A stretch of 64,000 bases of DNA from Streptomyces sp. NBC_01551. GTDB lineage: Bacteria; Actinomycetota; Actinomycetes; Streptomycetales; Streptomycetaceae. This document shows, piece by piece, positions 1 through 64,000 of this stretch. The notes under the pieces were generated by a model. That model saw only the letters and a program-made list of their open reading frames with translations, ran no database searches and was not told the origin of the DNA. The position numbers and the translations under genes were made by a program. The stretch's first letter is position 1. Each line of letters opens with the position of its first letter. The stretch spans positions 742,501 to 806,500 of the forward strand of contig NZ_JAPEPX010000001.1 in assembly GCF_026339935.1 (NCBI RefSeq). Direction: 5' to 3'.

Positions 1-1
1 C

Positions 2-148
2 ATCCGCTGGAACCCGCAGGCCGTCGAAGAAGCCGGCAAGTCTCCGATCTGCCCCGTCGTGGCACTGGAGGCCACCGCGGACTCCCTCTCCGACGTCGTC
101 GAGTCCGGAGACGTGAAGGCGGACGACGCCCTCTTCAGCTGGCGCTGA
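2..148 (+). CDS. crr: PTS glucose-family IIA component, C-terminal end (partial)
   Basis: Only the last 48 codons are present; the gene enters from the left edge. The fragment contains SPICPVVALEA and ends with DALFSWR, matching the C-terminal end of IIA-Glc (Crr) proteins. In this family IIA takes phosphate from HPr and hands it to the IIB domains of sugar permeases. It lies 75 bp upstream of ptsI on the same strand, the usual streptomycete crr-ptsI operon, which feeds glucose-family and N-acetylglucosamine uptake. The catalytic histidine and the start lie outside the window. Confidence 0.88.
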   Translation: MRWNPQAVEEAGKSPICPVVALEATADSLSDVVESGDVKADDALFSWR

Positions 149-223
149 CCTTGTCCGCCTTCACAGGCGAGTCGGACATCCATCGCGGCGGCTGGGCTCG
201 CCGCTCTATCGGAGACGGGTGAA

Positions 224-1894
224 ATGGAGACAACGCTGCGAGGCGTCGGCGTGAGCCACGGTGTGGCGATCGGCGAGGTCCGGCACATGGGCACGGCGGT
301 TCTCGAACCGCCGGCCAAGCAGATCGCCGCGGACGAGGCGGAGCGCGAACAGGGGCGCGCCCGTCAGGCCGTGAGCGCGGTCGCGGCCGACCTGATCGCA
401 CGCGGCCAGCTGGCCGGTGGCGAGGCCCAGCACGTGCTGGAGGCCCAGGCCATGATCGCTGAGGACCCCGAGCTCATGGCGGACGTCGACCGCCGTATCG
501 CGGTCGGCAGCACCGCCGAGCGTGGCGTGTACGACGCGTTCGCCGCCTACCGCGAGCTGCTCGCCGGGGCCGGCGAGTACATGGCCGGCCGGGTGGCCGA
601 CCTGGACGACGTGCGCAACCGGATCGTGGCGCGCCTGCTGGGCGTGCCGATGCCGGGTGTGCCGGACAGCGACGAGCCGTACGTACTGATCGCGCGGGAT
701 CTCGCCCCCGCGGACACGGCGCTGCTCGACCCGGCGCTCGTGCTCGGCTTCGTCACCGAGGAGGGCGGGCCGACCAGCCACAGCGCGATCCTCGCGCGGG
801 CGCTGGGTGTGCCGGCCATCGTGGCGCTGCCGGGTGCCGGTGAGATCGCCGAGGGCACCGTGATCGCCGTCGACGGCAGCACCGGTGACCTGTTCGTGGA
901 GCCCACCCCGCAGAAGCGGGCCGAGCTGGAGGCCGCGGCCGCCGAGCGGAAGGCGGCGCTGTCCGCCTCCTCCGGTCCGGGTGCGACCTCCGACGGGCAC
1001 AAGGTGCCGCTGCTGGCGAACGTCGGCGGTCCGGCGGACGTGCCGGCGGCCGTCGAGGCCGGGGCCGAGGGTGTGGGTCTGTTCCGCACCGAATTCCTGT
1101 TCCTGGACGACAGCAAGAAGGCGCCGTCCGAGGAGAAGCAGATCGAGTCGTACCGCAAGGTGCTCGAGGCCTTCCCCGAGGGTCGGGTCGTGGTCCGGGT
1201 CCTGGACGCCGGGGCCGACAAGCCGCTGGACTTCCTGACGCCGGCCGACGAGCCGAACCCGGCGCTGGGTGTGCGCGGTCTGCGTTCGCTGCTGGACCAC
1301 CCGGACGTGCTGCGGACGCAGCTGACCGCGCTGGCGAAGGCCGCCGAGGGGCTGCCGGTCTACCTTGAGGTCATGGCTCCGATGGTGGCCGACCGTACCG
1401 ATGCGAAGGCGTTCGCCGACGCGTGCCGCGAGGCCGGTCTGCGGGCGAAGTTCGGCGCGATGGTGGAGATCCCCTCCGCCGCGCTGCGGGCGCGCTCGAT
1501 CCTCCAGGAGGTCGAGTTCCTGTCGCTGGGCACCAATGACCTGGCGCAGTACGCCTTCGCCGCCGACCGTCAGGTCGGTGCGGTGTCGCGGCTCCAGGAC
1601 CCGTGGCAGCCGGCGCTGCTCGACCTGATCGCCATGTCTGCCGAGGCCGCGCGGGCGGAGGGCAAGAGCTGTGGTGTGTGTGGCGAGGCCGCTTCGGATC
1701 CGCTGCTGGCCTGTGTGCTGACCGGTCTGGGTGTCACCTCTCTGTCGATGGGTGCCGCGTCCATCCCTTATGTACGGGCGACGCTCGCCAAGTACACCCT
1801 CGCGCAGTGCGAGCGTGCGGCCGCGGCCGCACGTGCCGCGGACAGCGCCGAGGAGGCGCGGGTGGCCGCGCAGGCGGTGCTGTCCGGCGAGTAG
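224..1894 (+). CDS. ptsI: PTS enzyme I (phosphoenolpyruvate-protein phosphotransferase)
   Basis: This 556-residue cytosolic enzyme autophosphorylates from PEP and phosphorylates HPr, the first step of PTS sugar uptake. The phosphohistidine motif GGPTSHSAIL places the active His at about residue 186. The PEP-binding barrel shows VGLFRTEFLF and FLSLGTNDLAQY, and the C-terminal CGVCGE segment carries the conserved Cys near residue 485. Length is normal for actinobacterial enzyme I. GGAG about 10 bases before the ATG supports the start. It is probably cotranscribed with crr, and a hairpin follows the stop. Confidence 0.96.
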   Translation: METTLRGVGVSHGVAIGEVRHMGTAVLEPPAKQIAADEAEREQGRARQAVSAVAADLIARGQLAGGEAQHVLEAQAMIAEDPELMADVDRRIAVGSTAERGVYDAFAAYRELLAGAGEYMAGRVADLDDVRNRIVARLLGVPMPGVPDSDEPYVLIARDLAPADTALLDPALVLGFVTEEGGPTSHSAILARALGVPAIVALPGAGEIAEGTVIAVDGSTGDLFVEPTPQKRAELEAAAAERKAALSASSGPGATSDGHKVPLLANVGGPADVPAAVEAGAEGVGLFRTEFLFLDDSKKAPSEEKQIESYRKVLEAFPEGRVVVRVLDAGADKPLDFLTPADEPNPALGVRGLRSLLDHPDVLRTQLTALAKAAEGLPVYLEVMAPMVADRTDAKAFADACREAGLRAKFGAMVEIPSAALRARSILQEVEFLSLGTNDLAQYAFAADRQVGAVSRLQDPWQPALLDLIAMSAEAARAEGKSCGVCGEAASDPLLACVLTGLGVTSLSMGAASIPYVRATLAKYTLAQCERAAAAARAADSAEEARVAAQAVLSGE

Positions 1895-1914
1895 CCGGAT
1901 GGTGTGTTGTCGAT

Positions 1915-1947
1915 CGAGGGGCCTTCGCCGGCGGCGAGGGCCCCTCG
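1915..1947 (+). terminator. Hairpin after ptsI
   Basis: A 9-bp perfect stem (CGAGGGGCC / GGCCCCTCG) with a 15-nt GC-rich loop lies 20 bp after ptsI and before the convergent gene. There is no T-run, as is usual for streptomycete terminators. It probably serves both strands. Confidence 0.65.
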
Positions 1948-1977
1948 GCCGTTTCCGGGTTCCGCGGTTCCTTCCGC

Positions 1978-2955
1978 TCAGTGGTGTGGGCCCGGGTCGT
2001 CCACCTCGTAGCCGGGGCAGTACTCGACGCCCGGTTCGGGGGCGACGGGGTCTCCGGTGTCGGCGTCCGTGCAGTAGGCGTTGAACACGGAGGCCGCGGA
2101 GAGGGGGACGAGGCGGCCGCGGTCCAGGCGCCAGCCGTGTACCCGGTCGCGGAACCCTTCGGTGGTGCTGCGGAGCACCAGGCCTCCAGGGCCTCCGAGG
2201 GCGATGCCGGCGGCGAGGACGGTCACGAAGTCGAGGCCGTCGCGGCCCTCGATGCGTGGCGGGGCGGCCGGGTCGTCATCGGCGTCGGCGTGGAGCACGG
2301 CGACGAGCTGTTCCTCCTCGGTCGGGATGCTGCACACCAGGTGGTGGTGGCCCCGGCCGGCTCCGGCGACCAGGCGTTTGAGTGCCTCGGCCGCGCGCTC
2401 GAAGGAGGCGTGGCCGATGTCCTCGCCGCAGTCGGCGCAGTTGCCGACTGCGGCGAGGAGCGTGGTGGCGTACTCCCACGTGGCCTGGCGGACCGCTTCG
2501 TCGACGAGGAGCGGGACGAGCTCCTCGATGGGCTGGCCGGTGTAGGCCAGTCCCCCGCTGCCGCCGGCGAGCTCGGCGGTGAAGCGGGTGCGTGTTTCGG
2601 CCGTGTCCGGGTCGAGGTCGTGTTCCTCGCAGAACACGGCGTACTCCTCGGGGTCGAACAGGGCGACGGTGGTGTGGATGCCCTGGGACGCGAGGGACCG
2701 GAGCAGGCCGTCGACGTGCCGGAGGTAGTCCTGGTGGTCGTCGAAGGTGAAGCTTCGGTAGTCACGCATGGCCGCGAAGTCCCCCGCGTCGGCGAGGAGG
2801 CCGACGGTGCTGGGGGCTTCGCGGCGCAGGGTGCGGCGCAGGGTGCGGCGCCTGTCGTTGCGCGGGCGGTGCCGCGGTGCGGTCTTGTCTTCCCCGGTCG
2901 TGTCTTCCGCGGTCTTGTCTGTGGTCTTGTCTGTGGTCTTGTCCGTCGGTGGCAT
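1978..2955 (-). CDS. Conserved hypothetical protein
   Basis: The 325-residue acidic protein has no domain I can name. The N-terminal ~40 residues are low complexity, with DKT units repeated three times over a tandem repeat in the DNA, followed by a basic stretch. The rest looks globular. A CADCGED segment (residues ~195-200) is a possible metal or redox site but has only one CxxC pair. No signal peptide or membrane helix is seen. The start at 2955 is chosen because GGGGGAG sits directly upstream; a start 33 bp earlier lacks this. It lies 63 bp downstream of acetoacetyl-CoA synthetase on the same strand and may be cotranscribed. Function unknown. Confidence 0.75.
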   Translation of the reverse strand: MPPTDKTTDKTTDKTAEDTTGEDKTAPRHRPRNDRRRTLRRTLRREAPSTVGLLADAGDFAAMRDYRSFTFDDHQDYLRHVDGLLRSLASQGIHTTVALFDPEEYAVFCEEHDLDPDTAETRTRFTAELAGGSGGLAYTGQPIEELVPLLVDEAVRQATWEYATTLLAAVGNCADCGEDIGHASFERAAEALKRLVAGAGRGHHHLVCSIPTEEEQLVAVLHADADDDPAAPPRIEGRDGLDFVTVLAAGIALGGPGGLVLRSTTEGFRDRVHGWRLDRGRLVPLSAASVFNAYCTDADTGDPVAPEPGVEYCPGYEVDDPGPHH

Positions 2956-3018
2956 GGCTCCCCCTGAGTGGCGCAATCGCTTGCTCACTCACAGTAACCA
3001 TGACCACTGACAGTGGCC

Positions 3019-5007
3019 TCAGGCCTGGGTGCGGGTGCGGGTGCGGCCCAGCTCCTCGTAGAAGGGGAGCAGGTCGAGGTTGTCGACCGAGCCGGCGTTG
3101 ACCGCCTTGGCCAGGGGCGTGCCCTGGAGGAGGCGCTTGACCGGGACCTCGATCCGCTTGCCGGTGAGGGTGTGCGGGATGGCCGGGACCTCGATGATCT
3201 CGTCCGGGACGTGCCGCGGGGAGAGCTGCTCGCGGATCGTCGTCTTGACGCGGGCGCGGAGGTCGTCGTCGAGGATCGCGCCGGGGGCGAGGTGCACGAA
3301 GAGCGGCATCCAGTAGCCGCCGTTCGGCTCCTCCAGGCCGATGACGAGGGATTCCTTGATCTCCGGGAGGCGTTCGACGGCCTCGTAGATGTCGGCGGAG
3401 CCCATCCGGACGCCCTGGCGGTTGAGGGTGGAGTCCGAGCGGCCGTGGATGACGACCGAGCCGTGGTCGGTGATGGTGATCCAGTCCCCGTGCCGCCAGA
3501 CGCCGGGGAACATCTCGAAGTAGCTGTCGCGGTAGCGGCTGCCGTCCGGGTCGTTCCAGAAGTGGATCGGCATGGACGGCATGGGGTTGGTGACGACGAG
3601 TTCGCCGACCTCGCCGACGAGGGGCTTGCCGGACGGGTCCCAGGCCTGGAGGTCGGTGCCGAGGCAGGCGGCCTGGAGCTCACCGATGTGCACGGGAAGG
3701 GTGGGAACGGCGCCGGCGAAACAGCTGCAGACGTCGGTGCCGCCGCTGACGGAGGCGATCCAGAGGTCTTCCGTCACCTCGTCGTGCAACCAGCGGAAGC
3801 CGTCGGGCGGCAGCGGGGATCCGGTGGTGGCGACGCACTTCACGGCGGAGAGGTCGAAGTCCCGGCCGGGGTGCACCTCCGCCTTGCGGCAGGCCATGAC
3901 GTACGCGGCGGAGGTCCCGTAGAGGGTCGCCCCGGTCCGCTCGGCGATCCGCCACTGGGCGCCGGTGTCGGGATAGCCGGGGCTGCCGTCGTAGAGGACG
4001 ACGGTCGTCCCGGTGAGGAGGCCGGAGACGAGGAAGTTCCACATCATCCAGCCGGTGGAGGTGTACCAGAAGAACCGGTCCTCGGGGCCGAGGTCGCAGT
4101 GCAGGCCGAGCTGCTTGAGGTGTTCGAGGAGGATGCCGCCCTGGGACTGGACGATCGCCTTGGGGAGGCCGGTCGTACCGGAGGAGTAGAGGACCCAGAG
4201 GGGGTGGTCGAAGGGGACCGGCTCGAAGACGGGCTCGGTGGCCCCGGCGGTCAGGTCCGACCAGGTCAGCGCGGCTTCGGGGGCCGGAGTACCCAGCAGC
4301 GGGATGTGCACGACGGCGCGCAGCGAGGGCAGCTCGGCGCGCAGTTCGGCGACGGTGTCGCGGCGGTCGTGCTCCTTGCCGCCGTAGCGGTAGCCGTCGA
4401 CGGTGAAGAGGACGACGGGCTCGACCTGCTGGAAGCGGTCCAGGACGCTGCGGGCGCCGAAGTCGGGGGCGCAGGAGGTCCAGACGGCGCCGACGGCGGC
4501 GGTGGCGAGCAGGGCGGTGACGGCCTCGGGGATGTTGGGGAGGTAGCCGCTCACCCGGTCGCCGGGGCGGACGCCGAGGGCGCGCAGTTCGGCGGCGAGG
4601 GCGCCGACCTGGCGACGCAGTTCTGCCCAGGTGACGGGGACTGCCTCGTGGGTCTCGTCGACGTAGAGGAGGGCGGCCTCGTCGGCGCGGGCCGGGTCCT
4701 CGGCGGCGCGCAGGGCGTGCTCGGCGTAGTTGAGGGTGGCGCCGGTGAACCAGCGGGCGCCGGGCATGGCGCGGTCGGCGAGGACGGACTCGTACGGGGT
4801 GGTGAAGCGGACCTCGAACCATTCGGCGACGGCCTGCCAGAAGGTGTCCAGCTCGTCGACGGACCAGCGGTGCAGGGCCGGGTAGCCGCCGGTCGCGGGG
4901 GCTCCGAAACGTTCGACGGCCCAGGCCTGGAAGGCCGTGATCCGGGCCGCGGCGATGCGGTCGGGGCCGGGGGACCAGAGGGGTTCCGGCGTGCTGGGTG
5001 AGGTCAT
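3019..5007 (-). CDS. aacS: Acetoacetyl-CoA synthetase
   Basis: A 662-residue ANL-superfamily adenylating enzyme. It activates acetoacetate to acetoacetyl-CoA with ATP, feeding ketone-body or polyhydroxybutyrate carbon into central metabolism. The phosphate-binding motif YSSGTTGLPKAIV lies near residue 275. The C-terminal lid contains TLTGKRIEVPVKR with the catalytic Lys. The N-terminus (EPLWSPGPDRI...) and the length fit acetoacetyl-CoA rather than acetyl-CoA synthetases. Start at 5007 is preferred, with GGGAG about 8 bases upstream; an upstream in-frame ATG at 5091 would add 28 atypical residues. Confidence 0.93.
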   Translation of the reverse strand: MTSPSTPEPLWSPGPDRIAAARITAFQAWAVERFGAPATGGYPALHRWSVDELDTFWQAVAEWFEVRFTTPYESVLADRAMPGARWFTGATLNYAEHALRAAEDPARADEAALLYVDETHEAVPVTWAELRRQVGALAAELRALGVRPGDRVSGYLPNIPEAVTALLATAAVGAVWTSCAPDFGARSVLDRFQQVEPVVLFTVDGYRYGGKEHDRRDTVAELRAELPSLRAVVHIPLLGTPAPEAALTWSDLTAGATEPVFEPVPFDHPLWVLYSSGTTGLPKAIVQSQGGILLEHLKQLGLHCDLGPEDRFFWYTSTGWMMWNFLVSGLLTGTTVVLYDGSPGYPDTGAQWRIAERTGATLYGTSAAYVMACRKAEVHPGRDFDLSAVKCVATTGSPLPPDGFRWLHDEVTEDLWIASVSGGTDVCSCFAGAVPTLPVHIGELQAACLGTDLQAWDPSGKPLVGEVGELVVTNPMPSMPIHFWNDPDGSRYRDSYFEMFPGVWRHGDWITITDHGSVVIHGRSDSTLNRQGVRMGSADIYEAVERLPEIKESLVIGLEEPNGGYWMPLFVHLAPGAILDDDLRARVKTTIREQLSPRHVPDEIIEVPAIPHTLTGKRIEVPVKRLLQGTPLAKAVNAGSVDNLDLLPFYEELGRTRTRTQA

Positions 5008-5218
5008 GGGTCGGCTCCCGGTCAAGTCTGCGGCTCGCGCTTCGTGTGCGTACGGTGCCATCGCGCGGTGGGTGTGCGCGTGGCGGCTCACAGGGACGAT
5101 GCCACGTGATCGACATACGCACCAGAGCTGTCAGGGCCGGTCTCTCTTGATCCATTTATCGGTGAACGGAAGTTGAACGCAGCCCGCTCGGCCGGGGGCC
5201 GGTGGCAGGGTGAGGGCC

Positions 5219-7786
5219 ATGGACGGTCGTGATCTGGTGCGTGCGGTGATGGAGCTCGGTACGGCGCGGGGGCGGGGGGCGTGGCGGTCGGCCTGGCGCC
5301 ACCGGCGCGCGGACGCGGTGGGGCTCCCGCGCCGGGGCGCGGAGCGGGCGCGGGTGCCGGGGCTGCTGACGGGGACGGAGCCGCGCCCGGGCGGGGGCGT
5401 GCTGCGGTTCGCGCGCTCGGAGCTGCTGGTACGGGTGATGGTGGGCGGCGCGGTGTTCTGGGGCTGGGACGGGGCGGAGCCGACGCCCTCGTACGCCGTG
5501 ACGGGCGGCGGCCCGGAGCCGGATCCGCGCGCGGTGCTGGAGGCGGACACCGGGGGCGGCTGGCGGGTGGTGTCGGAGCGGGTGACGGTGGCGGTGTCCC
5601 GGCACGGGGCGGTGGAGGTACGGACTCCGGGCGGGACGGTGTTGCGCCGGGAGCTGCCGCCGCGCTGGTGGGAGCCGGTGGCGGAGGATCCGGAGGGCGA
5701 CGACGACGCGGTCGTCGGGTACGGGTACGGGGGCGCGGGCGACGACGCGGGCGGGGACAGGGACACGGGCGGCGACGCGGCCGGGGGCTCGGACGCGGAC
5801 GGCGACGCGGCCGGGCACACGGACGGCGACGCGGACCGCGCTGAGGGCGCGCTCGGGGACGCGGCCGGGCCCCGGCGCGAGGCGCGGTGGCTGTCGCGGG
5901 CCGAGGTGCCGGCGGACGCCCGGTTCTTCGGGCTGGGTGGGCGCGCGGCGGGGCCGCGGCTGCGGGACGGCTCGTACCGGCTGTGGAACACGGACCCGAA
6001 GGGCGGTTTCGGGCCGGGGGACGATCCGCTGTACATCACGATGCCGGTGCAGATGGTGGTCGCGGACGCGGGGACGCACCTGGTGTTCCACGACAACACC
6101 TGGGACGGACGGGTGGTGCTGCGCGAGGGCGAGGAGGGCGCGGGCTCCGGGCCGGACCGGCCGGGGACGAGCGAACTGCGCATGGAGGGCGGCCCGTTGC
6201 GGTGCTGGGTGCTGGTGGGGACGCCGGCGCGGGTGCTGCAGGGCTGGTCGGGACTGACGGGCGCGGCCGCGGTGCCGCCGGAGTGGGCGCTGGGCTACCA
6301 GCACGCGCGGTGGGGGTTCGGGAGCGCGGCGGAGGTGCGCCGGGTGGTGTCGGGGTACCGGGAGCGCGGGCTCGCGCTGTCGGCCGTACATCTGGACATC
6401 GACCACTACGACGCGCACCGGGTGTTCACGGTGGACGAGGAGCGGTTCCCGGATCTGGCCGGTCTGGCCGGGGAGTTGCGGGAGCGGGGGGTGCGGCTCG
6501 TCTCGATCGTGGACCCGGCGGTGAAGGCGGGCGACGCGGTGCACGCGTCGGGCCTGGCGGTCGGCCCGGACGGGGCGTTCGTACGGGACGCGCGGGGTCA
6601 GGAGGTACGGGGTGAGGTGTGGCCCGGGGAGTGCGCGTACCCGGACTTCACGGATCCGGCGGTACGGGAGTGGTGGGGCGGGCTGTACGAGGAGCGGCTC
6701 GCGCGGGGGTTCTCCGGGGTGTGGCACGACATGAACGAGCCGGTGTCCTTCGCCCCGTTCGGGGACGCGTCGCTGCCCCGCTCGGCGCGGCACGCGCTGG
6801 ACGGGGCCGGCGGGGACCACCGGGCCGCGCACAACGTGTACGCGCTCGGGATGGCGCGGGCGGGCTGGGAGGGGCTGGTGCGACTGCGGCCGGACGAGCG
6901 GCCGTTCCTGTTCTCGCGGTCGGGGTGGGCGGGGATGCAGAGGTACGGGGGCACGTGGTCGGGGGACGTGGAGACGGGCTGGGAGGGGCTGCGGGCGTCG
7001 CTCGCGCTGGTGCTCGGGCTGGGTCTGTGCGGGGTGCCGTACTCGGGGCCGGACGTCGGAGGTTTCGGGGGGTCCCCGTCGCCCGAGCTGTACCTGCGGT
7101 GGCTGCAACTGGGTTCGTACCTGCCGCTGTTCCGGACCCACTCGGCGATCTGGGCGGGGCGGCGCGAGCCGTGGGAGTTCGGCCCGGAAGTGGAGGAGCA
7201 CGCGCGGGCGGTGCTGGCGGAACGGGAGCGGCTGCGGCCGTATTTCGTGACGCTGGCGCATCTGGCGCGGCGGACGGGGGCGCCGTACGTGCGGCCGCTG
7301 TGGTGGGGGGCTCCGGAGGACCGGGGGCTGCGGGACTGCGAGGACGCGTTCTTGCTGGGGGACGCGCTGCTGGTGGCGCCGGTGCTGGAGTGCGGCGCGG
7401 ACCGGCGGGCGATCCGGCTGCCGCGGGGGCGGTGGTACGACACGGTGACGGGGGAGGCGTACGAAGGGCCCGGCCAGGTGCTGCTGGACGCTCCGCAGGG
7501 GCGGATCCCGGTGCTGGCGCGGGCGGGCGCGGTGCTCCCCGTCCGCTCCGGCGACGGGTCCGGGGTCGGGTCCGGGGTCGGGTCCGGGGTCGGGTCCGGG
7601 GTCGGGCTGGAGGTGTGGGCGCCGGCCCGGGGCCGCACGGGCGGCGGGGTGGTGATCCGCGACCCGGGGCCGGGTTTCGAGCCGGGCGAGGTCGAACGCT
7701 ACGCGGTGCGGTGGGCGGGGGACACGGTGGTCGTGGAAACGGAGGCCGGAACCCCGGTCGACGGCGTGACCATACGCGGCCTCTGA
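5219..7786 (+). CDS. Glycoside hydrolase family 31 (alpha-glucosidase type)
   Basis: A large (855 residues) predicted cytosolic hydrolase. The GH31 barrel shows HLDIDHYD, the nucleophile motif WHDMNEP (Asp near residue 503) and the acid/base region GTWSGDVETGW (Asp near 583). Family members cleave alpha-linked glucosides or xylosides; the sequence does not settle the substrate. Odd points: a ~60-residue Asp/Gly/Ala-rich insert at about residues 160-220, before the barrel, and a GSGV tandem repeat near residue 785. The start at 5219 is supported by AGGG 8 bases upstream; GTG at 5210 is an alternative. No signal peptide. Confidence 0.9.
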   Translation: MDGRDLVRAVMELGTARGRGAWRSAWRHRRADAVGLPRRGAERARVPGLLTGTEPRPGGGVLRFARSELLVRVMVGGAVFWGWDGAEPTPSYAVTGGGPEPDPRAVLEADTGGGWRVVSERVTVAVSRHGAVEVRTPGGTVLRRELPPRWWEPVAEDPEGDDDAVVGYGYGGAGDDAGGDRDTGGDAAGGSDADGDAAGHTDGDADRAEGALGDAAGPRREARWLSRAEVPADARFFGLGGRAAGPRLRDGSYRLWNTDPKGGFGPGDDPLYITMPVQMVVADAGTHLVFHDNTWDGRVVLREGEEGAGSGPDRPGTSELRMEGGPLRCWVLVGTPARVLQGWSGLTGAAAVPPEWALGYQHARWGFGSAAEVRRVVSGYRERGLALSAVHLDIDHYDAHRVFTVDEERFPDLAGLAGELRERGVRLVSIVDPAVKAGDAVHASGLAVGPDGAFVRDARGQEVRGEVWPGECAYPDFTDPAVREWWGGLYEERLARGFSGVWHDMNEPVSFAPFGDASLPRSARHALDGAGGDHRAAHNVYALGMARAGWEGLVRLRPDERPFLFSRSGWAGMQRYGGTWSGDVETGWEGLRASLALVLGLGLCGVPYSGPDVGGFGGSPSPELYLRWLQLGSYLPLFRTHSAIWAGRREPWEFGPEVEEHARAVLAERERLRPYFVTLAHLARRTGAPYVRPLWWGAPEDRGLRDCEDAFLLGDALLVAPVLECGADRRAIRLPRGRWYDTVTGEAYEGPGQVLLDAPQGRIPVLARAGAVLPVRSGDGSGVGSGVGSGVGSGVGLEVWAPARGRTGGGVVIRDPGPGFEPGEVERYAVRWAGDTVVVETEAGTPVDGVTIRGL
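7559..7606 (+). repeat. Four perfect 12-bp tandem repeats inside the GH31 gene
   Basis: The unit TCCGGGGTCGGG occurs four times in a row, encoding (SGVG)4 in the C-terminal beta domain. The unit length keeps frame, so copy-number change would lengthen or shorten a Gly/Ser loop. Confidence 0.9.
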
Positions 7787-7802
7787 CCACGCCCACAGCG
7801 GA

Positions 7803-7824
7803 CCCCGCCGGGGATCCGGCGGGG
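7803..7824. terminator. Hairpin between convergent GH31 and Nudix genes
   Basis: An 8-bp perfect stem (CCCCGCCG / CGGCGGGG) with a 6-nt loop in the 53-bp gap between two convergent genes; probably a bidirectional terminator. Confidence 0.6.
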
Positions 7825-7839
7825 GCGCGCCGTGCGGGT

Positions 7840-8361
7840 TTACGCGGCGGCGGGGGTGTAGCCCCCCTTGAACCAGGCGGCCGCGGCGCGGGTGTGGAGG
7901 GGGAAGGCCAGTACCTCCGGGGTGCGCAGGATGTGCCAGCCCGTCGTCTCGTCGGTCGCGACGGACGGCGGGAGGGCGGCGGCCGGGCGGGGCGGGAGGA
8001 GGCCGAAGAGGAGGAGGTGGCCGGCCGGGGAGCTCATGGCGTCGGCGAGGGCGACCTCCGAGGCGGTGGCCTCGATGCCGGTCTCCTCGCGCAGTTCGCG
8101 GACCACCGCGTCCCGCCAGTCCTCGCCGAAGTCGATGAACCCGCCGGGCAGGGCGACGCCGCCGAGGGCGGGTTCGATCGTACGGGTGATGACCACCAGG
8201 CCGGTGCCGTCCTCGTCGTGGACGGGGAGGAGGGTGACGGCCACGGGGAGCGGGTTGCGGTAGGTGACGGCGCCGCACGCGGAGCACGCGCGGGGCCAGG
8301 CGGACGTGTCGAACACGGCTCCGCAGGTGGAGCAGTGCGAGTCCCTCAGGTGTGCCGGCAT
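7840..8361 (-). CDS. Nudix hydrolase with N-terminal zinc ribbon
   Basis: A 173-residue protein with an N-terminal CSTCG...CSACG zinc ribbon followed by a complete Nudix box, GGFIDFGEDWRDAVVRELREE (the Gx5Ex7REUxEExGU pattern). Nudix enzymes cleave nucleoside diphosphate derivatives; a zinc ribbon ahead of the box recalls NADH pyrophosphatases, but the substrate cannot be read from sequence. The start at 8361 (ATG) has no clear ribosome site; a TTG at 8379 would add six residues. Divergent from the VanX-type gene with only 23 bp between starts, so both promoters must overlap. Confidence 0.88.
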   Translation of the reverse strand: MPAHLRDSHCSTCGAVFDTSAWPRACSACGAVTYRNPLPVAVTLLPVHDEDGTGLVVITRTIEPALGGVALPGGFIDFGEDWRDAVVRELREETGIEATASEVALADAMSSPAGHLLLFGLLPPRPAAALPPSVATDETTGWHILRTPEVLAFPLHTRAAAAWFKGGYTPAAA

Positions 8362-8384
8362 GCGGTGATGGTATGCCAAGGGCC

Positions 8385-9062
8385 ATGAGGATGTTGGCTG
8401 TTGTGGCGGTGGTCGCGGGGCTGGCCGCGGGGTCGGCGGCTCCGGGGTTCGTGGCGCTGGCGGAGGTGGACCCGAGTATCGGGCAGGACATGCGGTACGC
8501 GGGTCCGCACAATTTCACCGGCGCGCGCGTGCCCGGCTACCAGGAGCCGGTCTGTCTGCTCGCCCGGCCGGCCGCCGAGGCGCTGCGGCGGGCGCAGCGG
8601 GAGGCGTTGCGCGGCGGGTACGCGCTGAAGGTGTACGACTGTTACCGGCCGCAGCGCGCGGTGGACCACTTCGTACGGTGGGCCGGCGACGCGGCGGATC
8701 AGGCGACGAAGGCGGAGTACTATCCGGCGGTCGCGAAGGACCGGTTGATCCCCGAGGGGTACATCGCCGAGCGGTCGGGGCACAGCCGCGGCAGCACCCT
8801 GGACGTGACGCTCGTTCGGCTGCCCGCGCGGCGGGAGGTCGACATGGGGACCCGGTTCGACTTCTTCGATCCGCTCTCGCACACGGACGACCGGCGGGTG
8901 GGGGCGGCCGCGCGGGAGAACCGGATGTGGCTGAAGGAGGTGCTCGGGCGGCAGGGGTTCGTGAATCTGCCGGAGGAGTGGTGGCACTTCACGTACCGGC
9001 CGGAGGCGTTCCCGGACCGCCATTTCGACTTTCCGGTGTCTGTCGGGTCCGTCCGCCCCTGA
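8385..9062 (+). CDS. D-alanyl-D-alanine dipeptidase (VanX/DdpX family, M15D)
   Basis: A 225-residue zinc dipeptidase with a short hydrophobic N-terminal segment (MLAVVAVVAGLAAG), consistent with export. VanX-type motifs are present: DCYRPQRAV, SGHSRGSTLDVTL (zinc His and Asp) and EEWWHFTY (catalytic Glu and zinc His). The family hydrolyses D-Ala-D-Ala; outside van clusters it is a peptidoglycan-turnover enzyme. There is no vanH or vanA neighbour, so a resistance role is not supported. The start has AAGG about 4-7 bases upstream. Confidence 0.9.
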   Translation: MRMLAVVAVVAGLAAGSAAPGFVALAEVDPSIGQDMRYAGPHNFTGARVPGYQEPVCLLARPAAEALRRAQREALRGGYALKVYDCYRPQRAVDHFVRWAGDAADQATKAEYYPAVAKDRLIPEGYIAERSGHSRGSTLDVTLVRLPARREVDMGTRFDFFDPLSHTDDRRVGAAARENRMWLKEVLGRQGFVNLPEEWWHFTYRPEAFPDRHFDFPVSVGSVRP

Positions 9063-9076
9063 GTACCGTGCCCGGC

Positions 9077-9445
9077 ATGACTTTCCGTTCGTACGAGGAA
9101 TTCTGGCCCTACTACGTCGCCATGCACTCCCGCGCCGCCACCCGCTGGATCCACCTCGCCGGCACGCTCACCGGCCTCGCCGTGACGGCCTACGGGCTGG
9201 CGCGCGGCCGCAAGCGCCATCTCGCCGCCCTGCCCCTCATCGGGTACGGGACCGCGTGGCCCGCGCACTTCCTGATCGAGGGGAACAATCCGGCCACCTT
9301 CGGGCATCCGGCGTGGTCGCTGCGCGGGGACGCGCAGATGATCCGGATGATGCTGGCGGGGCGGGACGCGGAGCTCTCCGTGATCGCGCAGAAGTGGCTC
9401 GCCGAGAACCCGTGCCAGGACTGCCCGCCCGTGGCAGACTCCTGA
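9077..9445 (+). CDS. DUF962 / Mpo1-like membrane protein
   Basis: This 122-residue protein starts FRSYEEFWPYYVAMHSRAATRWIHLAGT, typical of the DUF962 (YGL010w/Mpo1-like) family, and has two or so hydrophobic segments (residues ~25-40 and ~50-66). The yeast member is a 2-hydroxy fatty acid dioxygenase; whether bacterial members share that activity is uncertain. It lies 14 bp after the dipeptidase, probably cotranscribed. Confidence 0.8.
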   Translation: MTFRSYEEFWPYYVAMHSRAATRWIHLAGTLTGLAVTAYGLARGRKRHLAALPLIGYGTAWPAHFLIEGNNPATFGHPAWSLRGDAQMIRMMLAGRDAELSVIAQKWLAENPCQDCPPVADS

Positions 9446-9479
9446 CGATCCGTCAGATATCTGTCAGGGAGGGGTTCCC

Positions 9480-9950
9480 ATGGGACGCACACGCACCCCC
9501 GTCGTCAGCGGGTGGTTCACCGAGGACGCACCGGACGGCGGCGGCTTCCGGCTGCTCGGCACCCGGTGTTCCGCCTGTGGCGCGGTGTTCTTCCCGCGCG
9601 AGGACGCGTACTGCCGCAACCCGCACTGCCCGGGCGACGGCGGGCTCGCCGAGGTCGCGCTGTCCCCTCGCGGGCGGGTCTGGTCGTTCACCGACGGGCG
9701 CTACCGGCCGCCCGCCCCGTACGTGTCCGACCCGGACGTGCCCTGGGAGCCGTACACCCTGGTCGCGGTGGAGCTGGAGGCCGAGGGGATGGTGGTGCTC
9801 GGGCAGGCGGCGCCCGGGGTGGGTGTCGCCGATCTGGCCATCGGCATGGAGGTCGAGGTGGAGGGCGGCGTGCTCGACGAGAGCGCCGACACCACCTGGA
9901 CCACCTGGCGGTTCCGCCCCGTGGCGGCCGGCGGGGAGGCGCGGCCGTGA
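9480..9950 (+). CDS. Zinc-ribbon OB-fold protein (DUF35 family)
   Basis: A 156-residue protein with an N-terminal rubredoxin-like zinc ribbon (CSACG...CRNPHC) followed by an OB-fold. Such proteins are partners of thiolase-like enzymes and bind acyl-CoA, for example in steroid side-chain degradation. GGGAGGGG precedes the ATG. Its last codons overlap the start of the thiolase-like gene by 4 bp (GTGA), so the two are translationally coupled and probably form a complex. Confidence 0.85.
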   Translation: MGRTRTPVVSGWFTEDAPDGGGFRLLGTRCSACGAVFFPREDAYCRNPHCPGDGGLAEVALSPRGRVWSFTDGRYRPPAPYVSDPDVPWEPYTLVAVELEAEGMVVLGQAAPGVGVADLAIGMEVEVEGGVLDESADTTWTTWRFRPVAAGGEARP

Positions 9951-11137
9951 GCGCCGATGTCGCCGTCCTCGGGGCCGGCATGCACCCCTGGGGCAAATGG
10001 GGCCGGAGTTTCGTCACGTACGGGCGGGCCGCGGCCCGGGCCGCGCTCGCCGACGCGGGGCTCGACTGGAAGGACGTCGGATCCATCGTCGGGGCCGACA
10101 CGGTGCGCTCCGGCTACCCCGGCTACGTCGCCGGCGCCACCTTCGCCCAGGCGCTCGGCTGGCAGGGCGCACGGGTGACCAGCGTGTACGCGGCCTGCGC
10201 CTCGGGAGCCCAGGCGATCGGGGCGGCGCGGGCGCAGATCCTGGGCGGGCTGGCGGACGTCGTCCTGGTGGTGGGCGCGGACGCGGCGCCCAAGGGCTTC
10301 TTCGCCCCGGCGGGCGGGGACCGGCCGGACGACCCGGACTGGCTGCGGTTCCGCGTACTGGGGGCGACCAACCCGGCGTACTTCGCGCTGTACGCGCGGC
10401 GCCGGATGGCCCTGTACGGGGACACCGCCGAGGATTTCGCCCAGGTGAAGGTGAAGAACGCGGCGGCCGGGGCGCTCAACCCGAACGCCCGGTACCGCAA
10501 GGCGGTGACGGCCGAGGAGGTCGCGGCCTCTGGCGTGGTCGCCGACCCGCTGCGGCTGCTGGACATCTGCGCGACCTCCGACGGGGGCGCGGCCCTGGTG
10601 CTGACCAGCATGGACTTCGCCCGGGCCCGGGGCGTCAGCGATCCGGTGCGGATCCGGGCGGTCTCGACCGTCACGCCGACCTATCCGCGCACGGTGCTGG
10701 ACCTGCCGGACATCGCCACCGACTCGGTGACGGCGGTGCGCCCGGCGCCGGGCTCGTTCCGGGCGTCGATCGCGCGCGCCGCCTACGAGGAGGCCGGCCT
10801 CGGTCCCGAGGACCTGTCGCTCGCCGAGGTGTACGACCTGTCCACGGCCCTGGAGCTGGAGTGGTACGAGGACATCGGGCTGTGCGGTGAGGGCGAGGGG
10901 GCGAAGCTCGTACGGGACGGGGCGACCGCGTTGGGCGGGCGGGTCCCCGTCAACACCAGCGGCGGGCTGGCCTCGTTCGGGGAGGCGGTGCCGGCGCAGG
11001 CGATCGCCCAGGTGTGCGAGCTGACCTGGCAGTTGCGCGGCACGGCCGCGGAGCGCCAGGTTCCGGGGGCGCGGGTGGGGATCACCGCGAACCAGGGGCT
11101 GTTCGGGCACGGATCGGCGGTCATCGCGGTCCGCTAG
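9947..11137 (+). CDS. Thiolase-like lipid-transfer protein (SCP2-thiolase family)
   Basis: A 396-residue thiolase-fold protein. It has a nucleophilic Cys in VYAACASGAQ (residue ~84) and a C-terminal GLFGHGSAV, and it resembles the Ltp group that pairs with DUF35 proteins. In steroid degraders such pairs act as retro-aldolases or thiolases on CoA thioesters. No steroid-degradation genes are nearby, so the substrate is unknown. GTG start with GGGGAGG upstream, overlapping the DUF35 stop. Confidence 0.85.
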   Translation: MSADVAVLGAGMHPWGKWGRSFVTYGRAAARAALADAGLDWKDVGSIVGADTVRSGYPGYVAGATFAQALGWQGARVTSVYAACASGAQAIGAARAQILGGLADVVLVVGADAAPKGFFAPAGGDRPDDPDWLRFRVLGATNPAYFALYARRRMALYGDTAEDFAQVKVKNAAAGALNPNARYRKAVTAEEVAASGVVADPLRLLDICATSDGGAALVLTSMDFARARGVSDPVRIRAVSTVTPTYPRTVLDLPDIATDSVTAVRPAPGSFRASIARAAYEEAGLGPEDLSLAEVYDLSTALELEWYEDIGLCGEGEGAKLVRDGATALGGRVPVNTSGGLASFGEAVPAQAIAQVCELTWQLRGTAAERQVPGARVGITANQGLFGHGSAVIAVR

Positions 11138-11245
11138 CGGGCGCCGGGGAACCTCCTGTGCGAACGCTTGACGGCTCCTGGCGGCGGGTTCACACTCTCC
11201 CCACAGTCTCGCGCCGCGCAGGCCCCCCGGACCCCCGTGAGAGCC

Positions 11246-11281
11246 GCGGCCCGTACCCCAGTCGGCGGGGGTACGGGCCGC
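11246..11281. terminator. Terminator between convergent genes
   Basis: A 14-bp perfect stem (GCGGCCCGTACCCC and its complement) with an 8-nt loop lies between the thiolase-like gene and the convergent conservon. Confidence 0.75.
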
Positions 11282-11321
11282 CTCCACGTCCGGGCATGGC
11301 CGCGGACCGGCTCAGGCGACC

Positions 11322-11377
11322 GCCGTCAGGGGCCGGCCGTCAGGCGCCCGCCGTCAGGCGCCCGCCGTCAGGCTCTG
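11322..11377. repeat. 14-bp tandem repeat at the end of cvnD
   Basis: GCCGTCAGG recurs at 11322, 11336, 11350 and 11364, an exact 14-bp period. The stop codon of cvnD (11354-11356) lies inside the array, so repeat slippage would alter the protein's last residues. Confidence 0.85.
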
Positions 11378-11980
11378 CCGGCGTGCTCGGGCCAGCGACA
11401 TCGCGTGTTCCACGACTCCCACCAGCACGTCCTTGACGGACTCCCGGTCGCGCGCGTCGCACAGCAGCACCGGCACCTCGGGATCGAGGTCCAGCGCCTC
11501 CCGTACGGTCACCACCGGATGGCGCTCGGCGCCGTCGAAGCAGTTGACCGCGACCACGAACGGCAGTTCCCGCCGCTCGAAGTAGTCGATGGCGGCGAAG
11601 CAGTCGGCGAGGCGGCGGGTGTCGGCGAGGACGACCGCGCCGAGCGAGCCCTGGGACAGCTCGTCCCACAGGAACCAGAACCGGTCCTGGCCGGGCGTGC
11701 CGAACAGGTACAGCACCAGGTCCTCGCGCAGGGTGATGCGCCCGAAGTCCATGGCCACGGTCGTGGTGTTCTTGCCCTCCACTCCCCCGGTGTCGTCGAT
11801 TCCGACGCCGGGTTCCGAGAGCAGTTCCTCGGTCCGCAGCGGTCTGATCTCACTCACCGCACTGACCAGGGTGGTCTTGCCCACCCCGAAGCCGCCCGCG
11901 ACCAGGATCTTCAGGGTCAGCGGCTCGACCGGCGACACGGCATGCATCGCGCCGGTGCGGCTAGAGCGCCCGAAGGCCAT
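11354..11980 (-). CDS. cvnD: Conservon GTPase CvnD
   Basis: A 208-residue small GTPase of the streptomycete conservon type. The P-loop GGFGVGKTTL is at residues 29-38, the switch II-like LFGTPGQDRFW is near 90-100, and FVVAVNCFDGA marks the base-recognition region. Conservon GTPases are thought to work with CvnA-C at the membrane in a way compared to eukaryotic G-protein signalling. The start overlaps cvnC by 20 bp. No cvnE (cytochrome P450) follows, so this is a four-gene conservon. Confidence 0.93.
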   Translation of the reverse strand: MAFGRSSRTGAMHAVSPVEPLTLKILVAGGFGVGKTTLVSAVSEIRPLRTEELLSEPGVGIDDTGGVEGKNTTTVAMDFGRITLREDLVLYLFGTPGQDRFWFLWDELSQGSLGAVVLADTRRLADCFAAIDYFERRELPFVVAVNCFDGAERHPVVTVREALDLDPEVPVLLCDARDRESVKDVLVGVVEHAMSLARARRQSLTAGA

Positions 11981-12377
11981 CGATCACCTCACGCAGAATG
12001 GATTCGTCGGGCAGTTCGGCCGGTGGCACCGGCCGGGTCACATGGACCAGTTCCTCGTCGACCAGGTCGCCGATCAGGACACGGACCACCCCGATCGCCA
12101 AGTCGAGTTCGGCCGCGAGTTCCGCGACCGACTGGGGGTGCTCCCGGCACAGCCCGAGGATGTGGGCGTGTTCCGGGGACAGGGTCATGTCCCAGATCGG
12201 GTCGTCGGCCGCCGAGTCGGCGATGACGAGCGCAATCAGGTCGAGCCGGTGCTGGCCCGCGTGGCTGGTCCGGCCGCGGGTCATCGCGTACGGGCGGACC
12301 ACGGGGCCCGCCTCGTCGTCGAACCAGTGCGGGTGGGCGGGGGTGGTGGCGGGGTGGTCCTGGCCTGAATCGCTCAT
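11961..12377 (-). CDS. cvnC: Conservon protein CvnC (DUF742)
   Basis: A 138-residue DUF742 protein with a predicted winged-helix core (QSVAELAAELDLAIGVVRVLIGDLVDEELV). Members occur only with CvnA/B/D proteins; the molecular role is poorly known. It starts 10 bp after cvnB and overlaps cvnD. Confidence 0.92.
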   Translation of the reverse strand: MSDSGQDHPATTPAHPHWFDDEAGPVVRPYAMTRGRTSHAGQHRLDLIALVIADSAADDPIWDMTLSPEHAHILGLCREHPQSVAELAAELDLAIGVVRVLIGDLVDEELVHVTRPVPPAELPDESILREVIDGLRAL

Positions 12378-12387
12378 GCCGTCCGAC

Positions 12388-12825
12388 TCACCCTCCGGCT
12401 GGCAGCCCGGTCCGAGGGGCGGTCGCCAGGTGGTCGCCGACTCGCTTGACCATCAGGGTCATCTCGTACGCGACCTGGCCGACGTCGGAGTCGGCGTCGG
12501 AGAGCACGGCCAGGCAGCTGCCGTCGCCGGCCGCCATGACGAACAGGAACGCCTCGTCCAGCTCGACGACGGTCTGGCGGACCCGGCCGGACTCGAAGTG
12601 CCGGCCGACGCCCTTGGCCAGGCTGTGGAAACCGGAGGCCACGGCGGCCAGGTGCTCGCTGTCCTCCCGGGTCAGGTCCTTGGAGCTGCCGGTGGGCAGG
12701 CCGTCGCCGGAGAGGACGACCGCCTTGCGGATGCTGGCGACCTTGTCGACGAGTTCGTCGAGGAGCCAGTTGAGCGGGCCGGAGCCGCGGCCCCTGGTGT
12801 CGTTGCCGGTCTGCGGTGCGGTCAT
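12388..12825 (-). CDS. cvnB: Conservon roadblock/LC7 protein CvnB
   Basis: A 145-residue roadblock/LC7-domain protein (SIRKAVVLSGDGLPTG..., DEAFLFVMAAGDGSCLAVLSD). This fold regulates small GTPases, consistent with a role for the cognate CvnD. Its ATG overlaps the cvnA stop by 4 bp (ATGA). Confidence 0.93.
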   Translation of the reverse strand: MTAPQTGNDTRGRGSGPLNWLLDELVDKVASIRKAVVLSGDGLPTGSSKDLTREDSEHLAAVASGFHSLAKGVGRHFESGRVRQTVVELDEAFLFVMAAGDGSCLAVLSDADSDVGQVAYEMTLMVKRVGDHLATAPRTGLPAGG

Positions 12826-15764
12826 CGACCGTCCCCCTCGTTCTCGTTCTCGGTCGCGGGACCGGTGGCGGCGGACGTGCCCGCCCCCGTCTCCGACTGC
12901 TGCTGAGCGTTCTCCTGCTGTACCCGGCGCTGCTGCGCCGCGTACTCGGTGCGTCCGGCCGTCCAGCCTCGCTGGAGCGCGGACATGCGGTTGCGTACGT
13001 CCTCCGCGTCGCGTTCCTCCGGCCGCTCGGCGGCGGCTTCGGCGGACGCGGCGGCCGGGGCGTTCTTGAGCTGTGGGGCCAGGCTGGCCTGGCGGACCCG
13101 GCGGGGCAGCCCGCCGGGGCCGTGGGCGGGATTGGCACTGGTGGCCGGCGCGTCGGTCTCGGCGGGCGCCTGCCCGGGCCGCCGGACCATGGACACCGGG
13201 CGGGGATCCACCCGGCGGCCGTGCTCGGCGACCAGGGTCGGGGTCGGCCTGCGGCGCGGGAGCGGTACGGCGCCGGAGGCGCGGGGGCCGTCGGGGCGGA
13301 CCTTCTCGACCCGGGAGTGGTCGAGGCGGACCGGGCCGGTGGGGGGCAGCGGTTCCCGCTCGCGGTCGCGGTCGGGTTCGCGCTCGCCGAAGCGGTCGGC
13401 GCCGCCCCGGTCAGCGCCGCCCCGGTCGCCGGCGTGGCGGTCACCGGTGTGCCGGTCGACGGAGTTGCGGTCGGCGGTGTTGCGGTGGGCTCCGTTGCGG
13501 TCGCTCTTCCAGCCGCCGGCCCGCTGCGGGAGCCCCAGCAGGGAGCTGCGCGGGGTGCCGTTCGGCGGGGTCTCGTCGTCCAGGGTGGCCATGGGCGGGC
13601 GGCCGCCGACGCCGCTGAGCCCGGCGATCCCGGTGATGTCGTCGAGGATGTCGAGGTCGGCGAGGCCGACGGGGGCCTCGGTGGCGTCGATGCCCTCCAG
13701 TCCGAGGGCGCCGAGCGGGGCCTCCAACTCCACCGGGCCGCGCAGGGCCCCGGCGGGCAGCGGGCGGCCTGAGCGGGCACGGCCGGACTGGGCGCGCTCG
13801 ACGGCGGCCTGCGCGGGGCGCGGGGCGCGCTTGCCGTCGGTGAGCCGGATGCCGTTGCCATTGGTCTCGGGGGCGTCGGTGAGCAGGTCGGCCGGGAGGA
13901 AGACGACCGCGGTGGTGCCTCCGTAGGGGCTGTGCTGGAGCACAACCTTGACGCCGTGGCGCTGGGCGAGCCGGCTGACCACGAAGAGGCCCAGCCGGTC
14001 GGTGTCGGAGAGCTCGAACTCGGGGGTCTCGGCGAGCCGGAGGTTCGCGTCGAGCAGCGCCTCCGGGTTCATGCCGAGGCCGCGGTCGTGGATCTCCAGG
14101 GTGAAGCCGTTGGCCACGCGCTCGCCGTGGACGTGGACGGCGGTGTGCGGCGGGGAGAACACGGTGGCGTTCTCCAGGAGTTCGGCGACGAGGTGGGTGA
14201 CGTCGGCGACGGCCGGGCCCTCGATGCCCAGGCGCGGCAGGCGGCGCACCTCGATGCGCTCGTAGTCCTCGACCTCGGCGACGGCGGCGCGTACGACGTC
14301 CATCAGCTGGACGGGCTTGCGCCACTGGCGGGAGGGTGCGGCGCCGGAGAGGATCACCAGGCCCTCGGCGTGGCGGCGCATGCGGGTGGTCATGTGGTCG
14401 AGGCGGAACAGGTCGGCGAGTTCCTCGGTGTCCTCGGTGCGCCGTTCCATGGTGTCGAGGAGGGTCAGCTGGCGGTGCAGGAGCACCTGGTTGCGGCGGG
14501 CCAGGTTGACGAAGACCTCGGAGACGCCGCGGCGGAGCTCGGCCTGCTTGACGGCGGCCTCGACGGCGGCGCGCTGGAGGCTGTTGAGGGCGAGGGCGAC
14601 CTGGCCGACCTCGTCCTTCTCGAACTGCAGGCGGGGCGCCTCGGTTTCGACGTCCACGCTCTCGCCCGCGGCGAGGCGGCGCATGACGCTGGGCAGCCGG
14701 ACACCGGAAGCCTCGTGGGCGTCCTTGCGGAGCCGGGACAGGTCGCGGACGAGGTCGCGGCCGATGCGTACGGAGAGGACGACGGAGACGAGGAGGGCGA
14801 TGAAGCCGAGGACGCCGGCGATGGCGGCCTGGATCAGGACGTCCATGGCGGCGGGCTCGACGCGCTTCTGGTAGGCGTCACCGGCCGCGGTGCCCATGGT
14901 GGCGAGGTCGTCGAGGACCTTGGTGGCCGTCTCGTCCCACTGGGCGGCGGTGACGGCGCGCGGGGTCTTGGTGACCCCCGCGTTGATGAACCGTTCCTCC
15001 GCCTCGCGCAGGGCCCGGGTCTGGGCGCCCATCCAGTACGACTCGAAGCGGTCCCGGTCCTCGCTCGGCAGGATCGCCAGGTTGAACTCGTACAGCAGGC
15101 GGCGGTTGGCGGCGAAGTCGGAGACGTGCCGGATGTCGGCGGCGCCGACGTTGCGGGCGACGAGCGCCGAGGCGATGACGGCGTCCTCCCGGGAGAGCGT
15201 CTCGCGGGCGCGGGTGATGCCGACGAGGGCGCGGCCCTGCTTGTCCATCTCCACGTTCTCAAGGGCGTGGAGGTTGACCAGGAACTCGTAGCAGGGGTCG
15301 ATGAGTCGGCTGTAGAGCTCCAGGGCCTGGCTGGGATCGAGGCTGTTCTGGTCGACGGAGCGGCGCAGCGCGGAGATGCCGCGGAAGGCGTCGAGGATGG
15401 AGTCCAGCCGCTGGGCGGTGCTCTCGCTGAGCTCGTCGAGGACTTCGGGGTCCTTGGCGCTCGCGCTGATGCTCTCGACGGCGGCGTCGGTGGCGGCGCG
15501 GCTCTTGGCGAGTTCGGCGGTGGCGACGGAGGAGCGGGGGTCGCCGACGACGACGAGGGTCTGGCGGCGCTCCTTCTGGATGACGCGGACGACGTCCTCG
15601 ATGGGATAGCCGACCTTGTCTATGACGTAGGCCACGTCGAGGAGTTGGAGGGCCTGGCGGCCTGTGATGACTGTCGCGAACCCCCAGAGGGCGGTCAGGG
15701 AGACGAGCGGCACAAGGAGCAACGCCACGATCTTCCGGCGGATGGACTTCCCGCGAAAGCGCAT
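12822..15764 (-). CDS. cvnA: Conservon sensor kinase-like protein CvnA
   Basis: A 980-residue membrane protein. It has an N-terminal helix (residues ~13-35), a nitrate/nitrite-sensor-like extracellular domain, a second helix at about 310-335, a HAMP-like linker, and a histidine-kinase-like ATPase domain (LLENATVFSPP near residue 520, DRGLGMN near 565). The C-terminal ~300 residues are low complexity, with imperfect DR-rich repeats around 770-810. No partner response regulator is present. Start 15764 follows GGGGAGG; an upstream in-frame ATG at 15848 would add 28 atypical residues. Confidence 0.92.
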   Translation of the reverse strand: MRFRGKSIRRKIVALLLVPLVSLTALWGFATVITGRQALQLLDVAYVIDKVGYPIEDVVRVIQKERRQTLVVVGDPRSSVATAELAKSRAATDAAVESISASAKDPEVLDELSESTAQRLDSILDAFRGISALRRSVDQNSLDPSQALELYSRLIDPCYEFLVNLHALENVEMDKQGRALVGITRARETLSREDAVIASALVARNVGAADIRHVSDFAANRRLLYEFNLAILPSEDRDRFESYWMGAQTRALREAEERFINAGVTKTPRAVTAAQWDETATKVLDDLATMGTAAGDAYQKRVEPAAMDVLIQAAIAGVLGFIALLVSVVLSVRIGRDLVRDLSRLRKDAHEASGVRLPSVMRRLAAGESVDVETEAPRLQFEKDEVGQVALALNSLQRAAVEAAVKQAELRRGVSEVFVNLARRNQVLLHRQLTLLDTMERRTEDTEELADLFRLDHMTTRMRRHAEGLVILSGAAPSRQWRKPVQLMDVVRAAVAEVEDYERIEVRRLPRLGIEGPAVADVTHLVAELLENATVFSPPHTAVHVHGERVANGFTLEIHDRGLGMNPEALLDANLRLAETPEFELSDTDRLGLFVVSRLAQRHGVKVVLQHSPYGGTTAVVFLPADLLTDAPETNGNGIRLTDGKRAPRPAQAAVERAQSGRARSGRPLPAGALRGPVELEAPLGALGLEGIDATEAPVGLADLDILDDITGIAGLSGVGGRPPMATLDDETPPNGTPRSSLLGLPQRAGGWKSDRNGAHRNTADRNSVDRHTGDRHAGDRGGADRGGADRFGEREPDRDREREPLPPTGPVRLDHSRVEKVRPDGPRASGAVPLPRRRPTPTLVAEHGRRVDPRPVSMVRRPGQAPAETDAPATSANPAHGPGGLPRRVRQASLAPQLKNAPAAASAEAAAERPEERDAEDVRNRMSALQRGWTAGRTEYAAQQRRVQQENAQQQSETGAGTSAATGPATENENEGDGR

Positions 15765-15911
15765 GGCCTCCCCAGCCTCCCCCAGCTCAACCCCATTGGC
15801 GGGGGTCGGTGTTCCGTCATTTAAACGGCGTGAGCCTACTACTGCCACCGTGCGGCTTCGAAGGCGTGTCCGGACGTTTTCGGCCGGATGCGTTGGCGGA
15901 GATCACTAGTT

Positions 15912-15938
15912 GTCCGCTCATTCCGGGCGTGAGCGGAC
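15912..15938. other. Inverted repeat in the cvnA upstream region
   Basis: A perfect 9-bp inverted repeat (GTCCGCTCA / TGAGCGGAC) with a 9-nt spacer in the 350-bp gap between divergent cvnA and a small membrane protein gene. It could be an operator or an RNA hairpin. I see nothing else definite in 15765-16115. Confidence 0.5.
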
Positions 15939-16115
15939 CGATATGTGGCAGATGACACTTGGTGGGGCGTCAGTTCCCGCTACGTGATGGATGGCTGGAA
16001 TTCTTCGTTCCGCGTTGTTCAAGCGCGGGGAAGGTGTCCGGCATCCGGGAATCTCTCGGCCGTCCCGAACGTCTTTCCAGGTATGGGCGGCCGCGTGGAG
16101 GGGAGTGAGCGGACC

Positions 16116-16586
16116 ATGCGGATGTACGAGGACGGCGGCGCGGGTGGCGCCGGGCGGTCCCTGTGGGTGGAGGAGGAGGCTCCGCGGCGCAGGCTGCCCG
16201 ACCCGGTGCGGACCTCGGCGGTGCGGGCGGTGCTGATCGTGGCCGTCACGCTGACGGAGGCGACGATCACCTTCTTCCTGATGATCACCGGCTCCTGGCT
16301 GGCGCTGCCGATGGCGCTCGGCGCGATAGCCGGGACCGTCGTGGCCACATGGGGGGTGCTGGACGTGCTGATCACCCGGCAGATGTGGAACCAGCGGTAC
16401 GGGGTGGTGTCGCAGCCGAGCAGTACGGCGCGGGCCCGGCGCCGCGAGGCCCGGACGGGGGCTCCGTCCGCGCAGGGCGGCCGAATACGGGCGCAGCAGG
16501 GCGATACGGCGGCCGGTGGACGCGTCGCCGCCTGGCATGCGCCGGCCGGTGACCGGCGGTACCAGACGGGCGCCGGTCGGGGCTGA
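16116..16586 (+). CDS. Conserved small membrane protein
   Basis: A 156-residue protein with an acidic, Gly-rich N-terminus, two adjacent transmembrane helices (about residues 38-55 and 60-82: VLIVAVTLTEATITFF and LALPMALGAIAGTVVATWGVL) and a basic, disordered C-terminal tail. Family not recognised. Start 16116 is preferred because GGAGGGGAG lies about 10 bases upstream; ATG 16083 is an alternative. Confidence 0.7.
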   Translation: MRMYEDGGAGGAGRSLWVEEEAPRRRLPDPVRTSAVRAVLIVAVTLTEATITFFLMITGSWLALPMALGAIAGTVVATWGVLDVLITRQMWNQRYGVVSQPSSTARARRREARTGAPSAQGGRIRAQQGDTAAGGRVAAWHAPAGDRRYQTGAGRG

Positions 16587-16744
16587 CGGCGGGGCCTTGC
16601 CGGGTTGGCCCGGGGCCGGGCCGGATCCCGGGGCCTGGGCAGGGCATGTCCGGCATGCCCCCGACCAGGCAACCGGGTCGGCGGGGGCCTGGGCGGCGTG
16701 CACTGGTCGGGGTGCCCTGGGCGGGCGCCGGCCGGGCGCCCGGG

Positions 16745-19700
16745 TCAGGCGCCTACCGTCGAGCGGCGGAACATCCGGGTCGCCGTGATCTCTCCGTGGA
16801 TCGTCTCCTCGTCCGGGGACTGCTGGGGCAGGCCCGGACGCAGGTGCTCCTCCACGCTGATGTACTTCAGGCCCGCGCGCAGGTCCGCGTCGTTGCGCAG
16901 CCGGATGACCAGCGGGAACTCGGCGAGGGCCGTGGTGTCGAACAGGCCCGTCGTGTACAGCAGCTGGACGCCGAGCGCGTCGGACACGGCCCGCTGGAGC
17001 TCCAGCAGGTACGTGGCGTTCGCGCGGCCGATCGGGTTGTCGAGGAACAGCGTGCCCGCGTGGCGGTGCTTGTCGCGGCCCCGGTCGTTGCTGCGCAGCG
17101 CCGCCATCGTGCAGTACAGCGCGATCGCGGCGGTCAGCAGCTGCCCGCCGGAGAAGACATCGCCCATCTGTCCGACGGGGACCCGCTCGGCGCGCAGCAC
17201 CGCGTCCGGCTTCAGGATCTCCACCGCGATGCCCTTGGGCTCCAGCGCCGCCTGGACGCCGCGCAGCAGCAGTGACATGCCGTCGCGGCGGCCCTCGCCG
17301 AAGGAGGCGGCGCTGTTCTTCTTGACGGCGGAGCGGGTCGCCTCGTCGATGACCTCGCCGAGCCGCTCGGTGAGCGTGGCCTGGTCGGGCTCCTCGAAGC
17401 GGATCCGCAGGAACTCCTGGCCCGACCACTCCCCCAGGCCCTCGGGGAGCTGGGAGAGCCGCTGGGCGGAACGCAGGGTGGCCAGGGCCGACTCCACCAG
17501 CCCGCGCAGCCGGTCGACGATGCTGTCGCGATTGCGCTCCAGCTGCGCCAGCTCGTCGGTGAGGACGCGCAGTCGCGGGGCGAAGGCCGCCGCCCAGGCG
17601 GCCGCGTGCTCGGGCAGGGCGGAGGCGGGCAGTTCGCGGATCTGCTGGCGCGCGGGGGTGCGCACCTGCTCGTAGCGGTTGGCGTTGGCGTGCCGGACGA
17701 GGATGTCGCTCGCCTCGCGCACCGCCGCCTCGGCGGCCGAGAGGTCGGCCGCGCAGCCGCGCAGGGAACGGCGGGCCTCGGTGGCGGACTGGCGGGCTTC
17801 CTCCAGGGTGCCCGGGTGGGGCGCCGGGGACTGCTCGTCCTCGTCGTGGCCGTGGTCGCGCAGCAGGTCCCGCAGCAGGGCGGCGAGCTCGTCGAAGCCG
17901 CCGGCGCCGTCCTCGGCGGTGCGGTGGGCGCGCAGCAGGTCCGCGTGGGCGGCCTTGGCGCTCTCCACCGCCGCGGCGTGGGCGGCGAGCTGGGCGGTGG
18001 CGGTGCGCAGCAGGCCCTGTGCCTGTTCGACGTCCCCGGGGATCATCTCCTCGGGCAGTTCGGTGTGCGCCTCGCCGTCGGCGGGGGCGTGCCGTTCGGC
18101 CTCGCCGCGCAGCCGGCCGAGCTGCTCGCTCGCGGTGGAGGCGCGGGACTCCAGCATCTGGACGAGGGACTCGGCGCGGGCGGCCGCGGCCTGCCGGGAG
18201 GGGCCGTCGGCGCCGTCGGTGCCTTCGAGGAGCTGGGCGGCGCGGGTGCGGACCTTGTTGGTGAGCCGGTCGAGTTCGGCCAGGGCGGCGCTCTCGTCGC
18301 CTTCGGCGCGGGCCTGTTCGGCGCGCAGGTCGGCGCCGACGCCGACCTTCTCGTAGAGCTGGGAGGCGGCCCGGTAGGCCTCACGGAGGTCGGGCAGCGG
18401 CGCCTTGGGGGCGCCGTCGTCCTCGGGGAGGGGCTCGGGGGCGCCGGCGATCTCGGCGCGTTCGGCGCGCAGCGCGCGGGCGGTGCGGCGGGCGTCGTCC
18501 GCGGCGCGCTGGGCGGCGCGGCGGTCCTCGTCGGCGGCGCGGGCCCGGTCGAGGCAGACCTCGGCGCGCGCCTCGGACTCGGCGGCCTCGTCGGCGAGTT
18601 CGCGGACCTTGGCCTGCCAGCCCGCGCGTTCGCGCAGCCGGAAGGCGAGTCCGGCCAGCGCGTCGGCGGCGCGGCGGGCCCGCTGGGCGGTGTCCTGGCG
18701 CTCGTCGCGGACGCGGGCGGCGTCGGCGGCGGCCTCGTCGGCTTCGGCGCGTACGGTACGGGCCTCCGCGAGCTCGGCGTCGGCCTCCTCGGCGAAGGCG
18801 CGGGCGGCCTCCGCCTGCTGCGCGAGCTCGGCGAGGCGGCCGGGCGGGCAGCCGGTGCGCCAGGAGGCGAGGCGGGCGGCGAGTTCGCGGTCGCCGGAGA
18901 GGCGGGCGGCGAGGTCGCGGATCTCGGTGTCGCGGGCGGTGGCGCGGGTGCGCAGCGCCTGGCGTTCCTCGTCGGCGGCGTGCTCGTCGTGCATGGCCGG
19001 GTTCGGCGGTACGAGGAACACCCCGGAGGCGGAATCGTCGCCGACCGGGGGCACGGGGGCCAGCAGGGCGGCGGCCGTACCGACGGCGACGGTGGAGCGG
19101 GGCAGCAGAGCCGCGCCGGAGAGCACCTCGCGGGCCCGGGCGTGGGTGTCGGGGTCGGTGATGACGACGCCGTCGACGAGTTCGGGGCGGGCGGCGAGGA
19201 CGGCGGCGTGGTCGGCGGGGTCCACGGACTGGGCGAGGTAGCGCCAGCCGGGCAGGGCGGGGATGCCGTGCTCTCCGAGGTACTCGACGGTGGCCAGGAC
19301 GTCGGGGCCGGGGGGCAGCAGCCCGCCGTCGCCGAGCGCGCCGAGGATCCGGGCGTCGTCGGCGGCGGCGGTGCGCAGCTCGAACAGCTGGCGCTCGGCC
19401 GCCGCGACGGCGCGGGTGAGCAGCTCACGCAGGTCGTCGGCGTTCCGGTCGAGGTCCTCGACTCGGAGGCCGCCGCCTGCGGCGGTTTCGGGGTGGCCGG
19501 CCGAAGCACCGGAGCCGGCGGCTCCCGGGCGCCCGGAGGCGGAGCCGGGTGCGGTTCCGGTCGCGCCGGCCGGCGCGGCGGAGCCCGCGGAGGCGCCCGG
19601 CGTGCCCGGGCGCGGGTGCGGGAGGAAGGTGTCCGGGGTCGAGGGGAGGCCCAGGAGGTCGGCCAGGCGGGGGCGGCCGCGAGGGAGGCTGCCGCCCGGT

Positions 19701-21483
19701 GCTCGGCGTCGTGTGCGGCCTCGGCCGCGTCGGCGGCGTCCGCCGCGCGGGCGGCGGTGAGTTCGGCGCGGGATTCCGCGGCGGCGGCCTCGCGGGCGGC
19801 CTCGGCGGTGGCGCGGGCGGCCTCGCGGGATTCGTCCCAGGCGGCGACGGCGGTCTTCTCCGCGTCGGCGGCGGCGAGCGCGGCGCGGGCCGGGTCGGCG
19901 TCGGGGGCGGTGTCGTCGAGCCAGCCGGCCCGGACGGCCTCGGCGGTCTCCTGCTGGACCTCGCCGAGGCGGGAGCGCAGGTGCTCGGCCTCGCTGCGGG
20001 CCCGCTGGGCGGCGGTGGCGGCGGCGGTGGCGTCCCGGTGGGCGGTCTCGCCGAGTTCCTGGAGGGCGGCGGAACGCTCCTCCTCTTCGTTCGCGGCCCG
20101 CTCCCCGTGCTCGGCGGCGGTGTGCAGGGCCCGTACCAGCTCGGCGGCGGCCGTGGCGCGCGCGGCGAGCGCCGGGGCGGCGTCCCGCTCGGCCTCCAGG
20201 ATCGCCGCGGCGACCCGCGCGGAGCGGTCGGCGGCGGCCCGGTGGCGCAGGACGATCTCGGCGGCCTGCCAGGCGGAGTGCAGGGTGCGGGCTTCGAGGA
20301 GCTCGCGGCGCTGCGCGGCGGCGGCCTTGTCGGCGACGGTCAGGGCCAGCGAGGCGTGCCGGTAGGCGAGTTCGGCGGAGATGGCGGCGCTGCGGTCGCG
20401 CGCGGCCTCGGCGGCGGTGACCTCGTGGGCGGCGCCGGTGACCCGCTGGGCGAGGTCGGCGGCGCGGCCGCGCTCCTCGCCGGCGCGGGCGGACAGCCGC
20501 CGGGCGAGGGTGCGCGTGCGGCGTTCGGCGCCCGCGTGGACGTCGCGCAGCCGGGACCGCGTCTCGGCCGCCTCGACGATCTTGGTGAGCAGGTCCACGG
20601 AGCCGGCGGTGAAGTCCCGTTCGGCCATCAGCTCGCCGCGTCGGCCGAGCTTGTTGCCGAAGCCGTGGACCAGGTCGGCCAGGCCGTCGGTGTCTCGGGT
20701 GTCGGTGACGGCGCGCAGCAGCAGGTCGGTGAAGTCGGAGTCCTTCTTGACCGCGAAGAGGCCGGCGGCCTCGCCCTCGTCGGCGTTCATCTCGCGCTGG
20801 TAGCGGAAGAGTTCGGGGTCGAGGCCGAGTTCGGTGAGGTGCTCGTTCCAGCGGTCGTGGATCTCCTCCCAGTACACCTCCAGGTGCGGGTACGCCTTGC
20901 CGGCGTCGGTGATCGCGTCGCGGAAGCCCTTCATGGTGCGGCGGCGGCCCTGGGCGCCGGAGGCGCCTTCGACGGGCGGGCGCACTGCGGTGGCCTCGGC
21001 GACGGGGAGGTTGTCGAGGCTGAGGCCCGGGCCGGGGCGGAAGGAGTACCAGGCCTCGGCGAACTTGCGCGGGTCGTTGGAGACCTGGCGGCCGCGCCAT
21101 TCGCTGACCTTGCCGACGACCACGCACTCGCCGGTCTGGGTGTGCTGCCACTCCAGGGCGACGTGGCCGCAGTCGTCGGCGAGCAGGAACTTGCGCAGCA
21201 CGCCGGAGCTGGCGCCGCCGAGCGTGTTGCGGTGACCGGGGAGCATCACCGAGAAGATCAGCTTGAGCAGGACGGACTTGCCGCCGCCGTTCTCCAGGAA
21301 GAGCACGCCGGCGGGCGCGGGGCGCCGGGGCGGGCCGGTGGGCTCGTCCTCGAAGAACTCCGCCTGGGTGGGCGCCGGGTGGGGCACCGGTTCGCCCACT
21401 CCGCGCAGGTCGAGCACGGTGTCGGCGTAGCGTGCGCCGGCGGGCCCGATGGAGTAGAGGCGGATCCGGGACAGCTCGTACAT
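16745..21483 (-). CDS. SMC/MukB-like coiled-coil ATPase, frameshifted as presented
   Basis: About 1,580 residues in two frames. The N-terminal part (21483 to ~19.67 kb) starts MYELSRIRLYSIG and has a Walker A, LENGGGKSVLL (residues ~63-72), then long Ala/Glu/Arg coiled coil. The C-terminal part (~19.67 kb to 16745) continues the coiled coil and ends with the ABC signature VFSGGQLL and a Walker B-like LFLDNPIG. Head-coil-coil-head order is that of SMC/MukB/JetC proteins. The frame changes near the G5 run at 19669-19673, consistent with one missing base: a sequencing error or true mutation. Walker B has Asn after the Asp instead of the usual Glu. It is the last gene of a three-gene operon. Confidence 0.72.
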
Positions 21484-21536
21484 GGCGGCGGACTCTCGTG
21501 AATTCTCGGTACGGAGGGGTACGGAGGGCAGGTGGC

Positions 21537-22454
21537 TCAGGCGTGGAACGGCAGGCCGGCGTCGGCCGCGAGCTCCAGGTCGTCGCCCTCGGGCGGCGGC
21601 AGGAGGGTGGCGGAGCCGTCGCTGACGGGGACCACGCCGAGTTCCAGGAGTTCGGCCATCGCCGAGCTGCCCGCCATGTCGCGGACCTGGAGCTGGTAGC
21701 GGGGGGTGGTGCGGTAGGTGCCGCCGGACTCGTCGCCGGTGCGCTGGAGGAACCCGGAGTCGGTGAGGAAGGCGGCGGCCTTGCCGACGATGCCGGTGGT
21801 GGATCCGGCGAGGCGGCGGGCGTCCTTGGTGGCGCCGGTCGCGCTGCGGCGGGCGTAGACGCGCCAGGCGGCCTCCAGGCCGGGGGCGTCGGAGGCGGGG
21901 TCGGTGTTCTCGCCGAGTTCCTCGGCGCGCTCCTCCAGGCGGCGGCAGGTCTGGCGGACGAACGCGTCGACGCCGTTGACGGTGATCCGGCCGATGTAGC
22001 CGTCGTCGGCGAGGTCCTCGGGCCGGGGGAAGGCGAGGGCGGCGACGGCGAGGTGCGCGAGGCCGTGCAGGAACCGGTCGGCGGAGTCGGCGGTGGTGCG
22101 GCGGGCGTAGTCGCCCATGCGCACGGCGAAGACGGAGTCCTCGCCGGCGGCGACGGCCATGCCGGCGCGCGGGGACACCTCCAGGACGACGAGGCCGAGC
22201 CCGGTGGCGACGGCGTCGGCGAGCCGCCCGAAGGCGGGGTCCTCGCGGTAGCGGCGCAGCAGTTCGGCGTACTCGGCGTCGCGGGCCGGGAGCAGCTTGG
22301 GCTGGAGCCCGAAGGCGACGAGCCGGGCCGCGTCCGCGGCGTCGGCGGGCGTGACGGTCCCTCCGGGGGCGGTCCCTCCGGGGGCGGGCGCGACGGGAGC
22401 CGACGGCGCGTCGGGCTCGCTCCACGCGGGGTGCTCGGCGTGGTGGTCGCTCAC
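21537..22454 (-). CDS. MukE/JetB-like accessory subunit (inferred)
   Basis: A 305-residue protein lying 53 bp before the SMC-like gene. After a Pro/Ala-rich N-terminal ~35 residues it is predicted helical and winged-helix-like, with DGYIGRITVNGVDAFVRQTCRRLEE and a C-terminal YRTTPRYQLQVRDMAGSSAMAELLELG typical of a winged-helix end. I infer the MukE/MksE/JetB role from operon position, size and partners; direct similarity cannot be tested here. GTG start with AGGAG 8 bases upstream. Confidence 0.6.
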   Translation of the reverse strand: MSDHHAEHPAWSEPDAPSAPVAPAPGGTAPGGTVTPADAADAARLVAFGLQPKLLPARDAEYAELLRRYREDPAFGRLADAVATGLGLVVLEVSPRAGMAVAAGEDSVFAVRMGDYARRTTADSADRFLHGLAHLAVAALAFPRPEDLADDGYIGRITVNGVDAFVRQTCRRLEERAEELGENTDPASDAPGLEAAWRVYARRSATGATKDARRLAGSTTGIVGKAAAFLTDSGFLQRTGDESGGTYRTTPRYQLQVRDMAGSSAMAELLELGVVPVSDGSATLLPPPEGDDLELAADAGLPFHA

Positions 22455-22587
22455 GGGTGGGTCTCCTCGGCGGTGCGGTGTGCGTGGTGTGCGGTGGCCG
22501 TGGGGCGCTGCGCCCGGGCCGGCCCGGCGGCGGGCGGGGTCCGTTCCGGGTACGGAGCCCCGGCGGCCCGGCGGCCTCCGGCCCGGG

Positions 22588-22610
22588 GGGTGCCACGGCC
22601 CGTGGCACCC
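22588..22610. other. Perfect hairpin in the 310-bp gap of the SMC-like operon
   Basis: A 10-bp perfect stem (GGGTGCCACG / CGTGGCACCC) with a 3-nt loop, midway between the kleisin-like and MukE-like genes. There is no T-run. It could be an attenuator or processing site. I see no gene in 22455-22764. Confidence 0.55.
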
Positions 22611-22764
22611 ACAGCGGCACGGCCCCCGGCCCCAGCCGAAGGACGGTCTGCGTCCCCGGCGCCGGCCCGGGTAGCGGCCGCGCGCGCGGTGCGGAGTCCG
22701 GCTCCGGCTTCGGATCCGGCTGTGGGGCGGTGGCCAGGCGGCGGGGGCCCGGCGGGGGCGGTGG

Positions 22765-24270
22765 TCACGACGCCTCCGAGCGGGCCGCGGCCATGCCGGC
22801 GGCGTCGAGGAGGGCCGTGCCGACGATCAGGTCGGCGCCGCCGAACTCCGGGTCCTCCAACTGCGTGCCGTCGTCCACGGCGAAGAGCAGCCGCTCCTCG
22901 CCCTGGCGGTACGCGGTGCCGACCGCCGGGCTCGCCGCGTGGACGGCCAGCAGGGCCACCAGGTACGGGAGCTCCGGGTCGCCGCGGCGGGCCTGCGCGA
23001 GCAGCCCGGAGAGCCGGCGCGGGGCGTCGTGCGGCAGGTCCAGGAGCTCCATGGCGCGGGCGAGCTGCTCCTCGCTGAAGCGGCTGTCGTCCGGGGTCGC
23101 GATGAGGTCCGGCTCCGGCATCTCCACGCCGAGGTGCTCCCGCTCCACGGGCGGGGTCAGCAGTATCTCGACGAGGTCGGCGGCGCGGACGGAGACGGGG
23201 GTGCGCAGGCCGGCGCCGGCCGCGAAGAAGGCGTCGGTGACCCGGCAGGCCTGCTCCAGCGGGAGCGGCAGGACGGGGGCCACGAGCTGCCCGTACAGGT
23301 CGATGCCCGAGCGCGGCGCGGGGGCGGCGAAGGCCTGCCGGTCCTGCTCGGCGCGGAACAGCGGGCCGGCGTCCAAGAGGCGGGACTGGAGCTGGGTGTG
23401 GCGGCGGATGCAGTCCTTGACGATGTCCACCAGCTCGGCGGCGCGGCGCTTGTTCTCGGGGTCCTCGGCCTCGTCGCGGGCCCGGCGGATGTTCGTCAGG
23501 ATCGCGTTCTCGTGCCGGTAGCGGTCGGCGACGTGGTCGAGGGCCTCGGCGATCATGTCGGGGACGGCCTGGAGCCAGTCCACGGCGCGCACGTTGCGCC
23601 GCGTCGCGTCGAGGGTGCGGCGCAGCGTCTCCGCGTACTGGACGGTGCGGTAGCGGGCCTGTTCGGCGGCGAGCTGCGCGTCGGCGAGGCGGCCCCGGCT
23701 GATCAGGACCTCCAGCTTGACCTCGGCGGCGATCTGCGCGCTGGTGACGTCCGTGTCGAGGGCGCCGACCAGGACGTTGACGGCCTCGTCGGTGGTGCGC
23801 AGGTAGACGCCGCCGCCGTACCCCGGGACTTCCTCGATGAGTTTGAAGTCGTAGTCGCGGCGTACGTACACCCCGTCGGGGCCGAACGTGCCGTAGATCG
23901 CGCGGAAGCCCCGGTCGACGCTGCCGACGTTGATCAGGTTCTCCAGCACCCAGCGGGCCACCCGCTCGTGCTCGGCGGCCGGGCGGACGGGCGCCTGGGC
24001 GGCGACGCGGGGCAGCAGCCGGGCCACTATCTGCTCGTGGTCGGCACCGGTGTCGAAGTCCATGTTGAGCGTGACCAGGTCGATCGCGGCGAGCGCGACC
24101 TCCGCCATCGCGTAGCCCCCGTACTCGCCGGCCAGGTTGGCCTTGCGTACGTCGAGGTCGTGCAGCGGGGCGGTGCAGGCGAGCGCGCGCAGCCGCCGGG
24201 CCAGGCCCTCGTCGGCGGCCGGGCCCGGCGCCGGGGACGAGAGGGGCTTCGCCGGGGCAGGGAGAGTCAC
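22765..24270 (-). CDS. MukF/JetA-like kleisin subunit (inferred)
   Basis: A 501-residue protein, first in the operon. Predicted winged helix (residues ~25-150, including VYVRRDYDFKLIEE), then a long helical segment (VKLEVLISRGRLADAQLAAEQARYRTVQYAE... at ~190-300) and a second domain. This plan fits MukF/MksF/JetA kleisins that bridge the SMC heads. Start: GTG at 24270 follows a TAGTCT -10-like box by six bases and has no ribosome site, suggesting a leaderless message; TTG 24276 is an alternative. Divergent from pxpA. No JetD/MksG nuclease gene lies next to it. Confidence 0.6.
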   Translation of the reverse strand: MTLPAPAKPLSSPAPGPAADEGLARRLRALACTAPLHDLDVRKANLAGEYGGYAMAEVALAAIDLVTLNMDFDTGADHEQIVARLLPRVAAQAPVRPAAEHERVARWVLENLINVGSVDRGFRAIYGTFGPDGVYVRRDYDFKLIEEVPGYGGGVYLRTTDEAVNVLVGALDTDVTSAQIAAEVKLEVLISRGRLADAQLAAEQARYRTVQYAETLRRTLDATRRNVRAVDWLQAVPDMIAEALDHVADRYRHENAILTNIRRARDEAEDPENKRRAAELVDIVKDCIRRHTQLQSRLLDAGPLFRAEQDRQAFAAPAPRSGIDLYGQLVAPVLPLPLEQACRVTDAFFAAGAGLRTPVSVRAADLVEILLTPPVEREHLGVEMPEPDLIATPDDSRFSEEQLARAMELLDLPHDAPRRLSGLLAQARRGDPELPYLVALLAVHAASPAVGTAYRQGEERLLFAVDDGTQLEDPEFGGADLIVGTALLDAAGMAAARSEAS

Positions 24271-24387
24271 GGACAAAGACTAGGCGCTGATACGGACAAC
24301 ATCCCAAACGGCATGGTTCGGCCGGATCGGTCCCGGAGCGACGGGGAACCCGGCACGGCGGTCCGGGCGCTGTTCTACGCTCACCGC

Positions 24388-25182
24388 ATGGCTTCCATGA
24401 TCGCACCCAGGATCACCCCCCTGATCGACCTCAACGCCGACCTCGGCGAGGGCTTCGGGCGCTGGACGCTGACCGACGACGAGGCGCTGCTGTCCGTGGT
24501 CACGTCCGCCAACGTGGCGTGCGGCTTCCACGCCGGGGACCCGTCGATCATGCGACGGGTGTGCGAGCGCGCGGCGGAGCGGGGGGTACGGATCGGCGCG
24601 CAGGTCGCCTACCGGGACCTGGCGGGCTTCGGGCGGCGCTCCATGGACGTGCCGCCGGATGAGCTGGCCGACGAGGTGGCGTACCAGATCGGGGCGCTGG
24701 AGGTCTTCGCCCGGGCGGCCGGGTCGAGGGTGTCGTACGTGAAACCGCACGGCGCGCTCTACAACCGCACCGTCCACGACGCGGGCCAGGCGGGCGCGGT
24801 CGTCGCCGGGGTCCGGCTGGCGGCCGGGGCACAGGGTCTTCCCGTACTGGGGCTGCCCGGGTCGCTGCTGCTCGCGGCGGCGGCGGAGGCCGGGCTGGCC
24901 GCCGTACCGGAGGCCTTCGCCGACCGGGCCTACACGCCCGCCGGGACGCTCGTACCGCGCGGCGAGCCGGGGGCGGTGCTGCACGATCCGGACGCGGTGG
25001 TCGCGCGCGCGGTACGGATGGCCGTCGAGGGGGCGGTGACCCCGGCCGACGGGACGGCCCCGGTACCGGTCGCCGCGCGCTCGCTGTGCCTGCACGGGGA
25101 CACCCCGGGGGCGGCCGGCCTCGCGCTGCGCGTGCGGGAGGCGCTGCGCGCGGCCGGGGTGCGGGTGGAGGCGTTCGCGTGA
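24388..25182 (+). CDS. pxpA: 5-oxoprolinase subunit PxpA (LamB/YcsF family)
   Basis: A 264-residue member of the LamB/YcsF family. The N-terminus IDLNADLGEGFG and ANVACGFHAGDP are signature motifs, with VSYVKPHGALYN following. With PxpB and PxpC it cleaves 5-oxoproline to glutamate using ATP. A TACGCT -10-like box ends six bases before the ATG and no ribosome site is seen, so the message is probably leaderless. The stop overlaps pxpB by 4 bp (GTGA). Confidence 0.94.
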   Translation: MASMIAPRITPLIDLNADLGEGFGRWTLTDDEALLSVVTSANVACGFHAGDPSIMRRVCERAAERGVRIGAQVAYRDLAGFGRRSMDVPPDELADEVAYQIGALEVFARAAGSRVSYVKPHGALYNRTVHDAGQAGAVVAGVRLAAGAQGLPVLGLPGSLLLAAAAEAGLAAVPEAFADRAYTPAGTLVPRGEPGAVLHDPDAVVARAVRMAVEGAVTPADGTAPVPVAARSLCLHGDTPGAAGLALRVREALRAAGVRVEAFA

Positions 25183-25790
25183 GGGCCCTCGTGGCGGGCT
25201 CCGAGGGACTGCTGCTCGAAGTGGACTCCGCGGCGGAGGTGGCCGCGCTCCACGCCGAGCTGCTGCGGCGCCGCGCGGAACTCGGCCCGGTACGCGAGAT
25301 CGTGCCGGCGGCCCGGACCGTACTCCTGGACGGGGTGCGGGAGCCGCGCGCGCTGGCGGAGCGGATCGCCCGCTGGGAGGTGCCGCCGCTGGCGGAAACG
25401 GAGGGGCCGCTGATCACCGTCCCGGTGCGGTACGACGGACCGGACCTGGCCGAGGTGGCCCGGCTGTGGGGGGTGGGGGCGCGGGAGGTCGCGGAGATCG
25501 TCGGCTCGCTGGTGTTCCGGGTGGCCTTCTGCGGCTTCGCACCCGGGTTCGGGTACCTGACGGGGCTCCCCGAGCACCTGCACGTACCGCGCCGGGCCAC
25601 GCCGCGCACGGCCGTCCCGGCGGGCTCGCTGGCGCTGGCGGGCGAGTACGCCGGGGTGTACCCGCGCTCCTCCCCCGGCGGCTGGCAGCTGATCGGGGCC
25701 ACGGACGCGGTGCTGTGGGACCCGGAGCGGGAACCGGCGGCGCTGTTCGCGCCCGGGCTGCGGGTGCGGTTCGAGGAGGCCGGGTCATGA
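25179..25790 (+). CDS. pxpB: 5-oxoprolinase subunit PxpB
   Basis: A 203-residue protein of the allophanate-hydrolase subunit 1/KipI family. Motifs: FCGFAPGFGYL and SSPGGWQLIG. It pairs with PxpC as the ATP-dependent kinase half of 5-oxoprolinase. GTG start overlapping pxpA; the stop overlaps the pxpC ATG by 3 bases. Confidence 0.93.
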   Translation: MRALVAGSEGLLLEVDSAAEVAALHAELLRRRAELGPVREIVPAARTVLLDGVREPRALAERIARWEVPPLAETEGPLITVPVRYDGPDLAEVARLWGVGAREVAEIVGSLVFRVAFCGFAPGFGYLTGLPEHLHVPRRATPRTAVPAGSLALAGEYAGVYPRSSPGGWQLIGATDAVLWDPEREPAALFAPGLRVRFEEAGS

Positions 25791-26671
25791 GCGGGGCGCG
25801 CGCCCTGCTGGTGCTCCGCGCGGGGGCGCTGACCACCGTCCAGGACCGGGGCCGGCCCGGGTACGCGCACCTCGGGGTCCCCCGGTCGGGCGCCCTGGAC
25901 GCGGGGGCGCACGCGTTGGCCAACCGGCTGCTGGGCAACCCTGCGGACGCCGCGACCCTGGAGACCACCCTGGACGGGGTCGCCCTGCGGGCGCTGGCCC
26001 CGCTCACGGTGGCGGTCACGGGAGCGTCCTGCGCGGTACGGGCCTCAGGACGCCCGGTCGCCTGGGGCGAGCCGGTGTGGCTCCCGGCCGGGGCCGAGCT
26101 GGAAGTGGGCCGGGCGGTGTCGGGGCTGCGCAGCTACGTCGCGGTCCGGGGCGGCTTCGCCGTACCGCCGGTCCTGGGCAGCCGGGCGACGGACCTGCTG
26201 TCGGGCCTGGGCCCGGACGTGCTCGCGGCGGGGGCGGTGCTGCCGGTGGGGGCGGCGGGGCGGGACCCGGTGACCGGGGCGGACGTGACGGGGGCGGCGG
26301 GGGCGGGGCCGGGGGCGGAACTGCTGCTGCCGTTGCGGCTGGGGCCCAGGGCCGACTGGTTCACCCCGGAGTCGATCGCGGGGCTCTGGCGCTCCGGGTA
26401 CCGGGTGTCGGCGATGTCCAACCGCATCGGCCTGCGCACGGAGGCGGGCCCACCGCTGCTCCGGTCGCGCCCGGGCGAACTCCCGAGCGAGGGCATGGTC
26501 CTGGGCGCGGTCCAGGTCCCCCCGGACGGCCTGCCGGTGGTCTTCCTGGCCGACCACCCGGTCACGGGCGGCTACCCGGTACTCGGCGTGGTCCCGCCCG
26601 GCCCCGCCCTCAACGCGGCGGCCCAGGCCCGACCGGGGGTCGGGGTGCGGTTCGTGAGGGCGCGGGCGTGA
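25787..26671 (+). CDS. pxpC: 5-oxoprolinase subunit PxpC
   Basis: A 294-residue protein of the allophanate-hydrolase subunit 2/KipA family (TTVQDRGRPGYAHLGVPRSGALD near the N-terminus; SNRIGLRTEAG and FLADHPVTGGYPVLG later). ATG overlaps the pxpB stop and GAGG precedes it, so pxpABC is one translationally coupled operon. The inverted-repeat element begins almost immediately after its stop. Confidence 0.93.
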   Translation: MSGARALLVLRAGALTTVQDRGRPGYAHLGVPRSGALDAGAHALANRLLGNPADAATLETTLDGVALRALAPLTVAVTGASCAVRASGRPVAWGEPVWLPAGAELEVGRAVSGLRSYVAVRGGFAVPPVLGSRATDLLSGLGPDVLAAGAVLPVGAAGRDPVTGADVTGAAGAGPGAELLLPLRLGPRADWFTPESIAGLWRSGYRVSAMSNRIGLRTEAGPPLLRSRPGELPSEGMVLGAVQVPPDGLPVVFLADHPVTGGYPVLGVVPPGPALNAAAQARPGVGVRFVRARA

Positions 26672-26689
26672 CCGGCATACGGGTCGGGC

Positions 26690-27055
26690 GGGATGGGACA
26701 GGGTTGGGGACTTCCCGCCAGTCTCACTGTCCTTCCGGTTCGGTCCGGCCCGTCAAGGGCGCTCACTGCGTTCGCGTCGCTTCGCGATGGCCTTCGGCCA
26801 CCCTTGACCGACCGGCCCGAACCGGAATGCCAAAGACTGTCGGGAACCCCCCAAAGAAACGGTCAGGGGGAACCGTTCCAGGGAGGGCGACGCGAGACGC
26901 CTGAACGGGACCCCTGCCTCCCGGCAACGCCGCCCTCCGGGCGGAAAGACACCCGCACCAGCCCCCAGCAGCACCCAAGTACCAAACGGGGGCCAGGCGC
27001 GTCAGATCGCTACGTGCTCCTCATTGCCCGGCGACCGCGACCCGTCTGTGGCCGG
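26690..27055 (+). repeat. Left ~365-bp inverted repeat flanking the DUF3224 gene
   Basis: This segment reads, in inverse orientation, like 27571-27935. Matching landmarks in order are GGGATGGGACAGGGTTGGGG, the central palindrome, CCAAAGAAACGGTCAGGGG, CTCCCGGCAACGCCGCCC, GGGCGGAAAGACA, GCGCGTCAGATCGCTACG and GTCTGTGGC. The central ~150 bp are nearly identical by eye; the rest is more diverged. No gene lies inside it. Confidence 0.88.
26710..26853. repeat. Nested palindrome within the left inverted repeat
   Basis: Arms 26710-26759 and 26801-26853 are complementary (CTTCCGGTTCGG...GTCAAGGG against CCCTTGAC...CCGAACCGGAA). They enclose a 41-bp core with smaller hairpins (TCGCTTCGCGA, TGGCCTTCGGCCA). 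The outer part of the left arm is less perfect than in the right copy. Confidence 0.85.
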
Positions 27056-27160
27056 ACATAAGCCGCCCACGATCGCTACACAGCGCGGACCGGCCGGCGG
27101 CGAACGGTCGCCGTGGGCTGGTCAGGGCGCGTTGTCAGTGGGCGTCCTTACGATCGAGGC

Positions 27161-27568
27161 ATGAGAGCTTCTGGAACGTTCAGCGTCAAAGCCTTCGACC
27201 CGACCGACGTCGTGCCGTCTCCCCCTGTGGCCACCGGAGTTCCGGTGGGCGTGATGACGATGGAGAAGCACTTCGAGGGTGACATCGTCGGCCGTTCGGC
27301 CACGCTGTTCACCTCTGCGTTCGACCACACGGCGGGTGTTGGCACCTACCTGGCCATGGAGTCCTTCGAAGGCACGCTGAACGGTCGCGAGGGTGCGTTC
27401 AACTTCGCGCATTCCGCCACGACGCACGGCAGTGACCGTGTCAACGAGTTCTTCGCCATCGTGCCGTCCAGTGGCACCGGCCGACTCACCGGCATCGCCG
27501 GATCCGGTGGGCTGACCGTCGATGCCGACGGCACCCATCGGGTGTGGTTCGACTACGAGCTGAGCTGA
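27161..27568 (+). CDS. DUF3224 protein inside an inverted-repeat cassette
   Basis: A 135-residue small beta-rich protein of the DUF3224 family (start MRASGTFSVKAFDP; AMESFEGTLNGREGAFNFAHSATTHG; RLTGIAGSGGL). Function unknown; the fold resembles allene-oxide-cyclase-type barrels. Codon choice and G+C look lower than in neighbouring genes. TACGAT (27149-27154) ends six bases before the ATG and there is no ribosome site, suggesting a leaderless message. It is the only gene between the two inverted repeats; the right repeat begins three bases after its stop. Confidence 0.85.
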   Translation: MRASGTFSVKAFDPTDVVPSPPVATGVPVGVMTMEKHFEGDIVGRSATLFTSAFDHTAGVGTYLAMESFEGTLNGREGAFNFAHSATTHGSDRVNEFFAIVPSSGTGRLTGIAGSGGLTVDADGTHRVWFDYELS

Positions 27569-27570
27569 CC

Positions 27571-27935
27571 AGCCACAGACGTCCGCAGTCGCCAAGCCGT
27601 GAGGAGCGCGTAGCGATCTGACGCGCCCTGCCGGCCTTCTGTTAGTCGGATGCTGCTGGGGGCGGGTTCGGCTGTCTTTCCGCCCGGAGGGCGGCGTTGC
27701 CGGGAGGCAGAGCTCCCGGCCAGGCGCCTCGCTCCCGAGAGGTGGGCATGGTCCCCCCTGACCGTTTCTTTGGGGGGTTCCCGGCAGTCTTTGGCATTCC
27801 GGTTCGGGCCGGTCGGTCAAGGGTGGCCGAAGGCCATCGCGAAGCGACGCGAACGCAGTGAGCGCCCTTGACGGGCCGGACCGAACCGGAATGCCAAAGA
27901 CTGCCGGGAACCCCCCAACCCTGTCCCATTCCGTC
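27571..27935 (-). repeat. Right ~365-bp inverted repeat flanking the DUF3224 gene
   Basis: Inverted copy of 26690-27055. It begins at the DUF3224 stop and ends about 40 bp from the stop of the next gene. The central palindrome is better preserved here than in the left copy. No coding sequence is evident within it. Confidence 0.88.
27770..27918. repeat. Nested ~149-bp palindrome within the right inverted repeat
   Basis: Arms 27770-27823 and 27865-27918 (about 54 bp each) are complementary except for a few bases. They run from TTGGGGGGTTCCCGGCAGTC through GGCATTCCGGTTCGG to GTCAAGGG. The 41-bp core is the inverse of the left copy's core. In single-stranded form it would make a long stem with small hairpins on top. 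Confidence 0.9.
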
Positions 27936-27973
27936 CGACGTGAATACCGGACACCCGACACCGCAGCCCGGAC

Positions 27974-29371
27974 CTACACCGCCGACTCCGGCGCTATCCG
28001 GCTCCGGACCGCCGACTGGACTTCCTCTTCCTCCGCCGGGTCCGCCGCCAGGTGGCGCAGCCGGGGGGCTACACGGGCGTCGGCCGTTTCCGCGTGGTGG
28101 GCCGCCACCTCGCGGGTGGTCTCCTCGCAGTCCCACAGGCACTCGACCGCGAAGCCCGCCGCGAAGGACGGGTCCGTGCTGGCCAGGGCGCGCGCCGCGC
28201 GGCCGCGCAGGTGGGACGAGGACGTCTCGCGGTAGACGTGGCGCAGCACCGGTGCCGCGCAGCCGATGGCGAGCCGGCCGGCTCCGTCGACCAGGGGGAA
28301 CAGCCTCAGGCTGTCCGGGCCCGCGCCGCGGACCGTGGAGCGGAGGGCGCTCAGGACGAGGTTCGTGTCCTCGGCGCCGCCGCGGGTGGCGAGGAGGGCC
28401 GCCGCGGCCGCTCCGAGGGCGTCGGGGCGGTGGGCCCAGAGCCGGGCCCGGTCGATGGCGGCGGGGCTGTACATGCGCTCGTAGGCGGCCACGGCGGGCT
28501 CGTCCCCGGCGGCTTCGATGAGGTCGAGGACGGCCGGGTTGTCCGGTTCGGCGACGACCAGGTGGTGCAGGGCGGTGGCCCGGGCCGCCTCGCCGGCGGC
28601 TCCGGCGGCGGCCGCGAGGATCGCGGAGCGGTCCTCGGGGGCGGCCACCGCGGCGAGGCAGCGGGCGGCGGGGACGTGCAGCGGGGTGCCGCGGCTCAGG
28701 CCGTCGGCGGCCCAGTCGAAGACGGCCTGGACTCCCCAGCCGGGGCGGGGCCCGCTGGGCGTCAGCTGGCGCTGCCAGCGGTCGAAGGAGCCCTGCTGGC
28801 GGGCGGCGCGCAACCGCTCGCCGAACTCGGGCGTCTCTTCCCACAGGCACCAGGGCCGCGGCTCGTACGCGTCGCGGACGGCGGCGGCCAGCCGCGCCTC
28901 GCCGTCGGCGGTGGCCGGGAATCTGGCGAGGATGGGGGTGGCGAGGCCGCGCAGTCCCTCGTCGTCGTCGCGCAGGGCGAGTTCGTCGAGGGCCCACGCC
29001 CAGTTGGCGCCGGAGGCTGCGTACCGGCGCAGCAGCATGAGCGCGTCGTCGCGGCCGTAGGAGGCGAGGTGGCCCAGTACGGACAGGGCGAGGCCGGTCC
29101 GGTGGTCCTCCTCGTCGACGAGGTCGTCGGCGCTGAAGAGGTGGGTCTCGATCTCGCCGAGGGGGCCGTCGAGGTCCAGGTAGAGCCTGGCGTAGTACAG
29201 GGAGCGGTTCTCGACCCGCCAGTCCTGGCGCGGGTCGCGGAGCACGCACTGGTTGAGCGCCGCGAGGGCCTCGGCCCTGGGTGCGGCCAGGGCGTGCAGC
29301 GTGCCGTCGCCGCGACCCCGCTGGAGGAGCCCGAGCAGGGTGCCGCTAGGCGCTATGACTGGTTCGAACAT
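27974..29371 (-). CDS. HEAT-repeat-like helical protein, function unknown
   Basis: A 465-residue soluble protein made of repeated Ala/Leu helix pairs (for example ARATALHHLVVAEPDNPAVLDLIEAAGDEPAVAAYERMY and SHLRGRAARALASTDPSFAAGFAVECLWDCE), resembling HEAT/armadillo solenoids, usually protein-binding. No catalytic motif. GAGG about 9 bases upstream supports the start. It converges on the right inverted repeat. Confidence 0.75.
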   Translation of the reverse strand: MFEPVIAPSGTLLGLLQRGRGDGTLHALAAPRAEALAALNQCVLRDPRQDWRVENRSLYYARLYLDLDGPLGEIETHLFSADDLVDEEDHRTGLALSVLGHLASYGRDDALMLLRRYAASGANWAWALDELALRDDDEGLRGLATPILARFPATADGEARLAAAVRDAYEPRPWCLWEETPEFGERLRAARQQGSFDRWQRQLTPSGPRPGWGVQAVFDWAADGLSRGTPLHVPAARCLAAVAAPEDRSAILAAAAGAAGEAARATALHHLVVAEPDNPAVLDLIEAAGDEPAVAAYERMYSPAAIDRARLWAHRPDALGAAAAALLATRGGAEDTNLVLSALRSTVRGAGPDSLRLFPLVDGAGRLAIGCAAPVLRHVYRETSSSHLRGRAARALASTDPSFAAGFAVECLWDCEETTREVAAHHAETADARVAPRLRHLAADPAEEEEVQSAVRSRIAPESAV

Positions 29372-29713
29372 GGGAATGGCCTCAAATCAAGCTGGGGACG
29401 CAACCGGGAATCGGGATTCACAGGGCCGCGTAACAGCATGTGAGGACGTCCGCCGTCATGTTCCGCTCGATGTAGACCATTGCCTTCTCACTCTCGTCGG
29501 TGCTTCGCGGCCATGGCGGCCGGTTCGGCAGGTGGTGGGTCGGGACACCCTTCGCGTCCAGCCCGCTCCTGCCCGTCCGTCATGTTCGCGAATCGAATCC
29601 GACGCCATGATGACCCAGCCGGTTTGTGCACCGCGACCACATTTACGGCCGCCGTGACCAACCCGTGAGGTCCGCGTCGGCCGATCGGTGCCCAGGTGGC
29701 GCCAGAAAACGGA
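29372..29713. other. Intergenic region, no gene seen
   Basis: These 342 bp lie upstream of the HEAT-like gene and downstream of the ankyrin gene, both leftward. Its base composition is less GC-rich than coding flanks. It should hold the HEAT-like gene's promoter, but I see no convincing -35/-10 pair and no supported ORF. Confidence 0.5.
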
Positions 29714-30142
29714 TTACTCGGCTCCGAAGAGTTCCAGCAGGTCGGCCTTGGCGAACATGCGGGCGGTGTCCACGGCGGAGGGGGTTCCGGCGGTCGGGTC
29801 CGCGCCCGCGGCGAGCAGCGCGCGGATGACGGCCTCCTCGCCCTTGAAGACGGCGCCGGCCAGCGGGGTCTGGCCGCGGTCGTTGGCGCGGTCGGCCTCG
29901 GCGCCGCGGGCCAGCAGGGCCGTGACGGTGGCGGCGTGGCCGTGGTAGGCGGCGAGCATGACGAGGGTGTCGCCGCGGTCGTTGGTGAGGTTGGCGGGGA
30001 CCCCCGCGTCGAGGTACGCGGTGAGCGTCTCGGTCTCACCCTGGCGGGCGAGGTCGAAGATCTTGGTGGCCAGTTCGATGACGTCCTCGTCGGGGACGCC
30101 GTTGGTGCCGGGGCCGGAGCCGTCCGGGGTGTGCTCGCTCAT
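29714..30142 (-). CDS. Ankyrin-repeat protein
   Basis: A 142-residue cytosolic protein with about three ankyrin repeats (DRGDTLVMLAAYHGHAATVTALLARGAEAD, DRGQTPLAGAVFKGEEAVIRALLAAGADP) after an acidic N-terminal ~25 residues. A protein-protein interaction module; partner unknown. Divergent from smeA. AAAGG precedes the ATG by about 11 bases. Confidence 0.88.
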   Translation of the reverse strand: MSEHTPDGSGPGTNGVPDEDVIELATKIFDLARQGETETLTAYLDAGVPANLTNDRGDTLVMLAAYHGHAATVTALLARGAEADRANDRGQTPLAGAVFKGEEAVIRALLAAGADPTAGTPSAVDTARMFAKADLLELFGAE

Positions 30143-30205
30143 CGTTCGTACCGCCTTTCGCTGGCTGATGGCGTGATGTTTCCCCAGGCCGGGCGGGCAA
30201 GGGGG

Positions 30206-30274
30206 CGTACGGAGCCGCGTCCGTACGGGTGAATCGTCAGGGTAGCGCCCGGTCCCGCACAGGAGCGGGACCGG
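30206..30274. other. Two adjacent hairpins between the ankyrin gene and smeA
   Basis: An 8-bp stem (CGTACGGA / TCCGTACG, 30206-30227) and a 10-bp stem (CCGGTCCCGC / GCGGGACCGG, 30249-30274, 6-nt loop) lie in the 303-bp divergent gap. They may be leader structures of the ankyrin transcript or operators. The smeA promoter should lie between 30275 and 30430, where an AT-richer stretch (30340-30410) is visible, but I cannot assign boxes. Confidence 0.45.
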
Positions 30275-30445
30275 CCGGGGCGAAGATCGCCCTTGACCCC
30301 CTTCGCCCCGGACGCGCCAGCCGGGGAGGGCCGGTCAAGTGAAAAACCCGGAGATTCACCCGTATGCACCTTTTGTCGCATTGATACTTCCTGTGAGCCT
30401 GGAACAACTGATGGTGACTGTCCCCACCCACCAGGAGAACCTCTC

Positions 30446-30640
30446 ATGGTCCTGTCCATCTCAGGTGTCGTCCTACTCGGCATCATCTGCTTCCTGTTCT
30501 TCAAGAAGGACGGGATGAAGCTGACGCACGCGTTCGTCTGCGCGCTCTTCGGCTTCTTCCTCGCCGGCTCCGCGATCGCCCCCAGCATCACGGCGAGCAC
30601 CGCGAGCCTCGCGAGCCTGCTCGGCGGGATCAAGCTCTAG
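30446..30640 (+). CDS. smeA: Small sporulation membrane protein SmeA
   Basis: A 64-residue protein with two hydrophobic segments (VVLLGIICFLFF and HAFVCALFGFFLAGSAI) separated by a Lys-rich turn. Size and position directly before an FtsK-like gene match the S. coelicolor smeA-sffA locus, where SmeA sits in the membrane, is made during sporulation and brings SffA to sporulation septa. AGGAG lies 8 bases before the ATG. 80 bp separate it from sffA. Confidence 0.87.
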   Translation: MVLSISGVVLLGIICFLFFKKDGMKLTHAFVCALFGFFLAGSAIAPSITASTASLASLLGGIKL

Positions 30641-30720
30641 GGCCCGCCGAGCGAGTGGTACCGAGAACACCCAGCCACACCCGACGTACCCCGCCACACC
30701 CACAACTCCAGGAGACGCCC

Positions 30721-32352
30721 GTGGCCCGGCGCCCACTTCCCCGCATCCTCAGCAGCGGCACAGCGTCGCTGGCACGGGGCCGCGACTTCGCTCGCACGGC
30801 CGCCGACAGCGCCACGGACGTCCTCCATCCGCTCCTCGTCATCGGACGCGGCCTGCGCATCCTGGCCTCCGCCGGGCGGCGCAAGTGGGCCGAGACCCCC
30901 AAGGACAAGCGTGGTCCCGCGCTGTTCCTGGCAGCGGCCTGCGTCCTCGTGGTCGCGCTCGTCCCCTACGGTCCGCTGCTCGCCCTGATCACCCTCATGG
31001 CGGCGGCAGCCTGGCAAGGACGCGACCGCTCCCCGGTGAAGACCGGTCCCAGCGATGCCGAGACCGAGCGGCTCGGCTCCCTCTACGAAGCCCTCGTGCC
31101 GTACTTCTCCATCCCGGAGGACCCGAATCCGCTCTTCGCCCACGGCGGGGACTGGGACCAGGCCTTCAGCGGCTACGAGTTCGACGAGGCGGGCCGCGTC
31201 ACCCGGCTGCGCATCCGCTACCCGGCCTACTTCACCGACGGCGAGGCCCCCTCGCGGGCCCGGATCGAGTCACTGCTGCACGCCAAGTCCGGGCGCGGAC
31301 GGGAGTACCGCTTCGACTGGGACGAGGAGGGCAACCAGCTCGACCTGAGCGTGCTGGCGGCGCTGCCCACGGGCATCGCCGCCCAGCCTTTCGTCACCTC
31401 GCCCGGTGAGACCGTGCTCGGCTTCACCGACGCCGGCGGCGTGCAGCGCACGCTGCCCGTCGTGGAGGGTGACGAGCCGCGCGACGTGCCGCCGGTGATC
31501 TGGCGCACCGGACCGCGCTCCACCGAGCCGCACCTGCTGGCCGTCGGCCAGCCGAGCAGCGGCACCTCCACCCTGCTGCGCTCGATCGCCCTCCAGGCCC
31601 TCCGGCACGGGGGCGACGTACTGGTCGTCGAGGGGGGCGGCACCGGCGAGTACGCCTGCCTCTCGGGCCGTACGGGCGTCCTGGCCGTGGAATGCGGCCC
31701 GACGGGAGCGCTGGCCACGCTGGAGTGGGCCGCGCACGAGACGGAGCGGCGGCTGATCGCCGGCCACCGGGCCCGCGAGACGGGCCGCCCGGCGCCCGAG
31801 GACACCCGGCGCCCGCTGTGGATCCTGCTGGACCAGCCGAGCGTGCTGGCGCACCTGGCCGTCGCCGAGGGGCACCCCGATCCGCTCGGCCAGCTCCAGG
31901 TGCCGCTGCGGCACGGCCGTGCCGCGCACATCACGGTGGTGGTGGCCGAGCAGTTCGACCACCTGGAGCTGCTGAACGACGCCGTCTGGCAGCACACCCG
32001 GGCGCGGGTGGTGCTCGGGCCCGCCGCGATCCAGCAGATCGCCGACGTACTGGGGCTGCCGCCGCACACCACTCCGCCCGCGCAGGTCCCGCCCGGGCGG
32101 GGGTACGCGCGGCTCGGCACGGGTCCGGTGCACCGGCTCCAGGTGCCCGCCACGCCGGACCCGTACGACGACGCCACGCCCGCGGCGCACCGCCAGGCGG
32201 TACTGGAGCTGCTCCCCGCCCGCCGGGCGTCCGGGGCCGGGGACCACCTCACCCCGGGCAAGCCGCTCCCGGGCCACCAGCCCCCCGCGCAGGCGCAGGC
32301 CCCTGCGATGGACTCCGCGGAGATCCCCGAGGTGCCCGCCGAAGCCCCGTAA
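30721..32352 (+). CDS. sffA: SpoIIIE/FtsK-like ATPase SffA
   Basis: A 543-residue protein with a hydrophobic region at about residues 68-98 and an FtsK-like ATPase domain from about 255. The Walker A position reads GQPSSGTSTLL (residues 276-286), where Thr replaces the usual Lys, and Walker B reads PLWILLDQPS (D-Q rather than D-E). Active ATP hydrolysis is therefore doubtful. In S. coelicolor SffA acts at sporulation septa with SmeA. GTG start with AGGAG six bases upstream. Convergent with the MocR gene, only 9 bp apart. Confidence 0.85.
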   Translation: MARRPLPRILSSGTASLARGRDFARTAADSATDVLHPLLVIGRGLRILASAGRRKWAETPKDKRGPALFLAAACVLVVALVPYGPLLALITLMAAAAWQGRDRSPVKTGPSDAETERLGSLYEALVPYFSIPEDPNPLFAHGGDWDQAFSGYEFDEAGRVTRLRIRYPAYFTDGEAPSRARIESLLHAKSGRGREYRFDWDEEGNQLDLSVLAALPTGIAAQPFVTSPGETVLGFTDAGGVQRTLPVVEGDEPRDVPPVIWRTGPRSTEPHLLAVGQPSSGTSTLLRSIALQALRHGGDVLVVEGGGTGEYACLSGRTGVLAVECGPTGALATLEWAAHETERRLIAGHRARETGRPAPEDTRRPLWILLDQPSVLAHLAVAEGHPDPLGQLQVPLRHGRAAHITVVVAEQFDHLELLNDAVWQHTRARVVLGPAAIQQIADVLGLPPHTTPPAQVPPGRGYARLGTGPVHRLQVPATPDPYDDATPAAHRQAVLELLPARRASGAGDHLTPGKPLPGHQPPAQAQAPAMDSAEIPEVPAEAP

Positions 32353-32361
32353 CCGCCTCTC

Positions 32362-33864
32362 CTACGCCACGAAGGTGCGCGGCGGCTCGGCGCCGCTGCC
32401 GCCCGCGCCCGTGCCGACCAGCCGGGCCGCCGCCGCCAGCCGGGCCGCGGCCTCCTCGGCCACCGGGCCGCCGACGGTGAACGGGAGCCGGACGTACCCC
32501 TCGAAGGCCCCGTCCACGCCGAAGCGGGGGCCCGAGGGCACCCGTACGCCGACCCGCTCCCCCACCTCGGCCAGCCGCGAGCCGGACAGCCCGCCCGCGC
32601 GGGCCCACAGGGTCAGCCCGCCCCGCGGCACCTCGAACTCCCAGTCCGGCAGTTCCCGGCGCACGGCCGCGACCAGCGCGTCCCGGTTCTCGCGGGCCTG
32701 GTCGCGGCGTATTCCGACGGCCTCCTCCCAGCCCCCGGTCCGCATGAGCCAGTTCACCGCGAGCTGTTCGAGCACCGGAGTGCCCAGGTCCGCGTAGGCG
32801 CGAGCGGCGACCAGGCTCCGGATGACGTCGGGCGCCGCGCGGACCCAGCCGATCCGCATCCCGGCCCAGAAGGCCTTGCTGGCCGAGCCGACGGTGATCA
32901 CGGTGGATCCGGCCGGGTCGAAGGAGCACACCGGGCGCGGCATGGCCACGTCCGGATCCAGCCGGAGCTCGGCCATGGTCTCGTCCACGACGAGCACGGT
33001 CCCGGCCGAGCGGGCGGCCTCGACCATCGCGCGACGCTGGTCCTCGGAGGCCAGGGCGCCGGTCGGGTTGTGGAAGTCGGCGACGACGTACGCGAGGCGG
33101 GGCGCGGCGTCACGCAGCACCTTCCGCCACACGGCCATGTCCCAGCCGGCGAGGCCGTCGCCCATGGCGACCGGTACGAGGCGGACGCCCGCGGCGCGCA
33201 TGAGCTGGAGGATGTTGGCGTAGGACGGGGATTCGACGGCGATCCGCTCCCCGCGTCCGGCGAAGAGGCTGCAGATGGCGTCGATGGCGCCCATCGCCCC
33301 GGTGGTGACCATGATCTGCTCGGGCATGGTCGGGATGCCGCGCTCGGTGTACCGGTCGGCGAGCATCCGGCGCAGCGCGGGCAGCCCGGCGGGGTAGTCC
33401 CCGTGGGTGTGCGCGTACGGGGGGAGCTCCTCCAAGGCGCCCTGGACGGCCTTGGTGAGCCAGGGCTCGGGGGCCGGGAGGGCGGCGCAGCCTAGGTCGA
33501 TCATGGAGCCGAGGGACTCGGGCGGCAGGGGTTCCAGGCCGCGCGCGGGCAGCGGGTTCCCGGCGGGTACGGAGGTCCAGCTGCCGGCGCCCCGGCGGGA
33601 TTCGAGGAACCCCTCGCCGCGCAGCGCCTCGTACGCGGCGGCGACGGTGGTGCGGCTGAGGGAGAGGGAGACGGCCAGCTCGCGTTCGGCGGGCAGCCGG
33701 GCGGCGACGGGGACGCGGCCTTCGAGGACGAGCAGCCGGATCCCGTCGGCGAGGGTGCGGTACGCGGGCGGCTTGCGGGCGCCGGCCGCGGCGGGCGGCC
33801 GCTGCTGGGAGCCGATCAGGCGGGCGAGCTGTGCGGCGCCGACCGCCGAGGTCCACTGAGCCAT
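32362..33864 (-). CDS. MocR/PdxR-family regulator (GntR helix-turn-helix plus aminotransferase domain)
   Basis: A 500-residue fusion. A GntR-type winged helix (residues ~30-100, LPAERELAVSLSLSRTTVAAAYEALRGEGFLESR) is joined to a class I aminotransferase-like domain with PLP Lys in VGSASKAFWAGMRIG. MocR proteins use PLP as effector and often control PLP synthesis or amino-acid genes. No pdxS/T or obvious target lies beside it. Start 33864 is preferred, with AAGGTGG about 10 bases upstream; an in-frame ATG at 33951 would add 29 residues. Confidence 0.88.
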   Translation of the reverse strand: MAQWTSAVGAAQLARLIGSQQRPPAAAGARKPPAYRTLADGIRLLVLEGRVPVAARLPAERELAVSLSLSRTTVAAAYEALRGEGFLESRRGAGSWTSVPAGNPLPARGLEPLPPESLGSMIDLGCAALPAPEPWLTKAVQGALEELPPYAHTHGDYPAGLPALRRMLADRYTERGIPTMPEQIMVTTGAMGAIDAICSLFAGRGERIAVESPSYANILQLMRAAGVRLVPVAMGDGLAGWDMAVWRKVLRDAAPRLAYVVADFHNPTGALASEDQRRAMVEAARSAGTVLVVDETMAELRLDPDVAMPRPVCSFDPAGSTVITVGSASKAFWAGMRIGWVRAAPDVIRSLVAARAYADLGTPVLEQLAVNWLMRTGGWEEAVGIRRDQARENRDALVAAVRRELPDWEFEVPRGGLTLWARAGGLSGSRLAEVGERVGVRVPSGPRFGVDGAFEGYVRLPFTVGGPVAEEAAARLAAAARLVGTGAGGSGAEPPRTFVA

Positions 33865-34037
33865 GCTGTCCGGTCCACCTTCGTCGAATTGGCCCCGACC
33901 GGCCCCCGAGGCGACCGGTATTGGATTGCTTCCGTAGCCCCAGACTGTCATGCGCGGCTCTCTCAGGGCCAGAGGGCCCGGCCGCCCGGGCGAGGGTCCG
34001 GTCGGGCGCGCGCCCGCGCAGGGGGCATACTGCCGCC

Positions 34038-34808
34038 GTGACGCAACGACCCCCTCGCCACCCGTATCTGGACCACCACGGTCCGATCCCCTTCGCGCAC
34101 CGCGGCGGGGCCGCCGACGGGCTGGAGAACACCGCCGCCGCGTTCCGCCGTGCGGCCGACGCGGGCTACCGGTACTTCGAGACCGACGTGCACGCCACGC
34201 TCGACGGGAAGCTGGTCGCCTTCCACGACTCCACCCTCGACCGGGTCACGGACACGCGGGGGCGGATCTGCGAGCTGCCCTGGAGCCGGCTGCGGGAGGC
34301 CAGGGTGGGCGGCAAGGAGCCGCTGCCGCTGCTGGAGGAGCTCCTGGAGGAGTTCCCCGACGCCCGCTGGAACATCGACATCAAGGCCGAGTCCGCGGTG
34401 CACCCGCTGGTCAACCTGATCGCGCGGGCGGGCGTCTGGGACCGGGTCTGCGTGGGCTCGTTCTCGGAGAGCCGGGTGGCCCGGGCGCAGAAGATCGCCG
34501 GCCCCCGGCTGGCGACCTCGTACGGGGTGCGCGGGGTACTGGGCCTGCGGCTTCGCTCGCTGGCGATCCCGTTCGCGCTGCGCGTCGGCGCGGTGGCGGC
34601 GCAGGTTCCGGAGACCCAGGGAGGCGTCCGGGTGGTCGACCGGCGCTTCGTACGGACCGCGCACGCGCGGGGACTCCAGGTGCACGTCTGGACCGTGAAC
34701 GAACCGGAACGCATGCGGGCGCTGCTCGACCTGGGAGTCGATGGCATCATGACCGACCGGATCGACATCTTGCGCACGGTGCTGGAGCAGCGCGGGGCCT
34801 GGGCCTGA
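34038..34808 (+). CDS. Glycerophosphodiester phosphodiesterase
   Basis: A 256-residue GDPD-family enzyme with AHRGG and ENTAAAF near the N-terminus, FETDVHATLDG metal ligands and FHDSTLDRVTD. It hydrolyses glycerophosphodiesters to glycerol-3-phosphate and an alcohol. No signal peptide, so probably cytosolic. GTG start. Upstream of the MFS gene by 67 bp, possibly one operon. Confidence 0.92.
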   Translation: MTQRPPRHPYLDHHGPIPFAHRGGAADGLENTAAAFRRAADAGYRYFETDVHATLDGKLVAFHDSTLDRVTDTRGRICELPWSRLREARVGGKEPLPLLEELLEEFPDARWNIDIKAESAVHPLVNLIARAGVWDRVCVGSFSESRVARAQKIAGPRLATSYGVRGVLGLRLRSLAIPFALRVGAVAAQVPETQGGVRVVDRRFVRTAHARGLQVHVWTVNEPERMRALLDLGVDGIMTDRIDILRTVLEQRGAWA

Positions 34809-34875
34809 CGAGCCCGTACGGCCACCGCGCGGATCCGGCGGCCCGTGCGGTACGGGGACCAGCGAGGGGGCACCC

Positions 34876-36258
34876 ATGAGTGCGCAGACCACGGACGAAG
34901 CGGAACCGGGGGCCGAGGACGGCAGAGCCGGCGCGGCCGCGCGCAAGCGCGAGCAGCGCGGCTGGTACTTCTACGACTTCGCCGTCTCGGTGTACTCGGC
35001 GAGCGTGCTGACCGTGTTCCTCGGGCCCTACCTGACCTCGGTGGCCGAGGCCGCCGCGAAGGCCGACGGGACCCCCGGGTTCGTGCACCCGCTGGGCATC
35101 CCGGTGCGGGTCGGGTCCTTCTTCGCCTACTCGGTCTCGGCCTCGGTGATCCTCGCCCTGCTGCTCATGCCGCTGGTGGGGGCCGTCGCCGACCGGACCG
35201 GCCGGAAGAAGCCGCTGCTCGCCGTGGCGGCGTACACGGGCGCGGCGGCCACCGCCGGGATGTTCTTCCTGGGCGGCGAGCGCTACCTGCTGGGCGGGGT
35301 GCTGCTGGTCGTCGCGAACGCCGCGCTGTCGGTCTCGATGGTGCTGTACAACGCCTACCTGCCGCAGATCTCCACGCCGGACGAGCGGGACGCGGTGTCC
35401 TCGCGGGGCTGGGCCTTCGGCTACACGGCGGGCTCGCTGATGCTGGTGGTCAACCTGGTGCTCTACCTGGGCCACGACTCCTTCGGGCTCAGCGAGGGCG
35501 AGGCGGTACGGATCTGCCTGGCCTCGGCGGGCCTGTGGTGGGGAGCCTTCGCGATCATCCCGCTGCGCCGGCTGCGGGACCGCTCGGTGGTGCGCGAACC
35601 CGGGGCGGGGCCGGCGGTGAGCGGCTGGAAGCAGCTCGTGGCCACGCTGAAGGACATGCGGCGCTACCCGCTGACCCTGTCGTTCCTGCTCGCGTACCTG
35701 ATCTACAACGACGGCGTGCAGACGGTGATCTCCCAGGCCTCGATCTACGGCTCGAAGGAACTGGAACTGGAGCAGTCCACGCTGATCGGAGCGGTGCTGC
35801 TGGTGCAGGTCCTGGCGGTGGCCGGCGCGCTGGGGATGGGCCGGCTGGCCCGGGTGTACGGCGCCAAGCGGACGATCCTCGGTTCGCTGGCCGCGTGGGC
35901 CCTGACGCTGGCGGCGGGCTACTTCCTGCCGGCCCGGACGCCTGCGTGGTTCTTCGCGCTGGCCGCGATGATCGGGCTGGTGCTGGGCGGCAGCCAGGCG
36001 CTGTCGCGCTCGCTGTTCTCGCACCTGGTGCCGGCGGGCAAGGAGGCCGAGTACTTCTCCGCGTACGAGATGAGCGACCGCGGGCTGAGCTGGGTGGGGC
36101 CGCTGGTGTTCGGCCTGACCTACCAGATCACGGGCAGCTACCGGGACGCGATCATCTCGTTGGTGGTCTTCTTCGCACTGGGTTTCGTGCTGCTCGCCCG
36201 GGTGCCGGTGCGGCGCGCGGTGGAGGCGGCGGGGAATCCTGTTCCCGAGCGGATCTGA
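34876..36258 (+). CDS. MFS transporter, UMF1/Atg22-like
   Basis: A 460-residue membrane protein with about 12 hydrophobic helices. The opening RGWYFYDFAVSVYSASVLTVFLGPYL and LMPLVGAVADRTGRKKPLL are typical of the UMF1 (Atg22-like) MFS family. Substrate unknown; its position after a GDPD gene could suggest uptake of the cleaved product, but that is inference only. GAGGGGG lies about 8 bases before the ATG. Confidence 0.9.
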   Translation: MSAQTTDEAEPGAEDGRAGAAARKREQRGWYFYDFAVSVYSASVLTVFLGPYLTSVAEAAAKADGTPGFVHPLGIPVRVGSFFAYSVSASVILALLLMPLVGAVADRTGRKKPLLAVAAYTGAAATAGMFFLGGERYLLGGVLLVVANAALSVSMVLYNAYLPQISTPDERDAVSSRGWAFGYTAGSLMLVVNLVLYLGHDSFGLSEGEAVRICLASAGLWWGAFAIIPLRRLRDRSVVREPGAGPAVSGWKQLVATLKDMRRYPLTLSFLLAYLIYNDGVQTVISQASIYGSKELELEQSTLIGAVLLVQVLAVAGALGMGRLARVYGAKRTILGSLAAWALTLAAGYFLPARTPAWFFALAAMIGLVLGGSQALSRSLFSHLVPAGKEAEYFSAYEMSDRGLSWVGPLVFGLTYQITGSYRDAIISLVVFFALGFVLLARVPVRRAVEAAGNPVPERI

Positions 36259-36412
36259 GAGGGGTCCGACGGTACGCGGGAGCCCCGGCCTGACCGAATT
36301 CTCTGGCGAATTCCGAACGGATTTCGACGTTGAAGCCAAGGGCCGGTAGTGTACGCCTTTGGCCTGCCAGGCGGACCGTTACTGCGCGCTAAAGAAGTGA
36401 AGACGTTGGGTG

Positions 36413-36430
36413 ACATCTGCTGCCAGATGT
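36413..36430. promoter_or_regulatory. Perfect dyad upstream of rbpA
   Basis: ACATCTG-CTGC-CAGATGT, a perfect 7-bp inverted repeat with a 4-nt spacer, lies in the 323-bp gap between the MFS gene and rbpA, about 65 bp before the SigR-type promoter. It could be an operator or part of a second promoter. No gene is seen in 36259-36581. Confidence 0.5.
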
Positions 36431-36494
36431 GACAAAACGGGCATTGGTGGGTACAACAAGGGGCGGCACGACGGGCGACGCATGACCCGGAGCG

Positions 36495-36520
36495 GGAATC
36501 TATACCGCCGACCGGACGTT
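36495..36520 (+). promoter_or_regulatory. SigR-type promoter of rbpA
   Basis: GGAAT (36495-36499), an 18-bp spacer, then GTT (36518-36520): an exact match to the streptomycete SigR (thiol-stress) consensus. It is 61 bp before the rbpA ATG. rbpA belongs to the SigR regulon in S. coelicolor, which agrees. Confidence 0.88.
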
Positions 36521-36581
36521 GACCGGATGACGACGACAGCGACACCTGTCCTGTGGGCGACAAGCCCGGGAGGCACGATTC

Positions 36582-36956
36582 ATGAGTGAGCGAGCTCTCC
36601 GCGGTACGCGGCTCGTGGTTACCAGCTACGAGACGGACCGCGGCATCGATCTGGCCCCGCGCCAGGCGGTGGAGTACGCATGCCAGAACGGACATCGATT
36701 TGAGATGCCGTTCTCGGTTGAGGCAGAAATTCCGCCGGAGTGGGAGTGCAAGGCGTGCGGCGCCATGGCACTCCTGGTGGACGGGGACGGGCCCGAAGAG
36801 AAGAAGGGCAAGCCTGCGCGAACGCACTGGGACATGCTCATGGAGCGACGCACCCGCGAGGAGTTGGAGGAGGTGCTGGCCGAGAGGCTGGCCGTCCTTC
36901 GTTCCGGCGCCATGAACATTGCCGTGCATCCGCGGGACAGCCGCAAGTCCGCCTGA
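36582..36956 (+). CDS. rbpA: RNA polymerase-binding protein RbpA
   Basis: This 124-residue actinobacterial protein binds RNA polymerase and principal sigma factors and stabilises the open complex. Zinc ligands Cys34, His38, Cys56 and Cys59 are all present (YACQNGH; WECKACG), followed by the basic linker and the C-terminal sigma-interaction domain (THWDMLMERRTREELEEVLAERL). GGGAGG lies about 8 bases before the ATG. A perfect SigR promoter precedes it and a strong terminator follows. Confidence 0.97.
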   Translation: MSERALRGTRLVVTSYETDRGIDLAPRQAVEYACQNGHRFEMPFSVEAEIPPEWECKACGAMALLVDGDGPEEKKGKPARTHWDMLMERRTREELEEVLAERLAVLRSGAMNIAVHPRDSRKSA

Positions 36957-36981
36957 CAGCCGGACTGAGCACACGCAACAA

Positions 36982-37030
36982 GCCGAGGGGCCCCCGCCAC
37001 ATCTGATGTGGCGGGGGCCCCTCGGCTTTT
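36982..37030. terminator. Strong terminator between rbpA and fxsA
   Basis: A 21-bp perfect stem (36982-37002 with 37006-37026) with a CTG loop, followed by TTTT on the rbpA side. Placed between convergent genes, it serves both. Confidence 0.95.
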
Positions 37031-37046
37031 GGCGGTTCTACGGGGA

Positions 37047-37631
37047 TCAGGGGGCCAGCGGCGGCCGGTACCCGGTGTCGGGGCCGGACGGACCCGGGCC
37101 CTGCGGCCGGTCCTCGCGGATGACCTCGCCCTGGACGATCTTGCCGTCCGGGTAGTGGATACGGGCCTGCTGGAAGGCGTCCCCGAAGGAGCCGGAGGGC
37201 GCCGCGGCCATCTTGCGCTCCAGCGAGCGCGAGGCGCGGCGGCTGACGAACGCGCGGACCGGCGGGAGCAGCAGGAGCAGCCCCGCGAGGTCGGACAGCA
37301 GGCCCGGCATGATCAGGAGCAGGCCGGCCAGCATGGTGAGGCCATTGCCGCCGCCCGGCTGCTGCGCGGTGGGGGCCACGCCCTGCTGAGCCTGCTGGAA
37401 CGTCTCCGTCAGGTTCTTGAAGGCACGCCGCCCGGCCCGCTTGATGACCACCACGCCCAGCACCATCGCGCCCGCGAGCAGCGCGGCCACGGCCAACCCG
37501 CCGGCCTGCCCCGCGACCAGGCTGAGCAGCCAGATCTCCAGGATCAGCCAGGCGGCTACCGCCAGGGGGAGGAACGTACGGGCGGGCGAGCGCCGCCGGG
37601 GGGCCGTCGAGGTGGGAACGCCGGTCGTCAT
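37047..37631 (-). CDS. fxsA: FxsA family membrane protein
   Basis: A 194-residue protein with three to four hydrophobic helices (residues ~20-62 and ~95-125) and the FxsA hallmarks of a central TMLAGLLLIMPGLLSDLAGLLLLLPPVR and following basic stretch. E. coli FxsA (suppressor of F exclusion of phage T7) has no known biochemical activity. No ribosome site precedes the ATG; a CACACT -10-like box ends seven bases upstream, so the message may be leaderless. Confidence 0.88.
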   Translation of the reverse strand: MTTGVPTSTAPRRRSPARTFLPLAVAAWLILEIWLLSLVAGQAGGLAVAALLAGAMVLGVVVIKRAGRRAFKNLTETFQQAQQGVAPTAQQPGGGNGLTMLAGLLLIMPGLLSDLAGLLLLLPPVRAFVSRRASRSLERKMAAAPSGSFGDAFQQARIHYPDGKIVQGEVIREDRPQGPGPSGPDTGYRPPLAP

Positions 37632-37712
37632 GACATCCAGTGTGCCTGGGGCGGCGTAAAAGCGGCCTCAGTCGGAGGTACCGGACATCCCCTAAGGGCT
37701 CCCCCGGGCAGG

Positions 37713-38654
37713 TCAGGCGTGGGGGTCGGCCTTCGGTCCGGCCTTGGGTTCGGCCTTGTGACCAGGTGTTTCGTCGCCCCGGGGCGCTGCCTTGAGCTCG
37801 GCCGCGGGCTCGCCCTCGCCCTCGGCCACGGGCTGCGGGTCCGCCTTGTGGTCCGTCTTGCCCAGGGCCAGGTCCGTCAGCTTGGACGTGCGCGCCTTGA
37901 GGCCCCACTGGGTGACCCGCCACAGCGCCTCGACGACGATGTCCTTGCTCATCTTGCTGTCGCCGAACTCCCGCTCGACGAAGGTGATGGGCACCTCCAC
38001 GACGCGGAAGCCCTTGGTCACCGCCCGGCGGGCCAGGTCCACCTGGAAGCAGTACCCCGCCGAGGCGACGTCCTCCAGGCCGAGACCCTCCAGGGTCTCG
38101 CGGCGGAAGGCGCGGTACCCGCCGGTGACGTCGCGGATCGGGACGTCCAGCAGCAGCCGCGAGTAGGTGGAACCGCCGCGCGAGAGCACCTCGCGGCTCT
38201 TGGGCCAGTTGACGACCCGGCCGCCCGGCACCCAGCGGGAGCCGAGCACCAGGTCCGCGCCGGCGAGGGCGGTGAGCAGCCGGGGCAGCTCCTCCGGCTG
38301 GTGGGAGCCGTCGGCGTCCATCTCGACGATGACCCCGTAGTCGCGCTCCAGGGCCCAGTGGAAGCCCGCCAGGTAGGCGGCGCCGAGGCCTTCCTTGCCC
38401 TTGCGGTGCAGGACGTGGACGTGGTCGTCGGCGGAAGCCAGCTCGTCGGCGAGCTTTCCGGTGCCGTCGGGGCTGTTGTCGTCGGCGACCAGGACGTGGG
38501 CAGCCGGAACCGCCGCGCGGACGCGCCCGACGATCGGCCCGATGTTCTCCGCCTCGTTGTAGGTCGGAATGATCACCAAAGCCGTGCCGAGTGGGCCGTA
38601 GCTACGCGGTCCGCCGTCGCTCACAGGGTCCCCTTGTGTGTTCTCGTCGGTCAT
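37713..38654 (-). CDS. ppm: Polyprenol monophosphomannose synthase (GT2)
   Basis: A 313-residue GT2 enzyme that transfers mannose from GDP-mannose to polyprenyl phosphate, the lipid-linked donor for protein O-mannosylation and phage receptor glycans. Motifs: [40 protein letters not shown] and [13 protein letters not shown]. Only the catalytic domain is present, as in Streptomyces, with no fused Lnt-like domain. The C-terminal ~45 residues are a Lys/Pro/Ala-rich tail. A TAAAAT -10-like box (38672-38677) lies just upstream and no clear ribosome site is seen. Confidence 0.92.
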
Positions 38655-38924
38655 CCGGTCACAGGAGGATGATTTTAGAACAGCGATCGGAGCCCGGGGT
38701 CCTTCGGGCCGGTCCGCTTCCCGCTGGCCGCGGGCCCTCGCAACCGTTGTCTACTGGACCGCCGGACTCCGATCCGGGGCCACCGCCGCCCGGCGAAACC
38801 TTCCCTCGCCCCCGAGGCGCGGGCGCGCCGGGCTGACGGATCCGTCCGGCGCGGACGTCCCTTTGGTGGACCCGGCCGAACCTATCCGGGTCCGGCCGCC
38901 CGCACCGAGCCGAGGCCCGCCGGA

Positions 38925-40559
38925 TCACCCCTGTGGGCGTACGAATACCTCCCGGCCGCCCACGACGGTGGCGAGGCACACCGGCAGTTCTCGGCCGGGG
39001 GTCAGATCGGGCAGTCCGGGGGTGCCGGAACGGGGGTCCGTGGACCAGCGGGCGACCCGGTCGTCGGGGGCCTGGACCACCAGTTCCTCCGTCTGCCAGA
39101 CGGCGTAGTCGGCCGGGGCGCCGGGCACGAGGACGCCCGCGTCGTCGCGGCCCAGCGCCCGCCAGCCGCCCCGGGTGTGGGCGGTGAAGGCGGCCCGTAC
39201 GGAGATCCGGTGCTCGGGGGTCCGGTGGAAGGCCGCCGCCCGGACGGTGCCCCACGGGTCGAGCGGGGTGACGGGCGCGTCGGAGCCGAAGGCAAGGGGC
39301 ACACCGGCCTTGAGCAGGGCGGCGAACGGGTTGAGCGTGCGAGCCCGCTCGGCGCCGAGGCGGTCCGCGTACATGCCGTCCTCGCCGCCCCAGGCGGCGT
39401 CGAAGGCGGGCTGCACGGAGGCGGTGAGGCCGAGTTCCGCGAAGGCGGCGATGGTCTCGGGGGTCATCATCTCGGCGTGCTCGACGCGGTGTCGGGCGGC
39501 GCGGACCCGGTCGAGGCCGACCTTCGCGGCGGCCGCGCGGGCGCCTTCGACGACGGCGGTGATCGCGGCGTCGCCGATGGCGTGGAAGCCGGCCTGGAGG
39601 CCCGCCTCCGTACAGGCGGCGACGTGTTCGGCGACGGCATGCGCGTCGAGGTAGCCGGTGCCGGTGTGGCCGGCGTCGGCGTACGGGGCGTGCAGGCAGG
39701 CGGTGTGCGAGCCGAGGGCGCCGTCCACGAAGAGGTCGCCGGCGGCGCCGACCGCGCCGAGGGCCTTGGCCCGGTCGAGGTCGCGGTCCGCCCAGTATCC
39801 GAAGACGCGCGGCCCGGGGCGGCTCGCCGCCAGCTCCAGGAGGGCGGTGAAGTCCTCGGCGGAGGAGATGCCGGGGCCGCCGCACTCGTGCACGGAGCCG
39901 ATGCCGAGGGAGGCGGCCCGGTCCAGGGCGGCCCGCTGGGCCTCGGCGCGCTGGGCCGGGGTGACGGCGTCGAGTGCGGCGGCCCGTACGGCGTGGTGGT
40001 CGTCGCGGGTCAGCGGTTCGTCGCCGCTCGCGCGGACGCCGGGGACGAGGTCCAGCAGGGCGGTGGTGACGACGGCGGAGTGCACGTCGATGCGGCTCAG
40101 GTAGAGCGGGCGGCCGCCGGTGGCCCGGTCGAGCTCCTCGCGGCGCGGGGCGCGCCGCTCGGGCCACCGGGCGGCGTCCCAGCCGTGACCGAGGAGGACC
40201 CGGTCGGCGGGGCGGCCCTCGGCGTACGCGCGCACCCGGTCGAGGGCGTCGGCGAGGGAGCGGGCCGCGGAGAGGTCCAGCCCGGTCAGGGCCAGGCCGG
40301 CGGAGGTGGTGTGGACGTGGGCGTCGGTGAAGGCGGGGGTGACGAGCGCCCCGTCGAGGTCGACGACCTCGTCCACGCCCTGCGCGAAGGCGTCGGCGGC
40401 GCCCTCGGAGCCCACCCAGGCGATGTGGCCGCGCTCGACGACCATCGCGGTGGCGAAGGGGTCGGCGGGGCTGTGCACCTCGCCGCGGCGCAGGAGGACG
40501 GTGCGGTGCGGTGCGGTTGCTCCGGCGGCGGTGGCGGAGTCGGCGGTGCGGTCAGTCAT
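38925..40559 (-). CDS. YtcJ-like metal-dependent amidohydrolase
   Basis: A 544-residue amidohydrolase-3 family protein. DAHVHTTSAG carries the first metal His pair, and VHECGGPGIS, FHAIGDAAI and HRVEHAEMM supply later ligands. It is similar to YtcJ/NfdA-type hydrolases of N-acylated or formylated amines; substrate unknown. No signal peptide. The Lrp-family regulator gene lies 115 bp upstream on the same strand. Confidence 0.9.
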   Translation of the reverse strand: MTDRTADSATAAGATAPHRTVLLRRGEVHSPADPFATAMVVERGHIAWVGSEGAADAFAQGVDEVVDLDGALVTPAFTDAHVHTTSAGLALTGLDLSAARSLADALDRVRAYAEGRPADRVLLGHGWDAARWPERRAPRREELDRATGGRPLYLSRIDVHSAVVTTALLDLVPGVRASGDEPLTRDDHHAVRAAALDAVTPAQRAEAQRAALDRAASLGIGSVHECGGPGISSAEDFTALLELAASRPGPRVFGYWADRDLDRAKALGAVGAAGDLFVDGALGSHTACLHAPYADAGHTGTGYLDAHAVAEHVAACTEAGLQAGFHAIGDAAITAVVEGARAAAAKVGLDRVRAARHRVEHAEMMTPETIAAFAELGLTASVQPAFDAAWGGEDGMYADRLGAERARTLNPFAALLKAGVPLAFGSDAPVTPLDPWGTVRAAAFHRTPEHRISVRAAFTAHTRGGWRALGRDDAGVLVPGAPADYAVWQTEELVVQAPDDRVARWSTDPRSGTPGLPDLTPGRELPVCLATVVGGREVFVRPQG

Positions 40560-40674
40560 GCGGACCAGTCTCGCGGGTCCGTGTCGCCGGTCCGACCGCG
40601 GCCCCCGGGCGACCGGCGGGCCGTGGCCGGTTCGCGCGGGGCGCGCGTCCGGTTTCGCGCGCGGGGCGCGCGGG

Positions 40675-41124
40675 TCACACGCGGGGCGGGCGGGCTTCGT
40701 AGGGGGTGGAGAGGACGACCGTGGTGCGGGTGGAGACGTGCGCGAGGGCGCGCAGCCGGCCCAGCAGGTCCTCCAGTTCCAGCGGGGTGGCCACGCGGAC
40801 CTTGAGGATGTAGTTCTCGTCGCCCGCGACGCTGTGGCAGGCCTCGATCTCGGGCACGCCGGCGAGCCGTTCGGCGATGTCGTCCGGGGCGCTCGGGTCG
40901 AACGGTTTGACCGAGATGAAGGCGGTCAGGGGCAGCCCGACGGCCTCGGGGTCGACGACGGCCGCGTAGCCGCGGATCACCCCGCGCTGCTCCAGGCGGC
41001 GTACTCGCTGGTGGACCGCCGACGTGGACAGTCCCGTGGCCTTGCCCAGATCCGTGTAGCTCATCCGCCCGTCCCGCACGAGCAGGTCAACGATCTGGCG
41101 GTCCAGCTCCTCCATTGCGCTCAT
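40675..41124 (-). CDS. Lrp/AsnC-family transcriptional regulator
   Basis: A 149-residue regulator with an N-terminal AsnC-type helix-turn-helix (LDRQIVDLLVRDGRMSYTDLGKATGLSTSAVHQRVRRLEQRGVI) and a C-terminal RAM domain (ACHSVAGDENYILKVRVATPLELEDLLGRL), which senses amino acids. Start at 41124 or 41115 (MEELDRQ) cannot be separated by ribosome site. It may control the downstream amidohydrolase. Confidence 0.92.
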   Translation of the reverse strand: MSAMEELDRQIVDLLVRDGRMSYTDLGKATGLSTSAVHQRVRRLEQRGVIRGYAAVVDPEAVGLPLTAFISVKPFDPSAPDDIAERLAGVPEIEACHSVAGDENYILKVRVATPLELEDLLGRLRALAHVSTRTTVVLSTPYEARPPRV

Positions 41125-41335
41125 AGCCGCACAACCTACGGCCCAACACGGCTCCGCGCCCAGCGCTGTCCACGGTTGAACTGGCACCTGCGCCGGGCAT
41201 GTGACCAAAGCCACAGGGGTATGAGGGCGTATGCCGGTCTGTTGTTGGTTACTCGTGCCGGGCGACGGGAAGTGCTTGCTGTGGCCGTGGCCGAAGAACC
41301 TTGCCCGCCCGGCCCACCCAAGGGGGAGTACATCC

Positions 41336-41782
41336 ATGCCGAACACCAAGCGCGCCGGTCGCACCGAACCGGAGCCCCTCGAACTTCTCGTCGACTCCGA
41401 GGACGACGACTACCTCGAAGACGCCGAGGGCTTCGAGGTGCACCACGCGGTCTGCCCGGACTGCGGGCAGTCGATCGCGCTCGTCGCCGACGAGGAGCAC
41501 CTTCCGCAGCACGCTCTCTGCCTGACCCCGTGGAACCCGTTCGGGCTCACGGTGTGCGCGGGTACGGGCCGGCCGGTTTCCGACGCGCTGCCGACCGTGG
41601 GCACGCTGCAGAACGAGGACGGCGTCCGGGAGCTGGAGCCGGTGGTGCTGCTGACCCTGCCGCAGGGGCTGGACTGGCGCACGCAGCCGTTCTCGCACGT
41701 CGGCGGTCCGGGCTCGCGTCCCGTACAGATGCCCGCGCCGACGCTGCTGCCGCAGATGCGGCAGCACGCGCAGGCGGCCTGA
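41336..41782 (+). CDS. Conserved hypothetical protein with CPDCG motif
   Basis: A 148-residue acidic protein with HHAVCPDCGQSIALVADEEHLPQHALCLTPWNPFGLTVC: a CxxC pair and two further Cys and His that could bind zinc. A streptomycete-type conserved protein of unknown function. AGGGGGAG lies about 8 bases before the ATG. It converges on the phosphotransferase gene. Confidence 0.78.
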   Translation: MPNTKRAGRTEPEPLELLVDSEDDDYLEDAEGFEVHHAVCPDCGQSIALVADEEHLPQHALCLTPWNPFGLTVCAGTGRPVSDALPTVGTLQNEDGVRELEPVVLLTLPQGLDWRTQPFSHVGGPGSRPVQMPAPTLLPQMRQHAQAA

Positions 41783-41821
41783 GCAGGTCGGTCGCGGTAG
41801 CCCGGACTCAGCGGGCCGGGT

Positions 41822-42934
41822 TCACCAGTACGTGCCCTGCACCATGGCGGCGAGGCTGGCGTGGTGCAGGATCAGGCCGTCGACCTGGTCGGCGGCTGCC
41901 GGGATCTCGACCTCCCCGAAGTGCGCCTGCCGGTAGGCGATGCGCAGCATTACGATCCCGTGCCGCAGCGCGGCGTACAGGGTGTGGAACTCCATGTCCC
42001 GCGGGGTGTGCCCGGTGAGTTCGGCGTACCGGCGTTCGAGGTCCTCGCGGCGCAGGAAGCCGGGCAGGCCGGGCTGGCCGAAACTCACCGTCAGGTCCTG
42101 GAAGAAGCGGTGCAGGTAGACGGTCCAGCCGAGGTCCACCTCGCGCGGGGCGAGCGCCGCCATCTCCCAGTCCAGGACGGCGACGGGGGCGAAGCCGTCG
42201 GGCTCGTAGACGACGTTGCCGATGCGGGCGTCGCCCCAGTTGAGGACGGCGGGGCCCTCGTCGGCCGGCCAGAGTTCCTCCAGGCGGTCGAAGGCCCGCT
42301 CCAGCAGCGGGGACGGCGCGAGTCCGCCCACCACCCAGGCGTAGTAGGCCCGTTGGGCGTCGACGTGGCGGCGCAGTGGGCTGCCGGCGCCCTCCGGGAG
42401 GAGGAACTCGGCCTCCTTCGCGGGGAACTGGTCGTGCAGGCGGGCGAGCAGGGAGATGCTCGCCTCCTGGAGCGCGGCGCGTTCGGTGTCGGTGGCGGCG
42501 TGCAGCCAGTTGCCCTCGTAGGTGTAGGGCATGACGTCGGGCGGTACGCGGCCCTCGGCGCGGGCCATGACGAAGAACGGGGCGCCGAGCGGGCGGGGGT
42601 CTTCTTCCAGCCACAGCACGCGCGGGACGGGCAGGTCGGTGTGCTCGGCGACGAGGCTCATCACACGGTGCTGGCGGGGCATGTCGTAGGTGGGGAACAC
42701 GGTGTAGGCGGCCGGGTCGGCGGCGAGGCGCAGGGCGCAGGCGCGGACCGGGGCGTCGGGGTGTTCGATGTCGAAGAGCAGGGTCTCGCTGGACATGCCG
42801 TTGGAGCCGGGGACGGAGGCGTTCGTGACCTTCGCGCCGGGGAGCCGGGTGTCGAGCCAGGCGGCGAGGCGGCGGCCGAGTTCCTCGGGCTCGCGGGTGG
42901 AGGTGCGGGGACGTGGTGCGGGCGCTGCTGCCAT
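41822..42934 (-). CDS. Phosphotransferase family protein (APH-like)
   Basis: A 370-residue kinase-like fold of the aminoglycoside phosphotransferase superfamily. The catalytic region WGDARIGNVVYE (Asp near residue 232; the usual HGD His is Trp) and metal site AVLDWEMAALAP are present. Many such proteins in actinobacteria act on small metabolites or CoA-linked substrates rather than antibiotics, so resistance should not be inferred. AGGAAGGGG precedes the ATG. It follows the 377-residue gene by 56 bp, probably as its partner. Confidence 0.85.
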   Translation of the reverse strand: MAAAPAPRPRTSTREPEELGRRLAAWLDTRLPGAKVTNASVPGSNGMSSETLLFDIEHPDAPVRACALRLAADPAAYTVFPTYDMPRQHRVMSLVAEHTDLPVPRVLWLEEDPRPLGAPFFVMARAEGRVPPDVMPYTYEGNWLHAATDTERAALQEASISLLARLHDQFPAKEAEFLLPEGAGSPLRRHVDAQRAYYAWVVGGLAPSPLLERAFDRLEELWPADEGPAVLNWGDARIGNVVYEPDGFAPVAVLDWEMAALAPREVDLGWTVYLHRFFQDLTVSFGQPGLPGFLRREDLERRYAELTGHTPRDMEFHTLYAALRHGIVMLRIAYRQAHFGEVEIPAAADQVDGLILHHASLAAMVQGTYW

Positions 42935-42990
42935 GGACTGCCCCTTCCTGCGGTGTGCTGGATGCTGCCTGCGGCGGGTGTGGGCGGGGG

Positions 42991-44124
42991 TTACTGCGCG
43001 ACGGAGTCGTAGTCGGTGAAGCCGCTGGGGTCGTGGCGGCCGAAGCTGCCGTGCTCGAAGATGCCGAAGCCGGTGCGGCTTTCGAGGGTGAAGCGGGCCG
43101 AGTGGTCGGTGACCCCGAAGGCGGCCATGGGGTGGGCGGCGGGGTCGGAGAGGTCGTAGACGCGGCGGTCGGTCCAGCCGCGGCCCTGCCAGGTGCCGTG
43201 CTGCCAGTCGGCGGCGGGCGGGTAGCCGGCGCCGACGGCGAGCGGGGAGGAGGCCAGGATCTCCACGGCGAGTTCGAGGGGCTTGCGGGCCGGGTCGGTG
43301 AGGTGCACGACGGCACTCTCGGGGTGGCGGGTGCCCGGGCGGTAGCGGATGTCGGTGTGGGGCCAGCCGAGTTGGACGTCGTGGCGGCCGTCGCCCTCCG
43401 GGAAGACCTGGACGGCTTCGCTGAGGGTGCGGTGGCCGTCGGCGTCCTCCTGGGCGATGACCATCAGGAAGCGGTCCTCGAAGCGGACGGGGATCCAGAG
43501 CCAGTGGAAGCCCTCGGGGCGGTACTCCTCGGCGGCCCGGCCGCCGTCCTCGCCGGGGATGGGGCGCACGCCCCAGCTGCGGTCGCGGGTGCCGGTCCAC
43601 TCGTGGGGGGTGAGGGCGTACTCCTCGCCCTTGGCCCGGATGGTGCCGGTGACGTGGCCGGCCTGGACGAAGCGGCGGCCTTCCAGCATGAGGCGGTCGC
43701 CGCGGCGCTGGACGTGGTGGGGCTCCCAGACGGCGGGGAACTCGGCGGTCCAGGTGATGTCGCAGGAGAGCCCTTCGGGGTCGTCGGGGTCGGCGTCGCA
43801 CTGGAGGGTGATCCGCTTCAGGGGTTCGTCGACGATGATCCGGAGCGGGCCGACGGAGAGGTTCATGCGGTCGTCGGTGAGGGCGTCGGAGGCGCGGACG
43901 GCGAGGAGTTCGTCGCCGACGCGGAGGGTGGCGTAGGCGTCGATGACCCCGGCGTTGGGGTAGACGCCGAGGCCGAGGATGAGGACGGCCCGGCCGGTGT
44001 GGTCGAAGACGTGGAAGATGCAGCGGTCGTAGGCGTTCCGGTCGCCGCTGACGAGGTGGCGCATCGACAGGGGGGCCTGGTGGATGGGGTACTCGTCGAG
44101 GGCTATGGGGCGGTCCGCGGGCAT
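42991..44124 (-). CDS. Lipocalin-like conserved protein, function unknown
   Basis: A 377-residue beta-rich protein without signal peptide. HEWTGTRDRSWGVRP and FHWLWIPVRFEDRFLMV recall two-domain lipocalin-like proteins related to hydroxyneurosporene synthase, often encoded beside APH-like phosphotransferases. Enzyme activity is not evident. AGGAGG lies close upstream of the ATG. It forms a two-gene operon with the phosphotransferase. Confidence 0.65.
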   Translation of the reverse strand: MPADRPIALDEYPIHQAPLSMRHLVSGDRNAYDRCIFHVFDHTGRAVLILGLGVYPNAGVIDAYATLRVGDELLAVRASDALTDDRMNLSVGPLRIIVDEPLKRITLQCDADPDDPEGLSCDITWTAEFPAVWEPHHVQRRGDRLMLEGRRFVQAGHVTGTIRAKGEEYALTPHEWTGTRDRSWGVRPIPGEDGGRAAEEYRPEGFHWLWIPVRFEDRFLMVIAQEDADGHRTLSEAVQVFPEGDGRHDVQLGWPHTDIRYRPGTRHPESAVVHLTDPARKPLELAVEILASSPLAVGAGYPPAADWQHGTWQGRGWTDRRVYDLSDPAAHPMAAFGVTDHSARFTLESRTGFGIFEHGSFGRHDPSGFTDYDSVAQ

Positions 44125-44345
44125 GGCAAACCTCCTGGGCGCGGGGCGGGCGGATCAGCGGAGATGACGGTACGTCAGAAACCGCGTCGGGGGCCATAGC
44201 CGTACGTGGCACGCCCTGACAGGGCGTCACTCCGTGCCGCTCCGCTGGCCGCGGGTTCGAGGCGGCGCCGACTGCGCCTGGCCGGCCCCGGGGCCGGGGA
44301 TGAGGGCGGGCCCGGGCCCGGGCCCGACCCCGGTGGGGCGATCGG

Positions 44346-44726
44346 TCAAGCCGTCGGGTGGATCCGGTCGCCGGTCCGCTCCCGGAGGGCGGTTCGCAGT
44401 CGGTCGCGGGCCTCGGTCTGGGCGGCGATCCGTTCGTCGAGGACCGCCAGTCGTTCCAGGGCAACGCGCAGGCCCTTGTCCGAGGGCGGTGCGGCGGCCA
44501 CATCGCCGTCCAGGCACGGCGCGAACACGCGCACGTCGTCCAGGGTGAGCCCCGCGGACAGCAGGCAGCGGATGTTGCGGACCCGTACCAACGCGCGCTC
44601 GTCGTAGACGCGGTAGCCGTTGGAAGCCCGTGCGGAGGAGATCAGCCCGGCCTGCTCGTAGTGCCGCAGCGCACGGGCCGTCGTCCCGGCCGCCTCGGCC
44701 AGCTCACCTATCCGCACCCGTTCCAC
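44346..44726 (-). CDS. MerR-family regulator
   Basis: A 126-residue MerR protein. The winged HTH is RIGELAEAAGTTARALRHYEQAGLISSARASNGYRVYDERALVRVRNIRCLLSAGLTLDDV, followed by a dimerising helix. One Cys in FAPCLDGD near residue 83 could sense metal or redox. GTG start, 21 bp after the SDR gene, so it is the second gene of an SDR-merR operon and probably controls the dyad upstream of SDR. Confidence 0.93.
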   Translation of the reverse strand: MERVRIGELAEAAGTTARALRHYEQAGLISSARASNGYRVYDERALVRVRNIRCLLSAGLTLDDVRVFAPCLDGDVAAAPPSDKGLRVALERLAVLDERIAAQTEARDRLRTALRERTGDRIHPTA

Positions 44727-44747
44727 CTCCGCGACCCACCACTCTTA

Positions 44748-45506
44748 TCACGCCACGACCGCTCCCCCGTCGACCGGGAGCACGACCCCGGTGACGAACG
44801 AGGCTGCCGGTGCGGCGAGCTGGGTGATCGCCCAGGCCACCTCCTCGGGGCGGCCGATCCGGCCCAGCGGGGTGTGCGCCAGCTGCCACTCCCGCACCGC
44901 GGCCCGCCGCTCGGACGTCAGGCCCTGGTGCTCGCCGATCGGGGTGTCGATCGCGCCGGGCGCGACCGCCACGACCCGGATCCCGCGGGGTGCCAGCTCG
45001 ACCGCCCAACTGCGCGTCAGCAGTTCCAGTGCGGTCTTGGTCGCCGCGTAGACCGAGCTGCCCGGCCACGCCCGCTGCCCCACCGACGTACTGACGTTGA
45101 CGATCACTCCGCCCGAAGCCTCCAGAGCCGGCAGCGCGGCCTGGGTCAGCAGAACGGGGGCGACGAGGTTCGTGGCGAGCTGGTCCGTGATCAGCTTTGG
45201 GCTCAGCGTTCCGAGGGCGCCGCCGCGCACGATGCCGGCGTTGTTGACCAGCACGTCCAACCGGCCGTGCGCCTCCTGGACGGCCTGGACGATCCGCTCG
45301 GGCTCGCCCTCGGCGGTGATGTCGGCGGGCAGCGGCACGATCCGGTCGTATCCGGCCGCCGTCTCCTGGAGCCGTTCCCTTCGCCGTCCGATCGCGACCA
45401 CGCGGGCGCCCTCGGCGGCGAAGGCGCGGGCGGTGGCCCGGCCGATGCCGGTGCCGGCTCCGGTGACGACGACGATCCTGCTGCTCTGCGGTTCGGTGCT
45501 GTTCAT
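44748..45506 (-). CDS. Short-chain dehydrogenase/reductase
   Basis: A 252-residue classical SDR: the cofactor site is VVTGAGTGIGRA, with NNAG at LVNNAGIVRG and the catalytic Tyr-x-x-x-Lys in SSVYAATKTAL. Arg in AIGRRRERL favours NADP. Substrate unknown. ATG 45506 is chosen because the MerR-type promoter would start transcription near it; ATG 45515, with AGGG upstream, is an alternative. First gene of the SDR-merR operon. Confidence 0.9.
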   Translation of the reverse strand: MNSTEPQSSRIVVVTGAGTGIGRATARAFAAEGARVVAIGRRRERLQETAAGYDRIVPLPADITAEGEPERIVQAVQEAHGRLDVLVNNAGIVRGGALGTLSPKLITDQLATNLVAPVLLTQAALPALEASGGVIVNVSTSVGQRAWPGSSVYAATKTALELLTRSWAVELAPRGIRVVAVAPGAIDTPIGEHQGLTSERRAAVREWQLAHTPLGRIGRPEEVAWAITQLAAPAASFVTGVVLPVDGGAVVA

Positions 45507-45521
45507 GCCGGTCATCGTGCA

Positions 45522-45546
45522 ACCCTGCCGCCAGCGGCAAGGTCAA
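45522..45546 (-). promoter_or_regulatory. MerR-type operator and promoter of the SDR-merR operon
   Basis: A near-perfect dyad (ACCTTGCCGC / GCGGCAGGGT on the coding strand, 45522-45543) sits just after TTGACC at 45546-45541. A dyad abutting the -35 box with a 19-bp spacer is the MerR-family arrangement. The -10 box is weak (TGCACG). Confidence 0.7.
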
Positions 45547-45720
45547 CTTCTCGTCAGACCTCGGACCTCGGACGTCGGACGCCGGGCGCCGCGCATCGGA
45601 CGCCGGCCGCGGGTTCGCGCGGGGGTACGGGCCGCGCCGGCGGGAGGAGCGGGGACACGTCGAACGGATGGGCGCCGGGTGGGGGCGGTTACCGGGGGTG
45701 CGGTGGCGCGTTGGGCCGGT

Positions 45721-45948
45721 ATGACGACGCTTGGGAGTACCACGCCGAGGACGGGGCGCCGTCGGCGGCCGATGCCGCCCGGCCACGAAGAATCGGTTCA
45801 GCAGCGGCACCCGGATCCGCCGATCTACCGCGAGTTGCTGGCCCGCTGGGCCGCCGACGGGCGGACCCTGCCGGGGTGCGGCGACCAGGAGTGGTCCAAG
45901 GTCGCCGCGTCCCCGATCTGGCCGAGCGGCCCGCTCTACGGCGGCTGA
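45721..45948 (+). CDS. Small conserved protein, function unknown
   Basis: A 75-residue ORF whose last ~45 residues (PPIYRELLARWAADGRTLPGCGDQEWSKVA...) look like a recurring streptomycete small-protein family. The N-terminal 17 residues are Arg/Thr-rich and may be untranslated; ATG 45772 is the alternative start. Neither has a strong ribosome site. Convergent with the acyl-CoA dehydrogenase gene. Confidence 0.6.
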   Translation: MTTLGSTTPRTGRRRRPMPPGHEESVQQRHPDPPIYRELLARWAADGRTLPGCGDQEWSKVAASPIWPSGPLYGG

Positions 45949-45978
45949 GCGCTCACAGCCCCGGCACCGCCGGAACGG

Positions 45979-47151
45979 TCAGCGGGTTTCCGGGCCGGCC
46001 AGGTGGCGGGCGATGACCATGCGCTGGATCTGGTTCGTGCCCTCCACGATCTGGAGCACCTTCGCCTCGCGCATCAGCCGCTCCACCGGGAAGTCGGCCG
46101 TGTAGCCGTAGCCGCCGAGGATCTGGACCGCGTCCGTCGTGACGGCCATGGCCGCGTCCGTGCAGAACAGCTTGGCCATCGCCGCCTGCCGGGAGAACGG
46201 CTTGCCCTCGTCCCGCAGTCGCGCCGCCGCCAGGTACAGGGCGCGGCCCGCCTCGATCTTCGTCGCCATGTCGGCCAGCATGAACCGCAGGCCCTGGAAG
46301 TCCGCGATGGGGTGGCCGAACTGCTTGCGGCCCAGGGCGTACGACACGGCCTCGTCCAGGGCTGCCTGGGCGACGCCGATCGCGCAGGCGGCGATGCCGA
46401 GGCGGCCCGCGTCGAGCGCGGCCAGCGCGATGGTGAAGCCCTGGCCCTCCTCGCCGATGCGGCGCGCGTCCGGGACGCGGACGCCGTCGAAGTGGAGCTG
46501 GGCCGTGGGCGAGCCCTTCATGCCCATCTTCTTCTCGGGGACGGCCGCCGTCAGGCCCTGCGCGTCGCCCGGCACCAGGAAGGCCGTGATGCCCTTGGGG
46601 CCCGGGGCGCCGGTGCGGGCGAGCACGGTGTAGAAGTCGGCGACGCCGCCGTGGGTGATCCAGGCCTTGGTGCCGGTGATGACCCAGTCGTCGCCGTCGC
46701 GCACCGCCTTGGTGGTCAGCGAGGCCGCGTCGGAGCCGGCGGCCGGCTCGGACAGGCAGTAGGCGCCCAGCAGGCCCCCGCCGAGCATGGCGGGCAGGTG
46801 GGCGGACTGCTGCTCCTTGGAGCCGTAGCCGGCCAGGCCGTGGCAGGCCAGCGAGTGCACGCTGACGCCGAGGCCGACGGTCAGCCGGGCCGCCGCGAGT
46901 TCCTCCAGGACCTGGAGGTAGACCTCGTACGGCTGCCCGCCGCCGCCGAACTGGCCGTCGTAGGGAAGGCCGAGCAGGCCGGCCTCCGACAGCAGGGTGA
47001 AGACCTCCCGGGGGAAGCGCCCGGCGTCCTCCTCCTCGGCGGCCCGGGGGCGGATTTCCCGCTGGGCGATCTCGCGTACGAGGGCGAGGAGGTCCCGGGA
47101 CTCCTCGGTGGGCAGCTGACGGTCCACCGGCTGCGGGGCGCGGTCGGTCAT
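45979..47151 (-). CDS. Acyl-CoA dehydrogenase
   Basis: A 390-residue FAD enzyme of fatty acyl or branched-chain acyl-CoA oxidation. Motifs: YCLSEPAAGSDAASL (FAD/substrate), ITGTKAWITHGG, and VLQIVEGTNQIQRMVIAR, which carries the catalytic Glu position used by most short/medium-chain enzymes. Chain length cannot be read. A TetR regulator gene lies 147 bp upstream in the same direction. Confidence 0.94.
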   Translation of the reverse strand: MTDRAPQPVDRQLPTEESRDLLALVREIAQREIRPRAAEEEDAGRFPREVFTLLSEAGLLGLPYDGQFGGGGQPYEVYLQVLEELAAARLTVGLGVSVHSLACHGLAGYGSKEQQSAHLPAMLGGGLLGAYCLSEPAAGSDAASLTTKAVRDGDDWVITGTKAWITHGGVADFYTVLARTGAPGPKGITAFLVPGDAQGLTAAVPEKKMGMKGSPTAQLHFDGVRVPDARRIGEEGQGFTIALAALDAGRLGIAACAIGVAQAALDEAVSYALGRKQFGHPIADFQGLRFMLADMATKIEAGRALYLAAARLRDEGKPFSRQAAMAKLFCTDAAMAVTTDAVQILGGYGYTADFPVERLMREAKVLQIVEGTNQIQRMVIARHLAGPETR

Positions 47152-47298
47152 GGCGGCGCTCTCCTCCCTGATCGGGCACGGCGGCGGCGCGTGAGGTGTG
47201 GGACGCGACGCCGGGTCTCGGTGCTCTCACAGCCGATGCTGCCCTTTCGGATCACGAAAGGGGCTGACCAGCGGCTGCGGCGGCTTGAGTATGCCCGA

Positions 47299-48006
47299 TC
47301 AGGGGCGTCCCGTCACCGGGGCAAGATCATCGGCCCGGTCGAACGGCCCTTCGAGAAGGGGCGGCGGCGGACACTCCGGGACGAACTCCCCGATGACCGT
47401 CAGAGTGGCTCGCAGCTGGCGTACGAAGAGGGCCCCGAGGCGGTCCCGGTCGGGCTGGTCGGCGGCCTGCGCGGCGAGCGCGCCGATCCACTCCAGGGTG
47501 GCCCCCTCGACGGCGCAGAGCCAGCCCACCAGCGCGAGCCGGGCGAGCGGCGGGATCTCGCGCCGCCCGTACGCGCCTTCGGCGATGGCGGCGACCAGTT
47601 CCTCGCGGACGGCGTCCCGGATGGCGAGCACCTCGGCGTCGGAGCCGACGCCGCCGGTGACGATGGTGCGGTACGCGGCCTGGTGGTGCTCGGCGTACGC
47701 GAGGTAGCCCTCGATGGTGCGGCGGACCCGCTCGGCGCCGGGCAGGTCGGTGTCCCCGCCGGCGCGGGCGACGAGCTCGGCGACGGAGTCCTCGACGATG
47801 GCGAGGTAGTAGCCGCGCTTGCTCTGGAAGTAGTAGTAGATCAGCCCCTTGGCGACACCGGCCTGCTTGGCGATGTCGTCCATGGAGAGCGCGTCGTACG
47901 AGGTGTCGGCGAACAACCTCCGCCCGATGGCGATGAGTTCGGCTCTGCGGACCTGCGAACGTCCGGTCGCACCACGCTGTTGACTATTGTTCAAATCCGG
48001 CCCCAC
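47299..48006 (-). CDS. TetR-family regulator
   Basis: A 235-residue TetR-family protein with the N-terminal HTH (LSMDDIAKQAGVAKGLIYYYFQSKRGYYLAIVED) and a helical ligand-binding domain. GTG start; GAGG about 11 bases upstream. The likely target is the acyl-CoA dehydrogenase gene downstream, by position only. Confidence 0.92.
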   Translation of the reverse strand: MGPDLNNSQQRGATGRSQVRRAELIAIGRRLFADTSYDALSMDDIAKQAGVAKGLIYYYFQSKRGYYLAIVEDSVAELVARAGGDTDLPGAERVRRTIEGYLAYAEHHQAAYRTIVTGGVGSDAEVLAIRDAVREELVAAIAEGAYGRREIPPLARLALVGWLCAVEGATLEWIGALAAQAADQPDRDRLGALFVRQLRATLTVIGEFVPECPPPPLLEGPFDRADDLAPVTGRP

Positions 48007-48070
48007 CCTAGAACTGCCTCAGGATGGCGGAAGTATGGCAGAGCCGGGCAGGAGGGGCGGAGCGGCCCCG

Positions 48071-48235
48071 TCAGAACCAGCCGACCTGCGTGACGAACAT
48101 GGCGACGACGACCACCAGCGTCCAGCCGAGCACGTGCTCCAGCCAGGAGGAATCGTCCTTGGGGCCGCCGGTCCGGACGAGGTTGCGCAGGAGGTTCCGG
48201 GCGGGGGCGGTGGGGGCGGCGCTGTCTGCGGTCAT
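48071..48235 (-). CDS. 54-residue single-span membrane protein
   Basis: A short ORF encoding a basic Ala/Pro-rich N-terminus, then LEHVLGWTLVVVVAMFVTQVGWF, one C-terminal transmembrane helix. It is in the right orientation and between two intergenic gaps, with coding-like third-position G+C. Function unknown. It is 64 bp upstream of the tetR gene. Confidence 0.7.
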   Translation of the reverse strand: MTADSAAPTAPARNLLRNLVRTGGPKDDSSWLEHVLGWTLVVVVAMFVTQVGWF

Positions 48236-48426
48236 GCCGTCCAATGTGCCAGCGTTCGCGGCTTTCGCGGTAGATGACGATGGTCACACGCGTGGTGCAC
48301 GTCACTTCGCCGGGCGCCGCACACCGTCGGATCCCCGCGTGTCCCTCGGGTCCCCGCACGTCGTCGGACGCCCGCACGTCGTCGGGCCCCGGCCGGATCG
48401 CGACCGGGGCCCGGCGTGCTCGGATG

Positions 48427-48849
48427 TCAGGCGGCTCGTTCGCGGCCCGCCATGCCGGCCATGGCCAGGGCGAGGCAGAGCGCGACGGCGCCCGTGATCA
48501 CGTTGTTGACCACGGTGCGGGTCGTGTCGACGTTGCCGGCGATGACCCACGGAGCGATGATCGTCCAGGCTCCGATGCCGACCGCCGTCCAGGCCATCGC
48601 GTGGGTGCGTTCATAGGCGGAGCCGAGTCCGCTCATGCACACGCAGTACGCCAGGCCGGCGATCAGGTTGTTGACGGCCAGCGCGCCGAGGACGCTGAAC
48701 CCGGCGATCCACGGTGAGGCCGCCAGGTACAGGCCCGTTATCAGGGCCAGCGCCTCCACCGCCTGCGCGGCCGGGGTGCTGGTGACCCGCTCGAACCGCG
48801 TCCTCATTTCGGCGAGGTCGGGGTGGTGTTCGATGCTGTGAGTGGTCAT
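48427..48849 (-). CDS. SPW-repeat membrane protein
   Basis: A 140-residue protein with four hydrophobic helices and two SPW-type motifs (LAASPWIAGFS, TIIAPWVIAG; the second is a variant). SPW-repeat proteins are small membrane proteins of unknown function common in actinobacteria. GGAGG lies about 9 bases before the ATG at 48849; upstream in-frame starts lack this. Confidence 0.88.
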   Translation of the reverse strand: MTTHSIEHHPDLAEMRTRFERVTSTPAAQAVEALALITGLYLAASPWIAGFSVLGALAVNNLIAGLAYCVCMSGLGSAYERTHAMAWTAVGIGAWTIIAPWVIAGNVDTTRTVVNNVITGAVALCLALAMAGMAGRERAA

Positions 48850-48955
48850 GGTGGGCCGCCTCCACATAGAAACGTTTATACGCCCTTTATGCCCCATATT
48901 GCACTTGTCATACCTCGCGGTCAACGGCATCTCGGGCCCCTTTTCGGCCCGTTCC

Positions 48956-50395
48956 TCACAGCACTCCGACGGCCTTCAGCGCCGCGATCTGGACGGGGCT
49001 CGGTTTGGCCGGCGCGTAGAGGTAGCAGATGCCCCCGCTCCCCGAGACGACCTTGCCGGCGGCGTTGTGGCGCTTGGTGCGCAGCCAGATCGTCTCCCAT
49101 TCGGCGCGCTTGTAGACGCGGCGCACGGCCGCGTTGTCGGCCGAGTTCGGGTCGTTGGCGATCACGTCGCCGGCCGCCGTGAAGCCGATGACGGTCATCA
49201 GGTGGCCCGCCGTGCCGTACCCCGCCCCGGCGAGTTCCTCGGTGCGGAAGGACTGCGAGGTGATGGCGGGGATGCCGGCGCGGATCAGGGTCTCCAGGTC
49301 GGTGAGGGAGCCCAGCCGCGTGACGACCCCGGCGATGCCTCGGTAGGTGGCGGCGTAGGCGGCGTTGAAGGGCCAGTTGCCGCAGCCCTTGTAGGCGGCG
49401 TCGTAGGTGGAGCGGGCGGCGTGGCAGACCTGCGGGTCCTTGTACTTGGCGTCGACCCAGCCCAGGGCGCCGGCACTGGCCCGGCCGCCCCAGTACTCGA
49501 TGATCATCTGGGAGGAGGTGGGGCTGCACCAGGCCTCGCCGCCGTTGTCGTACTGGGGGTACTGGCCCTTGTGCGTCTCCTGCGAATAGCGCGGGACCGT
49601 GAGCTCGTGCGCCCCGCCCAGGGAGGGGACGGAGGCGGGGACGGTGAACCGGGCCGGGACGTCGGAGACCATGGCGCCGGCCAGCCGCACCACCGGGCCG
49701 CCGTCCGCGCCGGGCTTGCGGTAGAGGGTCAGGCGCAGCTGCCAGTCCCTGATCCGCAGGCCGCTCTCGGGGTGGTCGACGGCCAGGGTGTCCGTCCAGA
49801 CGGTGGTCTTGCCGTCGGTCTGGCCGTCCACCGAGGTGCGCCGGATGTCACCGTCGCCGCCGGCCCAGCGGCCCATCACGTACCAAGGGCCGGAGAGGCC
49901 GTCGGTGTAGGTGGGGCGCAGTTCGATCTGGATCCAGGTGCCGGCCGGGGTGCGGGCATTCCAGGAGGCGATGGCCTCGGTGCCGGGCACGGCGCAGCGG
50001 TGCACCGGGGAGGTCCAGGCGGCGTACTCCCAGGTGCGCTTCTTGCCGGTGTGCGGGTCGTGGTACTCGGTGCGGCCGACGGGCGTGTGGATCCGCAGGG
50101 CGGGACGGTCGCCCGCGGTGGCGGTGGTGCCGTGGTGGATGCCGTCCCGCCAGTGGCGGTGGGCGTACCAGAACCGGTTGTCGACCGTCGCCGGGGTGGC
50201 CTGAGGGGCTTGGGCGGCCTGGGCGGCTCCGTCAGGCCCGGCGGCCCCGTCCGCCCCGGCGGCCCCCCGACCGGCACCCGCGCCGTCGGAACGGGCCGGG
50301 CCCGAGGCCGAGGCGCGGCCGCCGGGGACGGTGACCGTGGCGGCGGCCGCGAGGGCGACGGCCAGCAGGGCCCGGCGTGGTGTGGCTGCGGTCAT
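48956..50395 (-). CDS. Secreted C39-like cysteine peptidase
   Basis: A 479-residue exported protein. The signal peptide (residues ~1-30, RRALLAVALAAAATVTVPGGRASA) is followed by a Gly/Ala-rich linker, a beta-rich middle domain (~70-290), and a C-terminal papain-fold domain with catalytic Cys in GGEAWCSPTSSQ, His in GHLMTVIGF and a third residue in NDPNSADN. C39-like peptidases cleave after double-Gly or other peptides; the target is unknown. AGGGGGG precedes the ATG. Confidence 0.88.
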   Translation of the reverse strand: MTAATPRRALLAVALAAAATVTVPGGRASASGPARSDGAGAGRGAAGADGAAGPDGAAQAAQAPQATPATVDNRFWYAHRHWRDGIHHGTTATAGDRPALRIHTPVGRTEYHDPHTGKKRTWEYAAWTSPVHRCAVPGTEAIASWNARTPAGTWIQIELRPTYTDGLSGPWYVMGRWAGGDGDIRRTSVDGQTDGKTTVWTDTLAVDHPESGLRIRDWQLRLTLYRKPGADGGPVVRLAGAMVSDVPARFTVPASVPSLGGAHELTVPRYSQETHKGQYPQYDNGGEAWCSPTSSQMIIEYWGGRASAGALGWVDAKYKDPQVCHAARSTYDAAYKGCGNWPFNAAYAATYRGIAGVVTRLGSLTDLETLIRAGIPAITSQSFRTEELAGAGYGTAGHLMTVIGFTAAGDVIANDPNSADNAAVRRVYKRAEWETIWLRTKRHNAAGKVVSGSGGICYLYAPAKPSPVQIAALKAVGVL

Positions 50396-50540
50396 CGGCT
50401 TGGCCCCCCTGGGGTCGGTACGGCGGATCGGCTGCTCCACCCTTCCAGTTCCCGGTGGCCGGGTGTCGAAGCCACGGCCCCGCGTCGGGGTGACAAATCG
50501 GCCCGTCCGGCCTCGGAATGCCAGGCCATAGGCTGGCCGG

Positions 50541-51185
50541 GTGGAGTCACACCGGTCACACCAGTCACTCGAACCGCTGGCGCGCGAGATCGCCGCACTG
50601 CCCCCGTCGCTCGGCCCCGTGCGCCTGATCGGCATCGACGGGCACGCGGGTTCCGGCAAGAGCACCTTCGCGGGGCGGCTCGCGGAGGCGCTCGGCGGGG
50701 TGCCGGTGCTGCACCTCGACGACATCGCCACCCACGAGGAGCTGTTCGGCTGGCCGGAGCGGCTGCGCGCGCAGGTGCTGGAGCCGCTCGCCGCCGGTCG
50801 GCCCGCGCACTGGGCCCCGTACGACTGGGTGGGTCGCCGCTTCGGCCCGGAACGGGTACTGGAGCCGGCGCCGGTGCTGCTCGTCGAGGGTGTCGGGGCC
50901 GGGCGGCGGGCGCTGCGCCCGCATCTGGCGCGGCTGCTGTGGATGGAGACACCGCGCGCGCAGTCCTGGGGGCGCGGACGAAACCGGGACGGGCGTGAAC
51001 TTTCCGACTTCTGGGACGGATGGGAGCGCGCGGAGCTCGCGCACTTCTCGGACGACCCTTCGCGCCCCTTCGCCGACACTCTGGTACGCCAGAGCGGTAC
51101 GGGATACGAGTGGTCTTCCGGGACGGGTGCGACCTCAGGAACCTCCGCTTCCGTCACCGAGGGTGACGGACTCCCCCAGGCCTGA
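50541..51185 (+). CDS. Uridine kinase-like P-loop protein
   Basis: A 214-residue P-loop kinase. Walker A is GIDGHAGSGKSTFA (residues ~31-44), and HLDDIATHEELFGWPERL resembles the substrate-binding region of uridine kinase/phosphoribulokinase family members. Nucleoside specificity not established. GTG start; divergent from the secreted peptidase gene. Confidence 0.85.
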   Translation: MESHRSHQSLEPLAREIAALPPSLGPVRLIGIDGHAGSGKSTFAGRLAEALGGVPVLHLDDIATHEELFGWPERLRAQVLEPLAAGRPAHWAPYDWVGRRFGPERVLEPAPVLLVEGVGAGRRALRPHLARLLWMETPRAQSWGRGRNRDGRELSDFWDGWERAELAHFSDDPSRPFADTLVRQSGTGYEWSSGTGATSGTSASVTEGDGLPQA

Positions 51186-51227
51186 GCCGCCCGGGAAATC
51201 CGCTCGCGCGGGCCTGCTCCGACCCGC

Positions 51228-51257
51228 TTGACCCGGGGCCCGCACCAGCCGTACGTT
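51228..51257 (+). promoter_or_regulatory. Sigma70-type promoter of a probable ncRNA
   Basis: TTGACC (51228-51233), an 18-bp spacer and TACGTT (51252-51257). A transcription start near 51263 is expected. No coding start follows before the terminator at 51333. Confidence 0.75.
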
Positions 51258-51262
51258 CTCAA

Positions 51263-51333
51263 TGCGCGGCCTGCGAAGGCCGCAGCAGACGCGAAGCCCC
51301 CGATTGTTCCCCCGTGATCGGGGGCTTCGTTCT
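51263..51333 (+). ncRNA. Probable ~70-nt small RNA
   Basis: Between a good promoter and a good terminator lies a ~70-nt segment with no ORF. It has a 6-bp hairpin GCGGCC/GGCCGC (51266-51283, extendable) and then a 14-bp terminator hairpin whose loop holds CCCCC. The C-rich loop recalls the 6C RNA family of actinobacteria, but only one such loop is seen, so I do not assign it. It lies between the kinase-like and TPR-AAA+ genes. Confidence 0.6.
51291..51333 (+). terminator. Terminator of the probable ncRNA
   Basis: Arms 51291-51304 and 51317-51330 (GCGAAGCCCCCGAT / ATCGGGGGCTTCGT, one G-T pair at the base) with a 12-nt loop, followed by TCT. Confidence 0.8.
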
Positions 51334-51438
51334 GCCCGCGACCCCCTTCGCACCGCCGTCCCACGCGTCGTTCCCGCCCCGGCCGTTCACCCTGAGTCAC
51401 CGTGCGCCCAGCAGGCACCCGCCCGACCCGTGAGCGCC

Positions 51439-51456
51439 GCACCCTACGTAAGGTGC
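51439..51456. promoter_or_regulatory. 18-bp palindrome upstream of the TPR-AAA+ gene
   Basis: GCACCCTACGTAAGGTGC reads nearly the same on both strands (one mismatched pair). It lies 12 bp before TACGAT (51468-51473), a good -10 box, placing the palindrome over the -35 position. That suggests a transcription factor site for the gene at 51564. Confidence 0.6.
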
Positions 51457-51563
51457 GTAACCGCAGGTACGATGCAGCCCTGAATTCATCGGCGCAGGGA
51501 ACAACTCGCGTGTGCGACGCGGGGGTTGCCGCGCACCACGGGGGCAGGCTTGTGGGGGATGTG

Positions 51564-53525
51564 ATGGACTTCGGCACTCCGGGCAGCACGCACGCCCCGG
51601 CCGAACTCGCCTGGCTGCGCGGGGTCGACGCCTGCACCATGGGCGCGTACCCGCAGGCCGAGGAGGAGTTCCGGGCCGCCGTACGGCTCGACCCCGCGAT
51701 GGCCGACGCCTGGCTGGGCCTGCACGCGCTCCGGGTGGACACCACCAACGCCTTATTGCGCATGTACGCCCACCGGGACCGGTTCGGGGAGCAGCGGGCC
51801 CGGCACCGGCGCACGCTGAACTCCTGGTACTGGCTCGGCTGGTGGGTGCAGCCGGTGCTGGAGAGCCGGCGGGACCTGCTGCTCGCCCACGCCTCGCACT
51901 GGCTGGACGGACGCCACGTACCGGAGCTGGACCAGGCGCTGGCCGCCCTGCCGCCCGTGGACGCCGATCCGCAGGTGCGGTTCCTGCACGCCTGCCGGGC
52001 CTATCTGGTCAAGGACTGGGAGCAGCTGGTCCGGCACACCGAGCCGCTGGTCGACGATCCTCTGCTGGGCATCGAGGCGGGCCTGTTCGGCGGGATGGCC
52101 CGGGTGCGGCTGGAGATGTACGGGCAGGCGGAGCCGATGCTGTCGACGGCGCTGATGCGCTGCCGCAGCGAGCAGCCGCAGCGCAAGGAGCTGCGGTACT
52201 GGCTGGCGCGGGCGCACGAGGGGACCGGGCGCAGCGCGGCGGCGCTGCCGCTGTACCGGGCCGTGCACCGGGTGGACCCGGCGTTCATGGACACGGCGGC
52301 GCGGCTGACGGCGATCGAGGACAGCGACTACGTCGACGGCGCCGACGGCTACGCGGGCTTCGGCGGGCACTCCGCGGAGGGGTTCGCCGGTCACGGCCTG
52401 TCCCCGGTGGGCGGGGACTTCGCGGCGGTGGCGCTGGGCGGTGGCGGCGGTCCCGTCCAGGACATCGCGGCGGACGGCCAGGTGGACGGGCAGGCGGAGG
52501 GCGATCCGCTGTCGGCGCCGGACCCGCCCGACCAGCGTTTCGCGCCGCCTTCGGACGCGGGCCGGACGGAAGGCGTACGGCGGAAGGTGTCCGTACCCCC
52601 GCAGGCCGCCCCTGCGGGGCTGCCGGCCGGGCCGGCCGATCCGCAGGCCCTGGCGCAGGCGCTCGCGGAGCTGGAGCGGATGGTGGGCCTGGAGCCCGTC
52701 AAACGGCAGGTGAAGGCGCTGTCCGCGCAGCTGCACATGGCCCGACTGCGCGCCGGGCAGGGATTGCCGGTGCAGCCGCCGAAACGCCACTTCGTGTTCT
52801 CGGGGCCCTCGGGCACGGGCAAGACCACGGTGGCGCGAATCCTGGGCCGGGTCTTCTACGCGCTGGGGCTGCTCGGCGGGGACCACCTGGTGGAGGCCCA
52901 GCGGGCCGACCTGGTCGGCGAGTTCCTGGGGCAGACCGCCGTGAAGGCGAACGAGCTGATCGACTCGGCGATCGGCGGGGTGCTGTTCGTGGACGAGGCG
53001 TACTCGCTGTCGAACTCGGGCTACAGCAAGGGCGACGCGTACGGGGACGAGGCGCTCCAGGTGCTGCTGAAGCGGGCCGAGGACAACCGGGACCACCTGG
53101 TGGTGATCCTGGCGGGCTATCCGGCCGGGATGGACCGGCTGCTCGCGGCCAATCCGGGGCTGTCGTCGCGGTTCACGACCCGGGTGGACTTCCCGAGCTA
53201 CCGGCCGCTGGAGCTGACCGCGATCGGCGGGGTGCTCGCGGACGCGAACGGGGACCGCTGGGACGAGGAGGCGCTGGAGGAGCTGCGCAGCATCAGCGGG
53301 CACGTGGTCGAGCAGGGCTGGATCGACGAGCTGGGCAACGGGCGGTTCCTGCGGACGCTGTACGAGAAGAGCTGCGCGTACCGGGATCTGCGGCTGGCGG
53401 GGTTCGCCGGGGAGCCGTCGCGGGACGATCTGGCGACGTTGCGGCTGGCGGACCTGATGCAGGCGTACGGGGAGGTGCTGTCGGGGCGGGGCCCGGACCG
53501 GCCGGAGCCGCCGCCGCTGCCCTGA
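51564..53525 (+). CDS. TPR-AAA+ ATPase (CbxX/CfqX, EccA-like)
   Basis: A 653-residue protein. An N-terminal TPR-like helical region (residues ~10-250) is followed by a low-complexity linker and one AAA+ domain of the CbxX/CfqX type. Walker A is FSGPSGTGKTTVAR (~412-425), Walker B GGVLFVDEAYSLSNSG (~472-487), and the sensor/Arg-finger region SSRFTTRVDFPSYRPLE. The domain order matches EccA of type VII secretion, but no ESX genes are present, so the role is unknown. Start: ATG with GGGGGAT six bases upstream. Confidence 0.86.
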   Translation: MDFGTPGSTHAPAELAWLRGVDACTMGAYPQAEEEFRAAVRLDPAMADAWLGLHALRVDTTNALLRMYAHRDRFGEQRARHRRTLNSWYWLGWWVQPVLESRRDLLLAHASHWLDGRHVPELDQALAALPPVDADPQVRFLHACRAYLVKDWEQLVRHTEPLVDDPLLGIEAGLFGGMARVRLEMYGQAEPMLSTALMRCRSEQPQRKELRYWLARAHEGTGRSAAALPLYRAVHRVDPAFMDTAARLTAIEDSDYVDGADGYAGFGGHSAEGFAGHGLSPVGGDFAAVALGGGGGPVQDIAADGQVDGQAEGDPLSAPDPPDQRFAPPSDAGRTEGVRRKVSVPPQAAPAGLPAGPADPQALAQALAELERMVGLEPVKRQVKALSAQLHMARLRAGQGLPVQPPKRHFVFSGPSGTGKTTVARILGRVFYALGLLGGDHLVEAQRADLVGEFLGQTAVKANELIDSAIGGVLFVDEAYSLSNSGYSKGDAYGDEALQVLLKRAEDNRDHLVVILAGYPAGMDRLLAANPGLSSRFTTRVDFPSYRPLELTAIGGVLADANGDRWDEEALEELRSISGHVVEQGWIDELGNGRFLRTLYEKSCAYRDLRLAGFAGEPSRDDLATLRLADLMQAYGEVLSGRGPDRPEPPPLP

Positions 53526-53720
53526 CGGGGGGCGAAGCCGGGGGTGGGTCTCCCGGCCGGGGGGCCCGGCCGGGGGGCCGGTGCCGCTGCGCGGTCCGAC
53601 GCGAAGCCGGGCCGGGGGCCGGTGCCGCTGCGCGGGGCTGTCCCTGCCCGCCCTTCCACCGTTCCCCCCAGGGGCTCCGCCCCGGACCCCGCGCCTCAAA
53701 CCCCGGCGGGGCTGGATTCG
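53526..53720. repeat. GC-rich intergenic repeats
   Basis: The copies of GGGGGCCGGTGCCGCTGCGC end at about 53592 and 53633, and CCGGCGGGGCTGGA occurs at 53703 and 53723. Also present is CAGGGGCTCCGCCCCGGACCCCG, of a kind I have seen often between Streptomyces genes. No gene is supported. Confidence 0.65.
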
Positions 53721-53768
53721 CGCCGGCGGGGCTGGAGTGGCGCGGAACGCCGTCCAGCCCCGCCGGCG
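53721..53768. terminator. Bidirectional terminator between convergent genes
   Basis: A 16-bp perfect stem (CGCCGGCGGGGCTGGA and its complement) with a 16-nt loop, three bases from the stop of the leftward CNNM gene. Confidence 0.8.
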
Positions 53769-53771
53769 GTA

Positions 53772-54830
53772 TTACGCGCTGCGGACGTAGCCGCGGTGGG
53801 CCGGGTCGCGGTGGGCGGGGTCGCGGACTTCGCCGACCAGCATTTCCAGGACGTCCTCCATGGTGACCAGGCCGAGGATGCGGCCGGACGGGTCGGCGAC
53901 CTGGGCCAGGTGGGTGGCGTCCCGGCGCATGACGCTGAGGGCGTCGTCCAGCGGGAGGGTGGAGCACAGGGTCGTCATCCTGCGCCAGACCCGCTGGGGC
54001 ACGGCCCGCTCCCGGTCCTCCAGGTCGAGTACGTCCTTCACGTGCAGGTAGCCCATGAAGGCGCCGCCGTCGGAGCGCACGGGGAAGCGGGAGTACCCGG
54101 TGCGGACGGTGAGCTGCTCGATCTGGCGCGGGGTCGCCGAGGGGCCGACCGTGACCAGGCGGTCCCGGGCGAGGAGGACGTCGGTGACGGGGCGGCTGCC
54201 CAGTTCCAGGGCGTCCTCCAGGCGTTCCTGCTCGACCGGCTCCAGGAGTCCGGCCTGCCGGGAGTCCTTGAGCAGCCGGCCGAGCTGGGCGCTGGTGTAG
54301 ACGGCCTCGACCTCGTCCTTGGGCTCGACCTTGAACAGGCGGAGCACCAGCGTGGCGCAGGCGCCGAGCGCGGTCGTGATCGGCCCGCACAGGCGGGCGA
54401 AGGCGACCAGGCCGGGACTGAACCAGAGGGCGGTCTTCTCGGGGGCGGCCATGGCGAGGTTCTTGGGGACCATCTCGCCGATGACCAGGTGCAGGAAGAC
54501 CACGGCGGCCAGCGCGAACGCGTAGCCGAGGGGGTGGATCAGGCCCTCGGGCACGTGGACGGCGTGGAAGACGGGCTCCAGGAGTCGGGCGACCGTCGGT
54601 TCGGCGACCGCGCCCAGGGTGAGGGAGCAGACGGTGATGCCGAACTGGGCGGCGGCCATCATCCGGGGCAGGTTCTCCAGGCCGTGGAGCACCTGGCGGG
54701 CCCGCTTGGAGTCGGCCGCGAGGGGTTCGATCTGGCTGCGGCGGACGGAGACGAGGGCGAACTCGGCGCCGACGAAGAAGCCGTTGGCCAGGACCAGGAG
54801 CAGGGCGAACAGGAGCTGGAGGGCGTTCAC
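53772..54830 (-). CDS. CNNM/CorC-type membrane protein, short form
   Basis: A 352-residue hemolysin-family (TlyC/CorC-like) protein with an N-terminal DUF21 membrane domain (four hydrophobic stretches in ~1-165) and a CBS pair (~205-335). The C-terminal CorC/HlyC domain present in its upstream neighbour is missing here. CNNM proteins are linked to magnesium export; the short form may be a partner. GTG start overlapping the upstream stop by 4 bp. Confidence 0.9.
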   Translation of the reverse strand: MNALQLLFALLLVLANGFFVGAEFALVSVRRSQIEPLAADSKRARQVLHGLENLPRMMAAAQFGITVCSLTLGAVAEPTVARLLEPVFHAVHVPEGLIHPLGYAFALAAVVFLHLVIGEMVPKNLAMAAPEKTALWFSPGLVAFARLCGPITTALGACATLVLRLFKVEPKDEVEAVYTSAQLGRLLKDSRQAGLLEPVEQERLEDALELGSRPVTDVLLARDRLVTVGPSATPRQIEQLTVRTGYSRFPVRSDGGAFMGYLHVKDVLDLEDRERAVPQRVWRRMTTLCSTLPLDDALSVMRRDATHLAQVADPSGRILGLVTMEDVLEMLVGEVRDPAHRDPAHRGYVRSA

Positions 54831-56203
54831 CGGCCCACCGCTTCGAGCTGGGCGGGCACGGACACCGTGCCGGTGGACACGGGGTCGGCCGCCGGGGCGG
54901 CGCGGACCAGCCGGACCCGTTCGGCGCGGTAGCGGCCGACCTGGCGGACGGACAGCTTCCAGCCGGGCAGCTCCGCGCGGTCCCCGGGGGCGGGGATCCG
55001 GCCGAGCAGGTCGGCGACGAGGCCGGCGACGGTCTCGTACGGGCCCTCGGGCACCTCCAGGCCTATCCGGCGGAGGGTCTGGACGCGGCAGCTGCCGTCG
55101 GCCTCCCAGGAGGGGCGGCCGTCCTCGGCGGCCACGGCGGCCAGCTCGGGGCTGTGGTCCTCCGCGAGGTCGTGCTCGTCGCGGACCTCGCCGACGAGTT
55201 CCTCCACGATGTCCTCCAGGGTGACCACGCCGGCGGTGCCGCCGTATTCGTCGACGACCACGGCCATCGGCTGTTCGCTGCGCAGCCGCTCCAGCAGCGG
55301 CTGCACCGGCAGGGAGCCGGGCACCAGTAGCGGGGCGACGCAGATCCGCGCCACGGTGGTGCGGGCGCGCTCGGACTCGGGCACGGCGAGGGCGTCCTTG
55401 AGGTGGACGACGCCGGTGACCTCGTCGATGCGGTCGCGGTAGACGGGGAAGCGGGACAGGCCGGTGGCCCGGGTCAGGTTGAGCACGTCGGCCGCCGTGG
55501 CCGTGTGCATCAGGGCGCTGACCTTCACCCGCGGGGTCATGACGTGCTGGGCCGTGAGCTCGCCCAGCGAGAGGGTCCGTACGAAGAGGTCGGCGGTGTC
55601 CTGTTCGAGGGCGCCGGCCTGGGCCGAATGGCGGACCAGGGAGACCAGTTCGCCGGGGGTGCGGGCGGAGGCCATCTCCTCGGTCGGCTCCACGCCGAGC
55701 GACCGGACGAGCCGGTTGGCGACGGCGTTGAGGCCGGCGATGACCGGCCGGAAGGCGCGGGAGAAGACCTGCTGCGGGCCGGCCACGACACGGGCGACCT
55801 GGAGCGGCCGGGAGACGGCCCAGTTCTTCGGGACGAGCTCGCCGACGACCATCTGGACGGCGGAGGCGAGCAGCATGCCGATGACCACGGCCACGCCGGA
55901 GACGGCTCCCTGGGGGAGGCCGGTCGCCGCGAGCGGGCCGGACAGCAGTCCGGCGAGGGCCGGTTCGGCCAGCATGCCGACGACGAGGGAGGTGATGGTG
56001 ATGCCGAGCTGGGTGCCGGAGAGCTGGAAGGACAGCTCCCGCAGGGCCTTGACCACCGTACGGGCACGGCGGTCACCGTCGGCTGCGGCGCGTTCGGCCT
56101 CGGGTCTCTCGACGGTGACGAGGCCGAATTCGGCTGCCACGAAGAAACCGTTGGCGAGGATCAGCGCGAAGGCCGCCACGAGCAGAAGTAGCGGGATGAT
56201 CAT
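54827..56203 (-). CDS. CNNM/CorC-type membrane protein, full length
   Basis: A 458-residue protein: DUF21 membrane domain (~1-190), CBS pair (~210-330, VVHLKDALAVPESERAR; AVVVDEYGGTAGVVTLEDIVEELVGEVRDEHD) and a C-terminal CorC_HlyC domain (~370-440). Paired with the short paralogue downstream, probably as a heteromer in divalent-cation transport. ATG start. Confidence 0.92.
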   Translation of the reverse strand: MIIPLLLLVAAFALILANGFFVAAEFGLVTVERPEAERAAADGDRRARTVVKALRELSFQLSGTQLGITITSLVVGMLAEPALAGLLSGPLAATGLPQGAVSGVAVVIGMLLASAVQMVVGELVPKNWAVSRPLQVARVVAGPQQVFSRAFRPVIAGLNAVANRLVRSLGVEPTEEMASARTPGELVSLVRHSAQAGALEQDTADLFVRTLSLGELTAQHVMTPRVKVSALMHTATAADVLNLTRATGLSRFPVYRDRIDEVTGVVHLKDALAVPESERARTTVARICVAPLLVPGSLPVQPLLERLRSEQPMAVVVDEYGGTAGVVTLEDIVEELVGEVRDEHDLAEDHSPELAAVAAEDGRPSWEADGSCRVQTLRRIGLEVPEGPYETVAGLVADLLGRIPAPGDRAELPGWKLSVRQVGRYRAERVRLVRAAPAADPVSTGTVSVPAQLEAVGR

Positions 56204-56403
56204 GCCGCCGCCTCCGTGGGGAGGGCGGCGCGGGTATTACCGGACGATCCGTCCATTGCTGGAAGGAGTCACTCCTCAAGTAGCAGTTGCCCGCGGGCCA
56301 CGGGGTCCCGGGGCCGGTGGGAGGGCGCACGGACGCGCCCCGCCACCAGGGTAGTCATTGAGATCGCTGCCGCAATGGGACGCAGCGACGAGGCGGGCCG
56401 GGC

Positions 56404-56868
56404 TCAGTGGTCGTTCGACCCGGTTCCCCGGGATTCGGCGAGGGCGCGCAGGGCGCGGGCGTCGCCGATGGCCTGGGCCTTCGCCACGCCGGGCTGGATG
56501 CCGAGGGCGGGCAGGCTGGTGCCGTCGCTCAGGTCGAGGAACACCCACGGGTCGCCGGGGCGGAGGTTCACGCGCAGGATCTGCGCCCACTCCAGGCGCC
56601 GGGTGGTCGTCAGGTTGACGACGGTGACCCCGGCCTCGTCCGCGACCACCTTGGGGCGGCTGAGCAGCACGAGTACGGAGCTCAGCAGGACGGCGGTGAA
56701 GACGAAGCTGATCCGCTCGCCCGGGCCGAGGTTCTCCAGCAGCAGGGCGATCGCCGTGATGGTGGCGAACATGGCGAGCCCGACGGCCAGCAGGACGGCC
56801 CGGGTGCGGGTCGGCCGGAAGGTGACCGGCAGGGCGGGCGGTGCGGGCTGGGCGGCGGACTCGGCCAT
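56404..56868 (-). CDS. PH-domain membrane protein
   Basis: A 154-residue protein with two hydrophobic helices (~25-45 and ~55-72) followed by a bacterial PH-like domain (VVADEAGVTVVNLTTTRRLEWAQILRVNLRPGDPWVFLDLSDGTSLPALGIQPG). Role unknown. It is 58 bp after hisG on the same strand and may end the rib-his transcript. Confidence 0.87.
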   Translation of the reverse strand: MAESAAQPAPPALPVTFRPTRTRAVLLAVGLAMFATITAIALLLENLGPGERISFVFTAVLLSSVLVLLSRPKVVADEAGVTVVNLTTTRRLEWAQILRVNLRPGDPWVFLDLSDGTSLPALGIQPGVAKAQAIGDARALRALAESRGTGSNDH

Positions 56869-56926
56869 GATGCTGGTGATGCCTTCTGGAGGGGGTGTAC
56901 GGATCGGGTGACCGCGTGCGTACGGG

Positions 56927-57775
56927 TCAGAGACGGCAGGCGTGGATCGAGGTGGTGAGGATCGCGCGCGCGCCGAGCTCGTACAGGTCGTCCATGATCC
57001 GCTGGGCTTCCTTGGCGGGGACCATCGCGCGGACGGCGACCCAGCCTTCGTTGTGCAGCGGGGAGATGGTCGGCGACTCCAGGCCCGGGGTGAGGGCGAC
57101 CGCGCGCTCCAGGTGCTCGGCGCGGCAGTCGTAGTCCATCATCACGTAGCTGCGGGCCACCAGGACGCCCTGGAGGCGGCGCAGGAACTGCTGGGCGCGC
57201 GGGTCGTCGGCGTCGGCGGAGTTGCCGCGGATGACGACCGCCTCGGAGGTCATGATCGGCTCGCCGATGACCTCCAGGCCGGCGTTGCGCAGGCTGGTGC
57301 CGGTCTCGACGACGTCCGCGATGATCTGGGCGACGCCGAGCTGGATGGCGGTCTCGACCGCTCCGTCGAGGTGGACGACGGAGGCGTCGATGCCCTGCTC
57401 GGCGAGGTGCTTGGCGACGATTCCCTCGTACGAGGTCGCGATCGTCATCCCGGCGAAGTCCTCGGGGCCCTTCGCGGTGCCGGGCTTGGTGGCGTAGCGG
57501 AAGGTGGAGCGGCCGAAGTTCAGCGGCAGGATCTCCTCGGCGCTGGCGCCGGAGTCGAGCAGCAGGTCACGGCCGGTGATGCCGATGTCGAGCTTGCCGG
57601 AGGCCACGTAGATCGCGATGTCCTTGGGGCGGAGGTAGAAGAACTCCACTCCGTTCTCGGGGTCGATGACCACGAGCTCCTTGGACTCCTTGCGCTGGCG
57701 GTAGCCGGCCTCATGGAGCATCGCCGACGCCGCTCCGGAGAGTGAACCCTTGTTGGGGACGGCGATGCGCAGCAT
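56927..57775 (-). CDS. hisG: ATP phosphoribosyltransferase, long form
   Basis: A 282-residue HisG, the first and feedback-controlled enzyme of histidine synthesis (ATP + PRPP). The catalytic domain shows LRIAVPNKGSLSG and the P-loop-like ETGTSLRNAGLEV; the C-terminal ~80 residues form the histidine-binding domain of the long form. ATG with AAGGAAG upstream. A 79-bp spacer containing a G9 run separates it from hisE. Confidence 0.96.
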   Translation of the reverse strand: MLRIAVPNKGSLSGAASAMLHEAGYRQRKESKELVVIDPENGVEFFYLRPKDIAIYVASGKLDIGITGRDLLLDSGASAEEILPLNFGRSTFRYATKPGTAKGPEDFAGMTIATSYEGIVAKHLAEQGIDASVVHLDGAVETAIQLGVAQIIADVVETGTSLRNAGLEVIGEPIMTSEAVVIRGNSADADDPRAQQFLRRLQGVLVARSYVMMDYDCRAEHLERAVALTPGLESPTISPLHNEGWVAVRAMVPAKEAQRIMDDLYELGARAILTTSIHACRL

Positions 57776-57854
57776 GGGGCTTCCTTCAGTGCGTGGTGTG
57801 CGAAAGGTGTGGGCTAAGCGGCGGGCGGGGGGGGGCCCGGGGAGGAGCTCCGGC

Positions 57855-58133
57855 CTAGAGGTGCGCGTAGACGTCGTCGAGGGAGATCCCGCGCGCCACC
57901 ATCATCACCTGGACGTGGTAGAGCAGCTGGGAGATCTCTTCGGCGGCGGCTTCCTTGCCCTCGTGCTCGGCGGCCATCCAGACCTCGGCGGCCTCCTCGA
58001 CGATCTTCTTGCCGATCGCATGGACGCCCTTGCCCACGAGCTCGGCGGTACGGGAGGTGCTGGGGTCGCCGTTGGCGGCCTTGAGCTGGAGCTCGGTGAA
58101 GAGCTCTTCGAAGCTCTTGGGAGTGTTCGCCAT
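57855..58133 (-). CDS. hisE: Phosphoribosyl-ATP pyrophosphatase
   Basis: A 92-residue HisE, the second histidine enzyme (PR-ATP to PR-AMP). The MazG-like fold has [33 protein letters not shown] with the metal-binding Glu/Asp residues. It is separate from HisI, as in other actinobacteria, and lies just before hisG. Confidence 0.95.
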
Positions 58134-58168
58134 GATGGTCCTCAGAATAAGGGGTCCCCCGCCGCCAC

Positions 58169-58654
58169 TCAGCGCCAGGGTTCGCTGACGGTCCGCAGGG
58201 TCATGGCGGTGGAGACGGCGGCGGTGACCGCTTCGTGCCCCTTGTCCTCGTTCGACCCCTCGAGTCCGGCGCGGTCCAGCGCCTGCTCGTCGTTGTCGCA
58301 GGTCAGGACACCGAAGCCGACGGGGACTCCGGTGTCGATCGACACCTGTACCAGGCCTTGGGTGACGCCCTGGCAGACGTAGTCGAAGTGCGGGGTGCCG
58401 CCGCGGATGACCACTCCGAGGGCGACGATGGCATCGTAACCGCGACCGGCGAGTACCTTCGCCACCACCGGCAGCTCGAAGCTGCCCGGGACGCGCAGCA
58501 GGGTGGGCTCGTCGATGCCCAGCTCGTGCAGGGCCCGCAGGGCGCCGTCGACGAGCCCGTCCATGACCTTCTCGTGCCACTGGGCCGCGATGACGGCCAC
58601 CCGGAGGTCGCCGCAGTTCTTCACGCTCAGTTCGGGTGCGCCCTTGCCGCTCAC
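58169..58654 (-). CDS. ribH: 6,7-dimethyl-8-ribityllumazine synthase
   Basis: A 161-residue lumazine synthase, the penultimate riboflavin step. Motifs: [47 protein letters not shown] with the catalytic His, and [23 protein letters not shown] start with AGGAG 8 bases upstream. Confidence 0.96.
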
Positions 58655-58720
58655 AGCTGTGCTCCTCGGTGCGTTACGTGTTTCGTGTCGTTCGGTCGGG
58701 TGATACGGGTGGTGCTGGTG

Positions 58721-60004
58721 TTACTGGTTGCCGCAGGCGGACGTGGTCACGGCCTCGTCCAGCCAGGGCAGGTCGTGGCCCATCCGGTCCCGCTTGGTGC
58801 GCAGGTACCGCAGATTGTGCTCGCCCGCCTCGACCGGCATCGGCTCCCGGCCGGAGACGGCGATGCCGTGGCGGACCAGGGCCTCGGACTTCTCGGGGTT
58901 GTTGGTCATCAGCCGGACGCTGTGCACGCCGAGGTCGGCGAGCATCTGCGCGCCGGCCCCGTAGTCGCGGGCGTCGGCGGGCAGGCCCAGTTCCAGGTTG
59001 GCGTCCAGCGTGTCGCGGCCGCGCTCCTGGAGTTCGTACGCGCGCAGCTTGGACAGCAGTCCGATGCCGCGTCCCTCGTGGCCGCGCAGGTAGACGACCA
59101 CGCCGCGGCCCTCGGCCTTGATGCGGGCCATGGAGGCGTGCAGCTGGGGGCCGCAGTCGCAGCGCAGGGAGTGGAAGATGTCGCCGGTCAGGCACTCGGA
59201 GTGCATCCGGACCAGGACGTCCTTGCCGTCGCCGATCTCGCCGTGGACGAGGGCGACGTGCTCGACGCCGTCGACGGTGGAGCGGTACCCGTAGGCGGTG
59301 AACTCGCCGTGGGCGGTCGGCAGGCTGACCTCGGCCTCGCGGCGCACGGTCGGCTCGGCGCAGCGGCGGTAGGCGATCAGGTCCTCGATGGAGATGATCG
59401 TCAGGCCGTGCTTGCGGGCGAAGGGGATCAGCTCGGGCAGCCGCAGCATGACGCCGTCCTCGCCGGCGATCTCCACGATGGCTCCGGCCGGGCGCAGCCC
59501 CGCGAGGCGGGCGAGGTCGACGGCGGCCTCGGTGTGGCCGTTGCGGACCAGGACGCCGCCGGGCTTGGCGCGCAGCGGGAAGATGTGGCCGGGGCGGACG
59601 AAGTCGCCGGGCTGGGAGACGCCGTCGGCGAGCAGCCGCAGCGTGGTGGCGCGGTCGGCGGCGGAGATGCCGGTGCTGACGCCGTGGGCGGCGCTCGCGT
59701 CGACGGAGACGGTGAAGGCGGTCTTCATCGACTCGGTGTTGTTCTGGACCATCTGGGGGAGTTCGAGCCGCTCCAGCTCGGGGCCCTCCAGGGGGGCGCA
59801 GATCAGGCCGCGGCACTCGCTCATCATGAACGCGACGATCTCGGGGGTGGCCTTCTCGGCCGCGATGACCAGGTCGCCCTCGTTCTCGCGGTCCTCGTCG
59901 TCGACGACGACCACCGGGCGGCCGGCCGCGATGTCGCGGATGGCCTGCTCGACGGGGTCGAGGCGGAAGGTCTCGATCTCATTGGGCACGGGCTCGAGGA
60001 TCAT
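58721..60004 (-). CDS. ribBA: Bifunctional DHBP synthase / GTP cyclohydrolase II
   Basis: A 427-residue fusion. The N-terminal RibB domain has the metal-binding acidic loop [17 protein letters not shown] and [12 protein letters not shown], so it should be active. The C-terminal RibA domain has zinc ligands [15 protein letters not shown] and [16 protein letters not shown]. Together they make both riboflavin precursors. ATG overlaps the ribM stop (ATGA). The last residues (SACGNQ) are a small extension. Confidence 0.97.
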
Positions 60005-60654
60005 GCCGTTGCTCCTTCCAGGGCCGTGGCGGGGGTGGTGCGCGAGCGCTGGTACCAGTCGTAGGCGCCCCAGATGACGAGGGCGAAGTAGACGACGTAC
60101 ACGAGGCCGGAGAAGGCCAGTCCGTTGTTGAAGGCGAGGGGGACGCCGACCAGGTCGACCAGGAGCCAGGCGCCCCAGAACTCGACGAGGCCGCGGGCCT
60201 GGGCGACCATCGCGACGATCGTGCCGACGAAGATGTACGCGTCGGCCCACGGGCTCCAGGACAGGTCCGGGTAGAGCGTGAACAGCCCGCCGACGGCGAG
60301 GGTGCCGACGGCCGCACCGGCCAGCAGGAGCCCGCGCTCGGTCCAGGTGGCGGTGCGGACGGCGATGGAGCCGTCCTGGGCCTGCCGGCGGCCGCGGGAC
60401 CAGGCGCGCCAGCCCCAGGCGGCCACGCCGATGACCAGGAGCTGCTTGCCGACGCCGCCGGAGAGGTGTGCGGAGGCGTAGGCGGCGATGAGGATCAGGC
60501 CGGACAGGAGCTGGGCGGGCCAGGTCCATATGGAGCGGCGCCAGCCGAGCGCGAGGGCGGCCAGGCCCATCAGGTTGCCGATCATGTCGGACCAGATGAC
60601 CTTCTGGCCGAAGACCGTGAAAGCCTCGGTGTTGAGCCAGGTCAGGGCGCTCAC
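60001..60654 (-). CDS. ribM: PnuC-family riboflavin transporter (RibM)
   Basis: A 217-residue membrane protein with about six to seven helices, containing [16 protein letters not shown] and [17 protein letters not shown] and ending [13 protein letters not shown], typical of the PnuC superfamily. A PnuC-type gene inside an FMN-riboswitch-led rib operon matches RibM (PnuX) riboflavin transporters of corynebacteria and streptomycetes rather than nicotinamide riboside uptake. GTG start overlaps the ribE stop by 4 bp. Confidence 0.88.
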
Positions 60655-61274
60655 CGCTGGTCCTCCTTGGCGGTGATCGGGTCCACGCCGGCGGCCAGCA
60701 GGCGCTCGACGTACTTCGCGAGGACGTCGACCTCGAGGTTGACCGGGTCGCCGGGCTGCTTGATGCCGAGCGTGGTCAGCGCGAGGGTGGTGGGGATGAG
60801 GCTGATGGTGAAGTAGTCGGCCGCCGCCTCGACGACGGTGAGGCTGACGCCGTCGACCGTGATGGAGCCCTTCTCCACGACGTACCGGGACAGGTGCGCG
60901 GGCAGCGCGACCTTGACGAGTTCCCAGTGCTCCGAGGGGGTGCGGGAGACGATCTCGCCGGTGCCGTCCACGTGCCCCTGGACCAGGTGGCCGCCGAGCC
61001 GGCCGCCGAGCGCCATCGGGCGCTCCAGGTTGACCCGGGAGCCCTGGTGGAGGGCGCCGAGGCTGGAGCGGTTCAGGGTCTCCTGCATGACGTCGGCGGT
61101 GAACTCGCCGTCGGCGGTCTCCACGACGGTCAGGCAGACGCCGTTGACGGCGATGGAGTCGCCGTGCTTGGCGCCGTCGGTGACGACGGGGCCGCGCAGG
61201 CGGAAGCGGGAGGCCTCGGCGAGCTGCTCGACGGCGGTGACCTCGCCCAGTTCTTCGACGATTCCGGTGAACAC
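60651..61274 (-). CDS. ribE: Riboflavin synthase alpha chain
   Basis: A 207-residue protein with two lumazine-binding repeats ([14 protein letters not shown]...; then [28 protein letters not shown]). It dismutates lumazine to riboflavin. GTG start lies directly after the ribD stop with AAGGAG upstream. Confidence 0.96.
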
Positions 61275-62423
61275 TCAGTGCTCCTTGGGGGCGGTGGGGG
61301 TGGCGGGGGCGGCTTCGGGGACTTCGGGTACCGCGGTGATGCGGAGGTCGGGGCCGATGCGGACGGTCTCGGTGATCCGGAGCCGGAGCGCGTCGGTGAT
61401 CGTGTCGATGCCGGCGTCGCCGAGGGCGGTGCGGCCGGCGCCGAGGAGGACGGGGGCGAGGTAGCCGACGACCTTGTCGACGGCGCCCGCGGCGACGAAG
61501 GCGCCGGCCAGGGTCGGGCCGCCTTCGAGGAGGACGGAGCGGACGCCGCGCCGGTGCAGCTCGGCGAGCAGGGCCTCGACGGAGATCCCCGCCCCGTCGG
61601 CCGGGAGCCGGGCGACGTCCACGCCGGGCAGGTGCCCGGTGTCGGCGTCCTGGGCGACGGCGATCAGCGTGGGGGCGGCCCCGTCGAGGACGCGGGCGCC
61701 GGGGCGGACGGTGGCGCGGGTGTCCAGGACGACGCGCAGCGGCTGGTCGGCGGCGGCGAGGCCGGGGCGGCCGCGGACCGCGAGGTGCGGGTCGTCGGCG
61801 CGCAGGGTGCCGGAGCCGACGACGACGGCGTCGGCCTCGGCGCGCAGCCGGTGGACGTCGGCGCGGGACTGCGGGGAGCTGATCCAGCGGCTGGTGCCGT
61901 CGGCGGCGGCGATCCGGCCGTCGAGGGTGGCGGCGTACTTCCACAGGACGTACGGGCGGCCCAGGCGTACGGAGGTCAGCCAGGCGGCGTTGCCCTCCTC
62001 GGCCTCCTGCGCGAGCAGGCCGGCCTCGGTGGCGATCCCGGCGGCGCGCAGGGTGGCGCCGCCGCCGCTGGCCTGCGGGTTCGGGTCGGAGACGGCGTAG
62101 ACCACGCGGGTGACGCCGGCGTCGATGAGGGCCTGTGCGCAGGGGCCCGTACGGCCGGTGTGGTTGCAGGGTTCGAGGGTGACGTACGCGGTGGCGCCGC
62201 GGGCCGCCCCGCCGGCCGCGCGCAGGGCGTGGATCTCGGCGTGCGGGCCGCCGGCCCGCTGGTGCCAGCCTTCGCCGACGACGGCGCCGCGGGCGTCGGT
62301 GATGACGCAGCCGACGACGGGGTTGGGGCTGGTGGAGCCCAGTCCGCGGGCCGCGAGCGCGATGGCTCGGCGCATGGCGGTGGCGTGGGTGTCGGGTGCT
62401 GCCTGCGCGGCGTGGGTCGCCAC
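61275..62423 (-). CDS. ribD: Bifunctional deaminase/reductase RibD
   Basis: A 382-residue fusion. The N-terminal deaminase has zinc motifs GPHAEIHAL and PCNHTGRTGPC; the C-terminal reductase starts at about VLWKYAATLDGRIA, with RRGVRSVLLEGGPTLAGAF. It performs the second and third riboflavin steps. GTG 62423 is chosen because AGGAGG lies 6 bases upstream; ATG 62441 overlaps that site. First gene of the operon, behind the FMN riboswitch. Confidence 0.95.
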   Translation of the reverse strand: MATHAAQAAPDTHATAMRRAIALAARGLGSTSPNPVVGCVITDARGAVVGEGWHQRAGGPHAEIHALRAAGGAARGATAYVTLEPCNHTGRTGPCAQALIDAGVTRVVYAVSDPNPQASGGGATLRAAGIATEAGLLAQEAEEGNAAWLTSVRLGRPYVLWKYAATLDGRIAAADGTSRWISSPQSRADVHRLRAEADAVVVGSGTLRADDPHLAVRGRPGLAAADQPLRVVLDTRATVRPGARVLDGAAPTLIAVAQDADTGHLPGVDVARLPADGAGISVEALLAELHRRGVRSVLLEGGPTLAGAFVAAGAVDKVVGYLAPVLLGAGRTALGDAGIDTITDALRLRITETVRIGPDLRITAVPEVPEAAPATPTAPKEH

Positions 62424-62514
62424 CGGGTCCTCCTGCCTCATCGGGCACGGACTCCGGGGCCTGTCGGGATACGACAGTGAAGCGGGACACCACACGCGGG
62501 GACGCCGGGGCCGG

Positions 62515-62561
62515 AAAAACGGTCCGACCGGGCACGTCCCGAGGGATATGCCGATGAACCG
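62515..62561 (-). terminator. Possible expression-platform terminator of the rib leader
   Basis: On the minus strand CGGTTC (62561-62556) can pair with GGACCG (62525-62520), enclosing an inner TCCC/GGGA hairpin, followed by TTTTT (62519-62515). A T-run is rare in this genome, so transcriptional control by FMN is plausible. Confidence 0.45.
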
Positions 62562-62592
62562 CCGACGGCGGCGTACCGGTGACTGGCCCGCC

Positions 62593-62719
62593 GCGCACTG
62601 CCTCCCATCCGGACTTTAACCGTCGGTCCAGGAATTTCACCTGGTCAACCGGCCGCTGGCTGCGGACGGGTCGCGGACTATAACCGCCGGTTCGGAATTA
62701 CACCGACCCCGGAGTGCGC
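62593..62719 (-). ncRNA. FMN riboswitch (RFN element)
   Basis: On the minus strand the conserved RFN blocks appear in order: GGGGTCGGTGTAATTCCGAA, ACCGGCGGTTATAGTCCGCG, CCAGGTGAAATTCCTGG, ACCGACGGTTAAAGTCCGGA and TGGGAG. The closing stem P1 pairs GCGCACTC with CAGTGCGC. About 170 nt separate it from ribD. FMN binding should switch off the riboflavin operon. Confidence 0.96.
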
Positions 62720-62904
62720 TGCTACTGGTACTAGGGCCAGTGTGCCACGGGCGATCGGCGGCCATGCGAGTGAGGGGCTGTGGCCTGACTCACAGCAGGG
62801 GGCTGCGGGCCGACCTTGTCAAGTCGGTGGGGCGGGTCGCCGGGGTTGGGGTGAATCGCCCGGTTGGCGGCCCGTACCGGAGCCCGGCCGCCCACCCCTC
62901 GCTT

Positions 62905-62946
62905 TGGTCCAGACCTATTGACGGGTTGGTCTAGTCCTCTTAACGT
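62905..62946 (+). promoter_or_regulatory. Chitinase promoter with chitin-type direct repeats
   Basis: TTGACG (62918-62923), a 17-bp spacer and TAACGT (62941-62946) form a sigma70-like promoter. It is overlapped by two 12-bp repeats, TGGTCCAGACCT (62905-62916) and TGGTCTAGTCCT (62927-62938), 22 bp apart. These match the direct repeats of Streptomyces chi promoters, which overlap DasR sites. Repression released by amino-sugar phosphates is therefore expected. Confidence 0.85.
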
Positions 62947-63058
62947 TCCCTTCATCTTCCCCGGGAGACAGCCCGTCAGATGTGCGCACGTCACGGGCCA
63001 ACAAGCGCCACCCGTCTGCATGTTGTGTCCTGCCATCCTCCCCTCCCCAGGAGGCACA

Positions 63059-64000
63059 ATGCTGTCCCCCACGCGTACGAGAGCGATGCTCCTGGCATCC
63101 GGCGCAGCGATCGCCGGCCTGCTGGTCGGCGGGCTCTCCGCGGGCGTCTCGCACGCCGCCGACAACGAGAGCTGTCGCCCCGACGGGCTGTACAAGACGT
63201 CCGGCGTCGAGGTCCCGTACTGCTCGGTCTACGACTCCGAAGGCCGCGAGAAGATGGGCGCCGACCACCAGCGCCGCGTCATCGGCTATTTCACCGGCTG
63301 GCGCACGGGCAAGGACGGCACGCCCGCCTACCTCGCCAACAACATCCCGTGGTCCAAGGTCACCCATCTGAACTACGCCTTCGCGCACGTCGGGGCCGAC
63401 AACAAGATCTCGGTCGGCGCGGACAACGCGAACAACGCCGCCACCGGGATGACCTGGCCGGGTGTCGCGGGAGCCGAGATGGACCCCGCGCTCCCCTACA
63501 AGGGCCACTTCAACCAGCTGACCAAATTCAAGAAGCAGTACCCGAACGTGAAGACCCTGATCTCGGTGGGCGGCTGGGCCGAGACCGGCGGCTATTTCGG
63601 TGACGACGGCAACCGGGTCGCCTCCGGCGGCTTCTACTCGATGGCCACCAACGCCGACGGCTCGGTCAACCAGGCCGGCATCGACACCTTCGCGGACTCC
63701 TCGGTCGAGTTCATCCGGAAGTACGGGTTCAACGGCGTCGACATCGACTACGAGTACCCGACCACCATGAAGGACGCGGGCAACCCGCTGGACTGGCAGC
63801 TGTCCAACGCACGCCGCGCCGGGCTGGTCAAGGGCTACGCGGCGCTGATGAAGTCGCTGCGCGAGAAGCTCGACCGCGCGGGCGCCGCCGACGGCAAGCA
63901 CTACCTGCTCTCCGTCGCCGCCCCCTCCTCCGGCTACCTGCTGCGCGGCATGGAGACGTTCCAGGTGCAGCAGTACCTGGACTACGTCAACATCATGTCC
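63059..64000 (+). CDS. Secreted GH18 chitinase (N-terminal part)
   Basis: The first 314 residues; the gene runs off the right edge. A signal peptide (residues ~1-33: [26 protein letters not shown]) leads straight into a GH18 barrel with [19 protein letters not shown] and the catalytic [11 protein letters not shown] (DxxDxDxE type, Glu as acid). No carbohydrate-binding domain precedes the barrel. It hydrolyses chitin. AGGAGG lies 4-5 bases before the ATG. Promoter repeats upstream suggest chitin induction. Confidence 0.95.

Follow-up and report, generated by a model that had tools for sequence, protein, structure and literature searches.

Conserved inverted hairpins with a promoter-like stem at the ends of a putative dispersed gene cassette in Streptomyces

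Between a pxpC-type gene and a convergent gene of Streptomyces sp. NBC_01551, two long inverted repeats, each with a palindrome inside it, enclose a single small gene, and the question is what such a structure is and how it reached this place. The window is the whole stretch of DNA that was analysed, 64,000 nucleotides in length. The reading that we favour, with a probability of about one half, is that the structure represents one of several dispersed copies of a non-autonomous cassette whose ends are inverted, conserved hairpins with a sigma-70-like promoter pattern in the stem and, we infer, with a role on single-stranded DNA.

Two unequal palindromic arms around a DUF3224 gene

Self-comparison of this region confirmed the two inverted copies noted in the first-pass annotation, with arms of ~390 bp around one DUF3224 gene. 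The left arm occupies 26668..27058 (minus strand, outer end at 26668) and the right arm, defined by self-comparison together with ungapped blocks, 27566..27954 (plus strand, outer end at 27954). When aligned to each other, the arms are 85.5% identical over 393 positions, and the ungapped inverted blocks between them measure 152 nt (96%), 106 nt (84%), 57 nt (82%) and 49 nt (84%). The inner repeat of each arm in the inverted-block search (26991..27039 on the left and 27584..27632 on the right) carries a GATCGCTACG-type motif. The enclosed gene (27161..27568, plus strand) encodes 135 aa matching PF11528 (E 5.3e-36) and, with a dN/dS of 0.18 against its S. goshikiensis orthologue, is under purifying selection. 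Upstream lies a CT_A_B (pxpC-type) gene (Pfam E 6.2e-80); the downstream convergent gene, which had been called HEAT, gave no Pfam match. The DUF3224 gene is not always accompanied by arms, since no inverted arms were found within 1.5 kb at 29 fetched loci of homologues (E 1e-10).

A palindrome of ~145 bp had been described in each copy. This plan is correct for both arms but the two palindromes are unequal: the right one (27770..27918, from the inverted-block search) is almost perfect, with 54-nt arms at 94% separated by 41 nt, whereas the left one is genuine but weaker, with 32-nt arms at 84% and 72.7% identity over 154 nt in self-comparison. Each contains a 55-nt core of mini-hairpins, located on the left at 26753..26807, where it reads TCAAGGGTGG...GCGCCCTTGA on the minus strand, and on the right at 27817..27871 (plus strand). 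The core pattern matched twice in the window, compared to no match in 100 shuffles. A covariance model, R1, found the same two places (26731-26829, 80.0 bits; 27795-27893, 80.3 bits) and nothing more in the window above its own reverse strand. A known RNA family was rejected, as the stretch 26400-28300 had no Rfam match at gathering thresholds.

Copies at other sites and patchy occupancy

The source genome carries five such elements with differing contents. Besides the window element, they lie at C1:1706884-1708047, C1:4208365-4209528, C1:6203328-6205459 and, in a divergent form, C1:3505790-3507899. The first two of these, a 1.16-kb pair at distant sites and in opposite orientations, share 96.4% identity across 1,235 bp. 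Between the copies, corresponding arms are 96-98% alike, compared to 92-93% for the arms within one copy, which indicates that each was copied as a unit. Apart from DUF3224, the contents in this genome include a beta-lactamase-family protein and an HbpS-like protein with MarR, according to a Pfam scan that covered part of the longer elements; no transposase was found among the contents scanned in this and other genomes. In other genomes the elements hold a glyoxalase with a WYL protein, NUDIX, DUF3089, DUF2867 (at two loci) or, in Actinomadura, DUF222. Related DUF2867 genes with 73% nucleotide identity lie in elements at different loci of two species (L135 and L071). The cores are less than 1.1 kb apart in 24 of 35 distinct parsed elements, so most of the elements found are short. 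These may lack a gene, and the 1.16-kb pair has no coding-like frame, by a coding filter strict enough to miss DUF3224 as well.

One origin that had been offered was the capture of a passenger gene between two palindromic elements inserted independently. It might be seen in the 60 of 100 cores that lack a detected partner in the 80 loci listed, many of them near a locus edge and some with a degenerate partner by self-comparison. However, independent insertions predict all orientations, and all 55 adjacent pairs among the matches listed are head-outward (20/20 pairs of adjacent cores among the 80 loci listed, and 35/35 R1 pairs within 5 kb among the 150 matches listed). The copies of 1.2 kb, moreover, share both arms and the middle. 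We therefore consider such a trapping event unlikely for these copies and very improbable as the general explanation.

A structure fixed in the chromosome and inherited with its locus would agree with S. goshikiensis JCM 4640 (L175), where the same element and gene occur in synteny (84.7% identity over a 3.6-kb alignment, 88% for the gene). To set against this, we fetched the HEAT locus from 30 matched genomes, 29 of them relatives. Arm-like sequence lay within 1.5 kb in only three of the 29, a count that divergent arm types may escape, and contents differed: one has DUF2867 inside and no right palindrome (G062), one has no evident gene (G274) and one is a remnant (G333). Orthologous sites are empty in many relatives and hold other contents in some; at three further sites, element-like sequence was present in 3/21, 3/14 and 9/25 relatives. 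The occupancy data indicate that at least two species share the window element, and that the family as a whole occurs patchily, recurs at some sites and differs in its contents. With copies at other sites as well, a fixed local structure was rejected and is scarcely credible. The pattern that would have marked one, with the repeats at this locus in all relatives and nowhere else, was not what we found, and the five elements, the 96.4% pair and the empty or differently filled orthologous sites support the dispersed, non-autonomous cassette proposed in the first-pass annotation. In two loci (L053 and L055) the inverted flanks extend past the shared arm, and insertion into pre-existing palindromes may be considered there. 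By eye, element ends at L208, L191, L234 and others adjoin genes with DUF397-like C-termini. An inner unit of GATCGCTACGCGC type also occurs alone, in REP-like fashion, near gene ends (L068 and L069; G000:C1:873706 and 5619774) and forms tandem arrays inside the arms of G012 (L059).

A conserved hairpin with an outward promoter pattern

Searches beyond this genome revealed what the first-pass annotation did not anticipate, namely wide conservation of the palindrome as a module whose stem contains a promoter pattern and which also occurs on plasmids. A core pattern of 24 fixed bases recovered at least 119 stretches, mainly from Streptomyces but also from Actinomadura, Nocardia, one Mycobacterium and Caulobacterales bins. 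With a slightly looser pattern, ten non-Streptomyces genomes gave 1-11 copies each compared to 0 for the reversed control, and the exact pattern matched two of 396 genomes of the phylum, both Streptomyces. Model R1 matched 114 of 295 sampled Streptomyces genomes at E 0.001 and, across the class, 75 of 296 genomes and 26 of 114 genera at E 0.0001; the broad distribution rests on R1, whose E-values are rough. In 107 kb of coreless loci used as a control, R1 found nothing below E 0.2. No match was seen in 50,697 phage records at E 0.01; the core pattern is present on one viral contig.

The 236 cores fell into 60 clusters, which left 42 representatives after removal of reverse-orientation duplicates; these are non-independent, some sharing one genome (L178, L302). 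Alignment A1 holds 37 of the 42, leaving out by choice L065, L092, L251, L252 and L301. RNAalifold predicted 19 pairs on A1, and 94.3% of cells were paired, compared to 77.9% in shuffles and 36-49% with partners slid, figures that are somewhat favoured because the structure was derived from A1 itself. Two-sided changes occur in 12 pairs, including 7/7 in the spacer helix. The palindrome is thus a conserved fold in which compensatory changes have preserved a stem that bears mini-hairpins. Of 36 parsed representatives, 30 have GNA, a triloop of unusual stability in DNA, as the loop of the second mini-hairpin, and those from Caulobacter have the complement. The Caulobacterales stretches (L307-L309, L316-L318, L324, L326, L327) are single dispersed copies with these complementary (TNC) loops and a -10-like box (e.g. 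GATGAT) 17 bp from TTGA; no paired copies were seen among them.

In the outer arm, the core terminates in CCCTTGAC, and the stem contains a -35 element (TTGAC). Among the 42 outer arms, xAxxxT follows TTGAnn at a spacer of 16 in 43%, 17 in 24% and 19 in 17%, compared to 0-2% at other offsets from 8 to 31. The corresponding values for the 42 inner arms are 10%, 2% and 7%, with 0-12% elsewhere. For spacers 16-17 combined, the pattern is found in 28/42 outer and 5/42 inner arms, and it recurs in many lineages: outside Streptomyces, the counts are 17/21 outer and 4/21 inner (one of the 21 being the viral contig, of unknown host), while other offset pairs give 0-1 outer and 0-3 inner. The outer-arm score of 4.24 exceeded all 1000 dinucleotide shuffles (2.12, sd 0.15). 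The inner-arm score was slightly raised, at 2.67 compared to 2.24 (sd 0.16), a value reached by 4 of 1000 shuffles. In a fold with DNA parameters, the -10 positions are unpaired with probabilities of 0.46-0.63, compared to 0.05-0.34 between -35 and -10; position 6, beside the -35, is likewise often unpaired (0.57). The predicted placement of -35 and -10 in the stem corresponds to the architecture of single-strand promoters such as Frpo and sso.

The window itself belongs to a subfamily with a 19-bp spacer, and its own promoter match is weak on the left and lost on the right. The left arm carries the -35-like TTGACG at 26751..26756 and a weak -10-like GACAGT at 26726..26731 (both minus strand), with the 19-bp spacer seen in 17% of outer arms, while in the right arm the -35-like TTGACG (27868..27873, plus strand) remains and the -10 box is overwritten. 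Among the eight arms of four elements in the source genome, seven agree exactly in their outer halves over 47 nt and also in their inner halves. The exception is the right arm of the window element, whose outer half carries inner-half sequence at 27892..27918 (plus strand), including a variant private to this arm, as seen by arm comparison; in the S. goshikiensis orthologue this tract is unconverted. Such a trace would be expected from a template switch within the folded hairpin. Because the conversion removed the -10-like box, the right end of the window element is probably no active promoter at present.

Depending on the query, the core was found on 21, 31 or 33 of 72,556 plasmid records (overlapping sets). 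On the 1,579-bp Curtobacterium plasmid pD03b (L330), which also has a CopG-like gene, a same-strand Rep_trans-like frame directly precedes it; the Rep_trans match (E 1e-4, 22.4 bits) is under the curated 29.6. This plasmid is a candidate test bed for sso activity. In six of 14 fetched plasmid stretches, from Cutibacterium, Gulosibacter, Miniimonas, Leifsonia, Glutamicibacter and Micromonospora, mobC follows 217-869 bp downstream of the core in the same direction, although five of the six have a similar backbone and gene order and so are not independent. The remaining eight stretches have other neighbours.

The core was also seen beside insertion sequences and HNH genes. On Acidiphilium cryptum pACRY03 (L334 6001-6178), one of those eight stretches, the gene for an ISL3-family transposase lies 127 bp downstream of the core, whose promoter side faces it. 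In Candidatus Mycobacterium methanotrophicum (G800; L311, L319, L325), the core lies inside a short, repeated element whose ends (GGMTCTWCTG...) are ISL3-like, and 8-bp direct repeats flank all three inspected copies, by eye. In Actinomadura, cores adjoin DUF222-HNH (13E12-like) genes at the readable sites (L176 2751-3983, L304, L305, L306/L315, L313/L320), and the two arms at L176 are 98% identical. This gene was considered as the autonomous part and rejected: by eye, it is missing at the fetched Mycobacterium, Nocardia and Caulobacter sites, so that we treat it as another passenger. Pfam was used to identify the L176 protein and inspection by eye the others; in two cases the contig stops at the core.

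Could the elements be ordinary non-autonomous DNA transposons, with the arms as long terminal inverted repeats used in trans by a transposase, the palindromes as binding sites and the outward promoter pattern secondary? Unit copies carrying both arms and the patchy occupancy of orthologous sites are what such a transposon would give, and the target duplications of the Mycobacterium element (8 bp, 3/3 inspected copies, by eye) point the same way. At 20 Streptomyces pairs, however, the longest direct match averaged 6.25 nt compared to 5.82 (sd 0.20) in permutations, about 2 sd, and this slight excess is partly due to the palindromic ends. A MITE in the strict sense is thus not supported, given that there is no clear target duplication at these pairs and no transposase in the scanned contents. 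An ordinary transposon would also leave unexplained the core on small plasmids and the -35/-10 geometry, and we regard it as unlikely, if worth keeping in play.

The outward -35/-10 pattern would equally suit a double-strand regulatory device, in which paired outward promoters or terminators sit between genes and the palindrome acts in duplex DNA or as RNA. Convergent coding-like frames end within 120 bp at 18 of 62 usable outer flanks under a strict filter, and on two plasmids a co-directional ParA or ATPase gene follows shortly after the core, as such a device would have it. Selection has kept the arms complementary, however, which is needless for a duplex promoter, and contents differ and sites are multiple. 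We judge this explanation improbable.

A proposed single-strand role and its relation to known systems

Returning to the dispersed cassette with hairpin ends, we propose a model built on single-strand function. A strand would become single during rolling-circle replication, transfer, repair or at a replication gap, and the hairpin at the 3' end of the single strand would fold. Host RNA polymerase could then start in the stem, read away from the loop towards the base and continue into the passenger; the promoter would lie in the 3' arm of the folded strand, so that transcription would pass into the DNA on the 5' side of the hairpin, where the passenger is. The outcome would be a second-strand primer or an early transcript, as at Frpo or at an RNA-polymerase-dependent sso. 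With one hairpin at each end, either strand could be served, and short fragments passing through single-stranded DNA would thereby survive and spread. Both the single-strand function and an enzyme that would mobilise the cassettes are things that we infer.

Several observations speak against this single-strand reading. The same sequence in duplex DNA could be a plain outward promoter. On mob plasmids, a leading region on the non-relaxase side may mean that the promoter-bearing strand is not the transferred one. Inner arms show xAxxxT in up to 12% at other offsets, with a slightly raised score, and position 6 is open. The window subfamily has the 19-bp spacer and has lost the right-arm box, and the Caulobacter loops are complementary.

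A bolder form of the proposal is that these are mobile cassettes living through single-stranded DNA, whose end hairpins work only when unpaired and prime or express inward across the passenger. In actinobacteria and some alphaproteobacteria the hairpin would serve generally as a single-strand origin or promoter, which plasmids, IS elements and chromosomal cassettes would have borrowed. We regard this form as a serious but doubtful possibility. To our knowledge, single-strand promoters and origins are little known in the class; if the hairpin works on single-stranded DNA, one covariance model marks candidates for them in 75/296 class genomes. Second-strand synthesis and gene expression on entry of plasmids and integrative elements would become testable in these bacteria, and Streptomyces would have a route for shuffling single genes among chromosomal sites. 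No description of these cassettes was found in the open-licence PMC literature.

Among known systems, the elements share with MITEs and other non-autonomous transposons their dispersal, their terminal inverted repeats and the lack of a transposase gene in the contents scanned, but no clear target duplication was seen in the Streptomyces elements. Integron gene cassettes also set single, varied genes between palindromic sites, whereas here each cassette has two inverted ends. Parvovirus-type terminal repeats are alike in shape only, as inverted terminal palindromes with small internal hairpins, and we claim no relatedness.

The sso sites of rolling-circle plasmids and ICEs are a further comparison. 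According to the portion of PMC4595007 consulted, some of them recruit RNA polymerase. The consulted portion of PMC4170104 mentions the pIJ101 sso and reports RNA-polymerase-independent priming for the Streptomyces plasmid pSN22, a route that calls for caution in a Streptomyces host and speaks against the single-strand reading. As far as these excerpts describe them, the likeness lies in folded, non-coding, orientation-specific DNA beside rep on a minimal plasmid; a non-coding fold near rep on a rolling-circle plasmid was found in one case, pD03b. Our hairpin, by contrast, is a candidate by fold and position, and pIJ101, whose sso is known, has no R1 match, which likewise counts against the reading.

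Single-strand promoters of the Frpo/ssi kind were reportedly described by Masai and Arai in 1997. In the excerpt of PMC11541004 consulted, Frpo is a secondary structure that mimics duplex DNA and is recognised by host RNA polymerase. The hairpin is set beside it by architecture as described, not by sequence: as far as the excerpt goes, both combine a duplex-imitating fold bearing -35 and -10 with a plasmid site near transfer genes. A -35/-10 pair within the single-strand fold is present in the outer arms (28/42; 17/21 outside Streptomyces), and the window arms fit weakly. The element hairpin differs from Frpo/ssi in occurring in both Actinomycetota and Alphaproteobacteria, in its extra mini-hairpins and in its inverted pairs around chromosomal passengers; these pairs may mark the two ends of a mobile gene cassette of a little-known kind.
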